A DNA stretch of 64,000 nt, from NCBI GenBank assembly GCA_018266055.1, contig JAFDYT010000013.1, positions 1 through 64,000 of the forward strand. Direction: 5' to 3'. A model generated the notes under the pieces. That model saw only the letters and a list, made by a program, of their open reading frames with translations, was not told where the DNA came from and made no database searches. Position 1 is the stretch's first letter, and every line of letters starts with the position of its first letter. The stretch is from Bacteroidota bacterium (GTDB lineage Bacteria > Bacteroidota > Bacteroidia > Cytophagales > Cyclobacteriaceae). Made by a program: the position numbers and the translations under genes. Shown here piece by piece: positions 1-64,000 of this stretch.

Positions 1-887
1 CCGCTGCCACCGGTAGTTACCACATCTCCGGAGGAATCTCGCTCGCGCGCCAGCCCACTCACCGGGTGGCCGAAATCGTAAAAGTATTTTAAGGTCTGTT
101 GCTGCACTTTGTCGAGCAACTGGTCATCCGTAAGGAGCGGGAATTTAGGCGTCGGGTCAATGGCGGTATACAAAGTTTTAGTAAAGCCAGAGAAAGTCTC
201 GGCATTAGCTCCCTTCAGAGTAGTAAGCACACCAACCACATATTTATCTAATTGGTTGAATGGATTGCCGGCCTTTAGGGTGAGAGTTTTGTTTTGATTG
301 CTCAGTGAAACGGTCAATGTGCCGGCATTTTTTCCCGTTAAGGAAAAATTAGAGGCCGAGGTGTTTTGATCTAATGCGCTTGAAAAGTTGAATTCAAAAC
401 TGGGAGAAAGGGAAATATTGGTGACCTGATTTTGATTAGTCACATCGACGCCATCCACTTTAAATGAAACGAGCGTCAGCGTTCCGGCCATGGTCGTAAA
501 CGTCACCACCGTTTCGGTAAATGTCTCTCCTCGTTTTCCTTTAAGTGCAGATCCAAATTTCAACTGATAGGTTTGATGGGTTTGCAAATAAGCGACAGGC
601 TGGAGGGATAGCGTTTGATAATTATTGGTATAGGAAATTTTAAACGCTACGGCCGTGCTATTATGAGTAAGTGAAATCGCCGCTTTTGCGGTTGCAGTAT
701 CTATGGCGGCAGAAAAATTGACCGTCAGGAACTGGTCCGGAGGCACATTGATATTCGATTGCGAATCTGTGGTACTTAGGTTTATCGACCCGGCATTTAA
801 CTGTGAAATCGTTAAGGATGGCAGGGGATCGTTTTTTTTACAGGACACACAGATAGCCAACGCAACCAGTAAAAGGATATTCCGCAT
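1..887 (-). CDS. Glucoamylase-family lipoprotein with two N-terminal Ig-like domains, 3' part missing
   Basis: Reading the minus strand from the ATG at 887 gives an open frame of about 295 codons that runs off the left edge without a stop. It starts with a lipoprotein signal (hydrophobic stretch, then CVSC followed by KKND), so the product is probably an outer-membrane lipoprotein. Residues about 25-135 and 140-240 look like two SbsA/Big_5-type Ig-like domains, each with the pattern 'VNFSAAIDTATAK' or 'FNFSSALDQNTSA'. From about residue 255 the sequence 'LLDKVQQQTLKYFYDF' matches the start of the glucoamylase-like domain (PF10091), also found complete at 14247-15626. The family is thought to act on beta-glucans or related glycans, but substrates are mostly unknown. 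The catalytic part lies outside the window. Confidence 0.8.
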   Translation of the reverse strand, partial: MRNILLLVALAICVSCKKNDPLPSLTISQLNAGSINLSTTDSQSNINVPPDQFLTVNFSAAIDTATAKAAISLTHNSTAVAFKISYTNNYQTLSLQPVAYLQTHQTYQLKFGSALKGKRGETFTETVVTFTTMAGTLTLVSFKVDGVDVTNQNQVTNISLSPSFEFNFSSALDQNTSASNFSLTGKNAGTLTVSLSNQNKTLTLKAGNPFNQLDKYVVGVLTTLKGANAETFSGFTKTLYTAIDPTPKFPLLTDDQLLDKVQQQTLKYFYDFGHPVSGLARERDSSGDVVTTGGS

Positions 888-902
888 AGCAAATTTGATG
901 AA

Positions 903-930
903 AAGGCTTCCCGTTTTGCAGGGAAGCCTT
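903..930 (-). terminator. 10-bp perfect hairpin just upstream of the start codon at 887
   Basis: AAGGCTTCCC (903-912) and GGGAAGCCTT (921-930) pair perfectly around an 8-base loop. On the minus strand the stem is followed by TTTTC, as in an intrinsic terminator. It could end transcription from the receptor gene at 1166-3076, or act as a leader hairpin for the lipoprotein gene, whose ATG is only 15 bases downstream. A second, weaker inverted repeat (CGTTTC/GAAACG, 961-978) lies in the same intergenic stretch. No other gene is seen between 888 and 1165. Confidence 0.65.
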
Positions 931-1165
931 TAAACTCCCCTAAAACAAATAAACTATTTCCGTTTCCCTGAAGAAACGATTTAACCAATGAAAATTACTC
1001 CAGGAAAAAGAAAATAGACAAGAAAATGGGTGTAAATGGGTACAAAAAGTTAAATCTGATCCTGCCATAACCCTTGATTATTATCGCTTTAAAAAACATG
1101 AATTTCAACCGATTTCAATAGCCATTTATCTACTGATTAAGGCCGGTTTAACGCTTAAAAAACAA

Positions 1166-3076
1166 TCAATTTAAAATGTGATTTGGAGGCTGGATTTTAG
1201 CGTTTTTTCCACCCTTTGCCCGAGGCGATTTCGGATCGATGATAAGCTGTTCCCAGGCATTAAGTGGCGATTTTTCGAGGTCCATGCCAGAGATTCTTTC
1301 CATTACTTTCTTCTTAAAAGCCCAAATCGTGTTCAGCCGCAAGTCGAGCTCTTTAGATAAGGAGTCAAGTGTAAAGGCGCTTTTTTGAGAATGCGTAACG
1401 TAAGTGAGATAAAATGCTTTAGCAATAGGGAATTTGACCCGGTGGAAAATAGTATTGGCCGTAACCGACTCATTGTATCCACACCGGGTACACCGCCGAG
1501 CAAACTTCTGGGTTCCCTGCGAATATTTTGTATTGCCACACTTGATACATTCAAAATTATGCTTCCCTTTTAGTTCCTCCAGAAACCGGTAACACGCCAG
1601 ATCATCAGGGTAAAGGGTGGCAAACTCTTTAAAGTCCATGAGCTTTTCATGCATCCGTTCCTCCAGCACTTCCTTCACGCGATTCTTTAGTTTCCAGTTG
1701 TCAAGGTCAAGGATGGAGTTGATCTGGTTAATCTCCGCCGATTGCCGGTGAAGCTTCGTATTGCTAAGTTCAAGTTCTTCGTTTTTCTTGCCCAGCTCCA
1801 TGGTGCGCTCCTGCACTTTGCTTTCAAGTTCGCGGTTTACTTTATCTTTCAACTGCATGTTTACTTCATGCTGATGAATAATCCGCTTCATGGCTCGATC
1901 GCGATTGTCTTTCAGAATTCGTATCCGATCTCCAAGCGCCACAGTCAAAAAGAGCATTTCAATTACGAAGCTAAAATGAAGACTATAGTGCGTTGCCGTA
2001 GTGAGGGGAAGTAAATTGTAATACACAAGTGTGCGCAGGAAAAAACCGAGAAACAAAACACCATAGGCAATTACAAAAAAACGAGCCGGCTGATATCCGC
2101 TTCGCCACACTGAAATTCCAGAGAAGAAAATCAGCGAAAGTGGAATGATTTCAAAAGAGCGGAACGTGAGCAATTTTGGATAGATCAACAAGCTCACACC
2201 AAACCAAAGCGTACGCAATATCATCATTATCTTCAGCGCCCGATCGAGTTTTGGTGCATTGGCTCGAGTTCGCAAAAACCGTCGGGTGAACACCAGCGAC
2301 CAGAAGATCACCATGTAAAGGAATATTCCTACCGCCCAATCATTTATCTCAGGATGGCCCGGCCAGATAAACTGAAATCCGATTCCATCGTAACTCATGG
2401 CGTAGAATGCCACGCTAATAATGTAACAGATGTAGTAAATGAATTTTATTTCTCTGATCGCCAGAAATACCAGGAAGTTGTACATACTGATAATCAGAAT
2501 CATTCCGTAAAACATGCCGTAGAGGAAATATTCATTCAGCGCATACCCTACAAATCGATCGGCTGACCGTAGTGCAATACGCACGTCGGCAAACTCATGT
2601 GACCTGACTTTGAAATAATACGATTGAATCTCACTACGATTCAAATCCAAAACAATTTCAAAATTCTTATGACCAAAAGTTCGTTCATTAAACGGTTGAT
2701 GATCTCCCATTTTGATCAATTGATAGCTTCCATCGGCCTGCGGAATGAAAGCTTCGAGGGTATCAATCGTTTGATCATAGAATTCCAATAACCAAACTTT
2801 TTTACTCGCTGGGTTGGGTTTTATTGGTAGCCTGATCCAATAAGATGCATTCGTTTTGAAGTCTATATTTTGAAGATTAGACTGCTGCTTGAACTGCGAA
2901 GTAAACCCTGGCTTAGAAATGGTGCTGAAAGAAACGTTGTTGTCCGCATCAATAAAATAAGAAAGTTCGTAGGGCATGAAGACGCGCTCGTTGACTGAGT
3001 CATTGATCTCAATTACCGTCTGCGCTTTCAGACATGAACTAACAAACAGAAAAAATATTATCCACCGAAACATCAC
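1166..3076 (-). CDS. 7TMR-DISM membrane receptor with C-terminal IS1595-like zinc ribbon
   Basis: 636 residues. A signal peptide (1-19) is followed by a periplasmic 7TMR-DISMED2-type sensory domain (about 30-170), a seven-helix 7TMR-DISM membrane domain (about 183-385), a long coiled coil (about 388-480) and a cytoplasmic C-terminal domain. That last domain has a zinc ribbon with Cys510, Cys513, Cys529 and Cys532 in a CxxC-x15-CxxC layout, followed by 'ANTIFHRVKFPIAKAF' and a helix-turn-helix-like segment; this resembles the N-terminal DNA-binding part of IS1595/ISXO2-type transposases. No kinase, cyclase or HTH-LuxR output domain is present. The gene lies 41 bases downstream of the MBOAT gene and may be co-transcribed with it. 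The likely role is a membrane sensor that contacts DNA directly (inference). Confidence 0.85.
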   Translation of the reverse strand: MMFRWIIFFLFVSSCLKAQTVIEINDSVNERVFMPYELSYFIDADNNVSFSTISKPGFTSQFKQQSNLQNIDFKTNASYWIRLPIKPNPASKKVWLLEFYDQTIDTLEAFIPQADGSYQLIKMGDHQPFNERTFGHKNFEIVLDLNRSEIQSYYFKVRSHEFADVRIALRSADRFVGYALNEYFLYGMFYGMILIISMYNFLVFLAIREIKFIYYICYIISVAFYAMSYDGIGFQFIWPGHPEINDWAVGIFLYMVIFWSLVFTRRFLRTRANAPKLDRALKIMMILRTLWFGVSLLIYPKLLTFRSFEIIPLSLIFFSGISVWRSGYQPARFFVIAYGVLFLGFFLRTLVYYNLLPLTTATHYSLHFSFVIEMLFLTVALGDRIRILKDNRDRAMKRIIHQHEVNMQLKDKVNRELESKVQERTMELGKKNEELELSNTKLHRQSAEINQINSILDLDNWKLKNRVKEVLEERMHEKLMDFKEFATLYPDDLACYRFLEELKGKHNFECIKCGNTKYSQGTQKFARRCTRCGYNESVTANTIFHRVKFPIAKAFYLTYVTHSQKSAFTLDSLSKELDLRLNTIWAFKKKVMERISGMDLEKSPLNAWEQLIIDPKSPRAKGGKNAKIQPPNHILN

Positions 3077-3117
3077 ATTAAAGTTAATGAATTCAGACTA
3101 CAACAATACACACGAAA

Positions 3118-4617
3118 TCAAAACTGAAAATAAATGAAAGGTTGTATCCCTGCCGATTTGGTTTGCACTACAAGCAGAATGACCATCGTCACCAAAACTG
3201 CCTGAGCCACTACAGGAATCTGGCTTACTCTTTCCTGAAAATACAATTCTGTCCTTTTCGGAATAAAGTGAAGGATAAACCCAAGCACCATCAGGAAAAC
3301 TACGTATCGGTAACCCGCTAAAAATTCAACGAGTAGATGCGGCTTGAAATTATTGACGATCTGATCAATCACCTGACCGCTGATTTCCATCGTAGAAGCC
3401 CGGAAAAAAATCCAGCAGAAGCAGACAAAGTGAAACGTGAACAAAATCCCCAGCACGGGCATTACTTTCGTCACCCACGAATACATTCGGACTTTAGCTG
3501 TCAACTCGCCAAAGTATTTGTGCACCGCCAACGCTGCCCCATGAAGCCCACCCCAAAGCATAAATTTTAGTGAAGCTCCATGCCATAAACCGCCCAGCAG
3601 CATGGTGATCATCAGGTTGAGATACGTCCTAATTTTTCCTTTCCGGTTTCCGCCCAACGAAATGTATAAATAGTCCTTCAGCCAAGTTGACAGCGAGATG
3701 TGCCAGCGGCGCCAGAACTCGGTAATATTTTTAGACTGATACGGCGAGTCAAAGTTCTCATTAAACCTGAACCCAAGCAGAAGGGCGATACCAATGGCCA
3801 TGTCTGAATAGCCCGAAAAGTCGCAATAGATTTGCAAGGCGTAGCCATACACACCAAATAAATTTTCGAGACCCGAATAAAGCGATGGCGCATCAAAAAT
3901 CCGGTCCACAAAATTAAGGCTGATATAATCGGAGATCACCGCTTTCTTAAATAAGCCCGTGCAAATCAAAAACACAGCGCGGCCCATCATCTCGCGCGAT
4001 ACAAAGGTCGGCTTATGAATCTGTGGAAGAAAATCGGAGGCTCTTACAATCGGTCCGGCGACCAACTGAGGAAAGAATGAAACGAAAAATGCATAATCCA
4101 GAAAAACCGTCAATGGCTCAAGTTTCTTTCGGTACACGTCGATGGTATAACTGAGCGACTGAAACGTGAAAAAAGAAATCCCTACTGGCAGAAAAATATC
4201 AAGAGGCTCAAACGGAACACCAGCCATAGCGCTGAACATTTCGTGAATCAAGTTTCCGTATTTGTAATAGCCGAGCATACCAAGATTGGCCGCAAGGCTC
4301 ACTACCAACAACGAAATTCGTTTCCAATACTGCTTTGCATTTCCGATGGCTTGCGCCAGAAAAAAATCAACGATGATAGACCCGACAAGCAACAAAAAAT
4401 AAAATCCGCTGGAGCGGTAATAAAAATAGAGCGAAAACAAAGTGACAAAAAGGAGTTTGGGTCGCTGTGTTTTGCTGAGCAACGTGTAAATGGCGATGAA
4501 GAACGTAAACAGGAACAAGAAGAACCCGCTGTTGAAAAGCATCGGTTCTCCTTTATGAAAAACGAACTGACTCGCCAGCTTATGGATATCTAAATCGAAC
4601 ATACTCATTGTAACCAT
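3118..4617 (-). CDS. MBOAT-family O-acyltransferase (AlgI/DltB-like)
   Basis: 499 residues with about ten membrane segments. The MBOAT core is clear: 'FWRRWHISLSTWLKDYLYI' (His306) and 'LLGGLWHGAS' with the invariant catalytic His346, as in alginate O-acetylase AlgI, PatA and DltB. Proteins of this family move an acyl group across the inner membrane onto an extracytoplasmic polymer, usually with an SGNH-fold partner. The gene directly follows two SGNH-fold genes (38-base overlap with the nearer one if the first Met is used). Start codons at 4617, 4608 and 4602 are all possible; the last two remove most of the overlap. The polymer acylated here is unknown. Confidence 0.92.
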   Translation of the reverse strand: MVTMSMFDLDIHKLASQFVFHKGEPMLFNSGFFLFLFTFFIAIYTLLSKTQRPKLLFVTLFSLYFYYRSSGFYFLLLVGSIIVDFFLAQAIGNAKQYWKRISLLVVSLAANLGMLGYYKYGNLIHEMFSAMAGVPFEPLDIFLPVGISFFTFQSLSYTIDVYRKKLEPLTVFLDYAFFVSFFPQLVAGPIVRASDFLPQIHKPTFVSREMMGRAVFLICTGLFKKAVISDYISLNFVDRIFDAPSLYSGLENLFGVYGYALQIYCDFSGYSDMAIGIALLLGFRFNENFDSPYQSKNITEFWRRWHISLSTWLKDYLYISLGGNRKGKIRTYLNLMITMLLGGLWHGASLKFMLWGGLHGAALAVHKYFGELTAKVRMYSWVTKVMPVLGILFTFHFVCFCWIFFRASTMEISGQVIDQIVNNFKPHLLVEFLAGYRYVVFLMVLGFILHFIPKRTELYFQERVSQIPVVAQAVLVTMVILLVVQTKSAGIQPFIYFQF

Positions 4618-5827
4618 TCATCAACGCCTGATACAACATGGTGCCTTGCACCTCATACCCGGTTCTTGTCGCGTGGATTCCGTCGGCCTGCATTAGCCCA
4701 TTTTTCTTCCAGTGATCGGCAGAATGTTTGCCACCTGCCACCGTATACAGATCCCAGCAAGCCAGCTTTTTCTCATCCACAAATTTCATCAGTTTACTTT
4801 GCACCGTCTCGACACCAGGATTTCGCCTGGTCCTCTTTCTAAAAAAGTCCATCGGTGTAGTAATCAAAAACAATGCTTTTGGGTTTGCCTGTTGCAGTTT
4901 GGTCACAAACGTTTCGATCTGCTCTTCAAATTGTTTGTCAACGTACGGGTACTCGATAGCTTCGTTGGTGCCCAGAGATATTATGAAAAGATCCGGCTCA
5001 AGTGCCGGTGTCTGCTCCACAAAAAATTCGGCCGCTAAATAATGCCGGAACTTCGCGCCATTGCCACCGATCGCGTGATACTTGACTCCCGGATTAGAAT
5101 TCGAAAAATTAATTCCGAAAAGAGTAAACTGTTCTTGAAAAGTTGTGGGCTGCAAGATTTGAAACTCTACCTGATGTGCCTTGTAGGGCAACGCTACCGA
5201 CGAGAAGTTTGCAAAGCTTTCGTACGTGTACGGGCCAACATACGCCAGCGCATGATTCACCGAGTCGCTCACCATAATATTATAACTACTGAAATCCTTT
5301 TTGTAAAAAAGATCAATACGGTTGAAGCTATAATCCAGCAAAGGGCTGTCGATGGTTCGCATAGTAAATTTGGCATTGGGTTGTACCGTGCGAATGGTCG
5401 AGGCGCCCAAACCGATGGGCAATGGCTGATCCGTAAAAACGATTCGCTTCGCTTCCCACACGGAGCTCGACGAAGAAGAAATGGTTTGAGGCTCATTCGT
5501 CTTTGCAATCCTTCCCGGAAAAACAAATCCCCGGCCGGCATTGCCAAACTCCTTCTGCATGAATTGGCGTACGGTGTGCGTCAGGAAATCTGCCTGGATG
5601 TGCGAGTCGCCGATATGAACAATATTCACTGCCCCTTTCTTATTTTTCTTTAGCTGATACAGCTTATCAAAAAAAGCAGAGAGCGAGGGCGAATTGATAA
5701 TTTGATTATTATTCCAATCAATGAATGGATACTTTCCGATTGGGTCAACCTTCACGGTATCTTGCGCGGCAAGTTGCACCACGAGACCTACCAAAAGAAA
5801 GACGATCAGGCTAACGTTTTTTTTCAT
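4580..5827 (-). CDS. SGNH/GDSL-fold protein, probable acyltransferase partner
   Basis: The likely start is the third in-frame Met (5827, MKKNVSL), because it gives a clean signal peptide ending near LAAQ; an ATG at 5854 would add nine residues and enlarge the overlap with the upstream gene. The product is about 415 residues and exported. The nucleophile motif is GDSH (Ser about residue 75) and the C-terminal catalytic pair is in 'ADGIHATRTGY' (Asp and His). 'ISLGTNEAIEYP' resembles block III of the SGNH superfamily. Together with the adjacent MBOAT protein this matches AlgJ/AlgX- or PatB-like systems that place acetyl groups on periplasmic or surface polymers. Donor and acceptor are not identifiable. 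Confidence 0.83.
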   Translation of the reverse strand: MKKNVSLIVFLLVGLVVQLAAQDTVKVDPIGKYPFIDWNNNQIINSPSLSAFFDKLYQLKKNKKGAVNIVHIGDSHIQADFLTHTVRQFMQKEFGNAGRGFVFPGRIAKTNEPQTISSSSSSVWEAKRIVFTDQPLPIGLGASTIRTVQPNAKFTMRTIDSPLLDYSFNRIDLFYKKDFSSYNIMVSDSVNHALAYVGPYTYESFANFSSVALPYKAHQVEFQILQPTTFQEQFTLFGINFSNSNPGVKYHAIGGNGAKFRHYLAAEFFVEQTPALEPDLFIISLGTNEAIEYPYVDKQFEEQIETFVTKLQQANPKALFLITTPMDFFRKRTRRNPGVETVQSKLMKFVDEKKLACWDLYTVAGGKHSADHWKKNGLMQADGIHATRTGYEVQGTMLYQALMNGYNEYVRFRYP

Positions 5828-7133
5828 ACTTCGCTTTTTCATGCAACACGGCATCGGCCAATTTTTTTGCTAATTTCCTTCCTCCCCTAAACGTGAGGTG
5901 AGTATAATCTTTTGCGGCGAGTGGCGGATTAGCTTCGGTGTATTTCACCATGCTGTTTTCTCCGCCCATCGCTTCGTACATATCCCAAAAAGCTATCCCT
6001 GTTTTTTGTGCTATCTTCCGCTGTGCGCTACGCATGTGAAGGATCCCAGGCATGGTAACAAATTTTCCTTTCTGATTGCTGCTTCGATCGCCGATACTGA
6101 TCAGCAAAAAGCCGCATTCAGGAAAACTCTCCTTCATTCGGTTGATCAGCGTTGACATTCGCTCGACGTACCAGCCATATCCGGTGGTGTCTTTTTCCGA
6201 AAGCACATTCAAACCATACTGCAAAATCACCAGCTTATAGTTTCGTAGTGAATTGAATTGCGTCATACGCGAAGGATCCACAGAGTATAACCCCATACCC
6301 GGATTACTTCTCATTGAAAAATTATCAACTGTTACTCCAAGGCTGTCTTCGAATACCGCGCCATACAACCTCAAACTATCGTGCGGCTGGAAAGACATTT
6401 TTAAAGAATTAAAGTTTCGTTGTGGCAACACAAATTCAATCAATGACGATGGTTCAAATTCTTTGGTGGTCATTACTGAGTCGTTGACAGCATAATTCAA
6501 CGTGAAAGGCATATCGGCCTCGAAATAAATTTTACCTGTCAAAAAATTCTTTCGGGCGGCTGTGTAATGTACTTCATTATTATCCTCCGGTTTAAAGCAA
6601 TAACCGGGAAGGCCGAGCGGGGCATAACTGTTTTTCTTACCGACGATGCTGTACGTTTTCCAATTTGAAAATTCGTGCTGTATGGTAGTCCGGAATTTTG
6701 CCACCTCCGATGTGATCGGCACATATCCCACTCCTCTCCCACCAAACAGCAACTGTAGTGTGTCACGAAAAGGAGCACATAAAATGTCTCCTTCGATAAA
6801 CGAATCTCCGAAAAAAGCCACGCGCACCGGGCTTTTCCTTGCACTTCTCAACGCATTCACAAAATAGCTGAGATTATTGCTTCCGAAATCTTCAAAATAG
6901 ACCGGCCCAGATTTATGAACGGGTATAATTTCAATTACCGAATCCTTCTTTTCAGACACAGAATCTTTCGCCGCAATTGGAGGCTTCTCATCAAGGCGGA
7001 CATCCGCAAGCAGATCTGGAATCTTTACCTGGTAGCCGAAAACAGAAAACTCAGGCAATAAGGAAATCGCAAACAAAAAAGAGATGACCAATACCAGGAG
7101 GTAAAAAATTTGTTTCAACCGATTTTCAGTCAT
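5811..7133 (-). CDS. Second SGNH/GDSL-fold membrane-anchored protein
   Basis: 440 residues with one N-terminal membrane anchor (about 8-28) and a periplasmic domain. The nucleophile motif is 'VAFFGDSFIEGD' (Ser111) and the catalytic pair lies in 'DYTHLTFRGG' near the C-terminus. Blocks 'LQYGLNVLSE' and 'LISIGDRSS' also fit the SGNH fold. It is a distant paralogue of the next gene downstream, whose start codon lies within its last codons (17-base overlap), so the two are translationally coupled. Two SGNH proteins beside one MBOAT protein is the arrangement known for alginate (AlgJ and AlgX), where one passes acetyl groups and the other finishes transfer; a similar division of labour is inferred here. 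Confidence 0.82.
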   Translation of the reverse strand: MTENRLKQIFYLLVLVISFLFAISLLPEFSVFGYQVKIPDLLADVRLDEKPPIAAKDSVSEKKDSVIEIIPVHKSGPVYFEDFGSNNLSYFVNALRSARKSPVRVAFFGDSFIEGDILCAPFRDTLQLLFGGRGVGYVPITSEVAKFRTTIQHEFSNWKTYSIVGKKNSYAPLGLPGYCFKPEDNNEVHYTAARKNFLTGKIYFEADMPFTLNYAVNDSVMTTKEFEPSSLIEFVLPQRNFNSLKMSFQPHDSLRLYGAVFEDSLGVTVDNFSMRSNPGMGLYSVDPSRMTQFNSLRNYKLVILQYGLNVLSEKDTTGYGWYVERMSTLINRMKESFPECGFLLISIGDRSSNQKGKFVTMPGILHMRSAQRKIAQKTGIAFWDMYEAMGGENSMVKYTEANPPLAAKDYTHLTFRGGRKLAKKLADAVLHEKAKYEKKR

Positions 7134-7143
7134 GCGTAGTTGG

Positions 7144-7911
7144 TCAAACGTATCCGGCCACTTTGTACATCAGGTAGCCCACCCATTCTCTGAACAAAAT
7201 TTGCCAGTTAAATAAAGCCTCAGTTTTTGGAATAACCAACACATCAAGACCAAATTTTCTTTTATGCGAAATAAAGTCAACACTGAAACAATCCATCGCC
7301 CAGCCTACTTTGGCGAAACAGGCCGCAGACCGCCGCATGTGAAATGCCGACGTGACCAGCAGACACTCGGAGGGTGTAGATTTACCTTCAAGGATTTTCT
7401 TAACCGCCAGCGCCGACTCGTGTGTGTTTCTCGACTCATTTTCCAGCACAATGTCTTGCTGAGGTATTCCCATCAACAGTAGTGCATCGTTTACTTCGTC
7501 GGCTTCTTTGCGTTCGCGTGTAGTCAGCTGTCCGCTGCCACCCGTCACGAGAATTTTTTTCACCTTACCCAACTTATACAACTGCACGGTGTGCGTCACG
7601 CGGTCGGCACCGCGGTTGAAGTACACCCTGTCGGTAGTTTCAACATCTGATTTGGTAATGCCCGTAAGTAAAATCGCCCACGTGTAATTCTTCTTCATAC
7701 TTTGATATGGGGTAACAGGCACTTCCCAAAGTCGCACTGCCTCATTGGCGATAAAATCGTTGGAAAGAAACAGCAAAAGGAAAAGCCCTGTCAAAAAAAA
7801 ACGCTTCTTCAACGTCTGCCTTCGTACCAAAGCAGACGCAATAAACAACCCACAGATAATTACAATGGGCATGATCAGGTACACCAGAATTTTCGAGAGA
7901 ACGAAAAACAT
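7144..7911 (-). CDS. ElyC/SanA/YdcF family protein (DUF218)
   Basis: 255 residues with two N-terminal membrane helices (about 1-30 and 38-58) and a DUF218 domain: 'AILLTGI', 'RGADRVTHTVQLYKLGKVK', 'ILVTGGSG', then 'ESRNTHESA' and 'LLVTSAFHMRRS'. These acidic and arginine/histidine motifs define the ElyC/SanA/YdcF family, linked in enterobacteria to envelope integrity and use of the undecaprenyl carrier lipid. Its place between an ABC transporter gene (2-base gap) and the acyltransferase genes (10-base gap) supports a role in making or modifying an envelope polymer. The biochemical activity of the family is unresolved. Confidence 0.85.
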   Translation of the reverse strand: MFFVLSKILVYLIMPIVIICGLFIASALVRRQTLKKRFFLTGLFLLLFLSNDFIANEAVRLWEVPVTPYQSMKKNYTWAILLTGITKSDVETTDRVYFNRGADRVTHTVQLYKLGKVKKILVTGGSGQLTTRERKEADEVNDALLLMGIPQQDIVLENESRNTHESALAVKKILEGKSTPSECLLVTSAFHMRRSAACFAKVGWAMDCFSVDFISHKRKFGLDVLVIPKTEALFNWQILFREWVGYLMYKVAGYV

Positions 7912-7913
7912 GC

Positions 7914-10900
7914 TTACATCCGCTTCGGTATCTTACTGAATATATTGCCTAATCCTTCGATCACTTTCAACAAGACTTCATAGTAAAGTGTCAGCGCCAG
8001 CACTATCGTCATAAACCAAATTACACCAAGATTGAAGTACAACGTATCTATGTTGCGGCTCAGAAAATGCTTGGAAGGCATGTAAAATTGCGCATCAAAA
8101 TCAACCATGTGCTCAGGATCCGGGTCTTTGTAAATGGGGTAGATCTTTTGCACAAGTTTGCCGTCTTTCTCAATCACGCGGTTAAGTTCATCGGAGTTTT
8201 TTACCAACTCGGTGATGGCTTCGTTTTGATAGGAGTTTCTTTCGTCTTCAAACTCGGCTTCCTTTTCTGACGTCCTCGTTCTCCGGTTAATTTCCTTATC
8301 CTTCTCCTTGTCGGCCTTGGTATAGCGGTTGTTGTAGAATTTTTTCAGCGCCTCAAAAAACTGAACCGTTTCGACGTGAGTCATTGAATCGTATTTTCCC
8401 AACGAAAGATTATCGAGGTATTTAAAGCTGTTCATTCCCACTACGCTTAGTTCGTCTTTGATCTCATTTTTAAGAACGACTAAATTCTTATTCACCACGT
8501 CCTGTACAGCGGGTTGAGGATTTTTATAATTAAGATTCACGAAGTCAAGCCGGCTCTCCAAGTCAGGAATGTAATACACTTTCTTGTAGTCCGCATCGGC
8601 CATGATTTTATCGTACAAATAAAACTGTTGCTCAAACTCGTTGTCCTTGTATTGCGCCACCATCGCTGCTTCAAACGCCCATCGCGACGCCATCATATCT
8701 CCCACCATAGGCACCGTAGCTGTGTTGCCAATGATTGGATTAAGTTTATCGAACTTCACCACTACTCCACTCAATATCAATTGCGGAATCAACAAAATAG
8801 GGATGAGAATATAGATGGTTACTGCCGAATTAAAGGCCGACGAAATATTAAGCCCTAACAAATTGGCAAAGCATGAAGTGGTAAACAGGATCGCCCAGTG
8901 AATCAAAAACATTTCCCTGATCTGGAGAATGTAATTGCCCACGAGTACGAACAGGAATGTCTGAATCGCTGAGATCGCAAACAGAATTGAAATTTTAGAA
9001 AAAATATAACTGCTTCGGTTGAGGTGAAGGAATTTTTCTCGCTTCAAAATCTTACGGTCGCGAATGATTTCTTCGGCGCTCACCGTAAGTCCCATGAACA
9101 GTGCCACTATCACACTCATAAAAAAGTAGGCTGGCATGTTTAAGTTCTTGCTAAAAATATAGCCGATGTTAAGTTGGTCGTCGGAGTTGTAGTAACGCAC
9201 GATGAAAGCAAGAATAAAAGCAAGCGCTGGTGCTTCGAGCAGGTTGATGACCAGATATTGCGTATTGCTAAACTTCGAAAGGATATCGCGCATCGAAAAG
9301 AGATGCGTCTGCATAAACCAGTTCGGGATTCGCAAGGTGGAGTGAGGCGTTTCACTCTGCCGCGTTACCGACGGGTATTTCACTTTGTCAACAAACGTTT
9401 TGTTCCACTGCTCAGGCGAAAATTTTCGTTCGTTGGTAAAATTTCCAAACTCGTTGATGACTTTGGTTTCAATGATGTTAAATATCTGCTCAGGGTTCAC
9501 ATTTCCGCAGGCGCCGCACTCTCCTTCATCGCTATTCACCATGCTGATATTTTTCTTGAAGTAGATTACAGCCTCCACGGGATTTCCGTAGTAAATCTGA
9601 TAGCCTCCGGTATCGAGAATAAGGAGACGATCAAACATTTTAAAGATGTCGGATGAGGGTTGGTGAATCACAGCGAACACAAGTTTTCCCTTGAGCGAAA
9701 GCTCCTTGAGTAAGTCAATGATATTCTCTGAATCCCTCGACGAAAGTCCCGACGTTGGCTCATCTACAAAAAGCACCGCCGGCTCACGTAACAACTCCAA
9801 TCCAATGTTCAGGCGCTTGCGCTGACCACCGCTGATTGTTTTTTGCAAAGGCGATCCTACCTTAAGGTCTTTGGCTTCGTTTAGCCCCAGATCATCAAGT
9901 GTTTTTAATACAAGCCAATCGATCTCTTCTTCATTGAGATGACTGAAACAAAGTTTGGCAGCGAAGTATAAATTCTGATAAACAGTAAGGTCTTCAATCA
10001 ACAAATCGTCCTGAGGCACAAAGCCGATAACGCCTTCAATTTTTTCTGGCTCGTTGTGAATATCAATCCCATTGATGAGCACCTTGCCGCTCGAAGGCCT
10101 TTCGTTTCCGTTTAGCACATGCAGCAGCGTACTTTTGCCGGCACCGCTTGCTCCCATCAGCGCCACTAAATTGCCCGACTCCTCTACCACGGTAACATCT
10201 CGTAGCCCAAGCCTCCCGTTCTTGAATTGATACGAAATGTTTTTCGCTTCAAAGCTGGTTTTCGATTGGCCGCCGCTCTTTTTAAAAGCCGCGAGCAAAG
10301 CTCCATAATACACAGGCTCCACGGCGCCCCAACGAATCGAGCTACCGTTGGCCAACACGCTTACTTTGCCTGATTTCTGTGGCACACCGTTGAGAAATAC
10401 GTCGCTCTTACCCAGGTATTTTAGGAAGTAAAGCTCTACGCCGGGCAAATGCAATACCGTAAGGAAGCCATCGAGGTCAGGTCGAAAAATATGCTTTTTG
10501 GCCGGGCAGTTTTTATCGCTGCTAATAATCAGAAGACTTTCCGATTTTGCCTCCGCTGGCTGCTGCAACTTTACAAATTGTTTTATCTCTTCAAGATCAG
10601 AAAGTTCAATATTGAATTCGGTACTGATGGTTTTGGTCAGATTGTCTTCACGTTCAGAAATCGATCCATCGGCCAGCACAATATTCATGAGCTCCAGGAG
10701 CACCACCATTTTTTGCTTCTGGGTAACTTCTTTATTGATGGCATCACAAATCGAGGCAATCGTCTCTGTCTCCTTAGTTGCGCTCAGTTTATCAGAAATC
10801 TCACGCACATATTCATCAAACAGGCGAATGTGCTTCTCCATAGAAGGGAGACTCAGGTGATCCTCCAAAAATTCCTGGATGTAAGCTCGTTCTTGTGCGG

Positions 10901-10967
10901 TTACGGTATCTTCTTTGGCCACAAAGGCAAACAAGCGGATGATGGCTTTTAATACAGGCTCGCTCAT
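7914..10967 (-). CDS. ABCG-type transporter with TerB-like and FHA-like N-terminal domains
   Basis: 1017 residues in one chain. Residues about 1-140 form a helical TerB-like domain (acidic 'LADGSISEREDNL' motif). About 150-240 is a beta-rich stretch ('YLGKSDVFLNGVPQKSG') resembling an FHA or FHA-like domain. About 245-470 is the ABC ATPase, with Walker A GASGAGKST, Q-loop 'GFVPQDDLL', signature SGGQRKR, Walker B 'VLFVDEPTSGLSS' and switch His in 'AVIHQPSS'. This motif set is typical of the ABCG/White family. The rest is an ABC-2 membrane domain with a large polar loop (about 810-950). It is the first gene of a five-gene run and may export a lipid-linked or polymer substrate; the substrate is unknown. 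Confidence 0.9.
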   Translation of the reverse strand: MSEPVLKAIIRLFAFVAKEDTVTAQERAYIQEFLEDHLSLPSMEKHIRLFDEYVREISDKLSATKETETIASICDAINKEVTQKQKMVVLLELMNIVLADGSISEREDNLTKTISTEFNIELSDLEEIKQFVKLQQPAEAKSESLLIISSDKNCPAKKHIFRPDLDGFLTVLHLPGVELYFLKYLGKSDVFLNGVPQKSGKVSVLANGSSIRWGAVEPVYYGALLAAFKKSGGQSKTSFEAKNISYQFKNGRLGLRDVTVVEESGNLVALMGASGAGKSTLLHVLNGNERPSSGKVLINGIDIHNEPEKIEGVIGFVPQDDLLIEDLTVYQNLYFAAKLCFSHLNEEEIDWLVLKTLDDLGLNEAKDLKVGSPLQKTISGGQRKRLNIGLELLREPAVLFVDEPTSGLSSRDSENIIDLLKELSLKGKLVFAVIHQPSSDIFKMFDRLLILDTGGYQIYYGNPVEAVIYFKKNISMVNSDEGECGACGNVNPEQIFNIIETKVINEFGNFTNERKFSPEQWNKTFVDKVKYPSVTRQSETPHSTLRIPNWFMQTHLFSMRDILSKFSNTQYLVINLLEAPALAFILAFIVRYYNSDDQLNIGYIFSKNLNMPAYFFMSVIVALFMGLTVSAEEIIRDRKILKREKFLHLNRSSYIFSKISILFAISAIQTFLFVLVGNYILQIREMFLIHWAILFTTSCFANLLGLNISSAFNSAVTIYILIPILLIPQLILSGVVVKFDKLNPIIGNTATVPMVGDMMASRWAFEAAMVAQYKDNEFEQQFYLYDKIMADADYKKVYYIPDLESRLDFVNLNYKNPQPAVQDVVNKNLVVLKNEIKDELSVVGMNSFKYLDNLSLGKYDSMTHVETVQFFEALKKFYNNRYTKADKEKDKEINRRTRTSEKEAEFEDERNSYQNEAITELVKNSDELNRVIEKDGKLVQKIYPIYKDPDPEHMVDFDAQFYMPSKHFLSRNIDTLYFNLGVIWFMTIVLALTLYYEVLLKVIEGLGNIFSKIPKRM

Positions 10968-10983
10968 GGAAAATTTATTTCAT

Positions 10984-11013
10984 TAAAGATAAGAAACAGC
11001 CACCAATTTCAAG
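10984..11013 (-). promoter_or_regulatory. Probable promoter of the ABC transporter/acyltransferase gene run
   Basis: On the minus strand CTTG (11013-11010), an 18-base spacer and TATCTTTA (10991-10984) resemble the Bacteroidota consensus TTTG-19-TAnnTTTG with one mismatch in the -7 box. It lies 17 bases from the ATG at 10967. Confidence 0.45.
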
Positions 11014-11093
11014 GCTGTGCCCGGTAAAGTAACTATTAAATGAATGGGCAAACAACTTTACAATCGCGACGCCCATACGCTGGCCGGAAAATA

Positions 11094-11122
11094 AAAAAGC
11101 CCCGCAAAAGGCAGGGCTTTTT
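11094..11122 (-). terminator. Intrinsic terminator after the lipoprotein gene at 11141
   Basis: AAAAAGCCC (11094-11102) pairs with GGGCTTTTT (11114-11122), giving a 9-bp stem with a short loop and T-runs on both sides. It is 19 bases past the stop at 11141 and would end transcription of that minus-strand gene. It also separates that gene from the ABC transporter promoter. Confidence 0.85.
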
Positions 11123-11140
11123 GTTGTGAATGAGTTAACC

Positions 11141-12028
11141 TTAGTCGGTGATCGACTTTCTTAATTTTTCGATAGTAGCGGTAAGCGCTGCAAGGTTCTT
11201 GTCACTTAAGATAAGATCAGAACGATTGTTCTTAATCTGCTCTTCAATGTTCATGGCTTTGTAGCTAGACTGTAACGAGTTCAAATCTACCAGCAACGAA
11301 GTGATCGGCTCTGATTGCTCAACAGTGCTCAGCATTTTCACTAGTTCGTCTACCGATTCGCGCTGTTGAATCACCACTCGGATGAGCGGAGTAAGAATCA
11401 GGTTGCGGTCGTCGTCTTTCAAAATATTTTTCGGGTACGATTTGATCAGTCCGGTAGAGATGTACAACCCTTCGATAAAGCTTCCAGTCAGCATGAGCGC
11501 TGCAGGTTTGTTGCGGTTGTCGTTCTTCAGGTATTTTTCAGTTTGATGGATCGCCTGGTTCACCATGTTCGCCAGAGAATCTTTCACAGAAATATTGGAT
11601 TCAAAGCGCTTCAGAAGTTCCGCATCAAAAGTTCCTAGCACACCGAGGTTATCCGCCAGTTTTTTGGCTGAATTCATATAGTTGATCGCTTCCTGAGTCT
11701 TATCGTACGAAACAAGGTATCCAATGTCTGACGCATAAACCCCAAGGTTCAACGCGGCTTTATCATTACGGGTAAGGTACTGCTCTGCCTTTTTACGGTC
11801 GCTAAGCAGGCTCTGGTTAAACTCTGCGCCGCTGGCCTGAAGCATGTAGGGGATTTCTGAAGGGGAAGGGATGTTATATACTACATCTTCAATTTCATCT
11901 TTTAATGATTCTTCGGCTTGCTTAAACTCGTCGGAGTTTTCATTTTTTTCTTTCTTGGAACCACAAGACCAAAGGCCCAAAATCAATAGGAGCGAAATAG
12001 AGGCTATTCCAAAACGGGTAACTTTCAT
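11141..12028 (-). CDS. Uncharacterised lipoprotein
   Basis: 295 residues. The N-terminus is a lipoprotein signal with lipobox LWSC (Cys22 region) followed by a charged linker 'GSKKEKNENSDEF'. The remainder is almost entirely helical and polar, with 'NLGVYASDIGYLVSYDKTQ' and several heptad-like stretches, but no recognised enzyme motif. The 'NLGVYxxDxxY' type motif is seen in lipoproteins of many Bacteroidota genomes; no function can be given. It stands alone, ends at a strong terminator and is separated from its neighbours by 120-170 bases on each side. Confidence 0.8.
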   Translation of the reverse strand: MKVTRFGIASISLLLILGLWSCGSKKEKNENSDEFKQAEESLKDEIEDVVYNIPSPSEIPYMLQASGAEFNQSLLSDRKKAEQYLTRNDKAALNLGVYASDIGYLVSYDKTQEAINYMNSAKKLADNLGVLGTFDAELLKRFESNISVKDSLANMVNQAIHQTEKYLKNDNRNKPAALMLTGSFIEGLYISTGLIKSYPKNILKDDDRNLILTPLIRVVIQQRESVDELVKMLSTVEQSEPITSLLVDLNSLQSSYKAMNIEEQIKNNRSDLILSDKNLAALTATIEKLRKSITD

Positions 12029-12149
12029 GGGTTTGTTATTTTAAACTTCTCAATTTTACTATAATTTTTCAAAACCTTTACTGCCTGATCGTTAATTTAT
12101 TGATAAACCTTTGCGGAATGACACTGAGCAACGATCACTTACCGGTCAA

Positions 12150-14066
12150 TTACAACTTAAGCCGAACAAACGCTTCCATCGCCGCATACTCGGCAAGGCC
12201 TAGCTTATTATAAAGTATTGCCGTAGCCCGGTTACGATCTTCGGCACGTTGCCAGAACTCGCGGGCATCGTTGCCCTGGTACACCACGCCATCCTTTTGC
12301 GACTGGTGTTTAAATACTCCCATCCGCTTACGCATCACCTGATCGGGGCTCATCGGCACAGCCATCTCAATCAAATCAATATCCCACTCGGCCCAGGCTC
12401 CTTTGTACAACCACGTCCAGCAATCTTTCATGAACGGCTCTTTTTTGAGTCGGTGCAGGGCCTCAATCACGGCATCAAGACAAACCTTATGTGTACCGTG
12501 CGGATCAGCCAAATCTCCGGCGGCATAGATCTGGTGCGGCTTCACGTCTGCAATTAATTGAGTAACTATTTTATAATCTTCCTCCCCCAACGGTTTTTTC
12601 TGTACAGTACCGGTTTCGTAAAACGGCATGTTGAGGAAGTGAATATTTTCTTGTGGAACGCCCACAAAGCGGCAGGTATTTTTGGCCTCGCTTACGCGAA
12701 TCAGTCCTTTAATATTCCGCACGGCCTCAATATCTTTTTCGCCTTTCTTCTTGCGCTCCAAAAAACCGTTGGCCTCAAAATACATTTTGTCGGTAGCCTC
12801 GTTGCTCAACGCAAACTTTGAATTGAAATCGCGAACAAACTCGATAAACCGGAGCGCCTCGTCGTCGGCCACGGCTATATTTCCGGAAGTCTGGTACGCC
12901 ACGTGCACATCGTGCCCCTGATCTACCAATCGCTGGAACGTACCACCCATCGAAATAATATCATCGTCGGGATGCGGGCTGAAAATAATCACCCGCTTGC
13001 GTGCAGGTACTGCCCGCTCAGGCCTGTATGTATCGTCGGCATTCGGTTTGCCACCAGGCCAACCGGTAATGGTGTGTTGCACCCAGTTAAATACTTCAAT
13101 ATTGATATCATACGCCTGGCCGTAGCGGGCCAAGAGTTCGCTCAGTCCATTTTCGTTGTAGTCTTCGTTGGTGAGCATCAAAATCGGTTTCTCCAGCGTG
13201 AGTGCCAGGTTCGTCACCGCTTTTTTGATCATGATTGTGTTCCACTCCACGGTATCAAACAACCACGGTGTTTTGCGGCGACTCAATCCTGCGGCGCACG
13301 ATTCGTCCATCACGATCTGTGCGTTGGGATGTCCTTGCAAATACGAGGCGGGCAAATGCTCAGCCACCGGGCCTTCTACTGCCTGCCGTATTATGGGCGA
13401 TTTATGCTCACCCCATGCAATGAGAACGATGCGTTTGGCCTGCATGATTTTTTTTACTCCGAGTGTGATCGCTTTACGCGGAACGTTGGCGATACCACCA
13501 AAGTCGAGGCCTGCATCCGACCGCGTAGTAAAATCCAACGTAATCAGGCGGGTAAGCGAATCAATGTGTGAGCCAGGCTCATTGAAGCCGATGTGTCCGT
13601 TTCGTCCAATTCCAAGCAATTGAAAATCCAATCCGCCCGCATCGGTGATCATCTTTTCATACGCCTCACAAAACGCCTTGACAGAATCCATGCCGATGGT
13701 TCCATCTGGCACGTGAAACTGATTTTTCGGGATATCCACATGGTCAAACAAGTTTTCCTTCATAAACCGATGATAGCTCTGAGGTGCCGTGGGCAACATC
13801 GGATAATATTCATCAAGGTTAAATGAAATCACATTGCTGAAACTCAGGCCTTCTTCTTTGTGCAAACGGATCAACTCTGCATACACTTTTTTGGGCGACG
13901 AACCCGTAGCCAACCCGAGAATGGCGGGTTTACCTTCTTTCTTCTTGCGGATGATCAGATCGGCGATCTCCCGAGCCACCGACTTTGAAGCCTGGTCGGC
14001 AGAAGCATAAATCGAGATCGGAATCTTTTCGAAGTTTATGTGTAGCGTGTGGTTTACGTTGCTCAT
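12150..14066 (-). CDS. nagB: Glucosamine-6-phosphate deaminase fused to a PIG-L/LmbE deacetylase-like domain
   Basis: The start is taken as the ATG at 14066 (MSNVNHTLH), because the 54 residues upstream to 14228 are low-complexity and not NagB-like; this gives 638 residues. The N-terminal half is NagB: 'LGLATGSSPKKVYAELIRL', 'FNLDEYY', 'LLGIGRNGHIGFNEPG'. The C-terminal half (about 365-600) is a PIG-L/LmbE zinc-deacetylase fold with 'IFSPHPDDDIISMGGT' and 'AGDLADPHGTH'. NagB converts glucosamine-6-phosphate to fructose-6-phosphate and ammonia. The fused PIG-L domain is common in Bacteroidota NagB proteins and may remove acetyl groups from amino sugars (inference). It is divergent from the glucoamylase-family gene at 14247. 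Confidence 0.92.
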   Translation of the reverse strand: MSNVNHTLHINFEKIPISIYASADQASKSVAREIADLIIRKKKEGKPAILGLATGSSPKKVYAELIRLHKEEGLSFSNVISFNLDEYYPMLPTAPQSYHRFMKENLFDHVDIPKNQFHVPDGTIGMDSVKAFCEAYEKMITDAGGLDFQLLGIGRNGHIGFNEPGSHIDSLTRLITLDFTTRSDAGLDFGGIANVPRKAITLGVKKIMQAKRIVLIAWGEHKSPIIRQAVEGPVAEHLPASYLQGHPNAQIVMDESCAAGLSRRKTPWLFDTVEWNTIMIKKAVTNLALTLEKPILMLTNEDYNENGLSELLARYGQAYDINIEVFNWVQHTITGWPGGKPNADDTYRPERAVPARKRVIIFSPHPDDDIISMGGTFQRLVDQGHDVHVAYQTSGNIAVADDEALRFIEFVRDFNSKFALSNEATDKMYFEANGFLERKKKGEKDIEAVRNIKGLIRVSEAKNTCRFVGVPQENIHFLNMPFYETGTVQKKPLGEEDYKIVTQLIADVKPHQIYAAGDLADPHGTHKVCLDAVIEALHRLKKEPFMKDCWTWLYKGAWAEWDIDLIEMAVPMSPDQVMRKRMGVFKHQSQKDGVVYQGNDAREFWQRAEDRNRATAILYNKLGLAEYAAMEAFVRLKL

Positions 14067-14246
14067 AATTAATTTAAAGGTGAAATGAAGGTTGTATCGA
14101 CAAATTTCTTTTTTTATTTGAATTAACAGCCAAGGATTTTTATAAAAAAGCAATTTTTTTTCTCGTAGGTTAGCATTCGCGATGGCCAATACCATTTTTG
14201 GTAAAGGCCGCGGCAGGTTTTCATTCACTTTTAAATTCTTAACTCT

Positions 14247-15626
14247 ATGCGTTTCGTAGCTGTAATCCTGATGTTGGTTTTGGTTGCCTGTGCTGAAAAA
14301 AAAACAACTGAGGCAACCCGCGAAATCTCCCCGGCTGCGCCGGCAGGATTCATGGATTCACTTTCGCGTCGCACCTTTAACTTCTTTTGGGATCTGGCCG
14401 ACCCTTCTACCGGCAACCAGCCCGACCGCTGGCCTTCCGAAAGCTTTTCGAGTATTGCGGCCACAGGCTTCGGGCTCACCAGCTACCTGATCGGCGTGGA
14501 GCGAGGTTACATCACACGCGAGCAAGCCGCCGAACGAGTAGTGAAAACCCTTCGGTTCTTTAGCAAGGCTCCCAAAGGAGACAAACCCGCCGACGTCACC
14601 GGCTACAAAGGATTTTTCTACCATTTCATTGATATGAAAACCGGCCTTCGCTTCAAAAGCGTCGAGCTTTCTACCATCGACACGGGTTTATTGATGTCTG
14701 GAATTTTAAGTTGCCAATCGTACTTCGATGGCGATAATGAAACTGAAAAAGAAATCCGATCGCTGGCCGATACACTCTTCCTGGCTGTAGAGTGGGACTG
14801 GGCGATGAACGGTCAGGAAACCATGAGCATGGGCTGGCATCCGGAAGACGGATTTATCAATGCCTCGTGGAAAGGCTACAACGAAGGAATGATTCTCTAC
14901 ATCATGGGCCTGGGGTCTCCTACCCATCCAATACCTGACAATAGCTGGAAAGGATGGACCAAAACTTATCAATGGGGAAATTACCTCGGCTATGAGCACA
15001 TCAACTTCGGGCCGCTCTTCGGGCATCAGTATTCGCACATGTATGTTGACTTTAAAGGTATTCAGGATGAATACACCAAAGCCAAAGGCATCGACTACTT
15101 TGAAAATTCACGCCGCGCTACGCTGGCTAACCGCGAATACTGTATCAGGAATTCTGGCGGATGGATTGGCTACGATGAAAATACGTGGGGGCTTACCGCC
15201 TGCGACGGACCCGGCAATGACAACAAGACTAACCCTAACATGGCGTACATGAGCTACAGCGCACGCGGCGCAGCGCAATGGTACACACAAGACGATGGTA
15301 CCATCGCCCCAACAGCCGCCGGTGGATCAATCCCTTTCGCACCCGAAGTTTGTATCCCGGCCCTTGAGTCGATGTATGCCAAGTACGGCGACAAAATTTA
15401 TAGTAAGTATGGATTTAAGGATGCATTCAACCTAACGATTGAATACAAAGACGGTACTAAAGGCTGGACTGACAAAGACTATCTGGGCATTGATCAGGGT
15501 CCGATCTTGATTCAGATCGAAAACCACAAAAACGGTTTTGTCTGGAACCTGATGAAGAAAAACAAATACATCGTCAACGGCCTGAAGAAAGCCGGTTTCA
15601 CCGGTGGCTGGCTGACGACTAATTAA
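14247..15626 (+). CDS. Glucoamylase-family lipoprotein (PF10091)
   Basis: 459 residues with a lipoprotein signal (LVAC, Cys16 region). The rest is one glucoamylase-like (alpha/alpha toroid) domain: 'LSRRTFNFFWDLADP', 'SIAATGFGLTSYLIGVERG', 'SVELSTIDTGLLMSGIL', 'GWHPEDGFINASWKGYNEG', 'HQYSHMYVDFKG'. It matches stand-alone PF10091 proteins of Bacteroidota, often placed beside carbohydrate-uptake genes and proposed to cleave beta-1,2- or other beta-glucans. It lacks the Ig-like domains of its relative at 1-887. Its 180-base upstream region is shared with the divergent nagB gene. The stop overlaps the end of the convergent lipoprotein gene by four bases. Confidence 0.9.
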   Translation: MRFVAVILMLVLVACAEKKTTEATREISPAAPAGFMDSLSRRTFNFFWDLADPSTGNQPDRWPSESFSSIAATGFGLTSYLIGVERGYITREQAAERVVKTLRFFSKAPKGDKPADVTGYKGFFYHFIDMKTGLRFKSVELSTIDTGLLMSGILSCQSYFDGDNETEKEIRSLADTLFLAVEWDWAMNGQETMSMGWHPEDGFINASWKGYNEGMILYIMGLGSPTHPIPDNSWKGWTKTYQWGNYLGYEHINFGPLFGHQYSHMYVDFKGIQDEYTKAKGIDYFENSRRATLANREYCIRNSGGWIGYDENTWGLTACDGPGNDNKTNPNMAYMSYSARGAAQWYTQDDGTIAPTAAGGSIPFAPEVCIPALESMYAKYGDKIYSKYGFKDAFNLTIEYKDGTKGWTDKDYLGIDQGPILIQIENHKNGFVWNLMKKNKYIVNGLKKAGFTGGWLTTN

Positions 15627-16063
15627 TGTTTGTGTTCTGCGTGCTCTTCACCCTCTTCGTGGTCTGGTTTATCGTGCCAGGCTTCTGACAGATGGTGAAA
15701 AAGCGTGTGAATGGCGGTTAGTTTTTCTTTCACAACTTCGTCAGTAGCACCATTTTTAATTTCGTCAGCAAGCGCGCGCGTATCTGTTTTTAGTTGCTGA
15801 AGATTTGCCTTCACTTTTTCATTATCTACTTTTTCGGGGAGAGTCGCCGCCGACCATTTCTCGGCCTCGTCGGCAAGTTGACCGATCAATTTTTTGGCAG
15901 GTTCAACGTTTCCAGAGTCTTTCAGTGGATGATACGATGCCGCCATGATTTCATGAAATGCATCGAGTTCTTTCCACTCTCCGGCCTGATTTTTTTCCTT
16001 TTTACTACAACCTCCCAAAGCGACTATACTTAGGGCTACGATAAGCGTGCTCACAATTTTCAT
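15623..16063 (-). CDS. Small helical lipoprotein with His/Glu-rich tail
   Basis: 146 residues. The lipoprotein signal has lipobox LGGC followed by SKKEKN. The body is predicted helical ('FHEIMAASYHPLKDSGNVEP', 'LADEAEKWSA', 'TLFHHLSEAWH') and ends in an acidic/histidine-rich tail, 'EEGEEHAEHKH', which could bind metal. No family is recognised with certainty; the periodic His and acidic residues suggest a small periplasmic four-helix, metal-binding type protein (inference). It ends within the last codon of the convergent glucoamylase-family gene and lies 33 bases after... the glpD stop in the opposite sense of reading: it is the gene transcribed next after glpD on the same strand. Confidence 0.75.
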   Translation of the reverse strand: MKIVSTLIVALSIVALGGCSKKEKNQAGEWKELDAFHEIMAASYHPLKDSGNVEPAKKLIGQLADEAEKWSAATLPEKVDNEKVKANLQQLKTDTRALADEIKNGATDEVVKEKLTAIHTLFHHLSEAWHDKPDHEEGEEHAEHKH

Positions 16064-16096
16064 TTTGTTCTATTATTAAATTCTAAAATATCATTC

Positions 16097-17713
16097 CTAA
16101 AACTGGCTGGCTTCCGCCAATAATTTTTCCATTTCTTTGCGCTCTTCTTTCAATCTGTCGCTTGACCATTGAAAATGATTATCCATCATTTGGAGACACG
16201 GCTCCTGTATTTTCAGAAGCCTTGGCATGTCAAAGTTAATAAGCCCTGTTCTCCTTACAAAAAAATCAGCTGCCGATACCACCATTTCTTTTTCAAGACA
16301 AAACTCCAGTTGCGCTTTGGCGAGGCAAACCTGACGATCGGCATCGGTAAACTTAGGAATCCGGTTGATGATGTTGTCGCATTGCTTTCCAAAATTGGCG
16401 ACAAGCGTTTCAGCTTCATCGGCCAATTGCAATGACCTTAATTTGGTGTCCACCTGAGCGCAATACGATTTTACTTCCTTGTAATTCTTAAAATCAGAGG
16501 ATGCCAAAAGGATTTCAGCCGTAAGGCTCGACTCAAGCCCTCGCTCATCAAAATATCTTCTTACCACAAGGTCTACCGTGCGTTCAGCCATTTTGCGATA
16601 GCCGGTAAGTTTTCCTCCGGCAATGGAAATCAAACCCGATTTGGATTCAAAAATTTCGTCCTTACGGGAAAGCTCCGACGCATTTTTTCCTTCTTCGTGA
16701 ATCAATGGGCGCAGCCCCGCCCAACTCGATTCAATGTCACTTAATTGTAAGTCGGCGTTGGTAAACGTTTGATTTGTTGCTTTTATTAAATATTCGGCAT
16801 CTGCTTTTTCTGTATGCACTTCGTCGATTGGCGACGAATAATTGGTATCGGTGGTGCCAATGTAAGTGACACGCCCGCGCGGGATGGCGAAGATCATGCG
16901 CCCGTCGCCCACGTCGAAGTAAATGGACTGAGTGACCGGAAGTTTTTGACGCGGCACCACAATGTGCACACCTTTAGTAAGGTGCAGGTATTTTCCTGTT
17001 TTGGAATTATCCTTTTCACGCAACGTATCTACCCACGGGCCAGCCGCGTTGACCACAGCCTTTCCCCTTACGATAAAACTTTTGTTTGTCAAGGTATCGG
17101 AAATAATTGCACCTACAATTTTACCCTCTTCATAAACAAAATCTTCGGCTTGACAATAATTGCAAACAACAGCTCCATACACACTTGCCACTTTCACAAT
17201 CTCAATTGTAAGCCGTGCATCGTCGGTGCGGTACTCTGCATAGATTGCGCCGCCTTTCACATCCAGCGGATTGAGGAGAGGCTCTTGCTTCAGCGTTTGC
17301 TTGCGGGTAAGCATCTTGCGTTGGTCTTCGGGTTTTACGCCAGCGAGCCAATCGTAAAGTTTCAGACCAATAGAAGTTAGCGTGCTGCCAAGCCCGCGTT
17401 TTTCGTAGAGCGGCAACAACATCTTTTCCGGGATTACCAGATGCGGCGCAAGCTTATGCACCACAGCTCGCTCGCTTCCAACTTCCTTCACGAGGCCAAA
17501 CTCCAACTGCTTTAGGTAACGCAACCCGCCATGAATCAATTTGGTGGAGCGGCTGCTTGTACCGTAAGCAAAATCTTTCTTTTCAATCAACGCAGTTTTC
17601 AATCCGCGTGAGGCGGCGTCAAGCGCAATGCCTGCGCCGGTGATGCCTCCACCGATGATCAACAGATCAAACGATTCACTTTCAAGTTTTGCTATCGATG
17701 CTTGTCGGTTCAC
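16097..17713 (-). CDS. glpD: Aerobic glycerol-3-phosphate dehydrogenase
   Basis: 538 residues. The FAD-binding Rossmann motif 'DLLIIGGGITGAGIALDAA' is at the N-terminus, followed by 'GTSSRSTKLIHGGLRYL', characteristic of GlpD. 'VVNAAGPWVDTLRE', 'YIGTTDTNY' and 'SIAGGKLTGYRKMAER' follow, with the C-terminal DAO helical domain (about 390-530). It oxidises glycerol-3-phosphate to dihydroxyacetone phosphate at the inner membrane and passes electrons to the quinone pool. It is last of the run glpF-glpK-glpD (28- and 30-base gaps), so the three convert external glycerol to a glycolytic intermediate. No GlpR-type repressor gene is present in the window. Confidence 0.96.
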   Translation of the reverse strand: MNRQASIAKLESESFDLLIIGGGITGAGIALDAASRGLKTALIEKKDFAYGTSSRSTKLIHGGLRYLKQLEFGLVKEVGSERAVVHKLAPHLVIPEKMLLPLYEKRGLGSTLTSIGLKLYDWLAGVKPEDQRKMLTRKQTLKQEPLLNPLDVKGGAIYAEYRTDDARLTIEIVKVASVYGAVVCNYCQAEDFVYEEGKIVGAIISDTLTNKSFIVRGKAVVNAAGPWVDTLREKDNSKTGKYLHLTKGVHIVVPRQKLPVTQSIYFDVGDGRMIFAIPRGRVTYIGTTDTNYSSPIDEVHTEKADAEYLIKATNQTFTNADLQLSDIESSWAGLRPLIHEEGKNASELSRKDEIFESKSGLISIAGGKLTGYRKMAERTVDLVVRRYFDERGLESSLTAEILLASSDFKNYKEVKSYCAQVDTKLRSLQLADEAETLVANFGKQCDNIINRIPKFTDADRQVCLAKAQLEFCLEKEMVVSAADFFVRRTGLINFDMPRLLKIQEPCLQMMDNHFQWSSDRLKEERKEMEKLLAEASQF

Positions 17714-17741
17714 GGAAATGAATTTTAAATTCAGAAGCTAC

Positions 17742-19223
17742 CTAATTATCAATCCAGCCTTTGGTTCGTTCAACGGCTTTTTTCCAACCATAGTATAATT
17801 TTTCGCGCACGGAAGTTTCCATCTGCGGAACAAAACGCTTTTGAATTTTTCTGTTGGCTACGATGTCTTCTTTTTTCCAAAGCCCGATTTGTATTCCGGC
17901 AAGGTAAGCAGCACCGAGCGCGGTGGACTCGATCACTTCGGGGCGCTCTACTTCGCTACCCAATATGTCAGCCTGAAACTGCATGAGTATATTATTCGCA
18001 CATGCGCCACCATCCACTTTCAACACCGAAAGTTGCACGCCTGCATCTTCTTGCATGGCATTGAGAATATCTTTGGTTTGATACGCAAGCGACTCAAGTG
18101 TGGCTTTGATGATGTGATCTTTTCCTGTGTCGCGCGTGAGCCCGAAGATCGCGCCTCGCGCATACATGTCCCAATACGGCGCACCCAAGCCGGCAAAAGC
18201 AGGCACCACATACACTTCGTTGGAGCCAAGCGCCTTGGCGGCAAAATATTCAGAGTCTTTTGATTGGTCGATCAGATGAAGACTGTCGCGCAGCCATTGC
18301 ACTGCCGCCCCCGCAATAAACACACTGCCTTCCAGTGCGTATTCAACTTTTCCGCCGAGGCCCCAGGCGATCGTGGTAATCAATCCATTTTTCGAGAACT
18401 GTATTTTCTCGCCGGTGTTCATCAGCATAAAACATCCGGTGCCATAGGTATTTTTGGCCATTCCCTTTTCAAAGCATGCCTGCCCGAACAAAGCCGCCTG
18501 CTGATCGCCGGCCACACCGGCAATCGGGATTTTCTTTCCTTCCAATTCCCATTCTCCGAAAGCAAAAGCCGATGGTTTTACTTCAGGTAGCATCGACTTG
18601 GGAATATCCAATGACTGAAGAAGTTTTTCATCCCAATTCAGGTCACGAATATTAAACAGCATCGTGCGCGATGCATTGGAATAATCGGTGACATGAACCT
18701 TGCCATTCGTTAATTTCCAGATCAGCCACGTGTCGATCGTGCCAAAAGCAAGTTCGCCCGCTTCAGCAAGTTGGCGTGCGCCGCTTACATGATCGAGTAT
18801 CCATTTAATCTTTGTGGCTGAAAAATAAGAGTCGATCACCAGGCCGGTGTTGTCGCGCACATAGTCAGCCAGTCCTTTATTCTTCAACTCTTCACAGATC
18901 GAGGCCGTGCGTTTGTCTTGCCATACCAGGGCGTTGTGGATCGGCTCACCTGTCTTCCGGTTCCACACCACAGTGGTTTCCCGTTGGTTCGTAATACCAA
19001 TGGCAGCAATTGATGACGCGGCTATCTTATTTTTTGCAATCAGCTTGGCAAGAACTTCATGCTGCGTGGAGAAAATCTCAATCGGATCGTGCTCTACCCA
19101 GCCCGGCTGAGGAAAAATTTGGCGGAATTCTTTTTGTTCAATCGCCACAATAGCTCCTTGCTGATCAAACAAAACGGCGCGAGAACTGGTGGTACCCTGA
19201 TCAAGTGCGATGATATATTTCAT
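17742..19223 (-). CDS. glpK: Glycerol kinase
   Basis: 493 residues, the usual length. FGGY-family kinase with '[18 protein letters not shown]' at the start (phosphate-binding loop), '[16 protein letters not shown]', '[14 protein letters not shown]', '[15 protein letters not shown]' and '[20 protein letters not shown]'. It phosphorylates glycerol with ATP. Upstream glpF and downstream glpD complete the uptake and oxidation route. The start at 19223 gives the standard GlpK N-terminus, so no other start is needed. Confidence 0.97.
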
Positions 19224-19253
19224 AAAGCGATTTGCTTACGACAAGGTGACGTT

Positions 19254-19958
19254 CTAAAAAATCAAACTGTACAGGTATGCGCCAAGTACGCCACCGATCA
19301 CCGGACCAACCACCGGAATCCAGGCATAGCTCCAATCCGAATGACCCTTGCCGGGAATGGGCAGCAAGAAATGAGCGATGCGCGGGCCAAGGTCACGCGC
19401 CGGGTTTATCGCAAAACCGGTAGTTCCGCCAAGGCTCAAGCCAATCGAAATAATGATAAGTCCAACTACGATCGGGTTCAGGCCTTCGGCAAATTCATGT
19501 GCTCCAATAAATAAAATCGCCAGCACAAGAATGGCGGTGGCAATGATCTCGCCGATCAGGTTTGAAACAACGTTGCGGATAGCCGGGGCATTGCAAAATA
19601 CGCCAAGCTTGGCATCGGCATTGGCTGTTTCTTTCCAATGGGGCAGGTAGTGCAGCCATACCAGCACTGCTCCGGTGAAGGCGCCTGCAAACTGAGCCAG
19701 GATATACCCAACCGCCTGATCGGCGGCGAAACTTCCGTTGAATACAAAAGCCAGCGTAATGGCCGGGTTTAGATGCGCGCCGCTTATTTTCCCAACCGCA
19801 TAAATAGCCAGCGTCACAGCTATGCCCCACCCTACTACAATCGTAAGCCAACCGGCATTTTCTGATTTGGTCTTCTTCAACACCACGCCGGCTACCACGC
19901 CGTCGCCAAGGAGAATGAGTAAGAGGGTTCCAAAAAATTCAGCGAAATAAGGGCTCAT
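19254..19958 (-). CDS. glpF: Glycerol uptake facilitator (aquaglyceroporin)
   Basis: 234 residues with six membrane helices and two NPA half-helices: 'SGAHLNPAITLAF' (NPA 64-66) and 'FAINPARDLGPR'. The Asp after the second NPAR is the hallmark of glycerol-conducting aquaporins as opposed to water-only channels. It sits in the inner membrane and lets glycerol diffuse in, where GlpK traps it. First gene of the glpFKD run; its upstream region is shared with the divergent lpxC/fabZ gene. Confidence 0.95.
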   Translation of the reverse strand: MSPYFAEFFGTLLLILLGDGVVAGVVLKKTKSENAGWLTIVVGWGIAVTLAIYAVGKISGAHLNPAITLAFVFNGSFAADQAVGYILAQFAGAFTGAVLVWLHYLPHWKETANADAKLGVFCNAPAIRNVVSNLIGEIIATAILVLAILFIGAHEFAEGLNPIVVGLIIISIGLSLGGTTGFAINPARDLGPRIAHFLLPIPGKGHSDWSYAWIPVVGPVIGGVLGAYLYSLIF

Positions 19959-20038
19959 AGAAAAGTGGATTAGTTGGTCAGTTTATTCACTTTGTAAATC
20001 TAAAACATTTGACAAGGATATTCAGCCGAAATGCCCCT

Positions 20039-20069
20039 TTTGGATAATCTGTTTATTGGCTTAAATTTG
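20039..20069 (+). promoter_or_regulatory. Bacteroidota-type promoter for lpxC/fabZ-lpxA
   Basis: TTTG (20039-20042), a 19-base spacer and TAAATTTG (20062-20069) match the Bacteroidota sigma consensus (-33 TTTG, -7 TAnnTTTG) exactly. The start codon at 20087 lies 18 bases downstream, leaving a very short leader. Confidence 0.8.
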
Positions 20070-20086
20070 CGCACTTTTCAGACCCA

Positions 20087-21484
20087 ATGCTTAATCACAA
20101 GCAGCAAACTATCCAGAAAGCGGTAACCATCTCCGGAGTGGGGCTCCACACGGGTGTGCAAACTACCATGACTTTCATGCCGGCAAAGCCCAATCATGGA
20201 ATCAAATTTCAGCGTATTGACTTGCCCGGATCTCCCATCATCGAGGCCGATTGCGATCGCGTAGTTGATGTTTCCAGGGGAACGACCATTGAGCAAAGTG
20301 GCGCTCGTGTGAGCACCATCGAGCATACACTGGCCGCACTGGTAGGCCTTGAAATTGATAACGTATTGATTCAACTGGATGGCCCTGAAGCGCCGATCAT
20401 GGACGGAAGCTCCATTCAGTTTGTAAATGCACTGAAAGAAGTAGGAACCGAAGAACAAAATGCGCTTCGCGATTTCTTCGAAGTTCAGGATTCCATCTTC
20501 TATCGTGAGGCTGCTCGCAACGTAGAAATTGCTGCGCTGCCGTTGGATGACTACCGCGTGACGGTAATGGTGGACTATAACTCACCAGTGTTGGGCAGCC
20601 AGCATGCGTCTATTACCAGCATTCAGCAGTTTGAGAAAGAGATCGCTTCATGCCGCACGTTTTGCTTTTTGCACGAGCTTGAAATGCTCTATAAAAACAA
20701 TCTGATCCGCGGGGGTGATTTGAATAATGCCATTGTAATTGTGGATCGAATTGTTGAGCCGCATGAGTTGGACAATATTGCGCGCATGCTCAACAAGCCG
20801 AAAGTTGAAGTGAAGAAAGAGGGTATCCTCAACAATATCGAACTACGCTATAACAACGAACCAGCACGCCATAAGCTTCTTGACGTGTTGGGCGATCTTG
20901 CATTGGCAGGACGCCCGCTGAAAGCACAAATTCTGGCGGCACGCCCGGGCCACGCGGCCAACGTTGCTTTCGCTAAGAAGTTAAAGAAATCAATGCAGGA
21001 AGCCGACAAGAAAGGCGTTCCAAAATACAATCCATCGCTGCCTCCGGTAATGGATATCAACAAAATCACAGCTACGCTACCACATCGCTATCCGTTTTTG
21101 TTGATCGACAAAATCATTTACCTCGACAAAGAGCGTGTGATCGGCGTGAAGAATGTGACCATGAATGAAAATTATTTTCAAGGTCATTTTCCGCGCAACC
21201 CCGTATATCCCGGTGTTCTTCAAGTAGAGTCTATGGCTCAGATTGGTGGAATTCTGGTGTTGAACACTGTACCAGATCCTGAAAATTACTGGACCTACTT
21301 TTTAGGTATTGATGAATTCCGGTTTAGAAAAATGGTTTTGCCTGGCGATACCCTGGTAATCCAATGCGATCTACTGGCACCCATCCGCAGAGGAATCGCA
21401 AAAATGACGGGCCGTGCTTATGTTGGCAACACGCTTGTTTGCGAAGGAACTATGACTGCCAGCATCGTGAGAAAAGATTTATGA
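20087..21484 (+). CDS. lpxC/fabZ: Fused UDP-3-O-acyl-N-acetylglucosamine deacetylase and 3-hydroxyacyl-ACP dehydratase
   Basis: 465 residues. Residues about 1-300 are LpxC: 'TISGVGLHTGV', 'STIEHTLAALVGLEIDN' with zinc-binding His, 'RTFCFLHELEML' and 'HKLLDVLGDLALAGRP' with the catalytic His/Asp. Residues about 320-460 are FabZ: 'LPHRYPFLLIDKI' with the catalytic His and 'GHFPRNPVYPGVLQVESMAQ' with the catalytic Glu. LpxC carries out the committed step of lipid A synthesis; FabZ dehydrates 3-hydroxyacyl-ACP in fatty-acid elongation. The fusion is a known Bacteroidota trait that couples the two competing uses of hydroxyacyl-ACP. The stop overlaps the lpxA start (ATGA). Confidence 0.97.
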   Translation: MLNHKQQTIQKAVTISGVGLHTGVQTTMTFMPAKPNHGIKFQRIDLPGSPIIEADCDRVVDVSRGTTIEQSGARVSTIEHTLAALVGLEIDNVLIQLDGPEAPIMDGSSIQFVNALKEVGTEEQNALRDFFEVQDSIFYREAARNVEIAALPLDDYRVTVMVDYNSPVLGSQHASITSIQQFEKEIASCRTFCFLHELEMLYKNNLIRGGDLNNAIVIVDRIVEPHELDNIARMLNKPKVEVKKEGILNNIELRYNNEPARHKLLDVLGDLALAGRPLKAQILAARPGHAANVAFAKKLKKSMQEADKKGVPKYNPSLPPVMDINKITATLPHRYPFLLIDKIIYLDKERVIGVKNVTMNENYFQGHFPRNPVYPGVLQVESMAQIGGILVLNTVPDPENYWTYFLGIDEFRFRKMVLPGDTLVIQCDLLAPIRRGIAKMTGRAYVGNTLVCEGTMTASIVRKDL

Positions 21485-22281
21485 GCAACTACCCCTTAGC
21501 CAACGTACACCCCGATGCTAAAATCGGCAACAATGTAACGATCGAACCTTTCGCTACCGTAAAAAGTGATGTGGTGATTGGCGATGGCTGTTGGATTGGA
21601 CCTAATGCGGTATTGTGGGAAGGAACCCGCCTCGGCAACAATGTAAAAGTATATCCCGGCGCTTCGGTTTCATCCGTACCTCAGGATTTGAAATTTGCAG
21701 GCGAAAAAACAGAAACATACGTAGGTGACAATACCTCCATCCGCGAGTTTGTAACGATCAGCCGAGGCACAAACGACAAGCTAAAAACCGTCATTGGCAA
21801 AAACTGTTTGCTAATGGCGTATGTGCACGTAGCGCACGACTGCACGATCGGAAACAACTGCGTACTCGTTAACGCCGTACAGGTAGCCGGCCACGTCACC
21901 ATCGACGACTGGGCTATTATCGGTGGCGCCAGCGCCGTGCACCAATTTGTGAAAGTTGGAGCACACGTGATGGTTTCGGGAGGGTCATTGGTTCGCAAAG
22001 ATGTTCCTCCGTTTACCAAAGCTGCCCGCGAGCCACTTACCTATTGCGGCATCAATACCATCGGTTTGCGCCGGAGAGGATTTGATACCGACAAAATCAC
22101 CGAGATTCAGGAAGTGTACCGCTATATTTTCCTTAAAGGCCTTAATAACTCAAAAGCACTTGATCTGGTAGAAAAAGAACTGCCTGAAAGTGCCGAGCGG
22201 GATCATATCCTCAACTTCATCCGCGCTTCCGAACGCGGAATCATGAAAGGTTTTTCCTCAGGAAGTTCAACCTTTGAATGA
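21481..22281 (+). CDS. lpxA: UDP-N-acetylglucosamine O-acyltransferase
   Basis: The start is the ATG at 21481 inside the lpxC/fabZ stop (ATGA); a longer frame upstream overlaps lpxC coding sequence and is not LpxA-like. The product has 266 residues. The left-handed beta-helix of hexapeptide repeats is visible ('IGNNVTIEPFATV', 'IGDGCWIGPNAVL', 'AHDCTIGNNCVLVNAVQVAG'), with catalytic His in 'MAYVHVAHDC' and the C-terminal helical region from about 190. It moves a 3-hydroxyacyl chain from ACP to UDP-GlcNAc, the first lipid A step. It overlaps the next gene by four bases. Confidence 0.97.
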   Translation: MSNYPLANVHPDAKIGNNVTIEPFATVKSDVVIGDGCWIGPNAVLWEGTRLGNNVKVYPGASVSSVPQDLKFAGEKTETYVGDNTSIREFVTISRGTNDKLKTVIGKNCLLMAYVHVAHDCTIGNNCVLVNAVQVAGHVTIDDWAIIGGASAVHQFVKVGAHVMVSGGSLVRKDVPPFTKAAREPLTYCGINTIGLRRRGFDTDKITEIQEVYRYIFLKGLNNSKALDLVEKELPESAERDHILNFIRASERGIMKGFSSGSSTFE

Positions 22282-22877
22282 AAATTGTAGCCGATAAACT
22301 GGGCAAACGCTTCAACCGTGAGTGGGTGTTCAGAAATTTCAGTTACGAATTCGATTCAGGAAATTTTTACGCCATCACTGGTCCTAACGGATCCGGAAAA
22401 TCTACCCTGATGCAAGTGCTATGGGGGCAGATGCAGCCTAGCGCAGGTACGCTTGCATACTCCTCGGTAGAACCTTCTGAAATCTATACGACAATATCCA
22501 TCGCAGCCCCTTACCTCGACTTGATCGAAGAATTTACCTTGCAGGAAATGGTAGAATTCCATTTCAAATTCAAAAAACCTAGACTTCCGCTGGGAAGATT
22601 ATTTGAAATCTCAGGTCTTCAACCGGCCATGCATAAGCAGGTTTCCACCTTTTCGTCGGGAATGAGGCAACGCCTGAAATTGCTGTTGGCTTTTTACGCT
22701 GAAGCCGAGGCGCTTTTTCTGGATGAACCAACCACCAACCTCGATCAGAATTCAATTGGCTGGTATAAGGAACATCTGGCCTTAATTCCAAAGGAGACTA
22801 TTGTATTAATTGCCTCCAACCAGGAACACGAATACCCGGCCTCAGCTCATAAAGTGGATATTCTGCATTACAAGTAA
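22278..22877 (+). CDS. ABC transporter ATP-binding protein
   Basis: 199 residues, a short single ATPase domain: Walker A 'GPNGSGKST', signature 'FSSGMRQRLKLLLAF', Walker B 'EALFLDEPTTNLD' and a terminal 'IASNQEHEYP' in place of the usual switch His motif. No partner permease gene is next to it. It overlaps lpxA by four bases (ATGA), so it is co-translated with the lipid A genes. The small size and the position suggest a CcmA-like or membrane-lipid-related ATPase; the substrate is unknown. Confidence 0.88.
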   Translation: MKIVADKLGKRFNREWVFRNFSYEFDSGNFYAITGPNGSGKSTLMQVLWGQMQPSAGTLAYSSVEPSEIYTTISIAAPYLDLIEEFTLQEMVEFHFKFKKPRLPLGRLFEISGLQPAMHKQVSTFSSGMRQRLKLLLAFYAEAEALFLDEPTTNLDQNSIGWYKEHLALIPKETIVLIASNQEHEYPASAHKVDILHYK

Positions 22878-22994
22878 GGTTACAAACCCGGCCTCAGGTT
22901 CATAAAGCATAGAAGTTTCCGTTCACATGATCGGGGTACTTTCAAAAACAAAGGTTTTTTTGTACGTTTAGAGCGGTTTAAAATAACATAAAGC

Positions 22995-23465
22995 ATGAAA
23001 GCATTCCGAGTTCTTTTGGTGGTGATCTCTCTGGGAGTAATAATTTCATATTCAGGATGCGGCGGTAAAAGCAGCCCTTCAGAATCTACACAAGACAAAC
23101 AATTTGGCTTATTGTCAGCTCAGGTTTGGAAAGTAAGCACTGTTACATTAGGTGGCGTAGACCAAACGAGCTTATACCCAGCCGGTGGTTTACAACTCAC
23201 TATTTCTGGAACCAAAGGACAAACCACATTCAATTATTCATGCGCCGGAAGGCCTGCTTTATCTCCATGGCCAGCCAGTGGAACCTGGGCATTCGGAACA
23301 GACCCGGTAACCCAAATCATTCGCGATAAAGGCGCTGCCAACGAATTGGCAATGACTTATACAGTTACATCTACCACCCTGCAAATCAATTTTACCTACA
23401 GCGGCGCAGGCTACACGCGCACTAACAATGTGAGTGGCCAATGGGTGTTTAACTTTACCAAGTAA
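22995..23465 (+). CDS. Small lipoprotein of unknown function
   Basis: 156 residues. Lipoprotein signal with 'SYSGCGGKSS' (Cys24 region), then a beta-rich globular domain ('LQLTISGTKGQTTFNYSCAG', 'TYTVTSTTLQINFTY', ending 'SGQWVFNFTK'). The layout resembles the lipocalin-like small lipoproteins common in Bacteroidota ('W...FG...ITYTVSGTTLTLTF'), but no family can be named with certainty. A possible weak promoter (TACGTTTA) lies at about 22960. It stands alone between the lipid A genes and the SRP RNA. Confidence 0.75.
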   Translation: MKAFRVLLVVISLGVIISYSGCGGKSSPSESTQDKQFGLLSAQVWKVSTVTLGGVDQTSLYPAGGLQLTISGTKGQTTFNYSCAGRPALSPWPASGTWAFGTDPVTQIIRDKGAANELAMTYTVTSTTLQINFTYSGAGYTRTNNVSGQWVFNFTK

Positions 23466-23490
23466 TTTCTTTTCACTGAAAATTATTTAG

Positions 23491-23498
23491 TAGTTTTG
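23491..23498 (+). promoter_or_regulatory. -7 box of the SRP RNA promoter
   Basis: TAGTTTTG fits the Bacteroidota -7 consensus TAnnTTTG and lies 5-7 bases before the inferred 5' end of the SRP RNA. A convincing -33 box at the standard spacing is not seen (TTTC-like bases only). Confidence 0.55.
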
Positions 23499-23502
23499 CT
23501 TC

Positions 23503-23594
23503 GGCAAATCGGCACGACCAGCTCCTGCTGAACTCCCCCAGGGCCGGAAGGCAGCAAGGGTAGGCGGTTGTAGCGGTGCGATGTTCGGTTTGCC
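23503..23594 (+). ncRNA. ffs: Bacterial small SRP RNA (4.5S RNA)
   Basis: About 92 bases. The conserved apical hairpin is clear: 'CCCCCAGGGCCGGAAGGCAG' with the GGAA tetraloop, then 'CAAGGGTAGGCGG' closing the asymmetric internal loops where Ffh binds. The ends GGCAAA (from 23503) and TTTGCC (to 23594) pair to close the helix, and a T-run follows (23596-23601) as terminator. It scaffolds the signal recognition particle for co-translational membrane targeting. The exact ends are inferred from pairing. Confidence 0.92.
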
Positions 23595-23704
23595 ATTTTT
23601 TATTTCCCCCTCCTCAATTTTTCCGGTGCAATCATGGTGATCTTTCTTTTTTCAAGATCACGCAATGCATTAGCTTTGCAGCACCACATAAAACCACTTT
23701 CCTC

Positions 23705-24361
23705 ATGAAATTCTTCATCGATACCGCCAATCTCAAAGAAATCAAAGAAGCCTACGATCTGGGTGTGCTGGACGGAGTAACTACCAACCCTTCGCTCATG
23801 GCCAAAGAAGGGATTGCCGGTAACGAGAAAGTGAGAGCCCATTACAAAGCCATTTGCGACATTGTCGACAACAATGTAAGTGCGGAAGTTATCGCGACTG
23901 ATTTTGATGGGATGATTGCCGAAGGAAAGGAACTCGCTAAAATCGACGACAAGATTGTAGTGAAAGTGCCGATGATTAAAGACGGTGTAAAAGCCATTAA
24001 GAAATTTTCGTCGGAAGGAATACGGACCAACTGTACACTGGTATTTTCGCCTGGCCAGGCTTTGCTTGCCGCCAAGGCAGGCGCCAGCTATGTTTCGCCT
24101 TTCATCGGAAGATTGGACGATATTTCGCAAGACGGACTTGAATTGATTTCCCAGATCAGACTTATCTACAACAACTACGGTTTTGAAACGGAGATTCTCG
24201 CGGCGAGCATTCGGCACACCATCCATTTGATCAAGTGTGCTGAAATTGGCGCCGATGTAGCTACTTGTCCGCTGAAGGTGATTACGGATCTTTTGAATCA
24301 TCCGTTGACAGATGCCGGACTGGCCAAGTTTCTGGCTGATCATAAAAAGGTCAACGGATAA
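23705..24361 (+). CDS. fsa: Fructose-6-phosphate aldolase / TalC-type transaldolase
   Basis: 218 residues from the ATG at 23705; the longer upstream frame overlaps the SRP RNA and is not coding. '[16 protein letters not shown]' and '[14 protein letters not shown]' are the family N-terminus, '[10 protein letters not shown]' carries the Schiff-base lysine, and '[18 protein letters not shown]' is the C-terminus. The short TalC/FSA class contains both transaldolases and fructose-6-phosphate aldolases, which the sequence alone does not separate. The cytosolic role is in sugar-phosphate interconversion. The next gene (ftsE) follows by 21 bases. Confidence 0.92.
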
Positions 24362-24382
24362 CCGCTATAATTGCTCTCAGGC

Positions 24383-25090
24383 ATGTTTTCTACTGATCCT
24401 GTTCTTCAAATTCGCGAAGCCTCGATTTTTCAAGGCAAAGATGAAGTACTGAACGACATCAACGTTGAGATTGAGAAGGGTGAGTTTGTTTTTATCATCG
24501 GACGAACCGGGTCAGGGAAATCTTCACTGCTGAAGACATTGTATGCCGACTTGCCATTGCGCCGCGGCGAAATTCAGGTGGCGGGCTTCTCCATCTACGG
24601 AATAAAAAATAAGGAAGTGCCGTTGCTTCGCCGGAAGGTGGGAATCATTTTTCAGGACTTTCAATTGCTGCCCGACCGGACTATTGCGGAGAACCTGACT
24701 TTTGTGATGAAGGCCACCGGCTGGAAAGACAATGCCAAGATGAAAAACCGTCAGGCCGAAGTACTTATGCAGGTTGGGCTTGGTTCGGTAGAGAAAAAAA
24801 TGCCGCATCAGCTTTCTGGTGGCGAGCAACAGCGCGTGGTCATTGCGCGGGCGTTACTCAACGAACCTGTGTTGTTAATTGCTGACGAGCCTACCGGGAA
24901 CTTAGATCCTGAAGTTTCACTTGGGATATTAAAAGTGTTTCAGCAGATCAATAAAAGTGGTACAGCCATTCTGATGGCAACGCACAGCTATGGATTGATT
25001 AAGAAATTCCCCACACGGGTGTTGAAATGTGAAGAGGGCAAACTCCTCGACTCAAAAAAGGAAAATTTTGAGTGGAGCGCTGAATTCTGA
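24383..25090 (+). CDS. ftsE: FtsE-like cell-division ABC ATPase
   Basis: 235 residues from the ATG at 24383 (a TTG at 24371 would add four). Walker A 'GRTGSGKSS', Q-loop '[18 protein letters not shown]', signature '[16 protein letters not shown]', Walker B '[13 protein letters not shown]', switch His in 'MATHSYGLI'. '[15 protein letters not shown]' is typical of FtsE, which with FtsX controls peptidoglycan hydrolysis at the septum. FtsX is not next to it, as is usual in Bacteroidota. The 3' end is three bases from the convergent gene at 25094. Confidence 0.88.
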
Positions 25091-25093
25091 CGT

Positions 25094-25630
25094 CTAACTC
25101 TGGATATTTTTTGAGGCCGTGGATGAAGCTGGTTTGTCCAGCTTGTGCAACTGCTGATTCAGCAAGTCAATCCGTACCAGTAGGTTCAGCACCAGCGCAT
25201 CGCGCACATCCTGAGTTGGTTTCCGTTTCATTTCATCTTTCAACACAAGATACATCGCTTCCAGTTTGCGCAGGTTTTGCGTAATCTCATCTTCATTCAA
25301 TCCTGTTTTGGCCTGATAGAGTTGTACCAAATCCATCTTCTCGCTGATCTGCGTGCTATAGAAAGTCTCCAGATCGTTAAATCCCTGCAATACGGCTACC
25401 TCTTGTTTGTCTGCCCGGGAATAGTATTTCGAAATCATCAGGTACGACGAAAGTCCGAATAAAAGGATGGCGGCAGCTCTCCAAAATGTAATGGTTTGAA
25501 AGAACACTTGCTTACGGTGCGGCAAGGAAGCTTCTACCTGTGGCCACACACTTTCGGGCGGAGCGTAAGAATCAAATTCGGTACGGTTTTCCCGAATGAA
25601 TTTTCCGAGTGAATCGTCAGGCTTTTTCAT
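25094..25630 (-). CDS. Probable anti-sigma factor (single membrane span)
   Basis: 178 residues. A cytosolic N-terminal tail (about 1-45), one membrane helix (about 50-66, 'AAAILLFGLSSYLMI') and a helical periplasmic part. The topology and the 14-base overlap with the ECF sigma factor gene immediately upstream fit an anti-sigma factor. No zinc-binding HxxxCxxC motif is present, so it would not be a ZAS-type anti-sigma; the N-terminal 'LGKFIRENRTEFDSYAPPESVW' resembles anti-sigma tails of other Bacteroidota. The function is inferred from context. Confidence 0.72.
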   Translation of the reverse strand: MKKPDDSLGKFIRENRTEFDSYAPPESVWPQVEASLPHRKQVFFQTITFWRAAAILLFGLSSYLMISKYYSRADKQEVAVLQGFNDLETFYSTQISEKMDLVQLYQAKTGLNEDEITQNLRKLEAMYLVLKDEMKRKPTQDVRDALVLNLLVRIDLLNQQLHKLDKPASSTASKNIQS

Positions 25631-26174
25631 AACTGGATTCTAAAATTTCTTTTAATTTTTTCTTAGAGCGATTGAACTGCGACTTCGAGGTGGATTCGGT
25701 AATTCCAAGGATCTCGGCAATCTCAGCGTGATCGTATCCTTCCAACAAATACAGCGATAGCACAACGCGGTATCCTTCAGGCAATTGCGCCATAGCGTGC
25801 TTTACTTTCTCTACAGTAAAGGGGAATCCTTCCAGCACATCCACTTCCATATCTTCCTTCACGTCAAAAGTCTCCGTATCGGGAATCCGCTCAAACCGCC
25901 GGCGTCGCACAATATTGATCGCCTTATTGACCACAATGCGTTTTAGCCATGCGCCAAACGAAGCGTCGCCCCGATAATGATCCAGACTGTTAAATGCGCT
26001 AATAAAGGAATCCTGGAGCACGTCTTTGGCCTCGTCAGCGTCATTTACAATCCGGTAGCCTACGTTGTACATAGCCCGGCTGTAGAGTTTATACAATTGA
26101 TGATAGGCCTGCTTGTCGCCTTCGCGGCAACGCAGGATCAGCACCTCAGTATTATGGTGAGTCAATTGCTCCAA
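25617..26174 (-). CDS. ECF-family RNA polymerase sigma factor
   Basis: 185 residues. Region 2 is 'YHQLYKLYSRAMYNVGYRI' to 'DAKDVLQDSFISAF', and region 4 is 'QLPEGYRVVLSLYLLEGYDH' plus 'EIAEILGITESTSKSQF' with the -35 recognition helix. It directs transcription in response to a signal held by the co-encoded membrane protein downstream (overlap of 14 bases). The target regulon cannot be read from the window. It starts 52 bases downstream of the TPR protein gene, and the three may be co-transcribed with the CCA-adding enzyme. Confidence 0.93.
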   Translation of the reverse strand: MEQLTHHNTEVLILRCREGDKQAYHQLYKLYSRAMYNVGYRIVNDADEAKDVLQDSFISAFNSLDHYRGDASFGAWLKRIVVNKAINIVRRRRFERIPDTETFDVKEDMEVDVLEGFPFTVEKVKHAMAQLPEGYRVVLSLYLLEGYDHAEIAEILGITESTSKSQFNRSKKKLKEILESSYEKA

Positions 26175-26225
26175 TCACTCTATTTCCGGTTTACAGACAA
26201 CCTCAACTTCGAAAGGTTGCACCGT

Positions 26226-27014
26226 TTATTTCAACCGGGCGATATTATCTTTTACAGGTGGAAAGTCGGGCGCAATGGCCAGCACCTGATCATAAAATTT
26301 CTTGGCTGTGATTTTGTCGCCTTGCTCCTGGGCTACCATTCCTTTCAGGTTCAAAAGAGCCACTTTCATCGAATACTCCTTCGGTTTATTCGCAGCGTCA
26401 TTATAGGTAACTTTTAAAGTCTCCAGCGCTTTGTCAGCCAACAAAATGTCAGCGGAGGTAGCTGATTCCTTGTAGCGCTTCAAACGCAATTGGAGGAACG
26501 CCATTTTGTAAAGCACATTCGGGTTGCTTTGCAGAAGGTAAAGACTCTCGTAGCTCTGTAAGGCCCGATCGTAAACGCCGAGGTTTTCATAACCTACCGC
26601 GGCGATCTCCAGCGCTGAGGTATTTTTAGGATTTCTTTTCAGTAATTCCTGAGAAACTAACACGGCCGACGGATACTTTTGATTGGAGTAATAGTAAATC
26701 GCCAGATCATAAATGATTGAGTCGTTGCCCTGATTTTCTACGATCAAATCATAAAGTGCGTCTTTTGCCACTTCGTAATCGCTCCATTGCGCGGCCAGCG
26801 AATATTTAATCGCATAATGCTGCGTAAGCGGATTGATGCGGGGCTGCGGCACAGAATCTTTGGGCGCTACCTTTTCGGGTTTCACTTCCGGTTTTGCAGG
26901 CTGGGTTTCCTCCTGTTTTACAGGCTCAGTTTTGTCCTGCTTCTTTTTCTTTTGAGCCCAAACCGAAGACACGCTAAGTGAAACGATCATCAGGGCGAAC
27001 AGACATTTTCTCAT
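26226..27014 (-). CDS. Exported TPR-repeat protein
   Basis: 262 residues. A signal peptide (1-20, ending VWAQ) leads to a Lys/Glu/Pro-rich linker (21-60), then about four tetratricopeptide repeats ('YPSAVLVSQELLKRNPKNT', 'EIAAVGYENLGVYDRALQSY', 'YKMAFLQLRLKRYKESA', 'KKFYDQVLAIAPDFPPVK'). It probably scaffolds envelope proteins in the periplasm; no enzymatic motif is seen. It lies 13 bases after the CCA-adding enzyme gene and before the sigma factor gene. Confidence 0.85.
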   Translation of the reverse strand: MRKCLFALMIVSLSVSSVWAQKKKKQDKTEPVKQEETQPAKPEVKPEKVAPKDSVPQPRINPLTQHYAIKYSLAAQWSDYEVAKDALYDLIVENQGNDSIIYDLAIYYYSNQKYPSAVLVSQELLKRNPKNTSALEIAAVGYENLGVYDRALQSYESLYLLQSNPNVLYKMAFLQLRLKRYKESATSADILLADKALETLKVTYNDAANKPKEYSMKVALLNLKGMVAQEQGDKITAKKFYDQVLAIAPDFPPVKDNIARLK

Positions 27015-27027
27015 ACTTAAAACTAAT

Positions 27028-28449
27028 TTACGGGTTTACATTTTGGTTAATCAATCCTTTTTGCTGGGCGATTTTATGAAGAAGCTCTAACGCCTCTTCG
27101 CGCGAATTTTTTATCTCGCCTTCCAATATCGCTTCTTTGATTTCTTCTTTGATATCGCCGATAATGCGACTAGCCGGCAGGTTGAACATGCGCATGATCT
27201 CATCGCCGGTAACAGGTGGTTGAAAATTTCGAATGTGGTCACGTTCTTCCAGTTCGATCATTTTCTTTTGCACCTTTTCAAAATTGGAAAGATACTTGGC
27301 TACCTTTTCGCTGTTCTTCGACGTGATGTCGGCGCGGCACAAGGTCATCAATGCGTCCACATCGTTGCCGGCTTCAAAAAGTAATCGGCGCACCGCAGAG
27401 TCGGTCACCTCTTTCACTAATGCGATCGGTCGCAGGTGCAGGCGTACAAGCTTCTGAACGAACTCCATCTTCTCGTTCATCGGAAGCTTTAGTCGTCGGA
27501 AAATTCCCGGCGTCATGCGGGCACCGCGATCTTCATGACCATGAAAGGTCCATCCTACTTTCGGTTCAAACCGTTTGGTAGCCGGCTTGGCGATGTCGTG
27601 CAAAATAGCTGCCCAGCGCAACCAAAGATCGTTGGACACCTTGGCTACGTTATCCAACACTTGCAGCGTGTGATAGAAATTATCTTTATGCGCTTTGTTA
27701 TCCACATACTCCACGCCGTGCAGGGCGATCATCTCAGGAAAAAATTCCTTGAGCAAGCCGCTTTGAAAAAGCAGCTTAAACCCATACGAAGGCACTGGCG
27801 ACAAAATAATTTTATTCAACTCCTCGGTAATTCGCTCCATTGAAATAATTTTCAATCGCGAAGCATTTTTAAGAATTGCCTCGAACGTGTTTGCTTCGAT
27901 GTCAAAATTAAGTTGGGACGCAAAGCGAATCGCCCGAAGCATTCGAAGCGGATCGTCGGAGAAAGTGATTTCCGCGTCAAGCGGCGTTTGAATTATTTTC
28001 TTGGCGAGATGAGCTACTCCTCCAAATGGATCGACGAGATCGCCGTAATTTTGGGGATTCAAACTGATGGCCATCGCATTGATTGTAAAATCGCGGCGCT
28101 TTTGGTCATCGTCAAGCGTACCGTCTTCTACCAGTGGCTTACGCGAGTCGCTGCGGTACGACTCACGGCGCGCACCGACAAACTCAAGATCAAAGTCAGC
28201 GAATTTGATCATCGCTGTACCAAAGTTTTTAAAAACCGTCACTTGCGTGTTACCCAACTCTGCACCCACCGCCTCAGCCAGCAGGATGCCGCTTCCTACA
28301 CACACAAAGTCGATGTCTTTACATGGCCTGTTTAAAAGGAGGTCGCGCACGTATCCGCCCACCACATACGTCTCAAGTCCCAGTCGGCCGGCCACCTGGC
28401 TTATCCTGCTAAAAACGGGGACTTTCTCTAAATCTTCGCGAAAATTCAT
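27028..28449 (-). CDS. cca: CCA-adding / tRNA nucleotidyltransferase with HD domain
   Basis: 473 residues. N-terminal nucleotidyltransferase: 'VVGGYVRDLLLNRPCKDID' (DxD catalytic pair) and 'RRDFTINAMAI'; tRNA-binding helical domain 'DDPLRMLRAIRFASQLNF'; then an HD hydrolase domain ('WAAILHDIAKP', 'HGHEDRGA'). It adds or repairs the 3' CCA of tRNAs, which is needed here because the tRNA-Asp gene at 31422 does not encode CCA. The HD domain suggests extra phosphatase or phosphodiesterase activity, as in E. coli Cca. The start at 28449 is 25 bases from a predicted transcription start. Confidence 0.95.
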   Translation of the reverse strand: MNFREDLEKVPVFSRISQVAGRLGLETYVVGGYVRDLLLNRPCKDIDFVCVGSGILLAEAVGAELGNTQVTVFKNFGTAMIKFADFDLEFVGARRESYRSDSRKPLVEDGTLDDDQKRRDFTINAMAISLNPQNYGDLVDPFGGVAHLAKKIIQTPLDAEITFSDDPLRMLRAIRFASQLNFDIEANTFEAILKNASRLKIISMERITEELNKIILSPVPSYGFKLLFQSGLLKEFFPEMIALHGVEYVDNKAHKDNFYHTLQVLDNVAKVSNDLWLRWAAILHDIAKPATKRFEPKVGWTFHGHEDRGARMTPGIFRRLKLPMNEKMEFVQKLVRLHLRPIALVKEVTDSAVRRLLFEAGNDVDALMTLCRADITSKNSEKVAKYLSNFEKVQKKMIELEERDHIRNFQPPVTGDEIMRMFNLPASRIIGDIKEEIKEAILEGEIKNSREEALELLHKIAQQKGLINQNVNP

Positions 28450-28480
28450 GGGGAGTGACTACGTCCATTCTGTAAACCGA

Positions 28481-28511
28481 CAAAGGTAATGAGATTTCCG
28501 GTGCGAACCGG
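28481..28511 (-). promoter_or_regulatory. Putative cca promoter -7 box with adjacent inverted repeat
   Basis: On the minus strand TACCTTTG (28488-28481) fits TAnnTTTG. Immediately upstream is a perfect inverted repeat CCGGT-4-ACCGG (28498-28511), in the position between -7 and -33 elements where a repressor could bind. The nearest TTTTG is 25 bases upstream of the -7 box, longer than the usual 19, so the -33 assignment is weak. Confidence 0.45.
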
Positions 28512-28576
28512 CTCAAAACACAATTAATGCTTGCTCGCCAGCCTTCGATTTAGTTACTTCCATCCATCCCGATCAT

Positions 28577-31351
28577 ATGAAAAAGAGAATAGTTGCAGCA
28601 CTGGTCATCCTCGCATCAATTGGATTATTCACACAAGCTACAGCGCAAACAATTCGCTCTGCCAAGGTCGAAGGAGGGCGTATTACCGCTGTTGTCGTTG
28701 ATGAAAAAAATTACCCTTTGAATTTGCCCATCACTTCCTTTAAAGTAACTCACCGAAATACTCCTCTTAACGAAAATGTGATTAGCACCTCCGTGAAAGA
28801 AAGTGGTAACTATTCCGGCTCGTTGAAAATAGTGCTCACCTTCGCCAACCCAACCAAAGACACACTTTCCATTTCCAACGTAGTGCCTTTAGGAGAATCA
28901 AAAGACAGAGTCTATATCACCGGACTTGGCAATCATCCTTTGTCGCGAACGCATCTTTTCGTTCCCGGCAAAACACCGGTGAATGTCATCGTTCCTGATA
29001 ATGCCTGGGAGCTTGGATACATCAGCGTGCCTTTAAATGGTCAGTTAAACCTCTGCGCACTCACGCGACGCGATGTCTCTTCCATTCAAAACGGAAAAAG
29101 AAAACGATTTGAAACGCTGCTCTATCCCGGCGGCTCGGTGAACTATTTTCTTTACCTCGACAACTACCAAGGCTCCTGGCAGAATGGCCTGCGCAAAGTA
29201 TTTCAGGAAAAAGTCTTATACGATGTTGAGCAATTTGACAACACGCTTTATCAGCGGAGTGATCTGTCGTGGATTAACAAAGCGTATGTGATGCATTTGC
29301 TCATGGCATGGGACAAAAGTTACTACGACTATACCACAAGAAAATTCAACATTCACAAGTTTGTAGAAAAAGGAAAAAGTCTCTACGGGGGTGATGATGT
29401 AGTTTGCCTGTGGCCAACCTGGCCTACACTTGGGCTCGATCCGCGCAACCAGTTTGACATGTACCGCGATCTGCCGGGAGGGCTCACAGCCTTGCGCGCA
29501 TTGGCCGACTCGGTGCGTAAGTCGGGTGCTAAGTTTTTCATCGCGTACAATCCATGGGATGAAAGTACACGCGCCGAGGGCCATCTTGAAGGGATTGAAA
29601 AACTCATCCGCGAAACATCGGCCGACGGCGTAGTGCTTGACACCAAAGGCGAGTCGAGCAAAGAACTTCAGGCCGCGGCTGACAAAGTAAAAGGTGGCGT
29701 GATCATGTATAGCGAAGGCATGGCCGTACCTAAGGATATGAGTGGCATTGTGGCTGGCCGTGTGCACAACGCGCTATACTATCCACCCATGCTCAACCTC
29801 AATAAACTTATCAAACCAAACTTCGCCATCTTCCGTGTCGCGGAAGTGTATAAAGAACCGATTGCTCGCGAATACGCTACTTCCTTTTTCAATGGATATG
29901 GCACCGAGATCAATCAGTTTGCGCCGGGCCATCCAGACTGGGAAGAAGAACAATACAAGTTTCTTGGGAAGACGTCGATGATATTGCGTGAGAACCACCG
30001 CAATTTTATTTCTTCTGATTTTAGACCACTAATCCCTACGATGCGCGACAGCATTTGGCTGAATGAATGGAAAGCCGGAAATAAAATCATCTACACCATT
30101 TTTAGTTTAAAACCCGAAGGCTTCAAAGGAAATTTGTTCACCATCTCACCACAGAAAGGATTTCACTACGTCGACCTTTGGAATCATTCAGCGATTACTC
30201 CTGCACAAGACAGCGCGCGTTATGTAACCGTAGATCTTAATTCGTTTCCTGCCAAATACATCGGTACAAACAACGAAGGTGCTGTGGGTTGTGTAGCTGT
30301 GTTGCCTGAAGTACTCACCGCTACACTGGAAGGAAAATATCTTCGCTATCAGGCGAATCAGGATTGCAGTATTAAGATTTGGAAGGGAAACCCCGACTAC
30401 AGCAAAACACCAGTTGTGCTAAACGCAAGACAAGGAGATTGGGATTGGATGAAATCGTTTGGCAGTTACGAAGGGAAAATCGTAGTGCAGGCCTTTGATG
30501 GAGATGAGTTGCTCGATGAAATAACGGTGGAGAATCGCACTGGCAATCCGGTGCTGATCAGCGAAAGCAAAAAAACATCCTCCGACAAAACGATCCCGAA
30601 AGGAATGGTAAAAATCCCGGCCGGAAAATTCACCTATCATTCTACTCATGGCGATGAGTTTATCCCCTACCCGAGTGCCAGCGAAGGAAAAATTGTTGAG
30701 TTCTCTTCTTTCCTGATGGACAAATTTCCGGTGACCAACCGGCAATTCCTGACATTCCTGAAAGAGAGTCATTACCAGCCTTCCGACACTTCTAATTTTC
30801 TAAAGCATTGGAAGGGAAAAACCTACCCACAGGGTGAGGAAGATTTTCCAGTCGTTTACATTAGTTACGAAGATGCGCAGGCCTATGCCCGCTGGGCAGG
30901 AAAACGATTGCCTACCGAAGTGGAATGGCAATATGCTGCGCAAACCAATCAATATAATGAGTGGCCATGGAAGCAGGCAAAACCAGTAACCAGAAAAGAA
31001 GAAGTGATCACAGAAACCCTCACTGTCTTTTCGCTGGAAGGAATTGATCCACGGATGTGTAACCTTGGAAATGGAAAGCCAGAAAAAGTAGGAAGTCACC
31101 CGAAAGGGGCAAACCCATTCGGCCTTGAAGATCTGGTGGGAAGCGTTTGGCAACTCACCAACGACGTATATGAAAGTGGCAGTTATCGCTATATCATGAT
31201 GAAGGGCGGAAGTTATTTTAAGCCGGGTTCGAGTTGGTGGTATGTGCAAGGTGGACCACGCGAATTGCATTACAAACAATACCTGTTGAGGGTGTCGCCG
31301 GGATTTGAGCGAAACGCCACCGTTGGATTTAGGTGCGTAAAAGACGAATAA
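28577..31351 (+). CDS. Glycosidase-like protein fused to a formylglycine-enzyme (SUMF1) fold domain
   Basis: 924 residues with a signal peptide (1-25, ending ATAQ). Residues about 30-180 are a beta-sandwich; about 210-560 resemble a TIM-barrel glycoside-hydrolase region ('AWDKSYYDYTTRKFNIHKF', 'VVCLWPTWPTLGLDPRNQF', 'FFIAYNPWDES', 'ADGVVLDTKGES'); about 560-680 is a C-terminal beta domain; about 690-924 is an FGE/SUMF1 domain ('FLMDKFPVTNRQFLTFL', 'AQAYARWAGKRLPTEVEW', 'GLEDLVGSVWQLTND'). The paired Cys of real formylglycine-generating enzymes are absent: the expected segment after 'MMKGGSYF' has Phe/Trp instead. So this is probably a binding or structural module, not a sulfatase activator. 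Likely periplasmic or surface carbohydrate-active protein; substrate unknown. Confidence 0.8.
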   Translation: MKKRIVAALVILASIGLFTQATAQTIRSAKVEGGRITAVVVDEKNYPLNLPITSFKVTHRNTPLNENVISTSVKESGNYSGSLKIVLTFANPTKDTLSISNVVPLGESKDRVYITGLGNHPLSRTHLFVPGKTPVNVIVPDNAWELGYISVPLNGQLNLCALTRRDVSSIQNGKRKRFETLLYPGGSVNYFLYLDNYQGSWQNGLRKVFQEKVLYDVEQFDNTLYQRSDLSWINKAYVMHLLMAWDKSYYDYTTRKFNIHKFVEKGKSLYGGDDVVCLWPTWPTLGLDPRNQFDMYRDLPGGLTALRALADSVRKSGAKFFIAYNPWDESTRAEGHLEGIEKLIRETSADGVVLDTKGESSKELQAAADKVKGGVIMYSEGMAVPKDMSGIVAGRVHNALYYPPMLNLNKLIKPNFAIFRVAEVYKEPIAREYATSFFNGYGTEINQFAPGHPDWEEEQYKFLGKTSMILRENHRNFISSDFRPLIPTMRDSIWLNEWKAGNKIIYTIFSLKPEGFKGNLFTISPQKGFHYVDLWNHSAITPAQDSARYVTVDLNSFPAKYIGTNNEGAVGCVAVLPEVLTATLEGKYLRYQANQDCSIKIWKGNPDYSKTPVVLNARQGDWDWMKSFGSYEGKIVVQAFDGDELLDEITVENRTGNPVLISESKKTSSDKTIPKGMVKIPAGKFTYHSTHGDEFIPYPSASEGKIVEFSSFLMDKFPVTNRQFLTFLKESHYQPSDTSNFLKHWKGKTYPQGEEDFPVVYISYEDAQAYARWAGKRLPTEVEWQYAAQTNQYNEWPWKQAKPVTRKEEVITETLTVFSLEGIDPRMCNLGNGKPEKVGSHPKGANPFGLEDLVGSVWQLTNDVYESGSYRYIMMKGGSYFKPGSSWWYVQGGPRELHYKQYLLRVSPGFERNATVGFRCVKDE

Positions 31352-31375
31352 TCCTTAAAAAAGCGGAATCCATAG

Positions 31376-31406
31376 TTTGGATAACCGCAAAGCACGCTTA
31401 TATTTG
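31376..31406 (+). promoter_or_regulatory. Bacteroidota-type promoter of tRNA-Asp
   Basis: TTTG (31376-31379), a 19-base spacer and TATATTTG (31399-31406) match the consensus perfectly. The tRNA begins 16 bases after the -7 box. Confidence 0.82.
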
Positions 31407-31421
31407 CACCCTGTTTTTAAA

Positions 31422-31495
31422 GGTCCGGTAGTTCAGCTGGTTAGAATGCCTGCCTGTCACGCAGGAGGTCGCGGGTTCGAGTCCCGTCCGGACCG
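31422..31495 (+). tRNA. tRNA-Asp (anticodon GTC)
   Basis: 74 bases. Acceptor stem GGTCCGG/CCGGACC with discriminator G, D-arm GTTC/GAAT, anticodon stem CCTGC/GCAGG around the loop CTGTCAC (anticodon GTC), and T-arm GCGGG-TTCGAGT-CCCGT. CCA is not encoded and must be added after transcription. Confidence 0.98.
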
Positions 31496-31501
31496 CAAAA
31501 A

Positions 31502-31530
31502 AAGCCTCAAATACAAGTTATTTGAGGCTT
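31502..31530 (+). terminator. Strong intrinsic terminator after tRNA-Asp
   Basis: AAGCCTCAAATA (31502-31513) and TATTTGAGGCTT (31519-31530) form a perfect 12-bp stem with a 5-base loop, followed by TTTTG. It lies only seven bases past the tRNA. The A-run before the stem makes it a possible terminator for the minus-strand gene at 31569 as well. Confidence 0.92.
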
Positions 31531-31568
31531 TTTTGTTTTAAGTGATGTAGGATGATTATTATTGATCT

Positions 31569-31898
31569 TCATTCATTTACTTCAGGAGGCTTACCCATGA
31601 TCTTGAAGATTTGATGGAGATTCTTCCCCTGATATGTCAGAGCGTTGAGGTCTACATCGCAAAAGCAATTATTTCGGTGCAGGTTTTTGATATTCACCGG
31701 CCGAAGGTTCTCTAGCGTATTTTCGCCTTGAGAATCCTCCGGGCAATGAACGTACGCTATAGTCCACCCATAGGGTGATTTTTCGTTTTTATAGGCGGCC
31801 CAAAGTATAATATCCCCATAGGCATCGAAGCTAAGCTCTTTGACTGAGTTCGTTTTTAAAAGATCAGACCAGACTCTGTTTTTAATAAACTCCTCCAT
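31569..31898 (-). CDS. Small protein of unknown function
   Basis: 109 residues with no signal peptide or membrane span. Composition and codon use look like a real protein ('MEEFIKNRVWSDLLKTN', 'SFDAYGDIILWAAYKNE', 'LEDLRPVNIKNLHRNNC'-like segments with three Cys near 74-84). No family is recognised. It lies after the sensor kinase gene on the same strand (156-base gap) and ends 38 bases from the tRNA terminator. Confidence 0.6.
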   Translation of the reverse strand: MEEFIKNRVWSDLLKTNSVKELSFDAYGDIILWAAYKNEKSPYGWTIAYVHCPEDSQGENTLENLRPVNIKNLHRNNCFCDVDLNALTYQGKNLHQIFKIMGKPPEVNE

Positions 31899-32054
31899 CG
31901 CTTCATTGGGGATTGGTGCAATGAAGGTAGCCTTTCCGGATTTTTCAGACTATGACTAAGATCATACTTAACTCAAAGTCATCGCATCCAGTTTCAATTG
32001 ACCATACGTTATTATGGAACGTGAAATTTCTATTGGAAAATGGTAAGGCTACGG

Positions 32055-35000
32055 TCAGATTTGCAATGGTGATCCGATCGGAAGAGAAATAGTAAACTCT
32101 GTTCCTTTCCCCAATTCACTTTTCACAAGGATATTCCCTGCATGTTTTTCAATGATGGAGTAGCTTATCCACAAACCAAGTCCAGTGCCAGCACCCACTT
32201 CTTTAGTAGTGAAAAAAGGATCAAAAATTCGGGCCAGCACACTTTGTTCAATTCCATCCGCGTTGTCACTTACTTTAATAATTATTTCATTGGCGGTCTC
32301 TTCTGTGGTTATGGTAATAACCCTTTCTCTCAAAACCTTATCCAACGCATAAATCGCGTTGTCCAACAGGTTAATCAACACCTGGGCAATGAGAGAGGCA
32401 TTGGCTTTCGCGCCGTACCGATGGTTGATATTTTGCACCAGCGTGACATTTGCTTTTTGCACCTTGTTTCGTACCAATGTAATCGCATCCTGAATACATT
32501 CTCTGACATCCACAGTTCCTCTTTCGTCAATGGACTCAATGGGGCTGGAGAACGTACGAAGGCTTTTCACAATATTGGACGTACGCACCACCCCATTATT
32601 AATACTCTTTATCAGTTCACTGATTTCCTTTTTCCTTTCCTGTATCTCTTCTGGTGCCAGCATATCCCGACCATCGAAAACCTCGCGTTGGATTTCTTCC
32701 AGCGCCTGTACACCTCCCGATATAAAATTGATAGGATTATTGATTTCGTGCGCAATGCCAGCCGTGAGCTGCCCTAGCGAAGCCATCTTTTCATTTTCCA
32801 CCAATTGCTTTTGCATTCGTTTCAGGTATTCGTTGGTGGCGCCAAGTTCTTCGTTACCCTGCCTTAATTCTTCCTGACTGGCTTCAAGTTCTTTGTTCGC
32901 ATCCAAAAGCTGCTGGTGGCTAGTGTGCAAATCATTGTTCACCCGAACAAGTTCGTTGGTGCGAATCGCCACAAGTTGCTCTAATTCTCTTTGTCTGGTG
33001 CGAAGTGAGCGCGTTCGCCAACGCCACGCAGCGGTGATGAGTAATACAAACCCCAAAAAATAAGCAATGTATATCCACCATGTCCTGTACCAGGGCGGTT
33101 TAATCGTAAAAGTAACCTCCGAAACAGTGCTCTCCTTACCATAAACATTTCTGGCTTTCACCTTAAATGTATAAGTCCCCTCCAACAAATCATTATATTC
33201 TTTTACTCTAGACTTTCCCCATTCAGACCAATGTTTATCACGCCCGATGAGCCAGTGCGAATAGAGCATTTCTTCTTCCTTGTCAAAAAATGGGGCCGCA
33301 TACGAAATGCTTAATTTATCAAAGTTGAAAGGCAGTCTTATTTTCAAATCGCCGATCTTGTAACCCTCCAATCCACCCGCCATAAGCACACTATCTTCAC
33401 CCATCACTACTGACCGGATCAGGCATTGAAATTCCTGATCATAGTTTTTCCTGTCCTTCGTTTTGTCATAACGGATAACACCATCATTACCTGCCACCCA
33501 CAAATTTCCTTGACCATCCACTGAAAGCCCGACAATGACTCCGATATTCTCAAATCGCTGATACGGATTTGTAATATAAACCGTGTCACCCAGTTTGTCT
33601 TTTGATACACTGACCAGCTTATTGTCCGATACTAAATGAATCATATCATTTAATGTATCGGTTTGCAAAACAGTTGCGTGAAGCAAGAGATTCTTCAATT
33701 TTCTTGCTGCACGCCATACGGCAAACATATTAGTTAGTTTATCGAACGTAAAAATATTTTTTACCCCCACAAACAAAGGCTGACCGTCGAGTACAAAAGT
33801 AGAACCGATAGGCTCCTGAATTTCTTTACCCAAAGTAAAAAAACGAATGGGGCTCTTTTTTGAATTTTCGTTTAGCGTTGGTGTTACGCGGGCTACTGAA
33901 TCTTTCTTTTCAGAGATAAGCCACAACGCGCCCTCCCCATCTTCAACAAAAGATTTGTAATGTGAAATCCGGGTAAGTTCAATATATCTCCACGAATTAT
34001 TTATGTGCGACATATAACCTAATCGCTCTCCTTCAATAACGTAAAGCCGGTTGGAAAAAATCTTTGATTGAATTGCGTCGCTCCAATCTCGTGATTTATA
34101 GATCACTTTCAGTTTACCATCTCTGTACTCGACTACATCCTGACCACTCAGGATACCTAAAATTCTACTCCTACTCTCTTTGTTTTGATACTCAAGCCAT
34201 TTGGTTACAAAATAACTACCCGGTGAAAAGTAACTTATCACCCGGTCGTCATCTTCAATAGAATAGAGGTTCAGCCCGGTACCGATGAGTGTCTTTCCTG
34301 CAATCTGACTAATATGAAGTACGTTCCCTTTCATACCGACATACTCATTCCATACTTTAATGTCGTGGCCAGCTTCGGTCTTCACCAAAGGCGCTTTATT
34401 AAATTCGAAAGTAAACCATATGTTCCCAGACTTATCCGCTAAGCCGCTGGGAATAGCAGTTCCAGGCAGACGCCGCTGTTCATTGTAAATGTTTATGACT
34501 GTTCCGGAAGTATCGAATAAAATCGCGCCCTTATTTATAGTGGTCAATACTTTCTCGCGGTCGTTGACGGCAAATGCACTATATAAAAAACTACCTTCCA
34601 GATAATTACTACTCAACTTGAAAGGGATCGGAGGCGCATCCTTACCAAAGTATTTCATTAGTGTTGAGCCAAAAACCACCAGACGCTGTTTCTTATTCAG
34701 GTCGAGATTTGCATTCATTTTTCCTTCATGAATGAGCTTGAACTGGTCACCATAAGGCGCTTGTATTATTTTGCCATCGTGCAGATAATACAGGCCATGA
34801 GAAATCATGGAAACAAAAGTGGTGTCGTGTTGAAAAAAACCATTCGAAAAAAGTCTTCCTGGTTCCGTATAATAAACAAAGCCGGTATTTTTCTTCCGAT
34901 CATACTCCAGCACCGCACGGTACGAAATAGCACTTACTTTTTTGGGGGAGATGATAAGGTTGACTTCCTCAAACTTATAAACCGACTCATCAAAACGAAA

Positions 35001-35327
35001 GAGGCTTTTGAAATGAACTACTCCGTGGGCATCGTAAATTAATTGGCCAAATTCATCTTTACAGGAAACATAAATAACTCCAGTAGAATCGGTAATGATG
35101 CCGTACGCAGGCGGAGTATCTAACTGACGAAAGTTTACGCCATCGTACTCTACTACTCCGAGGTCGGTAGCCAGATAAAGAATACCACGCTTATCCTGAA
35201 TAATTCCCCATACCGATCTACCCAGTTCGCCATGTTGATTTTCATACGTGCGGCTAATTGGAAGTGCATGCTGAGCGAGAGTACACCAAGGAAGAAGGAG
35301 GGCAACGACAAAGAAGAAATACCGCAT
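32055..35327 (-). CDS. Large periplasmic-sensor histidine kinase (Reg_prop/Y_Y_Y type)
   Basis: 1090 residues. Signal peptide 1-18; a long periplasmic region of beta-propeller repeats ('WGIIQDKRGILYLATDLGVV', 'VDGQGNLWVAGNDGVIRYD'), then a Y_Y_Y-type beta-sandwich (about 680-755), one membrane helix (about 765-785), a coiled coil (about 795-865) and a kinase core: phospho-acceptor His in 'ASLGQLTAGIAHEINNP', N box 'LINLLDNAIYAL', G boxes 'SDNADGIEQ' and 'GAGTGLGLWISYSIIEKH'. Unlike classical hybrid two-component systems it has no receiver or AraC output domain, so a separate response regulator is needed; none is in the window. Such sensors usually respond to oligosaccharides. Confidence 0.92.
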   Translation of the reverse strand: MRYFFFVVALLLPWCTLAQHALPISRTYENQHGELGRSVWGIIQDKRGILYLATDLGVVEYDGVNFRQLDTPPAYGIITDSTGVIYVSCKDEFGQLIYDAHGVVHFKSLFRFDESVYKFEEVNLIISPKKVSAISYRAVLEYDRKKNTGFVYYTEPGRLFSNGFFQHDTTFVSMISHGLYYLHDGKIIQAPYGDQFKLIHEGKMNANLDLNKKQRLVVFGSTLMKYFGKDAPPIPFKLSSNYLEGSFLYSAFAVNDREKVLTTINKGAILFDTSGTVINIYNEQRRLPGTAIPSGLADKSGNIWFTFEFNKAPLVKTEAGHDIKVWNEYVGMKGNVLHISQIAGKTLIGTGLNLYSIEDDDRVISYFSPGSYFVTKWLEYQNKESRSRILGILSGQDVVEYRDGKLKVIYKSRDWSDAIQSKIFSNRLYVIEGERLGYMSHINNSWRYIELTRISHYKSFVEDGEGALWLISEKKDSVARVTPTLNENSKKSPIRFFTLGKEIQEPIGSTFVLDGQPLFVGVKNIFTFDKLTNMFAVWRAARKLKNLLLHATVLQTDTLNDMIHLVSDNKLVSVSKDKLGDTVYITNPYQRFENIGVIVGLSVDGQGNLWVAGNDGVIRYDKTKDRKNYDQEFQCLIRSVVMGEDSVLMAGGLEGYKIGDLKIRLPFNFDKLSISYAAPFFDKEEEMLYSHWLIGRDKHWSEWGKSRVKEYNDLLEGTYTFKVKARNVYGKESTVSEVTFTIKPPWYRTWWIYIAYFLGFVLLITAAWRWRTRSLRTRQRELEQLVAIRTNELVRVNNDLHTSHQQLLDANKELEASQEELRQGNEELGATNEYLKRMQKQLVENEKMASLGQLTAGIAHEINNPINFISGGVQALEEIQREVFDGRDMLAPEEIQERKKEISELIKSINNGVVRTSNIVKSLRTFSSPIESIDERGTVDVRECIQDAITLVRNKVQKANVTLVQNINHRYGAKANASLIAQVLINLLDNAIYALDKVLRERVITITTEETANEIIIKVSDNADGIEQSVLARIFDPFFTTKEVGAGTGLGLWISYSIIEKHAGNILVKSELGKGTEFTISLPIGSPLQI

Positions 35328-35419
35328 GAAGTTCGTTATCCCTTAAAGTTATTGAAATAAAAGTAACAAGTAAATCAGAAAATTGCGGTAGAAAGGCAAT
35401 CTTAAATATTCATAAATCT

Positions 35420-36100
35420 TTAGATACCAAGCCGGAAGTCTTTAATACTTGCCTGCGTCAGCGAAAGATCTTCAAACACTGCAGTATTGCCTTTTCCCAT
35501 TGGCGATTGCGCGCTTACGCCCATCCACACTTCGGCAGGATAATCGTTGTGAAACACACGTACCAGTTGCCAGACCTCTTTATCTACCGAATAGTAAAAG
35601 CCTATGCTTTTGGTATCCGATGAAATCTTGAGGTACACGCTGGTGCTGTCCAGGGCATCGTGATTATTATCGTCAGAGGTGCCCGTAGTACGCACCGTGA
35701 CGATGCGCGTGCGCTTATGCTCGTCGCGCTCAAACGCAAATTTAAACCACCATTTTTTATGGATATAAATATAGAGTGCGCCGGCGTCGTACGTTTCTGA
35801 AAACGCGGGCGTAACCTTAGTCACGAATGTGAAGGGTTTAGCATTGTCAATTTTGGTAAGCAGCACCGGTGCATTGCCATACTGTTGCGAGCCATCGGGT
35901 TCATTAAAGTAATCGGTTTTCGCGCTGCTCGTGATAAGCAGTTTGTTATCCGTCACCGTAGCCTGAGCACTGGCACCGTTGAACGATTTTGTAAATGCCA
36001 GGTTGTTTATTTTTAGGGAACATTCTTCGCTGGTTTCCGTCGGCGTGTTTTTGCAGGCGACGGCAAACAGTGCTAGAAACAAGAACATGGATGCTTTCAT
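35420..36100 (-). CDS. DUF1349-type lipoprotein
   Basis: The start is taken as the ATG at 36100 (MKASMFLFL), which gives a normal lipoprotein signal with lipobox FAVAC; a start at 36127 would place charged residues before it. About 226 residues. The body is a concanavalin-like beta-sandwich of the DUF1349 family ('TFVTKVTPAFSETYDAGALY', 'WFKFAFERDEHKRTRIVTV', 'AEVWMGVSAQSP', 'AVFEDLSLT'). Such proteins often occur with glycan metabolism and may bind carbohydrate; no catalytic residues are evident. It is 92 bases upstream of the sensor kinase gene on the same strand. Confidence 0.82.
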   Translation of the reverse strand: MKASMFLFLALFAVACKNTPTETSEECSLKINNLAFTKSFNGASAQATVTDNKLLITSSAKTDYFNEPDGSQQYGNAPVLLTKIDNAKPFTFVTKVTPAFSETYDAGALYIYIHKKWWFKFAFERDEHKRTRIVTVRTTGTSDDNNHDALDSTSVYLKISSDTKSIGFYYSVDKEVWQLVRVFHNDYPAEVWMGVSAQSPMGKGNTAVFEDLSLTQASIKDFRLGI

Positions 36101-36203
36101 AACGTTGATTTTTTTCGACCCCCACACTCCTCTATTCCATTACTAAAACAATTTACTTCATTTATTATTAACCATCCAGTATTATCCGATAACAAAACAA
36201 AAA

Positions 36204-36225
36204 CCCCCGACCTCACGGCCAGGGG
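36204..36225 (-). terminator. Probable intrinsic terminator after the gene at 36252
   Basis: On the minus strand CCCC-T-GGCC, a GTGA loop and GGTC-GGGG form a bulged stem followed by GTTTTTGTTTTG. It lies 26 bases past the stop of the 123-residue protein gene. Confidence 0.6.
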
Positions 36226-36251
36226 TAAACCAAACGAGATACGCTGTAAAA

Positions 36252-36623
36252 CTATTTCGTTTTTGCTGCGGCCGGTTTCAGGCGGCGCGTTTTGTACTCC
36301 GATACTTTTTTCAATCCCACGGCCTGCACTTCGTTGCTGTCTTTGCCAAACTGTGCCACCACCTGATCCTTGCTGTTGAGGATTGCATTGTGAAATGCCC
36401 ACTCGGCTTCCGTTGCATTGTCAAGCGCTGAATTGTACTGCGCTTCGGCCTGGGTTGCTTTTGTTCGCAACGCCACCATGTTGTCGTGCAGGGCCTGAAT
36501 GCGCGCTACCGAAAGCTCGCTCTTTTGGGGACTGTAGTTACCGATTGCCTTTAGCGCATCGAAGGTTTCTTTGTCTGAGTTCAATCGCTTTAAAGGCAGA
36601 CTACGACTTTGATTTTTTGCCAT
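36252..36623 (-). CDS. Small helical protein with basic ends, function unknown
   Basis: 123 residues, predicted as almost continuous helix ('LSVARIQALHDNMVALRTKA', 'AEAQYNSALDNATEAEWAF') with a basic N-terminus ('KNQSRSLPLKR') and a strongly basic C-terminus ('YKTRRLKPAAAKTK'). The segment 'QVVAQFGKDSNEVQAVGLKK' followed by 'SEYK' is seen in small uncharacterised proteins of other Cytophagales and Sphingobacteriales. No signal peptide. Its upstream region contains the phased repeat array (36697-37007); its basic helical make-up would fit a nucleic-acid-binding protein, but that is inference only. Confidence 0.75.
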   Translation of the reverse strand: MAKNQSRSLPLKRLNSDKETFDALKAIGNYSPQKSELSVARIQALHDNMVALRTKATQAEAQYNSALDNATEAEWAFHNAILNSKDQVVAQFGKDSNEVQAVGLKKVSEYKTRRLKPAAAKTK

Positions 36624-36796
36624 ACTGTTTTTTTTGTTTTTAGTTTACATATAGGTTTAAGTACATTATTGCAATGGCCTTGCGGCCGTTTTGCCATTCT
36701 GATGCCGCGACTTTTATTTTCGCTGGCTTTTTTTGATCGTCCCCTTCCTCCATTGACTCCGACCGTCTCCTAAATGCGCGCATCACTTTGTTTTCG

Positions 36797-37007
36797 TTCT
36801 GTCGGTCTTTTGCTACCTTCTGATCACTTTTGTTTTCGTTCTGACGATCTTCTGCTACGTGCTGATCAGCTTTGTTTTCGTTCTGGCAACCTGTGTTACG
36901 TTCTGATCAACATTGTTTACGTTCTGACAGCTTGTGTTACGTTCTAAACACTTTTGTTTTCGTTCTGACAGCTTATGTCACGATCTATTTACTTCCGTTT
37001 TGATCTA
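36797..37007 (+). repeat. Array of about eleven degenerate repeats with 20.6-bp helical spacing
   Basis: The core TTCTG (or one-base variants) starts at 36797, 36818, 36839, 36860, 36881, 36901, 36922, 36942, 36963, 36983 and 37003: steps of 20 or 21 bases, mean 20.6. Copies alternate between two types, GTTTTCGTTCTGA and GTTACGTTCTGAT, giving a 41-bp super-repeat. In the first three super-repeats the even copy leads into a TGATCA palindrome (36821, 36863, 36904; GCTGATCAGC at 36861-36870 is a 10-base palindrome). A further match, CCATTCTGATG at 36697, sits 100 bases (five steps) before the first. The mixed 20/21 step breaks any reading frame, so this is not coding. Two DNA turns per unit places all cores on one face of the helix. 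Confidence 0.85.
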
Positions 37008-37190
37008 AACCGCTCCTGCATGGGCCTTGCGGACCAGCGCTCGGTGCAGGTCACCGCGGATTAGATCAATACTTCCCTCGTTCCATCCGGATAAATCCGT
37101 TCTATGCATAAACTATAGGCAAGTGTCGTGCCAGCGGAAAAACAGCGAAATTTTCAAAATTTGGCCTATGCCAAGGTTGGTTTCGTTTCT

Positions 37191-37214
37191 AATCAACAAT
37201 AGACCCTGTTGATT
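37191..37214 (+). terminator. Hairpin with T-rich tail upstream of lspA
   Basis: AATCAACA (37191-37198) and TGTTGATT (37207-37214) form an 8-bp stem with an 8-base loop followed by TTCGTTTTATTTC. It could terminate a plus-strand transcript from the repeat region or act in the lspA leader. The stem is A/T-rich, so the call is weak. Confidence 0.35.
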
Positions 37215-37308
37215 TTCGTTTTATTTCGTCAAAAGAGATCTTTATAACAGTATATCTTGTAGCTACTTTAGTAATTTGTCCTTAGGTAACGAATACTCCC
37301 TTACAGTA

Positions 37309-37821
37309 ATGAAACCTCGACGAATAGCACGACTGATCCTCATTCTGATCCTCCTCTCCACCAACATTGGTTGCGATCAGGCATCAAAACAATTGGTGCG
37401 GCAGCACATGTGGTACTATGAGGAAATAGGCTTCCTTTCCAACCACCTCATCCTTACCAAAGTAGAAAACACGGGTGCCTTCCTCAGCGTAGGCAATTCA
37501 CTACCCGCGCAAGTGCGCTTCTGGTTGTTGTCGCTGCTGCCGCTTTTGGTACTTGCCGGAGGATTGGTTTACCTGATCCGTAAAGAAAGTTTGTCGCCGC
37601 TCGCGGTCACAGGCATTTCATTTCTGATCGGTGGTGGTATCGGCAATTTGTACGACCGCCTGGTGTATGGTTCAGTCACCGATTTTTTGCACATCGATAT
37701 TGGCATTGCACAAACCGGAATTTTCAATCTGGCCGATGTTTCCATCACCTCGGGAGTCATTATGATTCTGTTTTCTTCCTGGCAAAATCGCCGTCGCCTT
37801 CCATCGGCCCCCACGCCCTGA
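37309..37821 (+). CDS. lspA: Lipoprotein signal peptidase (signal peptidase II)
   Basis: 170 residues from the ATG at 37309; a TTG at 37276 would add eleven unneeded residues. Four membrane helices. Conserved boxes: 'NTGAFLSVGNSLP', 'GGGIGNLYDRLVYGSVTDF' and 'GIFNLADVSIT', the last two carrying the catalytic Asp pair (YDR and NLAD). It cleaves the signal peptide of diacylglyceryl-modified prolipoproteins in the inner membrane, and several lipoproteins in this window would be substrates. Length and topology are normal. Confidence 0.95.
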   Translation: MKPRRIARLILILILLSTNIGCDQASKQLVRQHMWYYEEIGFLSNHLILTKVENTGAFLSVGNSLPAQVRFWLLSLLPLLVLAGGLVYLIRKESLSPLAVTGISFLIGGGIGNLYDRLVYGSVTDFLHIDIGIAQTGIFNLADVSITSGVIMILFSSWQNRRRLPSAPTP

Positions 37822-37874
37822 ACCACATAATTTAGGTTTTTAGCACTTGCTTTTTTTCCTATCTTCCATCGAAC

Positions 37875-38822
37875 ATGAAACCTTATTTTTCCTTTGAGGA
37901 AAACACGGCTGACGTATCTCGCCGTGAATTTCTGCGCACCTCCGCGCTGTTGGTTGCCGCCGGACTAGCCGGGTCAGCATTTGCTTTCCGACGCAGCAAG
38001 CAACTTTCTTTTTCTACGTTGGGTTGCCCCGACTGGACGTTTGCGCGAATTGTTGACTTTGCCGTGAAAAATAATTTTCAAGGCATAGAACTTCGCGGAA
38101 TACAACGCCAGCTGGACTTGACGAAGTGCCCGGAGTTTTCAGTCACGAACAAAGCGGCTACGCTTCAATTGATGAAGGATCATCAACTGAAATTCTCCGA
38201 CCTCGGCTCCTCCTGCACGCTGCACTTTCCCGACTCCGCCGAGCGCACCAAGAACCTCGACGAAGGAAAACGATTCATCGACCTTGCCCACGAAATTGGT
38301 TGCCCCAACGTGCGGGTGTTTCCCAACAATTTTTTGAAAGAGCGTAGCAAAAATGAAACGATGGATCTGATCGCCAAAGGATTGGTTGATCTCGGCAATC
38401 ATGCGAAGGGAAGCCACGTGAACGTACTGGTTGAATCGCATGGAGATCTTATCCATGCCGACGACCTGCTGCGTGTAATGGAAGCGGCCACGCACAAGCA
38501 TGTAGGCATGATCTGGGATGTCACCAACATGTGGATTGAAACCCAGGAGCCAGTGCTGGAAGTGTACACCAAACTAAAAAAATACATTCGGCACACGCAC
38601 ATTAAAGACGCCATCAAAACCGACGGCAAAATAAATTACGTGCGGCTGGGCAAAGGAAAGGTACCCATCTTCGAGGCCATCGATTTACTGCGCCGCGGCG
38701 GCTACCAGGGCTACTACAGCTTTGAATGGGAGAAACTCTGGCATCCGGAAATTGAAGAGCCCGAACTGGCCATTGCTAATTACGCCGAAGTGATGCAGGC
38801 GCATTTTAAACTTCCCCGCTGA
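37875..38822 (+). CDS. Tat-exported sugar isomerase/epimerase-like TIM-barrel protein
   Basis: 315 residues. A twin-arginine signal 'SRREFLRTSALLVAAGLAG' is followed by an AP-endonuclease-2 type TIM barrel ('FSTLGCPDWTFARIVDFA', 'GIELRGIQ', 'VLVESHGDLI', 'VGMIWDVTNMWIE', 'YIRHTHIKDAI', 'GYYSFEWEKLWHPEIEEPE') with Glu/Asp/His residues typical of the metal site. Export by the Tat route means it cannot act on cytosolic sugar phosphates. Paired by a 1-base overlap (TGATG) with the GMC oxidoreductase gene, it may act on oxidised sugars such as 3-keto-glycosides (inference). Confidence 0.85.
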   Translation: MKPYFSFEENTADVSRREFLRTSALLVAAGLAGSAFAFRRSKQLSFSTLGCPDWTFARIVDFAVKNNFQGIELRGIQRQLDLTKCPEFSVTNKAATLQLMKDHQLKFSDLGSSCTLHFPDSAERTKNLDEGKRFIDLAHEIGCPNVRVFPNNFLKERSKNETMDLIAKGLVDLGNHAKGSHVNVLVESHGDLIHADDLLRVMEAATHKHVGMIWDVTNMWIETQEPVLEVYTKLKKYIRHTHIKDAIKTDGKINYVRLGKGKVPIFEAIDLLRRGGYQGYYSFEWEKLWHPEIEEPELAIANYAEVMQAHFKLPR

Positions 38823-40522
38823 TGCTGCCCGATTCGCTGTCTGTTAACACCCGCGGTAAAGAACAGCACACCTACGACGCCATCGTAGTAGGCTCCGGGA
38901 TCAGCGGTGGATGGGCCGCCAAAGAACTTTGTGAAAAAGGACTTCGCGTATTGTTGCTTGAACGAGGCTCACCCGTTAACCATCCAAATTACCTTACGGC
39001 AACCAAAGATCCGTGGGAGTTTAAGCACGGCTTTCGGCTCACGCGCGACGACAAAGAAAAACACTACATACAAAGCCGGCACTGGTCGTTTAAAGAAGAC
39101 AACAAACACTACTATATCAACGATCAGGAGAACCCGTATCACGAAGCCAAACGGTTTGACTGGATACGCGGCGACGTAGTCGGCGGCCGTTCGCTCTTGT
39201 GGTCGCGTGCATGCTACCGTTGGAGTGATCTTGACTTTGAAGCGAACATGAAAGAGGGTATCGCGGTGGACTGGCCCATCCGCTACAAAGACATTGCTCC
39301 GTGGTACGACTATGTAGAGAAATTCATTGGTGTAAGCGGTAGCCGCGACGGGCTGCCGCAACTGCCCGACGGCGAATTTCTGCCGCCGTTTGAGATGAAC
39401 TGCGTAGAAAAAGTATTTCAACAGCATATTGAAAAACACTATCGCGACCGTCAGGTGATTATCGGCCGCACGGCAAACCTTACGCAGCCGGTGAAAGGAC
39501 GCGGCCAATGCCAGGCACGCGACCTCTGCCATCGCGGGTGCCCGTACGGTGCGTATTTCAGCACCAACGCCAGCACATTGCCAGCGGCGTTTGCCACCGG
39601 TCTGCTCACACTGCGTACGAACACGCTGGTAAACAAAGTGCTGTACGACGAACGCACCCAACGTGCCACGGGCGTGGAAGTCATTGACATGGAAACCGGA
39701 GAGACTACCGAATTTTTCTCGCGTATTCTATTTCTCAACGCCGCCACCGTGGCCACTACGTTTATCCTGTTGAACTCCACCTCGTCGCGATTCCCCAACG
39801 GGCTTGGCAACGGCAGCGATCAGGTGGGGAGAAATTTAATGGATCACCACAAAGGCATTTCGGCCAGCGCCGACGTGGATGGCTATGACGATTCGTACTA
39901 CTATGGCCGCCGCCCCACCAACATCTACATCCCCCGGTTTAGAAATCTTCATGGCCACGATGCGCCTTTTCTCCGGGGCTATCACTTCGGTGGATCCGCC
40001 TACCGGAAGCGCGCCGATACTACGCATGCACTCGGCGCTTCGCTTAAAGAAACGATGAGTCATCCCGGCGGCTGGCAGATGGGGCTTTACGCCTTCGGCG
40101 AATGCCTTCCCTATGCCGACAACAGGATAACTCTACATACCGAAAAGAAAGACAAATGGGGTCGCCCCCAACTTCACATCGACTGTGAGTTTAAGGAAAA
40201 TGAAAAAGTAATGAACCGTGAGATGGGCGAAGTGGCAGGAGAAATGCTTACGGCCGCAGGTTTTAAAAATGTGAGTGTACAAAACAACATGTCCTTTCCC
40301 GGCAACGCCAACCACGAGATGGGTACGGCGCGCATGGGCCGCGATCCAAAAACATCGGTGCTCAATGGATTTAATCAGATGCATGAAGTGAAAAACGTGT
40401 TCATCACCGACGGATCGTGCATGACTTCGGGCGCGTGTGTAAATCCATCGCTTACCTACATGGCGCTGACCGCGCGTGCCTGCGCCTACGCGGTGGATGA
40501 AATGAAAAAGCGTACCTTGTAA
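38822..40522 (+). CDS. GMC-family FAD-dependent sugar oxidoreductase
   Basis: 566 residues. FAD-binding motif 'DAIVVGSGISGGWAAKELCE' at the N-terminus, 'GDVVGGRSLLWSRACYRW', a Cys-rich insert 'GQCQARDLCHRGCPYGAY', and the C-terminal GMC domain with the active-site His/Asn region 'NHEMGTARMG' and 'ACVNPSLTYMALTAR'. It is closest to bacterial gluconate-2-dehydrogenase/glucoside-3-dehydrogenase large subunits. It has no signal peptide; the partner gene upstream carries a Tat leader, so the pair may be exported as a folded complex (inference). A gluconate-dehydrogenase subunit 3 or cytochrome gene is not seen next to it. Confidence 0.9.
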   Translation: MLPDSLSVNTRGKEQHTYDAIVVGSGISGGWAAKELCEKGLRVLLLERGSPVNHPNYLTATKDPWEFKHGFRLTRDDKEKHYIQSRHWSFKEDNKHYYINDQENPYHEAKRFDWIRGDVVGGRSLLWSRACYRWSDLDFEANMKEGIAVDWPIRYKDIAPWYDYVEKFIGVSGSRDGLPQLPDGEFLPPFEMNCVEKVFQQHIEKHYRDRQVIIGRTANLTQPVKGRGQCQARDLCHRGCPYGAYFSTNASTLPAAFATGLLTLRTNTLVNKVLYDERTQRATGVEVIDMETGETTEFFSRILFLNAATVATTFILLNSTSSRFPNGLGNGSDQVGRNLMDHHKGISASADVDGYDDSYYYGRRPTNIYIPRFRNLHGHDAPFLRGYHFGGSAYRKRADTTHALGASLKETMSHPGGWQMGLYAFGECLPYADNRITLHTEKKDKWGRPQLHIDCEFKENEKVMNREMGEVAGEMLTAAGFKNVSVQNNMSFPGNANHEMGTARMGRDPKTSVLNGFNQMHEVKNVFITDGSCMTSGACVNPSLTYMALTARACAYAVDEMKKRTL

Positions 40523-40566
40523 TCGCTAAAGTCTATTTTTAGTACTGTACGTAAACCCTGCTGTCG

Positions 40567-40725
40567 TTGAACCTCATCGAGCTTTTTGTAAACTGGAGAG
40601 CCATCGCAAATTCACCCGCGGTAAATCTGGCGTATCCACTCTCCTTCTTGTTTGTCTTCTGGCTTTTCTTAAAAGCAATTGAGCAGTTCAATAAAAAACG
40701 TAAGGAAAAGAAAGGGAAAGAATAG
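40567..40725 (+). CDS. Possible small membrane protein with TTG start
   Basis: A frame starting at TTG 40567 (no ATG available; stop just upstream at 40552) encodes 52 residues: amphipathic N-terminus 'NLIELFVNWRAIANSP', one clear membrane helix 'AYPLSFLFVFWLFLKAI', then a very basic tail 'NKKRKEKKGKE'. The composition is typical of a real small inner-membrane protein rather than random sequence. It is 44 bases after the GMC oxidoreductase stop and 24 bases before the convergent recN stop. Confidence 0.4.
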   Translation: MNLIELFVNWRAIANSPAVNLAYPLSFLFVFWLFLKAIEQFNKKRKEKKGKE

Positions 40726-40749
40726 CTGCACCACTCTGCCGTGCAGAAT

Positions 40750-42402
40750 TTAATTGAGCAACAACTCTCTTGCGTTTTCAAGATTCAGTGCGGAAGGTTT
40801 CTCGCCTCCGATCATCTTGGCAATTTCTACAATGCGGTCGTTGTTATCCAGTCTTCGAATCTGGCTCTCGGTCTTCTTCGACGAGTTATCTTTAAATACA
40901 AAATAGTGCGCATCGGCCTTGGCGGCAATTTGTGGCAAGTGACTGATGGCGATAACCTGATGCCGCTGCGCCATCTCCTTCATCCGGTTGCCCAGGCGGA
41001 TAGCCACTTCGCCAGAAACACCGGTGTCAATCTCATCGAGTATTAACGTAGGCAAGGATTTCTTTTCGGCCATCACGTACTTGATGGCAAACATCACGCG
41101 CGAAAACTCACCGCCTGACGCTACCTGCGCCAGCGGTCGCAACGGCATACCCTTGTTGGCGCTAAATACAATTTCTATTTTGTCGGCACCGCTGGGTGAC
41201 GGTTCGATGGTTTCGTGATTGATTTCAAGTTGCGCTTCGGGGATGCCCAACTCTTTTAACAGTACCACGAGTTGTTTGCACAACGGCGCCACTATTTTCT
41301 TTCTGACTTTACTGAGTGCATCGGCTTTTTTGGAGAGTACCTTACGGCATTCGTCCTGGTGTGATTTTGCGTTCGCCAGGGCCTCGTCGAGGTTGGATGT
41401 TTTATCGGCTTTTTCCTGAAGCGATTGCTGCAACTCCAGCAACTGTGCCACCGACGGTAAGCGGTGTTTTTGCTGCAACTGATAAATTAAACTCAGTCGT
41501 TCGTTCACGTGTTCGGCACGCGATGGATCAAATTCTGTTTTGTCGTTGAGCCGCTCTACTTCGCCGGAAATATCATTGAGCTCAATGCGCGCGCTTTCCA
41601 GCCGTTCAAAAAGATGTTCGTATTCTTTGGAATACGAAGTGATCGATTGGAATTCGTTCTTCACGCTTGCCAGCGACGCGTTGATGGAAAACTCTGACTG
41701 ATCCAATTGCTGAAGAATGGCAGTAAGCTTGCTTTTTATTTCTTCGGCATGCTCAAGCACCGACAGTTCGCTTTCCAGTTTTTCCTGTTCACCCTCTGTA
41801 AGCGAGGCTTTCCGTAGCTCATCCAATTGAAATTTTACAAAGTCAGACTCCTGGCGCAGTGCATTGGCTTCGGCCGACAAATCGTCGTAGGATTTCGTTG
41901 CCGCAAGAAAATTCTTCCACGCTACACTGTATTCTTCCTTGAGTGAAGCGCTTTCCGCGAAAGCGTCAATCAATTCCAACTGAAATTGCTGGCGGCCTAA
42001 TTCCAGAGTTTCGTGCTGCGAATGTATGTCCATGAGCCGGCTGCCGATGGTGCGCATCACTTCGAGAGTGACTGGCGTGTCGTTAATAAAGGCACGGCTT
42101 TTTCCTGCGGGACTAATCTCGCGGCGGATTACGGTGTGATCTTCGTAATCAAGATTTTCGTCTTCAAAAAGTTTTTGCAGCTGATACGACGAAATATCGA
42201 ACGTTCCCTCGGTCACGCACTTTTCGTTTTCATCCCACAACGATTTTACATCGGCTCGATTGCCAAGCAACAAGCCCATCGCGCCGAGCATAATGGATTT
42301 TCCGGCGCCAGTTTCTCCCGTCACCACGTTAAGCTGAGCGGAAGGCTTCAACTCAAGTTGGCGGATGAGCGCGTAGTTCTTTATGGAAAGATAAATCAGC
42401 AT
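40750..42402 (-). CDS. recN: DNA repair protein RecN
   Basis: 550 residues, normal for RecN. SMC-like ATPase with Walker A 'TGETGAGKSIMLGAMGLLLG', a long coiled coil (about 150-380), signature 'QVASGGEFSRVMFAIKYVM' and Walker B 'TLILDEIDTGVSGEVAIRLG'. 'AISHLPQIAAKADAHYFVFK' is a RecN C-terminal hallmark. It acts in double-strand-break repair, gathering broken ends with RecA. It is the last gene in the bamD-rpoZ-coaBC-DUF4835-recN run (88-base gap before it). Confidence 0.96.
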   Translation of the reverse strand: MLIYLSIKNYALIRQLELKPSAQLNVVTGETGAGKSIMLGAMGLLLGNRADVKSLWDENEKCVTEGTFDISSYQLQKLFEDENLDYEDHTVIRREISPAGKSRAFINDTPVTLEVMRTIGSRLMDIHSQHETLELGRQQFQLELIDAFAESASLKEEYSVAWKNFLAATKSYDDLSAEANALRQESDFVKFQLDELRKASLTEGEQEKLESELSVLEHAEEIKSKLTAILQQLDQSEFSINASLASVKNEFQSITSYSKEYEHLFERLESARIELNDISGEVERLNDKTEFDPSRAEHVNERLSLIYQLQQKHRLPSVAQLLELQQSLQEKADKTSNLDEALANAKSHQDECRKVLSKKADALSKVRKKIVAPLCKQLVVLLKELGIPEAQLEINHETIEPSPSGADKIEIVFSANKGMPLRPLAQVASGGEFSRVMFAIKYVMAEKKSLPTLILDEIDTGVSGEVAIRLGNRMKEMAQRHQVIAISHLPQIAAKADAHYFVFKDNSSKKTESQIRRLDNNDRIVEIAKMIGGEKPSALNLENARELLLN

Positions 42403-42490
42403 TGAAAACCTGTAAAGGCAACAGGCAAGATAATCGTCCGGCGTTTTACTTTCAACTTAAAGTTGAAATAATGGAGGTTGGCGAAAAATA

Positions 42491-43384
42491 TCAGTTCCCG
42501 ATGATTTTCTGATAGGCCGTACGCTTGGGATCCAGCGACGTGAGTAAATCGTATGCTTCGCGCTTAGCATTCAAACTTGCATCCGTAAAAATATTAGTCA
42601 GCTCGTTGGCTTTGGCATCGAAAAACGAAGCGATTTGAACCGCGGTAGGAAAAGTTCCCCATACTTTTTTCACGTTGCGCAACACGTCGAGAATTTGATC
42701 GCGCGCTTGTTCGGGATTCTTACTGTAGATATCTAATCCAAGACGGTGGTATTTGTAGGAGTTCTTCCTCAAATCGGCCATCTGCAAATTGTTCATACCC
42801 TCATACAACGCATAGCGACTGCGGTTACTTCCCAAGGCGAGCCATCCGGGATGACTGCTTGACTGTGCATTGTTAATTACCGTCAGCATTTTCTGTACAT
42901 ACGGTGTGCCGCCCATCTCGCTGAATGAATCGTAGTCCACAGCCAGAATGGTGTAGGCATAAAAGGCAAGCATCGACGTCAGGTTGTTGATGTAGGTGTT
43001 GTCGTTGTATTCCATCGGTTGTGATTCGATGTATTCAAATTCAAACTCACGGTCGGCAAAGTTCATCAACACCGTTTCGTAATTAGAGTCGTACACCGGG
43101 CGTGCGGCTACCACCTGCGCGCTAGCCACAAAATTGCCGATGGACGGCATCTGGCTCACGTTGATAAAAATACTGCAATTGATTTTTTCGTAGTTCTTAA
43201 ATACATCGTTCGTCCACTTCCGTGAATTCATGAAAGCGGCAAACGAGCGCTCCATATCTGCCTTCAGCGTTAACTTATCCGATGAATTGATCTGATCAAG
43301 ATTGACAGTCACTTTGCAGTTGAGTTCCTGCGCCACCGCCAGGCGTACCACCAAAATCAGGGCAACAAGAATAAAATTACGCAT
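42491..43384 (-). CDS. DUF4835 family exported protein
   Basis: 297 residues with a signal peptide (1-19, ending AVAQ) followed by 'ELNCKVTVNLDQI', the standard DUF4835 start. Further family motifs are 'FAAFMNSRKWTNDVF', 'MPSIGNFVASAQVVAARPVY', 'NLTSMLAFYAYTILAVDYDSFS' and 'FDAKANELTNIF'. The function is unknown; the family is almost restricted to Bacteroidota and is regularly next to coaBC and recN, as here. It overlaps the end of coaBC by eight bases. Confidence 0.93.
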   Translation of the reverse strand: MRNFILVALILVVRLAVAQELNCKVTVNLDQINSSDKLTLKADMERSFAAFMNSRKWTNDVFKNYEKINCSIFINVSQMPSIGNFVASAQVVAARPVYDSNYETVLMNFADREFEFEYIESQPMEYNDNTYINNLTSMLAFYAYTILAVDYDSFSEMGGTPYVQKMLTVINNAQSSSHPGWLALGSNRSRYALYEGMNNLQMADLRKNSYKYHRLGLDIYSKNPEQARDQILDVLRNVKKVWGTFPTAVQIASFFDAKANELTNIFTDASLNAKREAYDLLTSLDPKRTAYQKIIGN

Positions 43385-44579
43385 GCAGCTTCTCTATGAT
43401 TGTAGAAACGATGTCGCGGGCAACTTCTTTCTTAGACTTCAATGAAAATTTCTTCGCCTGGTTTTTTCGATCGATCAGCGTGATCTGATTGGTGTCGTGG
43501 CCAAAACCTGCGCCTTTGTCGTTGAGCGAATTCAACACAATCAGATCGAAGTTCTTGGCGGCGATTTTCTTTTCTGCGTTGGCCACTTCATGCTCGGTTT
43601 CCAGCGCAAAGCCCACCGTAAACTGATGAGGCTTTTTCAGATTGCCCAACTCTGCGGCGATATCCTTGGTCTTCACCAACTCGATGGTAAGGCCAGCGCC
43701 CGCTTTTTTAATCTTCTGATCCGCAACCGAAGCCGGCCTGAAATCAGCCACCGCTGCCGACAACACGGAAATATCCACGGAAGGAAACACAGCTACGCAC
43801 GCCTGGTACATCTCTTCTGCCGAAGTAACGCGGGTAATCTTTATCGAAGAATGAACTGGGTTGAGATCCGTAGGCCCGGAGATCAAACTCACTTCAGCGC
43901 CCTGTTGTGCTAATTCTTCTGCAATAGCAAAACCCATCTTGCCCGACGAGTTATTGCCAATAAACCTTACCGGATCGATGGCTTCGTAGGTGGGGCCTGC
44001 GGTGACAAGGGCTTTCTTACCCTTCAGTGGCAGAGCCTGTGAAAAGAAATGATTAAGCTGAAAAACAATTTCTTCCGGTTCCGCCATTCTTCCATGACCT
44101 ACGAGTCCGCTCGCTAGTTCACCGAAGCCTGGCTCGATGAGTATATTTCCCCAGCCGGTTAGTTTCTTTATGTTTTCTTTGATGGAAGGATGCTGCACCA
44201 TGTCGAGATCCATGGCAGGCGCAAAAAAAACTTTGCAGCGTGCGCTAAGGTACGTGGCCAGCAACAGGTTGTCGCAAATACCTGACGCCATTTTGGAAAG
44301 TGTATTGGCAGAAGCAGGGGCTATCACCATCGCGTCAGCCCACAAGCCAAGGTCAACGTGGTTGTTCCACTCGCCGGTTTCTTCTTTAAGAAATTGGGTA
44401 AGAACTGGATTTTTTGACAACGTGGCCAGCGTGAGTGGAGTAATGAAATCATGCGCGGCGGGCGTCATGATTACTTTTACCTCAGCACCGGCTTTTACCA
44501 ACAAGCGCACCAGCACGGCCGACTTGTAGGCGGCAATGCTGCCGCTCACACCAAGCAGTATCCGCTTGCCGGACAGCAT
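43377..44579 (-). CDS. coaBC: Bifunctional phosphopantothenoylcysteine decarboxylase/synthetase
   Basis: 400 residues. The N-terminal CoaC flavoprotein begins 'KRILLGVSGSIAAYKSAVLV' with His in 'NNHVDLGLWADAMVIAPASA' and the substrate-binding 'ASGICDNLLLATYLSA'. The C-terminal CoaB domain has 'ALVTAGPTYEAIDPVRFIGN' and 'SSGKMGFAIAEEL', with the catalytic Lys region near 'ADQKIKKAG'. Two steps of coenzyme A synthesis: joining cysteine to 4'-phosphopantothenate and decarboxylating the product. Three bases after rpoZ, in the bamD operon. Confidence 0.96.
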   Translation of the reverse strand: MLSGKRILLGVSGSIAAYKSAVLVRLLVKAGAEVKVIMTPAAHDFITPLTLATLSKNPVLTQFLKEETGEWNNHVDLGLWADAMVIAPASANTLSKMASGICDNLLLATYLSARCKVFFAPAMDLDMVQHPSIKENIKKLTGWGNILIEPGFGELASGLVGHGRMAEPEEIVFQLNHFFSQALPLKGKKALVTAGPTYEAIDPVRFIGNNSSGKMGFAIAEELAQQGAEVSLISGPTDLNPVHSSIKITRVTSAEEMYQACVAVFPSVDISVLSAAVADFRPASVADQKIKKAGAGLTIELVKTKDIAAELGNLKKPHQFTVGFALETEHEVANAEKKIAAKNFDLIVLNSLNDKGAGFGHDTNQITLIDRKNQAKKFSLKSKKEVARDIVSTIIEKLHA

Positions 44580-44582
44580 GGA

Positions 44583-44912
44583 TTAAACAGTTTTTGCTTC
44601 TTCGGCGGGAGCCGCTTCGCGCATGCGGAAATTCAACTTGCCTTCGAGAAATTCTTCGGTAGCCGTAGTAGTAGGTTTTGCCATGCGCTCATAGAATTTT
44701 GAAATCTCGATCTGCTCGCGGTTTTCAAATACTTCTTCGAGGTTATCCACTGTAGTGGCAAACTCCGCCAGTTTATTGTTCAGTTCTTCCTTCAGGTTTA
44801 TTGAAATCTGTCTTGCTCTTTTCGAAATAACCACTACTGATTGGTAAAGATTGCCAGTAGGAGAAGCGATTTTTTCTACGTCACGAGTGATCAGTGAGGG
44901 TTGCGTTGCCAT
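44583..44912 (-). CDS. rpoZ: RNA polymerase omega subunit
   Basis: 109 residues. 'TGNLYQSVVVISKRARQISI' followed by 'LKEELNNKLAEF' is the Bacteroidota form of the omega fold, in which a central helix clasps the beta' C-terminus; the C-terminal half (about 65-109) is a lineage-specific extension. It assists assembly of RNA polymerase. Position between bamD (5-base gap) and coaBC (3-base gap) is the normal arrangement in this phylum. Confidence 0.88.
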   Translation of the reverse strand: MATQPSLITRDVEKIASPTGNLYQSVVVISKRARQISINLKEELNNKLAEFATTVDNLEEVFENREQIEISKFYERMAKPTTTATEEFLEGKLNFRMREAAPAEEAKTV

Positions 44913-44917
44913 ACGTA

Positions 44918-45736
44918 TTAACTGTTTTTGTTTTTGCTTTTTAAGAAATTAACCTGATTGAGGCTGGTGGTATAAAACCGTTCTGCCTCCTTTAAATATT
45001 CGCTGTTCGGGAAACTATCCAACAGCTCTCTGTAGTATTCTAGAGTTTCGTTGTACCGCTGCAGTTGCTTGGAGTAAATGCTTTGCTGCGCGAGCTTAAA
45101 CTGCGCCAGCACTTTCAGGTACGATACTTCTTCGAGGTATTTGGAGTCGGGGAAAGTCTTTCTGAAGTTGCCAAACGCGATAACCGCCGCCTGATAATAT
45201 TTGAGCTTGAGGTAAAGGTTGGCGTTGTCAAATTCTTTCTTCTCCAGTTTCTGCTGGCAGCTGGCTACTACTTCGGTGGCTTTGTCCGTAAATGTGCTTC
45301 CTGGAAACTGGTTCAAGAAAGTTTGCATGGCGCCCATGGCCTCCACGCTGCTTTTCTGGTCAAGGCGCTCGTCAGGCGATGAAATGTAAAGCGAATAGGC
45401 ATACATGAAATACGCTTCTTCGGAGAGTGAGCTGCGGCCGTATGTTTCGTAAAACACCTTAAACTGATTGGACGCCAGCAAATACGTTTTCTGATAAAAC
45501 TGACAATAGGCCAGGTAAAACTCCACTTTTTCGCCTTCGGGCAAACCGCGAACGATTGGAAGAATAGACTCAAACAAAATGGCGGTGTGGTAATAATCCT
45601 TCTTTTTGAAGTAATTCTGGCCTGCCTCGTATTTCAAACGCCAGTCTTCGCTGCGCTCAAGTCTGCGAAACTTGCTGCAGGCGCTGCCGGCAACAAACAA
45701 GATCAATAAGTAGATGACTGATTTCGGGTTTTTCAC
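44918..45736 (-). CDS. bamD: Outer-membrane protein assembly factor BamD
   Basis: 272 residues. Lipoprotein signal with 'FVAGSACSKFRR' (Cys20 region), then TPR-like repeats: 'GQNYFKKKDYYHTAILFESI', 'YLLASNQFKVFYETYG', 'SLSEEAYFMYAYSLY', 'FLNQFPGSTFTDKATEVV', 'YYRELLDSFPNSEYLKEAE'. This is the YfiO/BamD layout that recruits BamC/E-type partners and helps BamA insert beta-barrels. First gene of the operon running to recN. Confidence 0.92.
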   Translation of the reverse strand: MKNPKSVIYLLILFVAGSACSKFRRLERSEDWRLKYEAGQNYFKKKDYYHTAILFESILPIVRGLPEGEKVEFYLAYCQFYQKTYLLASNQFKVFYETYGRSSLSEEAYFMYAYSLYISSPDERLDQKSSVEAMGAMQTFLNQFPGSTFTDKATEVVASCQQKLEKKEFDNANLYLKLKYYQAAVIAFGNFRKTFPDSKYLEEVSYLKVLAQFKLAQQSIYSKQLQRYNETLEYYRELLDSFPNSEYLKEAERFYTTSLNQVNFLKSKNKNS

Positions 45737-45770
45737 AAAAGCTCTTAAAAATGAGTAAAAACGAATTACC

Positions 45771-45786
45771 AGGCTTGTTTAAGCCT
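45771..45786 (-). promoter_or_regulatory. Inverted repeat at the 5' end of the bamD transcript
   Basis: AGGCTT (45771-45776) and AAGCCT (45781-45786) with a GTTT spacer form a 6-bp hairpin directly downstream of the bamD -7 box, at the expected transcription start. It may stabilise the mRNA end or be an operator. Confidence 0.4.
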
Positions 45787-45787
45787 G

Positions 45788-45818
45788 CAAATATACAACG
45801 CGGGAAGCAAATAGCAAT
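45788..45818 (-). promoter_or_regulatory. Bacteroidota-type promoter of the bamD operon
   Basis: On the minus strand ATTG (45818-45815), 19 bases, then TATATTTG (45795-45788): -33 TTG and exact -7 TAnnTTTG. It lies 52 bases before the bamD ATG and after the stop of the upstream gene (45841), so bamD has its own promoter. Confidence 0.78.
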
Positions 45819-45840
45819 TGTAAAGAATGGCGCCTATAAG

Positions 45841-46539
45841 TTATTTGCGCACCATGATTTTACGGGTAAAAACCCCGTTTTGGCCCAGATAAAGGGTGTA
45901 GAAGTAGATTCCGGCGGGCAATTCTTCCGTCTGGATTTTGATGCGGGTGTCTGACTCGGGCAGTTCGTATTCACCCATTGGCTTGCCTAACACATTTTGA
46001 AGCACAATCCTGGCTTTGGAAAAATCGCCGTTGATTTTGTAATCGATGATGGCCTGATCCTGCGCAGGATTAGGATACACGTCGTGAATGGTAATTTCCT
46101 TGCTTTGGTACAACGAGCGCTGCACTTTCTCCTCCACGGACAGACTTACGGAATGCTCCACACTTTCCGTCGGGCTTCCTTTCGGGAATACCTCAAACTT
46201 CAGGCTGTTTTGCGCAGGTTGTATTCCGCATTCTACTGTATAGCTGAGATTGATTGTTTCGCCGGGTTCTACTTTCTTGGAAAATTCTATAATGGAAGGT
46301 TCAAGGCAATTATTATCAAGGCAGAAATATCCCTTTTGTGATTCGCTCAGGTCGCTTCGCGTTTTGCGGATGATGTAAAACTGAGTCTTGTCGGAGTTGT
46401 TTCGGATTTTAAGCGGGATCCGGATCAGTTGATTCAACGACGCCTGAAAACTCTCTTGCCGGTCGATCAGTTCAAAATTCTGTGCTCGTCCGCACATCGT
46501 CAAGAACAAACCTCCAATCACAAGAAGCCATTTTTTCAT
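45841..46539 (-). CDS. Secreted protein with type IX secretion C-terminal sorting domain
   Basis: 232 residues. Signal peptide 1-19 (ending GRAQ), a beta-sandwich domain (about 25-145, 'LIRIPLKIRNNSDKTQFYII', 'EPGETINLSYTVECG') and a C-terminal T9SS type A sorting domain (about 155-232): 'IHDVYPNPAQDQAIIDY', 'LQNVLGKPMGEYEL', 'LPAGIYFYTLYLGQNGVFTR', 'KIMVRK'. The last domain directs export across the outer membrane by the type IX machinery, with later removal or surface anchoring. The passenger is short and has no enzyme motif. Confidence 0.9.
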   Translation of the reverse strand: MKKWLLVIGGLFLTMCGRAQNFELIDRQESFQASLNQLIRIPLKIRNNSDKTQFYIIRKTRSDLSESQKGYFCLDNNCLEPSIIEFSKKVEPGETINLSYTVECGIQPAQNSLKFEVFPKGSPTESVEHSVSLSVEEKVQRSLYQSKEITIHDVYPNPAQDQAIIDYKINGDFSKARIVLQNVLGKPMGEYELPESDTRIKIQTEELPAGIYFYTLYLGQNGVFTRKIMVRK

Positions 46540-46560
46540 TGACGCAATTTTTTACCCTAA

Positions 46561-46591
46561 GAAAGTTAAACAAAAAAAGGTGGAGTGCAAT
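46561..46591 (-). promoter_or_regulatory. Probable promoter of the T9SS-cargo gene
   Basis: On the minus strand ATTG (46591-46588), 19 bases, then TAACTTTC (46568-46561), one mismatch from TAnnTTTG. The ATG at 46539 lies 22 bases downstream. Confidence 0.6.
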
Positions 46592-46649
46592 TTTTTTGAT
46601 ATAAAAGCGTAAACCAGGAAGAAAATCCGGGCTGCAGGCTTGGTAAAAC

Positions 46650-48197
46650 TTAAGGGTTTTTAATGTTGGAGGTTGTTTTCGGTAGCACATCCTCGCGGCG
46701 TGGACGTTTGGCAGCCAACCACACAAATCCCTTTAGTTTCCGCTCTTTCTCTACGATATTCTGCGGTGGGAAGAACGATGCGTCGGGTTTCACATAAAAA
46801 TTAATGCTGCTTACTTTCCCTTTGTTGAAGTTGATCCGCATGTTGCTGCAGATGATTTTATTCATTCCCGAAAGGAAGGTAATCTTAATGAGCAGACTGT
46901 CCTTTTGAATCTTCTTTTCTTCCAGCGCATGGTAAATGCTTTCGCCGTTGCCTTCCACAATGACGTGATCTATTTTTTTGTTTTCAAAGTAGGTGGTCAT
47001 CCTCCGCCCTTTGATCTGGTTGAAGTCTTTCAGCGAATCCTGCGACACCACAAAAGAGTTTGAGACCATGTAAATCCGGTGAATGCTTTTGTTGTGCAAC
47101 AGCATGTGGATGGAGTCGGCCGTCATTTGGTTTTCGTTGGTCCACAGCACCGGCGACCGATAAAAATACAGCAGCGAGTCGGCGGAGATGTAGGCCAGAG
47201 AGTCGGCAATGCCTTGCATGTCTTTCTTAAAAATCTTTACGTTGTGGTAAGCGAGCAGTCTTTTTTTATGCGGATCCTTGTTTTCGATAGACACGAGTGT
47301 ATCCGCCGAAAGGAAGAGCGTGTCGCCGTCTTCGGCTACTTTGGCTACGTAGGCATGCCCATATACTTTTGAAATGCCGCGCTTCTTGTCGTAGAAACCA
47401 TCGTCGCCGTAGATGTTCATGTTCTCCTCTTTCGAAGTCATCACGACATGCCCAATCACTTTATAAAATTTCTGGGCGTCGTTAATATGATACGCGTCGC
47501 CTTTTATTTTATAGCTCGGCGATTCCATCTCGCCATTGTTAAGGGCGGAGATTTTCTTGCGTGTGTCATAGGTTCCATTTTGGTAATACGCCTTTTTTCC
47601 TTCGCTGTCGCGAAGCGTGGTAAAATCGCGGAAGTACACAATCCGAGTTTTCGAGTTGTATTGCAGCGTGTCTGAGTTGAGTGTGTAATCGGGGTTCACT
47701 CCTACCACCTCAGTCTTGAATGAGGCCAGGTTGGTGTTTACATCGTAATATCCCTTTTTGCTCGTCAGCGTGTTGGTGGTATCGACCAGTTTGCCGCCAT
47801 TAAAATACCGCGCTTCATTTTTGGTCCGGTAGTAATCGAGAAAATTGGTGTAGAGCTTTGCGATTTTTTGTTTTTCAAAGACCACATTCTGACGGAGGTA
47901 GGCAATCTTTTTGGTGCCGTCGTATTCGAGCCGCAGCGAAGTGATGTCCACCGAATCGTCGGTGATGTGTACATGGCCAAACGCCTCCAGCCTGTTTTCA
48001 GCGCGGTAAAAATGGGCCGAGTCGCAATAAATGGTAGTGGTATTCTGGCTGAAACTCACGTTGCCAATGCATCGCTGGTATCGCTTGTTGTCTTTGATTC
48101 CGCCTTTTACGCTATCCGCATGGATAAAATTCACTTTCTTTTGAGCGAAAGCGGCAAAAGGGAGAAATACGAAAAACAGAATAACAACTCGTGACAT
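46650..48197 (-). CDS. OstA/LptA-like periplasmic protein
   Basis: The start is taken as the ATG at 48197 (MSRVVILFF), giving a signal peptide ending FAQ; the frame opens earlier at 48230. About 515 residues. Repeating beta-strand pattern of the OstA/LptA jelly roll: 'KRYQRCIGNVSFSQNTTTIY', 'AFGHVHITDDSVDITS', 'VYGHAYVAKVAEDGD', 'SYKIKGDAYHINDAQKFYKV'. LptA and the LptD N-domain carry lipopolysaccharide across the periplasm. This is far longer than E. coli LptA and has no LptD barrel, as in other Bacteroidota OstA-like proteins, so it probably acts as an extended bridge or a separate LPS-transport factor. Confidence 0.85.
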   Translation of the reverse strand: MSRVVILFFVFLPFAAFAQKKVNFIHADSVKGGIKDNKRYQRCIGNVSFSQNTTTIYCDSAHFYRAENRLEAFGHVHITDDSVDITSLRLEYDGTKKIAYLRQNVVFEKQKIAKLYTNFLDYYRTKNEARYFNGGKLVDTTNTLTSKKGYYDVNTNLASFKTEVVGVNPDYTLNSDTLQYNSKTRIVYFRDFTTLRDSEGKKAYYQNGTYDTRKKISALNNGEMESPSYKIKGDAYHINDAQKFYKVIGHVVMTSKEENMNIYGDDGFYDKKRGISKVYGHAYVAKVAEDGDTLFLSADTLVSIENKDPHKKRLLAYHNVKIFKKDMQGIADSLAYISADSLLYFYRSPVLWTNENQMTADSIHMLLHNKSIHRIYMVSNSFVVSQDSLKDFNQIKGRRMTTYFENKKIDHVIVEGNGESIYHALEEKKIQKDSLLIKITFLSGMNKIICSNMRINFNKGKVSSINFYVKPDASFFPPQNIVEKERKLKGFVWLAAKRPRREDVLPKTTSNIKNP

Positions 48198-48246
48198 GCT
48201 AATGGGTTTCAGATGCGCCTTGCTTTGCAAGGGTCATGCCAAATCT

Positions 48247-49464
48247 TTAGAAAGTGACATTCACAGAAATAGTCTCGCTGTTGCGCTTCACCTTTACGGG
48301 AACCACATCGCCTTTCTTGAATTTGCCTAAGGCCTCCATGTACGCCTGAATGTCTTTGATTGGATAATCGCCAATCTGTACAATCAAATCACCGGTAACA
48401 ATTCCAGCTTTTTGCGCCGGCTTGCCGTCGGTTACGCCATCTACTTTCAATCCTTCTTCGCTAGAAGTGTAGCTCGGCATTACTCCCATCGTCACTTTAA
48501 AAGATCGGGATGACGTAGTCGATTTGTTTTTTGTAGTCAGGAAAGCAAGCTTGGGAGTGCTGTCCAGGTCTTCTACCAGCTTCACGATCAATTCCAGCAC
48601 TGCCTTCTCTCCTTTATAATTTATTTTCTGCCAATCGTCGGAGGGCTTGTGATAATCGCTGTGCGAACCGGTGAAGAAGTGAAGCACCGGAATATTTTTC
48701 AGGTAAAATGAAGTATGATCCGAAGGGCCTACGCCGGCGGAGTCGGTCTTGATTTTCAATTCGTCGGTAGAAAGTTTTTTCAGTTCGTTTTCCCACACCG
48801 GGCTTGTTCCAGTACCGCTTACCGCCAATGCTTTTGTCACCGGGTCCAGTCGACCTACCATGTCGAGATTGATCATGTAATTCACGGTCGATAAATCGAT
48901 GGTCGGATGCTCTGTAAAATACTTTGAGCCAAACAACCCAAGTTCTTCGCCACTGAAAGCAATGAACAAGAAATTGTATTTCTCTTTGGTTTTATTCTTT
49001 GCAAAGTGACGCGCCAGTTCAATTAAACCGGCTACGCCTGAGGCATTGTCGTCGGCGCCGTTATGGATTTTTCCCTGGGGATTAGCATCGAGAGAACTTC
49101 CGTTTTCGCCCAACCCAAGGTGATCATAATGCGCGCCAATGATGATGGTCTGCGCCGCGTGATTGTCGAGGTAAGCCACCAGATTGTTGGCTGTGCCTTC
49201 GGCGCCGGCGCCATGCACACCTCCTTTGAAAGGAAAGGGTTGCTTATAATTTTTGCCTTCGCCTTTTGGCTCAAGCTTTAATTTCTTGAATTGACCCTCA
49301 ATATAAGCGGCTGCCATGCGCTCACCTTCGCTACCCGTACCACGACCGTTGAGGGAGTCAGAAGCCAGGGTTTTTATGTGATGACGAATTTTAGCCTCAT
49401 CAATCTGTGCGGAACAATTAAAAGCAAAAAAGAGCAAGCCAAGGGAAAACCAATGAGATTTCAT
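48247..49464 (-). CDS. M28-family zinc aminopeptidase with PDZ domain
   Basis: The start is taken as the ATG at 49464 (MKSHWFSLG), which gives a signal peptide ending CSAQ; earlier codons are not signal-like. About 405 residues. The M28 zinc site is clear: 'IIGAHYDHLG', 'NGADDNASGVAGLIELAR', 'FIAFSGEELGLFGSKYF', 'VGPSDHTSFY' and the terminal His in 'FFTGSHSDYHKPSD'. A C-terminal PDZ domain (about 310-405: 'GLKVDGVTDGKPAQKAGIVT') should place substrates or partners. Likely a periplasmic or surface peptidase. Confidence 0.93.
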   Translation of the reverse strand: MKSHWFSLGLLFFAFNCSAQIDEAKIRHHIKTLASDSLNGRGTGSEGERMAAAYIEGQFKKLKLEPKGEGKNYKQPFPFKGGVHGAGAEGTANNLVAYLDNHAAQTIIIGAHYDHLGLGENGSSLDANPQGKIHNGADDNASGVAGLIELARHFAKNKTKEKYNFLFIAFSGEELGLFGSKYFTEHPTIDLSTVNYMINLDMVGRLDPVTKALAVSGTGTSPVWENELKKLSTDELKIKTDSAGVGPSDHTSFYLKNIPVLHFFTGSHSDYHKPSDDWQKINYKGEKAVLELIVKLVEDLDSTPKLAFLTTKNKSTTSSRSFKVTMGVMPSYTSSEEGLKVDGVTDGKPAQKAGIVTGDLIVQIGDYPIKDIQAYMEALGKFKKGDVVPVKVKRNSETISVNVTF

Positions 49465-49496
49465 AACGCTTAATTTTGATGGCAAAAGTACGCGTT

Positions 49497-50048
49497 CTAA
49501 TTGGAAGCCGAACGCTTTTTTACAATTAGAAAACGATAAAAAACGAGGCCAATCACCACCAGGCAACAAAGCAACACGAAGAGTTTTTCGGCATCAAACC
49601 AGTCGATGGGCCGGTCTTCCAGTTTAGGATCAGTCCACACACTATGCACCACCAACGGCACTGCCGCAAAATACGAGAGGTAGTGAAGCTTGCGCCACAG
49701 CCTGAGCTGTAGCTTATTTTTAAAATACGAGCTTATCACCACCACAGTCACCAGGTAAAGTGCCAATGCACCAAAGGCGTTGGCGTACGGCTGATGTTGC
49801 GTTTGCAATGGCCACAATAAATCGCCCCAGCTAAAGCCAGACTTCGGGTCAAGCGGAATCAAAAGGATGTGGACCAAAATGGCAATGGCTGCGGAATATC
49901 CTGTGAACTTATGCAAGCCAAGAAACGTGAGTTGATAAGGAAGCGGGATCTGAATGTTTTTCCAAATGATAAACCCGACAATAAAATTGGCTGCCAGACA
50001 CGCCAACCCGATCATTCCGATGATTCCTGACAGCTCGATGGTTTCCAT
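49497..50048 (-). CDS. Ferric-reductase-like heme membrane protein (MsrQ-related)
   Basis: 183 residues with five or six membrane helices. Two pairs of heme-ligand His, His46/His60 and His122/His135 (spacing 13-14), are the hallmark of the ferric-reductase-like transmembrane domain: 'FLGLHKFTGYSAAIAILVHI' and 'LWRKLHYLSYFAAVPLVVHS'. Related proteins include MsrQ and NADPH oxidase cores, which pass electrons across the membrane by two hemes. No FAD/NAD domain is fused, so electrons come from a partner or quinone. It is 11 bases from the asnS end and co-directional with it. Confidence 0.85.
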   Translation of the reverse strand: METIELSGIIGMIGLACLAANFIVGFIIWKNIQIPLPYQLTFLGLHKFTGYSAAIAILVHILLIPLDPKSGFSWGDLLWPLQTQHQPYANAFGALALYLVTVVVISSYFKNKLQLRLWRKLHYLSYFAAVPLVVHSVWTDPKLEDRPIDWFDAEKLFVLLCCLVVIGLVFYRFLIVKKRSASN

Positions 50049-50059
50049 GCTGAGAGATA

Positions 50060-51493
50060 TTAAAACTCCGCATTACCCGGGAACCGTGGGAAAGGGATCA
50101 CGTCGCGAATGTTGGTCATGCCAGTGACGAACTGGATCAGGCGCTCAAAGCCAAGTCCAAATCCGCTGTGTGGCGCCGATCCAAACTTGCGAAGATCCAG
50201 GTACCACCACAGTTCTTTTTCTGGCAACCCAAGTTCTTTCACGCGTTGCACCAGATTGTCGTAACGCTCTTCGCGTTGCGACCCGCCGATGATCTCGCCG
50301 ATGCCTGGGAAAAGCACATCCATGGCAGCCACGGTTTTGCCGTCCTCGTTTTGGCGCATGTAAAACGCCTTGATGTTCTTAGGATAGTTGTAAAGAATTA
50401 CCGGCTTTTTGAAATGCTTTTCCACCAGATAGCGCTCATGTTCACTTTGCAGATCTACGCCCCACTCTTCCACCAGGTATTGGAATTTCTTTTTCTTGTT
50501 GGGGTTTGAGTTTTTCAGGATATCAATCGCTTCGGTGTAACTCAGGCGTTGAAAATCATTTTCAACTACAAACTTCAGCCGGTCAATCAGGCCGAGTTCG
50601 TTGCGCTGATCTTGCGGCTTTGCAGCTTCCTCATCGGCAGCGCGCTTGTCTAAAAATTCAAGATCCTCTTTGCAATTCTCCAGCGCATACTTGGCCAGGT
50701 ATTGCAGAAAATCCTGCGCCAGTTGCATGTTGTCGTTGATGTCGTAAAAAGCCATTTCCGGCTCAATCATCCAAAACTCGGCGAGGTGGCGCGAGGTGTT
50801 GGAGTTTTCGGCGCGGAACGTCGGCCCGAACGTGTAGATTTCACCCAACGCCAGCGCATAGGTTTCTCCTTCCAATTGGCCTGACACCGTCAGGTTGGTT
50901 TCTCTTCCGAAGAAATCTTGTTTGTGATCGATTTTCCCCTGCTCGTCGCGCGGCGGATTGTTGATGTCCAGTGTGGTAACCCTAAACATATCGCCAGCCC
51001 CTTCCGCATCCGAGCCGGTAATTACGGGAGTATGGATATAATAAAAACCTTTGTCGTTATAGAATTTATGTACGGCAAACGCCATGGCGTGGCGCACGCG
51101 CATTACGGCACTGATGGTATTGGTGCGGGCACGCAGGTGGGCAATCTCGCGCAAAAATTCGAGCGAGTGTTTTTTAGGTTGAAGAGGAAACTTCTCCGCA
51201 TCACTATCGCCCAGAATTTCGAGTTCCTTTACTTTTACTTCTACCGCCTGACCCTTGGCCGGCGACGGGATCAATTCGCCCACCACAGAAAGACAAGCAC
51301 CTGTGGTGATCCTCTTGATCGTCGCTTCCTCCAGGCTATTGAGTTCCGCAACCGCTTGCAGATTAAGAATGGTTGAGCCATCGTTAATGGCAATGAACTG
51401 GCTGTTTCTAAATGTGCGCACCCATCCTTGCACTTTTACGGTTTGCCCAGTGGGTGTTGTTTTCAGGAGGTCTTTGATCTTTGTTCTTTTCAT
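50060..51493 (-). CDS. asnS: Asparaginyl-tRNA synthetase
   Basis: 477 residues from the ATG at 51493 ([10 protein letters not shown]); an ATG at 51538 would add a Cys-rich, non-homologous tail. N-terminal OB fold ('[20 protein letters not shown]'), class II core with motif 2 '[20 protein letters not shown]' and motif 3 '[18 protein letters not shown]'. '[17 protein letters not shown]' is the AsnRS C-terminus. It charges tRNA-Asn. Its upstream region is shared with the divergent rpoN gene. Confidence 0.97.
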
Positions 51494-51626
51494 AAAAATT
51501 CGGGAGCACAAAAAACGACAATTTGAATTTTTAATCAAAACCCGAATTCAAACTGGTAGACAAAAGGCTTTTGGTATTTTTTTTGTTCATAAAAATTTTG
51601 AACCTGATGAAATCAAATTGAAATGA

Positions 51627-51634
51627 TAAATTTG
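51627..51634 (+). promoter_or_regulatory. Putative -7 box for rpoN
   Basis: TAAATTTG matches TAnnTTTG and lies 14 bases before the rpoN ATG. The nearest TTTTG is about 26 bases upstream, too far for a normal -33, so only the -7 element is proposed. Confidence 0.4.
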
Positions 51635-51648
51635 CAAAGACTTTAATC

Positions 51649-53136
51649 ATGCAAAGGCTCAGTCTTAGTCAATCCTTACAACAAAAACTGTCTCCCCAGC
51701 AGATTCAGTACATTAAGCTGTTGCAGGTAACGACCGCAGAGCTTGAAACCCGGGTCGAAGAAGAATTGGAGCAAAACCCGGCATTGGAAGAGGGCGAGGA
51801 AGAAGAGCCGGAAATTCAACAAGAGGAAGAGCAGGAAGAGGAAACCACCGAGTCGGAAACATCGGAAGAGGCAGAAGCGACGGAATCTACAGAATCTTCT
51901 GAAGATATCGATCTTAAAGACTACCTGGGCGACGACGATTACTCAAGCTACAAAACCTATAATGACGATGGCGATGAGGAAGAGCGCGAAACCCCGATCG
52001 CAACCTCCTCCTCGTTGCACGAAACCCTGATGACCCAATTGGGATTTCTCGGGTTAAATGAAAAACAGACTGCTATTGGTAGCCAACTGATCGGCAGCAT
52101 TGAGGGCGACGGCTACATCCGCCGCGAACTGGAATCGATCGTGAATGACCTGGCATTCGCGCAGAGCATAGAAACCAATCTGGAGGAAGTAGAAAGTGTT
52201 TTGAAGAAAATTCAGACGTTTGACCCTGCCGGAATTGCCGCACGCAACCTGCAAGAGTGCTTGTTGCTGCAGCTCGATCGGATGGACAACGGCCAGGACG
52301 TGGATGTAATCGTTGGCAAACGAATCATCAGCGAATGCTACGAAGAGTTCACCAAAAAGCATTACCCGAAAATTTTAAAGAAACTGGATCTTGATGACGA
52401 AGATTACATCAAAGATGCGATTGAACTCATTGTCAAGTTAAATCCTAAACCTGGCGGGGAAACTTCCGGCGGATTGGTTAAAAACCAGTATGTCATTCCG
52501 GATTTTATTCTTACCAACAACAACGGCAAGCTTGAGGTCGTGTTGAATTCGCGCAATGCGCCCGATTTGAGAATAAGTCCCTCTTATACCGAAATGTTTA
52601 AGGCCTACGAAAAGAGCGACAAGAAAGACAAGAAGCTGAAAGAGACAGTTTCTTTTGTGAAGCAAAAGCTCGATGCTGCACGTTGGTTTATCGACGCCAT
52701 AAAACAACGCCAGCTAACGTTGATGCGCACCATGCGCGCCATCGTTGATTTTCAGTATGAGTACTTCCTCGACGGAGATGAATTAAAATTGAAGCCGATG
52801 ATTCTTAAAGACATCGCGCAGAAGATTGACATGGACATCTCTACAGTAAGTCGTGTGTCAAGCAGCAAGACCGTGCAAACCGACTTCGGCACCTTTCCGC
52901 TGAAATACTTTTTCTCGGAAGGAATCACAACCGACACTGGCGAAGAAGCCAGCAGCCGGGAAGTGAAGCAGTTTATCAAAGACCTGGTTACCAACGAAGA
53001 CAAAAACAAACCCTACTCGGACGAAAGACTTGAAGAGCTGCTGAACGAGAAAGGGTATGTGATCGCACGCCGCACCGTAGCCAAATACCGCGAGCAACTC
53101 AACATACCTGTAGCCCGTCTGCGAAGAGAAGTATAA
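51649..53136 (+). CDS. rpoN: RNA polymerase sigma-54 factor
   Basis: 495 residues. The glutamine-rich activator-contact region 'LSQSLQQKLSPQQIQYIKLL' (region I) comes first, then a strongly acidic Glu/Ser/Thr stretch (about 40-100, region II), the core-binding region ('LGLNEKQTAIGSQLIGSIEG', 'FDPAGIAARNLQECLLLQL') and the C-terminal HTH plus RpoN box 'VIARRTVAKYREQLNIP'. Sigma-54 needs AAA+ activators for open-complex formation; none is in this window. The stop is two bases before the next gene. Confidence 0.97.
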   Translation: MQRLSLSQSLQQKLSPQQIQYIKLLQVTTAELETRVEEELEQNPALEEGEEEEPEIQQEEEQEEETTESETSEEAEATESTESSEDIDLKDYLGDDDYSSYKTYNDDGDEEERETPIATSSSLHETLMTQLGFLGLNEKQTAIGSQLIGSIEGDGYIRRELESIVNDLAFAQSIETNLEEVESVLKKIQTFDPAGIAARNLQECLLLQLDRMDNGQDVDVIVGKRIISECYEEFTKKHYPKILKKLDLDDEDYIKDAIELIVKLNPKPGGETSGGLVKNQYVIPDFILTNNNGKLEVVLNSRNAPDLRISPSYTEMFKAYEKSDKKDKKLKETVSFVKQKLDAARWFIDAIKQRQLTLMRTMRAIVDFQYEYFLDGDELKLKPMILKDIAQKIDMDISTVSRVSSSKTVQTDFGTFPLKYFFSEGITTDTGEEASSREVKQFIKDLVTNEDKNKPYSDERLEELLNEKGYVIARRTVAKYREQLNIPVARLRREV

Positions 53137-53138
53137 GC

Positions 53139-53747
53139 GTGGAAACAGGAGCCAAAATAATTTCTATCGTATTTCACCCGCTTTTGCTGGCTACCTACTT
53201 GGTGCTGGTGTTGGGAAACTATTTTCCGGCCATGCTGATGGTTAACCGTGAGCATATTTGGCTCGTGGCTGGGTTTGTATTTGGCTTCACATTTGTGGTG
53301 CCCGCCCTCAACTTGCTGATGTTCCGCTATTGGGGAAGCATCCAGTCGCTGCAATTGTCCACCCGACGCGAGCGAATATTACCGTTTATTTTTATCTCAG
53401 CTCTTTATATCATGGTGGCGTTCCTGTTTTATTACAGGCTCACTTTTCATTCCAACTTTAATAAAATCATGTTGATTGTAGCGGCCCTCGTGGTGGCTGC
53501 CACCATGCTTAACTTCTTCCTAAAAGTGAGCGTTCACAGCCTGGCGATGTGGGGCATGCTGGGTATTTTGCTTCCGTTGATCCGGTTTTCTTCAGAGCTG
53601 TTGTTGCCCACAGTTATCCTTTTTGTGATTACAGGCCTGGTGATCTCGTCACGGCTGCTGCTCAACGCACACACACCCCGCGAAACGCTTATCGGCAGCC
53701 TGGCCGGATTGGGTGTTGGCTACGGCGGAATGCTGCTGTTATTCTGA
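53139..53747 (+). CDS. Integral membrane protein, PAP2-like C-terminal motif
   Basis: 202 residues with about six membrane helices, starting at GTG 53139, two bases after the rpoN stop. Near the C-terminus 'SSRLLLNAHTPRETLIGSL' resembles the SRxxxxxHxxxD part of PAP2-type phosphatases, though the preceding KX6RP and PSGH motifs are not evident and the final acid is Glu. It may be a degenerate member of that superfamily or simply a lineage-specific membrane protein. It is probably co-transcribed with rpoN. Confidence 0.75.
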   Translation: METGAKIISIVFHPLLLATYLVLVLGNYFPAMLMVNREHIWLVAGFVFGFTFVVPALNLLMFRYWGSIQSLQLSTRRERILPFIFISALYIMVAFLFYYRLTFHSNFNKIMLIVAALVVAATMLNFFLKVSVHSLAMWGMLGILLPLIRFSSELLLPTVILFVITGLVISSRLLLNAHTPRETLIGSLAGLGVGYGGMLLLF

Positions 53748-53821
53748 AAAGCCCCCGCCTGGGTTTTGACGATATTCCATTATTTTCTTATTTTCATGGT
53801 ACACTAACTGATTATCTGTTT

Positions 53822-54094
53822 ATGAACATTTTTGTAGCCCGATTAAATTTTAAAACCAGGCGCGAAGACCTTGAGGCAGCTTTCGCGAAATTTGGTGAAG
53901 TGAGTTCGGCCAAGATTGTGAAGGATCGTGATACCGGCCGCTCAAAAGGATTTGGTTTTGTAGAAATGCCCAACGACGAAGACGCCCAAAAAGCGATGGC
54001 CGCATTGAACGAAACAGAACTTGACGGTCGCGTGATCGTGGTGAAACCTGCCAACCCCAAAGCACCCGGCGAAGCCAGACCTCAGGAAGGCTGA
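53822..54094 (+). CDS. RRM-domain RNA-binding protein
   Basis: 90 residues from the ATG at 53822. A single RNA-recognition motif with RNP2 'NIFVARLNF' and RNP1 'KGFGFVEMP', between which 'LEAAFAKFGEVSSAKIVKD' forms the helix-strand pair. The tail 'NPKAPGEARPQEG' is short and polar. Small stand-alone RRM proteins are common in Bacteroidota and cyanobacteria, often as abundant RNA chaperones with broad targets. It ends just before a terminator hairpin. Confidence 0.92.
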   Translation: MNIFVARLNFKTRREDLEAAFAKFGEVSSAKIVKDRDTGRSKGFGFVEMPNDEDAQKAMAALNETELDGRVIVVKPANPKAPGEARPQEG

Positions 54095-54118
54095 GGCAAA
54101 CGAATATTACTTTCAAAT

Positions 54119-54146
54119 AAGCAGCTGATCGATTTGACGGCTGCTT
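54119..54146 (+). terminator. Intrinsic terminator after the RRM gene
   Basis: AAGCAGC (54119-54125) and GCTGCTT (54140-54146) with a 14-base loop are followed by a run of T. It lies 25 bases beyond the stop and would close the rpoN-membrane protein-RRM unit. Confidence 0.75.
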
Positions 54147-54149
54147 TTT

Positions 54150-54254
54150 TTATGGCTTGCCTTTACCTGAAGTTTCCCGCACCATTTTCACCGACACGAA
54201 GGCAAGCACCGATATTACCACGATAATCGCTGAAAATTCTCCATCACTAGGCAT
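54150..54254 (-). CDS. Candidate 34-residue membrane protein overlapping the araC-type gene
   Basis: ATG at 54254, eight bases inside the 3' end of the AraC-family gene, opens a frame of 34 residues ending at TAA 54150: acidic start 'MPSDGEF', one hydrophobic helix 'SAIIVVISVLAFVSV', then a basic tail 'KMVRETSGKGKP'. The acidic-out, positive-in pattern and the coupling overlap favour a real small membrane protein. There is no recognised family. It would be co-translated with the hydroxyproline regulator. Confidence 0.5.
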   Translation of the reverse strand: MPSDGEFSAIIVVISVLAFVSVKMVRETSGKGKP

Positions 54255-55098
54255 ACCGCGAAGGCGACTTGCCCGTTACCCGTTTAAAGATGCGGTTGAA
54301 ATTGGAAAGGTTGGCAAACCCTGACATAGCGCTCACTTCGCTGATGCTATAGTCTTTGCCGATCAACAATTGGCACGCGTTGCTTACGCGAACTTCGTTG
54401 AGAAAGGCGGTATATGTTTTGCGGGTATGTACTTTAAAATACCTGCAAAAAGCTTCTACTGAAAGATGCGCCACATCGGCGGCCTCTTTGATATAAATCT
54501 TCCGATGGCTTTCACGAAACGTAAACGACAAGATCGCATTCATCCGTTTCCCTTCGCTGGAGTCAATCTTATTGGCACGTGGCGCTACAGCAAGTGGCGT
54601 AGCTCCTTTTATTTGAATCAATTCCTTTAGCATTGAGAAAAACAAAATCAGTTTATCAATGCCTTGTTTATTTTTCAATTCGCACATCATAGCCGCCACG
54701 CTGTCTTTCTTTTTGCCTGTAATCTGTAAGGCTTGTGCAGAGCGGGCTACAAACTTGCGCAGCAACTTTAGTTCTTCGAGTTGCCAGAACGAATCGCCCC
54801 AATAGTGTTCATTAAAATAAATCGATACTGCTTTGGTGCGCAGTTTACTTCCCAGTTCATAATATTTTTTGTCGCTGCGAAACACATGCGGCAGCCCGCT
54901 TCCCAATACAAACAAATCGCCCGAGCCAAACCTACCTACATAATCGCCGGCGATCAGCGTGCCCTCGCCTTCCAGAATGAGCATAAGCTGAATTTCGGGG
55001 TGCTGGTGCAATTGATCGTAGAAGAATTTGCCCACATCTTCCTGAATGCGAAACGCCTCTTTCTTTATTTTAGGAACCCTGAAATCGACAACCTTCAT
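54247..55098 (-). CDS. AraC-family regulator of the hydroxyproline locus
   Basis: 283 residues from the ATG at 55098 (MKVVDFRVPK); the earlier ATG at 55131 adds a poorly conserved tail. The N-terminal cupin ligand domain ('HQHPEIQLMLILEGEGTLIA', 'FGSGDLFVLGSGLPHVF') is followed by two HTH units: 'IKEAADVAHLSVEAFCRYFK' and 'ISEVSAMSGFANLSNFNRIF'. It is transcribed away from the hydroxyproline catabolic genes with a short shared region, so it most likely activates them in response to a pathway metabolite (inference from context). Confidence 0.9.
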   Translation of the reverse strand: MKVVDFRVPKIKKEAFRIQEDVGKFFYDQLHQHPEIQLMLILEGEGTLIAGDYVGRFGSGDLFVLGSGLPHVFRSDKKYYELGSKLRTKAVSIYFNEHYWGDSFWQLEELKLLRKFVARSAQALQITGKKKDSVAAMMCELKNKQGIDKLILFFSMLKELIQIKGATPLAVAPRANKIDSSEGKRMNAILSFTFRESHRKIYIKEAADVAHLSVEAFCRYFKVHTRKTYTAFLNEVRVSNACQLLIGKDYSISEVSAMSGFANLSNFNRIFKRVTGKSPSRYA

Positions 55099-55196
55099 GC
55101 GTATTTTGACATTATTCGAAGTACAATGCAATATAACAGATCAAAATAGTATCAGTATTGGATATTTTTTGGTTCACAAACTGGTGTCGTCATTTC

Positions 55197-55204
55197 TATC
55201 TTTG
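55197..55204 (+). promoter_or_regulatory. Putative -7 box of the hydroxyproline operon
   Basis: TATCTTTG matches TAnnTTTG. No TTTG lies at the normal 19-base spacing, which fits an activator-dependent promoter. Transcription from here would start near 55211, after the ATG at 55207, which favours the ATG at 55228 as the real start. Confidence 0.45.
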
Positions 55205-55227
55205 CCATGAATAAAATTAATCTACCT

Positions 55228-56127
55228 ATGGCAATTTCATGGAAAGGCGTTTTCCCCGCGCTCACAACCAAATTCACTTCCGACGACAAACTGGATTTTC
55301 CGTTGTTCGAAAAAAATCTCAAGGCTCAACTCGATGCTGGCGTTGACGGGATCATTCTCGGTGGTACGCTCGGCGAGGCAAGTGTATTAAGCAATGATGA
55401 AAAATTTGCGTTGGTAAAATTTGCGGCCGAGAAAACAAACGGGAAAGTGCCGGTGGTAATGAACATTGCCGAAGGTAGTACCCGCGAAGCAGTAAAGCTC
55501 GCTGATGAAGCACAGAAGCACGGTGCCAAAGGGTTGATGATGCTTCCGCCCATGCGCTATAAATCGGACCACCGCGAAACGGTTGCCTACTATAAAGCCG
55601 TGGCTAACTCTACGGATCTTCCCATCATGGTGTACAACAACCCGGTGGATTATAAAATTGAAGTGACACTGGATATGTTTGCCGAACTAGCCGAAAACAA
55701 AAATATTCAAGCTGTAAAAGAATCTACACGCGATATCTCTAACGTCACGCGAATGATCAACCGGTTTGGTGATCGTTTTAAAATTCTCTGTGGCGTGGAT
55801 ACTCTGGCCATGGAAGAATTGCTGATGGGTGCGGACGGATGGGTGGCCGGCCTGGTATGTGCTTTTCCTAAAGAAACTGTGGCCGTTTACAGGTTGGTGA
55901 AGGAAAGGAAAATTGATGAAGCTTTGAAAATCTATCGTTGGTTTCTGCCCTTGCTGGAATTGGACATTCACCCGAAGTTGGTGCAGTATATCAAACTGGC
56001 CGAGCAAGAAGCCGGCATTGGTTCAGAAAATGTTCGTGCACCGCGCCTCACACTCGTGGGCGAAGAGCGCGAACGCATTTTAAAAATTATCCAAAACGGA
56101 ATAAAAACTCGTCCTTCGTTAAAGTGA
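55228..56127 (+). CDS. DHDPS-family 1-pyrroline-4-hydroxy-2-carboxylate deaminase
   Basis: 299 residues from ATG 55228 (MAISWKGVFPAL); ATG 55207 would add seven residues. DapA/NanA-type TIM barrel: 'GGTLGEASVLSNDEKFAL' (in place of the usual GTTGE), 'IMVYNNPVDY' with the catalytic Tyr, and 'IQAVKESTRD' with the Schiff-base Lys (residue 164). Context assigns the substrate: the next genes encode 2-oxoglutarate semialdehyde dehydrogenase, 4-hydroxyproline epimerase and a D-amino-acid oxidase. It should convert 1-pyrroline-4-hydroxy-2-carboxylate to 2-oxoglutarate semialdehyde and ammonia. Confidence 0.88.
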   Translation: MAISWKGVFPALTTKFTSDDKLDFPLFEKNLKAQLDAGVDGIILGGTLGEASVLSNDEKFALVKFAAEKTNGKVPVVMNIAEGSTREAVKLADEAQKHGAKGLMMLPPMRYKSDHRETVAYYKAVANSTDLPIMVYNNPVDYKIEVTLDMFAELAENKNIQAVKESTRDISNVTRMINRFGDRFKILCGVDTLAMEELLMGADGWVAGLVCAFPKETVAVYRLVKERKIDEALKIYRWFLPLLELDIHPKLVQYIKLAEQEAGIGSENVRAPRLTLVGEERERILKIIQNGIKTRPSLK

Positions 56128-56147
56128 TTTTTTTAAATATTGTAGCT

Positions 56148-57629
56148 ATGGATCATAAAGACGCCTCACTTCAAGAAGTTAACGCCGCACTGCAAGCAGC
56201 GCAGGTTGCTTATCTCTCTTACAAAAATATTTCAGGAAAAAAGAAAGCCGAGTTTTTAAACGCCATTGCTGACGAAATCGAAGCGCTTGGGGCAGATCTG
56301 ATTACCACTGCTATGCGCGAAACCAATTTACCGGAAGCCCGGATAATCGGCGAACGTGGGCGCACTACCGGTCACTGCCGAATGTTCGCCAAGTTGGTAG
56401 AAGAAGGATCGTGGGTAGAAGCACGAATTGACACGGCACAGCCTGACCGTCAGCCTTTGCCCAAGCCTGACATCCGCAAGATGTCGGCTCCACTCGGACC
56501 AGTCATTGTTTTTGGCGCTGCTAATTTCCCTCTCGCCTACTCCACGGCTGGTGGTGATACGGCGTCCGCCTTAGCGGCCGGATGTCCGGTGATTGTGAAA
56601 GCGCACCCAGCCCATGCTGATACTTCTGAGCTTGTTGCCAGAGCCATTCAAAAAGCAATCGAAAAAACAGGAATGCCACAAAATGTTTTTCAGCACCTTC
56701 ACGGAAAAAGTTTTGAAGTAGGGCAAGCGCTGATCAAACATCCGCTAACAAAAGCGGTTGGGTTTACGGGTTCGCTGGTGGGAGGCAAAGCCTTGTTTGA
56801 TGCGGCTAATCAACGCCCTGAGCCGATTCCTGTTTTCGCAGAGATGAGCAGTATAAATCCCGTTATCCTTTTGCCAGAAAGTTTGGAAAAGGATTTTGAA
56901 AAAACAGCGCTTATGCTGGCCTCATCGATCACCGTGGGCGTCGGTCAGTTTTGCACTAATCCGGGATTGATCCTTGCCGTTGATGGCAATGGCTTAAAAA
57001 ATTTCATTGCCAAGCTTGGCGAAGAAATTAAGAAGGCATTACCTGGCACCATGTTGCATCATGGCATCGCCGACAACTATCACCGGCGTGTGGCACAAAC
57101 CTTAGCACAACAGGGAATAAAAATAGAAAGCGAGTCGGGGCAAAAAGGTGAAAACAATCAAGGGCAACCACTGATCGCTTCCGTAAGCGCACAGGATTTT
57201 TTGAAAAATCATTTGCTGGCCGAAGAAGTGTTCGGTCCATTTTCGCTGATTGTGAAATGTAAAGATGTAACTGAATTAAATACGGTGATCATTCATGGTC
57301 ATGGGCAACTAACTTCAAGCATCATCGGCAGCGAGGAAGAAATCTCAACACACAAAAACCTGCTCAACGTGTTGGTGGAAAAAGCCGGGCGGCTGATCAT
57401 CAATGGAGTACCCACCGGTGTTGAAGTTTGTCCCTCTATGAATCATGGCGGGCCCTTCCCAGCCACTACCGACTCACGGTTTACAGCCGTAGGAACCGAT
57501 GCCATCAAGCGGTTTGTACGTCCGGTGTCTTTCCAGAATTTTCCTGACACCCTTTTACCTGACGAATTGAAGGAATCAAATCCGCTGAATATCTGGCGCT
57601 ACCGCAACAGCGAATGGATGAAAAAGTAA
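56148..57629 (+). CDS. 2-oxoglutarate semialdehyde dehydrogenase (NADP+ type aldehyde dehydrogenase)
   Basis: 493 residues from ATG 56148; the frame extends upstream but overlaps the previous gene. Aldehyde dehydrogenase fold with 'PVIVFGAANFPLAYSTAGGD', 'AVGFTGSLVGGKALFDAA', the general-base Glu in 'VFAEMSSINPVILLP' and nucleophilic Cys in 'VGVGQFCTNPG'. 'MNHGGPFPATTDSRFTAVGT' is typical of the 2,5-dioxopentanoate dehydrogenase subfamily. It oxidises 2-oxoglutarate semialdehyde to 2-oxoglutarate, the last step of hydroxyproline breakdown. Gaps to neighbours are 20 and 34 bases. Confidence 0.92.
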   Translation: MDHKDASLQEVNAALQAAQVAYLSYKNISGKKKAEFLNAIADEIEALGADLITTAMRETNLPEARIIGERGRTTGHCRMFAKLVEEGSWVEARIDTAQPDRQPLPKPDIRKMSAPLGPVIVFGAANFPLAYSTAGGDTASALAAGCPVIVKAHPAHADTSELVARAIQKAIEKTGMPQNVFQHLHGKSFEVGQALIKHPLTKAVGFTGSLVGGKALFDAANQRPEPIPVFAEMSSINPVILLPESLEKDFEKTALMLASSITVGVGQFCTNPGLILAVDGNGLKNFIAKLGEEIKKALPGTMLHHGIADNYHRRVAQTLAQQGIKIESESGQKGENNQGQPLIASVSAQDFLKNHLLAEEVFGPFSLIVKCKDVTELNTVIIHGHGQLTSSIIGSEEEISTHKNLLNVLVEKAGRLIINGVPTGVEVCPSMNHGGPFPATTDSRFTAVGTDAIKRFVRPVSFQNFPDTLLPDELKESNPLNIWRYRNSEWMKK

Positions 57630-57663
57630 TGTGCGCTGATCATTAACTAATAATTGTCTTACG

Positions 57664-58665
57664 ATGTCAAAAACCTTTTTCTGCATCGATGCTCACACCT
57701 GCGGCAACCCCGTGCGCGTGGTGGCGGGAGGTGGCCCTTTGCTTACCGGCGCCAACATGAGTGAGAAACGCCAGCACTTCTTGCGTGAGTTTGATTGGAT
57801 CCGCAAAGGCCTTATGTTCGAGCCACGTGGTCACGACATGATGAGCGGAAGTATTTTATATCCTCCCTCTGATCCGGCCAACGACATTGGTGTGCTCTTC
57901 ATCGAAACTAGCGGCTGCCTTCCCATGTGTGGCCACGGTACGATCGGCACGGTGACAATTGCCATCGAAGAAGGTTTAGTCATTCCCAAAACACCTGGCG
58001 TCCTGAACCTTGAGGTACCCGCAGGTCTTGTGCGCATCGAATACAAACAAGAAGGAAAAAAAGTAAAGTCTGTAAAAATCAGAAATGTAAAAGCCTATCT
58101 CGCCGCAGAAAATATCTCCGCCGAATGTCCCGATCTGGGTGAACTCACGCTGGATGTTTCCTATGGTGGAAATTTTTATGCGATCGTTGATGTGCAAAAA
58201 AATTTCAAAGGCATTGAACATTATACTGCCGACCAATTAATCAGTTGGAGTCGTGCTCTTCGAATAGACATTAACAAGAAGCACACTTTTGTTCATCCGG
58301 AAAACCCGACGATCAACGGATGCAGTCATATCCTGTGGACAGGCAAAGTAATTGACCCTTCTTCTACCGCGCGCAACGCTGTGTTCTATGGCGACAAAGC
58401 GATTGACCGATCACCGTGCGGTACGGGCACGTCGGCACGACTGGCGCAATGGTTCGCCAAAGGAAAATTAAAGCCGGGCCAGGACTTCATTCACGAAAGT
58501 ATTATTGGTTCAAAATTCATTGGCCGCATTGAAGAAGTGACCGAGCTGGCAGGAAAGCCCGCCATCATTCCAAGTGTAGAAGGCTGGGCAAAAATTTACG
58601 GATACAACACCATCACCATTGATCCTGATGACGATCCTTATGCGTATGGATTTCAGGTGATCTAA
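57664..58665 (+). CDS. 4-hydroxyproline 2-epimerase (proline racemase family)
   Basis: 333 residues. Both catalytic cysteines of the epimerase are present: Cys89 in 'GCLPMCGHGTIGT' and Cys252 in 'DRSPCGTGTSARLAQW'. A dehydratase of this superfamily would have Thr at the second site, so a reversible epimerase is expected. 'IDAHTCGNPVRVV' and 'FVHPENPTINGCSHILW' are further family motifs. It converts trans-4-hydroxy-L-proline to cis-4-hydroxy-D-proline, the entry step of the pathway encoded here. Confidence 0.95.
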   Translation: MSKTFFCIDAHTCGNPVRVVAGGGPLLTGANMSEKRQHFLREFDWIRKGLMFEPRGHDMMSGSILYPPSDPANDIGVLFIETSGCLPMCGHGTIGTVTIAIEEGLVIPKTPGVLNLEVPAGLVRIEYKQEGKKVKSVKIRNVKAYLAAENISAECPDLGELTLDVSYGGNFYAIVDVQKNFKGIEHYTADQLISWSRALRIDINKKHTFVHPENPTINGCSHILWTGKVIDPSSTARNAVFYGDKAIDRSPCGTGTSARLAQWFAKGKLKPGQDFIHESIIGSKFIGRIEEVTELAGKPAIIPSVEGWAKIYGYNTITIDPDDDPYAYGFQVI

Positions 58666-58681
58666 ATTTCTTTTAAACGAC

Positions 58682-59929
58682 ATGAGCAAAATAGGAATTA
58701 TAGGAGGCGGGATTGTAGGGTTGAGTTCGGCGTATTATCTTCAAAAAGCCGGGCATCAGGTTACACTCATTGATCAAAGTGATTTGAACGACGGATGCTC
58801 GCTCGGCAATGCAGGAATGATCGTGCCGTCTCACCTGGTTCCGCTCGCAGCTCCAGGTATGATTGCCAAAGGGATTCGTTGGATGTTCAATTCCAAAAGT
58901 CCGTTCTATGTAAAACCCCGAATCAATGCTGACCTCCTTAAGTGGGGTTATCTTTTCTACAAAAATTCGACAAAAGAACATGTTGATCATGCTGCTGTGG
59001 CGCTGAAAGAACTTAGCCTGCTCAGCAAGTCGCTTTATCAGGAAATGGCTAAGGAGCTTCCCTTTGATTTTGGTTTTCACGAGCGCGGTCTGCTGATGCT
59101 TTACCAAACAAAAGAAACCGAACACGAAGAGCACGAAACCGCTGAAATGGCCAATGCGCATGGTATTGAAGCAAAGATACTTTCAGCAGATGAAGTACAA
59201 AAGCTCGAGCCTGATGTGAAAGTGAACGTACGCGGAGGCGTCTATTTTCCCGGTGACGCACATATCACTCCCCAGGATTTATACCGGCAGTTGATCGCTC
59301 ATTTAAAAACTCAAGGTGTCGCTTTCAAGCCCAAGACTACCGTAAGTGATTTTGAAATTGCCGACGGAAAAATCAAAGCTATTATCACCGACAAAGAAAA
59401 ATTAGCATTTGACGAAGTCATCCTGGCCACAGGCTCATGGTCTGGACTCGTGGCCCGAAAGCTTAGCCTGAACTTGCCCATGCAAGCCGGTAAAGGATAC
59501 AGCTTCACGCTTCCTGAGGTAGAAAAAAATATTCGCATTCCCTCCATCTTTTTGGAAGCACGAGTGGCGGTAACTCCAATGGGGAAGTCTCTTCGTTTTG
59601 GCGGCACCATGGAAATCAATGGTGTGGATCATTCCATTAACATGAATCGGGTGAAAGGAATTGTGGAATCGATTCCTCACTATTATCCTGAAATGAAAGT
59701 GAGCCTGCCACAGAAGGAAGCCGTATGGCACGGGCTAAGGCCTTGTTCACCCGACGGATTGCCCTACATCGGGCGGACAAAAAAAATCAGCAATCTAATT
59801 CTCGCTACAGGCCACTCTATGCTGGGCATCAGCCTTGCGCCAGGTACCGGCAAACTAATTGCTCAAACTGTGAATGGCGATAACCTTTCGATGAACGTGA
59901 CAAGGTTTGATCCTGAACGCTTCGCGTAA
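58682..59929 (+). CDS. FAD-dependent D-amino-acid (cis-4-hydroxy-D-proline) oxidase/dehydrogenase
   Basis: 415 residues. DadA-like: Rossmann motif 'KIGIIGGGIVGLSSAYYLQK', 'GCSLGNAGMIVPSHLVPLA', 'GGVYFPGDAHITPQDLYRQL', 'VILATGSWSGLVARKL' and C-terminal 'ATGHSMLGISLAPGTGKLIA'. With the epimerase just upstream (16-base gap) the substrate is most likely cis-4-hydroxy-D-proline, oxidised to 1-pyrroline-4-hydroxy-2-carboxylate for the deaminase at 55228. Last gene of the four-gene unit; its stop is nine bases from the convergent addB-like gene. Confidence 0.92.
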   Translation: MSKIGIIGGGIVGLSSAYYLQKAGHQVTLIDQSDLNDGCSLGNAGMIVPSHLVPLAAPGMIAKGIRWMFNSKSPFYVKPRINADLLKWGYLFYKNSTKEHVDHAAVALKELSLLSKSLYQEMAKELPFDFGFHERGLLMLYQTKETEHEEHETAEMANAHGIEAKILSADEVQKLEPDVKVNVRGGVYFPGDAHITPQDLYRQLIAHLKTQGVAFKPKTTVSDFEIADGKIKAIITDKEKLAFDEVILATGSWSGLVARKLSLNLPMQAGKGYSFTLPEVEKNIRIPSIFLEARVAVTPMGKSLRFGGTMEINGVDHSINMNRVKGIVESIPHYYPEMKVSLPQKEAVWHGLRPCSPDGLPYIGRTKKISNLILATGHSMLGISLAPGTGKLIAQTVNGDNLSMNVTRFDPERFA

Positions 59930-59938
59930 AAGAAAAAA

Positions 59939-62782
59939 TCAGCGATAGCAAATCTCTTTGTAGGCACACAACTTGCAGGTCTCCATTTTGTCAGTCTGGT
60001 CGAACACGCCAGCCGGATCAAAAATTTCTTCCAACAAAATCTGAAGTCGTTCTTCAAACTCAGCAAACAACGGCGTAGCATCGTCAAGTTTTTTCTTATT
60101 GAGCGTCAGCCCAAAATGAAAGTCTTCGTCGAATAAGTTTTTTCGGTTAATCAATCCAGGTACAATCTTCATCTCCTCACTCACCGGGTTATTGTTCCTG
60201 TACAATAAGGCATACAATAAGGTTTGAAATGCCGCTTTGTTTCGTTTGCCATCCCGGTAAAACAATGATTCAACATTTTTAAATTCAAGCTCATCGCGCC
60301 CTGTTTTGTAGTCGATCACGCGAACGATATCCCCTTTTTTATCAACGCGGTCGATCGTTCCACCAAGCACCACAAACCCCGGCGAGTGACTGATTTTCTT
60401 ATTAAGCAGCCAGCCTTTTTGCTCCAGTGCTTCAATGGTAAAAGGCGCTTGTTGTTTATCGTAGCGGATGATCTCTAGGGCGAATCGTTTCACCACCTCA
60501 CGCACCACTACGCGCTGTCCTTCATAGGTCACTGTCTTATTCTTATCCAAATTATATCCTTCAATAAATGCCTCGTCGATCAACCGATCAATACGGGGAT
60601 CAAGAGTATCAAAATCGTCGGCGTCGATCGTCTTGCTTTTCTTTCTCTCGATGATCTGGTGATAAAATTTTTCCATCACACGATGCAAAAAATTTCCCAG
60701 CACCCGTGCGTCAATCTCTTCCTCCACTTTCAGTGGTTCGCGAATGCGAACAATGTATTGAAAATAAAATTTGAGCCTACACTCAATGTACGTGTTAAGC
60801 GCGGAAGGCGAAAGACCTCTGGAGCGCAAATTGCTTTCGTTTATTCCTGCCAAAGCTTTCAACACATTCTCATCCTTGCGAATCACAATCGGCTGCGGCG
60901 ACTGAGGCTGCACCGTGTTGTGCATCACGGCGCTGTTAATTTTTAATCCGCTTTCATAAATTAATTGCTGCAAATAACGACTCATCTCACCTTGCCCCAG
61001 CACGTCCGGCTCGGAATTGTAAAACAAAAAAATGCGATTAGCCCGCTGCAATGATCTGTAAAACAAGTAGGCGTAAATGGAGCCTTGATACTCCGGCGTA
61101 GGGAGCCCATACGCTTTGCGAATACTGTACGGAACGTACGAACCCTTATTACCCGACGAGGGGAAGATGCCTTCGTTGAGCGACAGCATAAACACATTTT
61201 TATAATCAAGGCTTCTGGTCTCGAGCACGCCCATCACCTGAAGGCCTCTGAGTGGTTCGCCGGTGAATGGAATTTTTTCAGCACGCGCATACTGCCGGAA
61301 CAATCGTAAAAAAGATTTCAACTGAATCGTCCGTGGCTCTGCGGAGTCTTGCCTCCACACTGCATCTAGCCTGTTAAGCAACTGAAGCCCTCTCAAAATA
61401 TACTCCCGGTCAAAGCCATCAAGCGTAGGTAAGGATACAACCGCATTGAGGGCCTCAATAAGATACGATACCAGCGAAGCAGATTCCTGAAACAGCATGG
61501 CGTGCAAGGGTACGCTCGCAGTAAGAAACTCCTCAGGAATCGAAACCCAATTGTGACGGGCAATCTCACGCAACTTGTTTTGGGCAGCGGCTACATCTGC
61601 CGCCGCCACATACGGATGGGAAAGCACAGCCTGCACCTGCCGAAAGTTGATTGACCCTGCGCGACAAGCGATCTGCAACTCCACGAGCATCTCTACAAGG
61701 TTGAACACCGGCGAGCTGGCCAGAGGAAAACCCATAGTCACATTGAGTTTTTCTACCACCGGCGCAATACTGTGAAGCACCGTCATCAGCAATTTTTCAT
61801 CGGGAAGAATAATCACCGTTTCTTCCGGCCGCATGCCGTTCTTCAATTCCTGCTCTAGTATTTGCGCCATTAGTTTTACCTGGCCCACTTGCTGCGCTGC
61901 GCTGAAAAGCTGCACGTCTTTTTCCTCACGGAAATGATTCGGAAAGTTGGGCGGAAAGGTTTTCCCGAGCACTGGATGCTGAATGTGCGCCCTGAAAAAA
62001 TCTCCCGCTTCCTGTGCGGCGTTGTTCAGGTAAAACTGGTCTGTATCCCAGCGGGCAGTGGCCATCCCATTTTCAACCGCATACGAGATGATTCTTTCTT
62101 CAGCCGAAGTGAGCGCATTGAAGCCGGCAAACCAAAGCTGCTTCTTTTCAGTTACCGGAAACGAAAATTTAAGTTTACCTTCCACGATTTCTTCAGCCAC
62201 AGCGCGGTGAAGCATTCCTTCGTAAGCAAGTTGCTTTTGAAGAAGGTGTTCCCTGAATTTCTTATACAATGGATACAACCTTTGCCATACACTCAAAAAT
62301 TTTTGTTTGTTGGCGGAAAGCTCATCATCAAAACCTTGCCAGAAATTTTGAAGAAAGGTGCGTTGCTCTTCTGATAAGTAGTCAAGGCCGGAGTCAAGTT
62401 CTTTCAGGTGACTGAGATCGGCAAATAAAACCTTGGCATCAACAAGGTATTTATCAGTCTCGTCAAAATCGCGGAGCAGCATTTCACCCCATAAAAAGAA
62501 ACTGTCGAAGGGTTCTGCGTCAAGGCCCATGACGTCTGTGTAGCACACGTGCAATTGAGCAACAAGCTCAAGCTTGTCGGGCACGTGAAGCGACGAATAG
62601 GAAGAAACAAAATCTTCAAACGTAAGAAGCGTCGGTGAAAACACAGGCCGCGCGATAATCTCGCCGAGGTATTTGCGAAAGTAAATCGCTGCCCTGCGGT
62701 TGGGAAAAACAACCGTAACCTTCGACAAGTCGGAGTGTGTCAGGTAAATCTCCTCCGCCAGCTCCTGAAGAAATGCTTTCAT
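59939..62782 (-). CDS. AddB-like helicase-nuclease subunit (PD-(D/E)XK family)
   Basis: 947 residues. UvrD-like but degenerate helicase segments at the N-terminus ('VVFPNRRAAIYFRKYLGEI'), a central region typical of AddB ('EETVIILPDEKLLMTVLHSI', 'LQVMGVLETRSLDYKNVFML', 'LNEGIFPSSG') and a C-terminal RecB-like nuclease: 'ARVLGNFLHRVMEKFY', 'VIDYKTGRDELEF'. An iron-sulfur site is suggested by Cys in 'YIECRLKFY' plus 'CKLCAYKEIC' at the end. With AddA it would resect double-strand breaks to feed RecA; addA is not in the window. Confidence 0.9.
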   Translation of the reverse strand: MKAFLQELAEEIYLTHSDLSKVTVVFPNRRAAIYFRKYLGEIIARPVFSPTLLTFEDFVSSYSSLHVPDKLELVAQLHVCYTDVMGLDAEPFDSFFLWGEMLLRDFDETDKYLVDAKVLFADLSHLKELDSGLDYLSEEQRTFLQNFWQGFDDELSANKQKFLSVWQRLYPLYKKFREHLLQKQLAYEGMLHRAVAEEIVEGKLKFSFPVTEKKQLWFAGFNALTSAEERIISYAVENGMATARWDTDQFYLNNAAQEAGDFFRAHIQHPVLGKTFPPNFPNHFREEKDVQLFSAAQQVGQVKLMAQILEQELKNGMRPEETVIILPDEKLLMTVLHSIAPVVEKLNVTMGFPLASSPVFNLVEMLVELQIACRAGSINFRQVQAVLSHPYVAAADVAAAQNKLREIARHNWVSIPEEFLTASVPLHAMLFQESASLVSYLIEALNAVVSLPTLDGFDREYILRGLQLLNRLDAVWRQDSAEPRTIQLKSFLRLFRQYARAEKIPFTGEPLRGLQVMGVLETRSLDYKNVFMLSLNEGIFPSSGNKGSYVPYSIRKAYGLPTPEYQGSIYAYLFYRSLQRANRIFLFYNSEPDVLGQGEMSRYLQQLIYESGLKINSAVMHNTVQPQSPQPIVIRKDENVLKALAGINESNLRSRGLSPSALNTYIECRLKFYFQYIVRIREPLKVEEEIDARVLGNFLHRVMEKFYHQIIERKKSKTIDADDFDTLDPRIDRLIDEAFIEGYNLDKNKTVTYEGQRVVVREVVKRFALEIIRYDKQQAPFTIEALEQKGWLLNKKISHSPGFVVLGGTIDRVDKKGDIVRVIDYKTGRDELEFKNVESLFYRDGKRNKAAFQTLLYALLYRNNNPVSEEMKIVPGLINRKNLFDEDFHFGLTLNKKKLDDATPLFAEFEERLQILLEEIFDPAGVFDQTDKMETCKLCAYKEICYR

Positions 62783-62839
62783 TTTACGAAAGCATAAAGA
62801 TGATGGATAATTTGAGAATCAACAAAATGTTACCTCCAC

Positions 62840-63370
62840 TCAGAATTTCAACACCGCATAGCCCTTCATCTGATACGAAGTAAGCGTGGTGAGCATCGAC
62901 GAGGCGACTTTCACCTGAGGCACCATTTTCATGCGGTCTATTTTTCGCACAATCAGCGATTGCCCACACACTACCATACGCACACCCGCCTTGTCCAGTT
63001 CTTCAAACAAAAGCAGGTTGGGGTTATTGACTTTGTATTTGGCTTTGTAGGCCTCGTTGTTCATCACCGCATAGGCTGCACCACCATGAATGGCAAGTAC
63101 CACATGCATCTTCTCGGGCTTCACGCCGGCCATCGCGTGAAGGTTAAGAAGACGCGCTACATTATTAAGCGCCCAACTCACAGAGTCGGGGCTTTCGAGG
63201 GCTCGCTCTACTTCGATCACGATTTTATATTCCTGCGCTGGATCTGGTTTCTCTTCTGCATACGGAATATCGAAAATACCTCCGAAGTTTTTAATCACAG
63301 GGTTAATGCGGTTTTGAGAAAACGAAAAGAGTGAAACCAACGAGAAAAGGGCAACAATAAGAGTCTTCAT
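62840..63370 (-). CDS. Secreted DsrE/F-like protein
   Basis: 176 residues with a clear signal peptide (1-19, ending SFSQ). The mature part is a DsrE/DsrF-like fold: 'EYKIVIEVERALESPDSVSW', 'MHVVLAIHGGAAYAVMN', 'AGVRMVVCGQSLIVRKI', with the single conserved Cys that in the family accepts persulfide. Cytosolic relatives take part in sulfur transfer; export to the periplasm suggests a different or redox-related role. It is followed on the same strand by the addB-like gene after 57 bases. Confidence 0.85.
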   Translation of the reverse strand: MKTLIVALFSLVSLFSFSQNRINPVIKNFGGIFDIPYAEEKPDPAQEYKIVIEVERALESPDSVSWALNNVARLLNLHAMAGVKPEKMHVVLAIHGGAAYAVMNNEAYKAKYKVNNPNLLLFEELDKAGVRMVVCGQSLIVRKIDRMKMVPQVKVASSMLTTLTSYQMKGYAVLKF

Positions 63371-63445
63371 AATCGGTTAATTAATGACCACGATTGCTAA
63401 AGATATTTTATTTTATCCGATTCGTGTACAATTATTATCTGGCTT

Positions 63446-63634
63446 TCATTCTTGTTCCTTTTCTTCGCTGTCGTCGTTTCTTTTTTTGTCAACGCGCTCA
63501 ATGCGAATTTCTTTGTCCATATACTTCTCGCGCATGTTCGGCAGGAAAGCGCCTGCAATGCCCGCGCCGCATGCCGCAGCTACAATAATTAAGGTAAGGG
63601 CAAGCGCCCTGATTATTTTTTTGAAATTATTCAT
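63446..63634 (-). CDS. Small membrane protein of unknown function
   Basis: 62 residues from ATG 63634 (MNNFKKIIRA); a frame opening at 63682 adds a non-conserved tail. One N-terminal membrane helix ('ALALTLIIVAAACGAGIAGA') and a highly charged C-terminal half ('REKYMDKEIRIERVDKKRND'). No family is recognised. Lone gene between the DsrE-like gene (75-base gap) and the right edge. Confidence 0.6.
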   Translation of the reverse strand: MNNFKKIIRALALTLIIVAAACGAGIAGAFLPNMREKYMDKEIRIERVDKKRNDDSEEKEQE

Positions 63635-63702
63635 TTGATAAAAAGAAATTAGGTGTGCTGAGGCACACGTTAGAAATCGCACTCAAAAAACCTGAAAGGG
63701 AA

Positions 63703-64000
63703 TCAGGCGACAGCCGGGAGATCTTCGGCGCGGAGAGCGGAGTGTGTTATCAAATGAGGTGTTTGCCGGCTCTCTACATACCGGGCATGTTCGTGCTTGA
63801 ATTGAACCTGAGTGGCAATTAAGGAAGAGCGGAGAACCGAAGAAAAGTTTACAACAAAATGGCGAGGCGTGTGATTAAATGCCGAAGTGAATACGCGCCA
63901 CGAAGTGGCGGTCTTCTTTCGATTAACTTCAACGCGTAGTTCAGTTTGTGTGCGTTTGGTCGATTGGTTTAAGGAAACTGGTGCGTCAACCGAAAAAATG
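63703..64000 (-). CDS. Possible partial ORF at the right window edge
   Basis: On the minus strand one frame is open for 98 codons from the window edge to TGA at 63705-63703 ('TSWRVFTSAFNHTPRHFVV', 'VQFKHEHARYVESRQTP', ending 'EDLPAVA'). Composition is plausible for a protein but no family is recognised, and the start lies outside. It contains a small hairpin CGCCAC-GAA-GTGGCG (63895-63909). The stretch is otherwise featureless. Confidence 0.35.
   Translation of the reverse strand, partial: IFSVDAPVSLNQSTKRTQTELRVEVNRKKTATSWRVFTSAFNHTPRHFVVNFSSVLRSSLIATQVQFKHEHARYVESRQTPHLITHSALRAEDLPAVA

Follow-up and report, generated by a model that had tools for sequence, protein, structure and literature searches.

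A tandem array with a period of 20-22 nucleotides and a neighbouring gene encoding a small helical protein very likely form one unit. The period of the array and its neighbourhood to the gene are kept between distant loci, whereas the letters of the repeats differ. With a somewhat less than even chance, the two may be the parts of an ancient, undescribed system occurring in at least six bacterial phyla. It would consist of a conserved small helical protein and an array recognised by its two-turn period (20-22 nt), with two-domain proteins tending toward super-repeats of 42/44 nt, as if one domain corresponded to one unit. If so, the sequence of the array would drift because recognition is by period, not by letters.

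The array was noticed in a stretch of 64,000 bp from a Bacteroidota bacterium (the window, which here means this whole stretch). On the minus strand, it is situated upstream of a gene encoding a protein of 123 amino acids. The features of the locus, in the 5' to 3' order of the minus strand, are as follows.

37214-37231, minus strand: UAS-like element of the TTTCGTTTTATTTCGT type; the sigma54-type site follows about 97 bp downstream, a spacing resembling that in other copies from the genus
37120-37134, minus strand: sigma54-type -24/-12 site CTGGCACGACACTTG, then C, found as a pattern match
36997-37072, minus strand: 17-nt inverted repeat (36997-37013 and 37056-37072, 88%), a predicted gene-strand hairpin directly 5' of the array, fold z -0.8
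36782-37008, minus strand: the array
36624-36781, minus strand: leader from the array to the ORF, fold z of the window copy -1.1
36252-36623, minus strand: gene of the 123-aa protein, the partner of the array, with predicted helices 11-26 and 39-92 and a basic C-terminal tail
36196-36226, minus strand: terminator-like hairpin and T run 3' of the ORF, found by reading the sequence

The array comprises 11 units with steps of 20 or 21 bp and a 41-bp super-repeat. An earlier note on this DNA listed eleven core starts, all of which are correct, the steps being 21, 21, 21, 21, 20, 21, 20, 21, 20 and 20. The cores were described there as TTCTG-type; seven of the eleven are literally TTCTG, and the remaining four read TGCTG, TTCTA, ATCTA and ATCTA. 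In the autocorrelation of positions 36781-37015, z-scores are 10.4 at lag 41, 5.5 at lag 21 and 4.1 at lag 20, as compared with 1000 dinucleotide shuffles with maxima taken over lags 1-90. Lags 41 and 21 exceed every shuffle maximum and lag 20 exceeds the 99th percentile of the maxima, in agreement with the claimed periodicity. TRF reports a 41-bp unit with score 224, and no stronger periodicity is found in the window (lags 15-69, 200-bp stretches). The TGATCA palindromes are indeed present at 36821, 36863 and 36904. Two copies of GGCCTTGCGG also occur where they were noted, at 36676 and 37023. However, they do not bracket the array symmetrically: the low copy ends about 97 bp past the low end of the array, and the high copy starts about 15 bp past its high end. 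On the minus strand, a predicted GGCC-GCAA-GGCC stem-loop includes the low copy. The units of the window array have no significant dyad symmetry (p=0.90). A whole-genome search found no second copy of the array in its own genome, where the core pattern GTTTWCGTTCTG has seven matches, five of them inside the array. The DNA of the region has no match among 38 relatives. The earlier note overlooked the partner gene (36252-36623, minus strand), the sigma54-type site (37120-37134, minus strand) and the signs of structured-RNA transcription in the genus.

The partner protein from the window belongs to no Pfam or NCBIfam family. Its relatives have at best scattered weak matches of single members in NCBIfam, Pfam, PHROGs and PADLOC, and PADLOC applied to 62 family proteins yielded nothing more than that. 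The AlphaFold2 model (62 sequences, pLDDT 90) consists of a short helix 11-26, a 54-residue helix 39-92 and a basic tail. The model of a two-domain homologue is likewise all helical (pLDDT 89). Fold searches with both models gave no convincing match, the best E-values being 6.7 (PDB, one-domain model) and 0.043, to which no weight is given; the sequence profile against PDB gave a best E-value of 0.28. The length of the 54-residue helix is about 80 Angstrom and that of 21 bp of DNA about 71 Angstrom, which is arithmetic and not evidence.

An initial search found relatives of the protein in five of 58 genomes of the genus, including the genome of the window, and some genomes had several copies. 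Apart from the window, this search gave nine loci, and in eight of them an autocorrelation scan detected an array with a 20/21-bp period on the upstream side of the gene. The exception, L041 (the same locus as L050), encodes the closest homologue found (53% identity) and has no clear array, only a faint 20/41 signal. The spacing is kept at 20-21 bp in 11 of the 12 one-domain loci examined from the genus, the window counted, L041 again being the exception. One-domain members occur in six of 62 genus genomes, so the unit is sporadic.

A scan of genome contigs identified 104 relatives among 135 pattern stretches, and the best 80 of the 104 were retained. Among these 80, an array is present at most 1.2 kb upstream in 53 loci (identity at least 0.56 over 84 bp, lag 20-22 or 40-43); seven of the 80 have less than 600 bp of upstream sequence. 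Arrays were found in Bacteroidota (13 of 15 loci), Acidobacteriota (8/12), Chloroflexota (7/8), Cyanobacteriota (16/30), Verrucomicrobiota (3/7), Pseudomonadota (2/4), Ignavibacteria (1/1) and loci without an assigned phylum (3/3), where the phyla are our own assignment and many records are MAGs. Those seven short loci were dropped from a comparison of 1-kb tiles, together with seven genus loci already sampled or near-identical to such, all with arrays. Upstream tiles contain an array in 44 of 66 cases and other tiles of the same loci in 15 of 435 (Fisher p=1e-33, a nominal value since related species were kept among the 66). The counts are 51/66 and 29/435 at a threshold of 0.52, and 40/66 and 12/435 at 0.60, and for six control lags they are 0/66 and 2/435. 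One counted repeat, in L111, is 7-bp, and the 21-bp array there is visible farther upstream. In L107, a near-perfect 51-bp tandem repeat (identity 0.99) was observed downstream of the gene.

Similarity clustering of 513 ORFs from 72 loci revealed no universal partner gene; the biggest cluster occurs in 11 loci at varying distance and strand. A link to the neighbouring lspA gene was rejected, as L013 is the only one of 29 genus lspA loci with an array. This locus (genome G012, positions 2405-2700) has about 14 units of 21 bp upstream of an lspA-like gene, in a contig with no family match. A phage element was also rejected: 50,697 phage records gave no match, and of 44 pattern stretches in viral contigs none was confirmed. 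The plasmid search produced one Nostoc record. Some arrays are situated elsewhere: 14 of the 56 arrays in the loci are not beside the gene, ten of these 14 being cyanobacterial. Nostoc loci contain additional arrays, built of similar 21-bp units and lying at a distance from the family gene (L111, L124, L126, L127 and genome G463, L141-L146); in G463 the unit was matched at six places, two of them long arrays. In Nodosilinea and relatives (L118 1468-1709, L120, L123, L125), an array lies 3.3-4.5 kb upstream and none was detected beside the family gene.

The geometry of the arrays is nearly constant. In 51 one-domain arrays, 330 of 347 steps are 21 bp, 15 are 20 bp and two are 22 bp, with up to 16 units registered per array. 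Dyad symmetry at p<0.05 is observed in 22 of the 51 unit profiles. No half-turn period of 10-11 bp was found inside the units of 54 arrays. Across phyla, the search for a common motif revealed weak enrichment of CAATG/AATGC only, present in 11 of the 46 arrays against at most 8 in shuffles. Near relatives, for example Nostoc species, have unit sequence in common. The arrays of L071 and L073 have neither gained nor lost a unit and are 87% identical over 613 columns, and the sequence farther upstream is unalignable. Between L047 and L167, whose arrays are orthologous, the number of units differs by about four.

Profile searches reached homologues of 119-124 and about 250 amino acids (class and genus). 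Of 25 long loci, 16 encode a protein in which the domain was detected twice, and in the rest it was detected once; 23 long proteins align over the full length. An array is found beside the long homologue in 18 of 25 loci as compared with one of 29 genus lspA control loci (Fisher p=8e-8). It is upstream in 12 loci, and in six it starts 37-160 bp past the stop codon. The lags are 21/42, and 22 with 43/44 in L153, L155, L159 and L161. The excess of the two-unit over the one-unit lag is greater in 17 long loci than in 49 with one domain (p=0.011, relatedness ignored). No conserved RNA structure was found in nine leaders of long homologues. Between the array and the long-homologue gene, some 120 bp before the ORF, a AACGTGCCA box is common to L153, L156, L157, L159, L161 and L173.

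Candidate promoters differ between groups. In the genus of the window, a sigma54-type site, defined by what we take to be the -24/-12 consensus and represented in the window by CTGGCACGACACTTG, precedes the gene in nine of ten one-domain loci; the pattern scan found none in L041. The site is 16-128 bp upstream of the array in eight genus loci, and in L043 it falls between the array and the gene. The pattern has 21 occurrences on one strand in 709 kb of loci. UAS-like repeats are present by pattern some 80-120 bp above the site in seven of the ten loci, and a related form in the window; this element could serve as an activator site. Of 60 genomes from the genus, 57 encode sigma54, including that of the window. 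The window contains the DNA-binding domain of rpoN (sigma54) at 52651-53127 (plus strand), 15 kb from the sigma54-type site of the unit. In Acidobacteriota, sigma70-like promoters were found between the array and the gene in L051 (TTGAAA-17-TATGAT) and L058, and overlapping the array end in L061 and L080; in loci with these promoters the array is probably outside the mRNA. Sigma70-like promoters with score at least 7 occur in eight of 48 loci versus 4% of shuffles.

Signs of RNA structure come from the genus of the window. The post-array leaders of six copies other than that of the window share a predicted branched structure of 59 pairs with compensatory changes, 93.4% of cells being paired (82.8% in shuffles). 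Changes on both sides of a pair occupy 43 cells, as compared with 16.3 for shuffles and no more than 11 for slid structures; here cells are sequences, not events, the compensation mostly reflects one split (L047/L167 against the other four), and one alignment served both to derive the structure and to score it. Within two close pairs of copies, double changes are no commoner on the gene strand than on the opposite one, at 1 against 4 in one pair and 2 against 3 in the second. The whole leaders of ten genus copies have mean fold z -7.2 on the gene strand versus -4.0 on the opposite one, and alifold energies in sense and antisense are -110.9 and -65.0 for four copies, -103.1 and -68.1 for three others. 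The whole leader of the window is modest in this respect, z -2.4 in sense and -1.2 in antisense. By eye, the segments flanking the array look complementary in L044, L046 and L167, and such a helix could enclose the array. The test for an enclosing helix is noisy, with genus mean z -1.26 in sense and -0.29 in antisense (11 loci) and nothing outside the genus. A leader hairpin GGGCAGAACG after the array in L045, L047, L048 and L049 contains CAGAACG, the core of the window repeats.

Nothing outside this genus favours RNA. The mean z of 55 arrays from many phyla is -2.57 in sense versus -2.29, the sense value being lower in 29. No covariation within units exceeds the null in 45 arrays. The ratio of G-T to A-C mismatches in 28 arrays is 39:30 (p=0.34), with more G-T in 13 and more A-C in five. 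Alifold on orthologous regions of Lyngbya/Halomicronema, Zoogloea, Nodosilinea and Nostoc favoured neither side. Rfam 15 covariance models had no hit at the gathering score in 11 loci including the window, and one sub-threshold match, in L013.

What the array does is answered here by a preference. Just short of an even chance, in our estimate, is the possibility that the array forms the repeat domain within a structured RNA on which several copies of the small protein are assembled. It is preferred because the leader beside the array in the genus of the window bears signs of RNA selection. In the genus, transcription from the sigma54-type promoter would produce an RNA with the 5' hairpin, the repeat array, the structured leader, the protein ORF and the terminator. 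The array would act as the repeat domain of this RNA, and the small protein, with its long helix and basic tail, would dock side by side, one copy per unit, making a ribonucleoprotein. Counted against this are the weak fold and non-dyadic units of the window, the lack of strand bias and covariation across phyla, the position of the sigma54-type site in L043 and its lack in L041, and the unstructured leaders of long homologues. We know of no reason for an RNA to keep a 21-nt period.

On the other hand, the array may act as double-stranded DNA that offers a site every two helical turns, with the adjacent protein, or a different factor, assembling on one face. It would then be a partition, anchoring or nucleoid-organising site, and its transcription in the genus would be incidental. 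This is a serious possibility, though clearly less than an even one, and it comes close behind the RNA platform, since the period is 21 bp and arrays elsewhere have no strand bias. The dominant step equals exactly two turns of B-DNA, and many unit profiles have dyad symmetry. A DNA site also agrees with the absence of strand bias and covariation across phyla, with arrays on either side of the gene and with the Acidobacteriota promoters between the array and the gene or at the array end. However, one would expect a conserved protein to recognise a conserved motif, and no motif is widely common; no neighbour family exceeds 11 of 72 loci, and in the genus of the window a structured RNA adjoins the array. 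That the array is a mere satellite, slippage-prone DNA hitch-hiking with a patchily inherited gene, is improbable. The patchy distribution, the multiple copies, the arrays away from the gene, the difference between L047 and L167 and one Nostoc genome with further places bearing the unit of its array, one of them a long array, could be explained in this way. It does not explain why the array of L071 and L073 is intact with unalignable sequence farther upstream, why the period is nearly fixed across unrelated sequences, or why the association with the gene is far over background.

Since 21 nt equals seven codons, the array might encode a heptad-repeat peptide; indeed, the spacing is an exact multiple of three in most arrays and some have open frames across. 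Coding was rejected: steps of 20 and 21 bp are mixed in the window and each of the six frames contains two to six stop codons, L047 has 20-bp units and four long loci have lag 22, and a codon-phase signal at p<0.05 was observed in just four of 47 arrays. This explanation is thus refuted for the window and exceedingly improbable in general, and the earlier idea that spacing rather than coding is under selection gains support, the same pattern being seen across phyla. The pair could also be a toxin-antitoxin system, with the repeat RNA of the array as antitoxin and the small protein as toxin, which we consider quite improbable. As in ToxIN and related type III toxin-antitoxin systems, a tandem array precedes a small protein gene in most loci, the distribution is patchy and there are several copies per genome; ToxIN-type antitoxins vary in sequence and repeat number (PMC5086642). 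However, the repeat unit is 34-36 nt in the three ToxIN-family examples described there (PMC5086642), as against 20-22 nt and up to 16 units here. Moreover, the array is downstream of the gene in six loci, and the predicted long-helix protein has no match to a toxin family: kinship with ToxN, CptN or TenpN was supported neither by Pfam, nor by PADLOC with its weak single-member matches in 62 proteins, nor by a significant fold match (best PDB E-value 6.7). No Rho-independent terminator between the array and the gene was noticed when leaders were read by eye.

Type III toxin-antitoxin systems and the StbA/ParR partition sites are the nearest known things, and membership is established for neither. 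In the description of plasmid R388 (PMC3098194), StbA acts with stbDR, two sets of five 9-bp direct repeats with two-nucleotide spacers around a promoter, and the resemblance to that description lies in a small protein accompanied by direct repeats arrayed with constant helical spacing. Unlike stbDR, the arrays considered here have a two-turn period, their repeat sequence is not conserved, and the contigs are almost always non-plasmid. General searches of the family, sequence and fold collections yielded no sequence or fold relation to StbA. No partner NTPase of the ParMRC/TubZRC type was found by Pfam among the ten neighbouring ORFs of the window; ORFs of other loci were clustered by similarity only. 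As to plasmid iterons, Pfam detected no replication initiator gene among the ten ORFs at 28.6-43.4 kb. The earlier suggestions of iterons, a partition site, a nucleoid site or an operator are hypothetical. The large ornate bacterial RNAs OLE, ROOL and GOLLD are similar in being large structured RNAs, and OLE is reportedly a component of a ribonucleoprotein. In contrast to them, here there is a tandem array inside, no Rfam family at the gathering score, and RNA structure in one genus only.

Judging by the sequence, structure and family collections (Pfam, NCBIfam, PHROGs, PADLOC, Rfam, PDB) and by literature searched mainly by title and abstract opening, the gene-array unit appears to be undescribed, as the earlier note had supposed for an element of such form. 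The protein family, unnamed in the databases searched, is tied across phyla to an element conserved in geometry and hardly in sequence. Elements conserved in this way would be overlooked by sequence-based searches. If the protein assembles on the array, this would be a new mode of nucleic-acid recognition, by spacing. If the array is RNA, it would represent a new class of ribonucleoproteins with a repeat domain.
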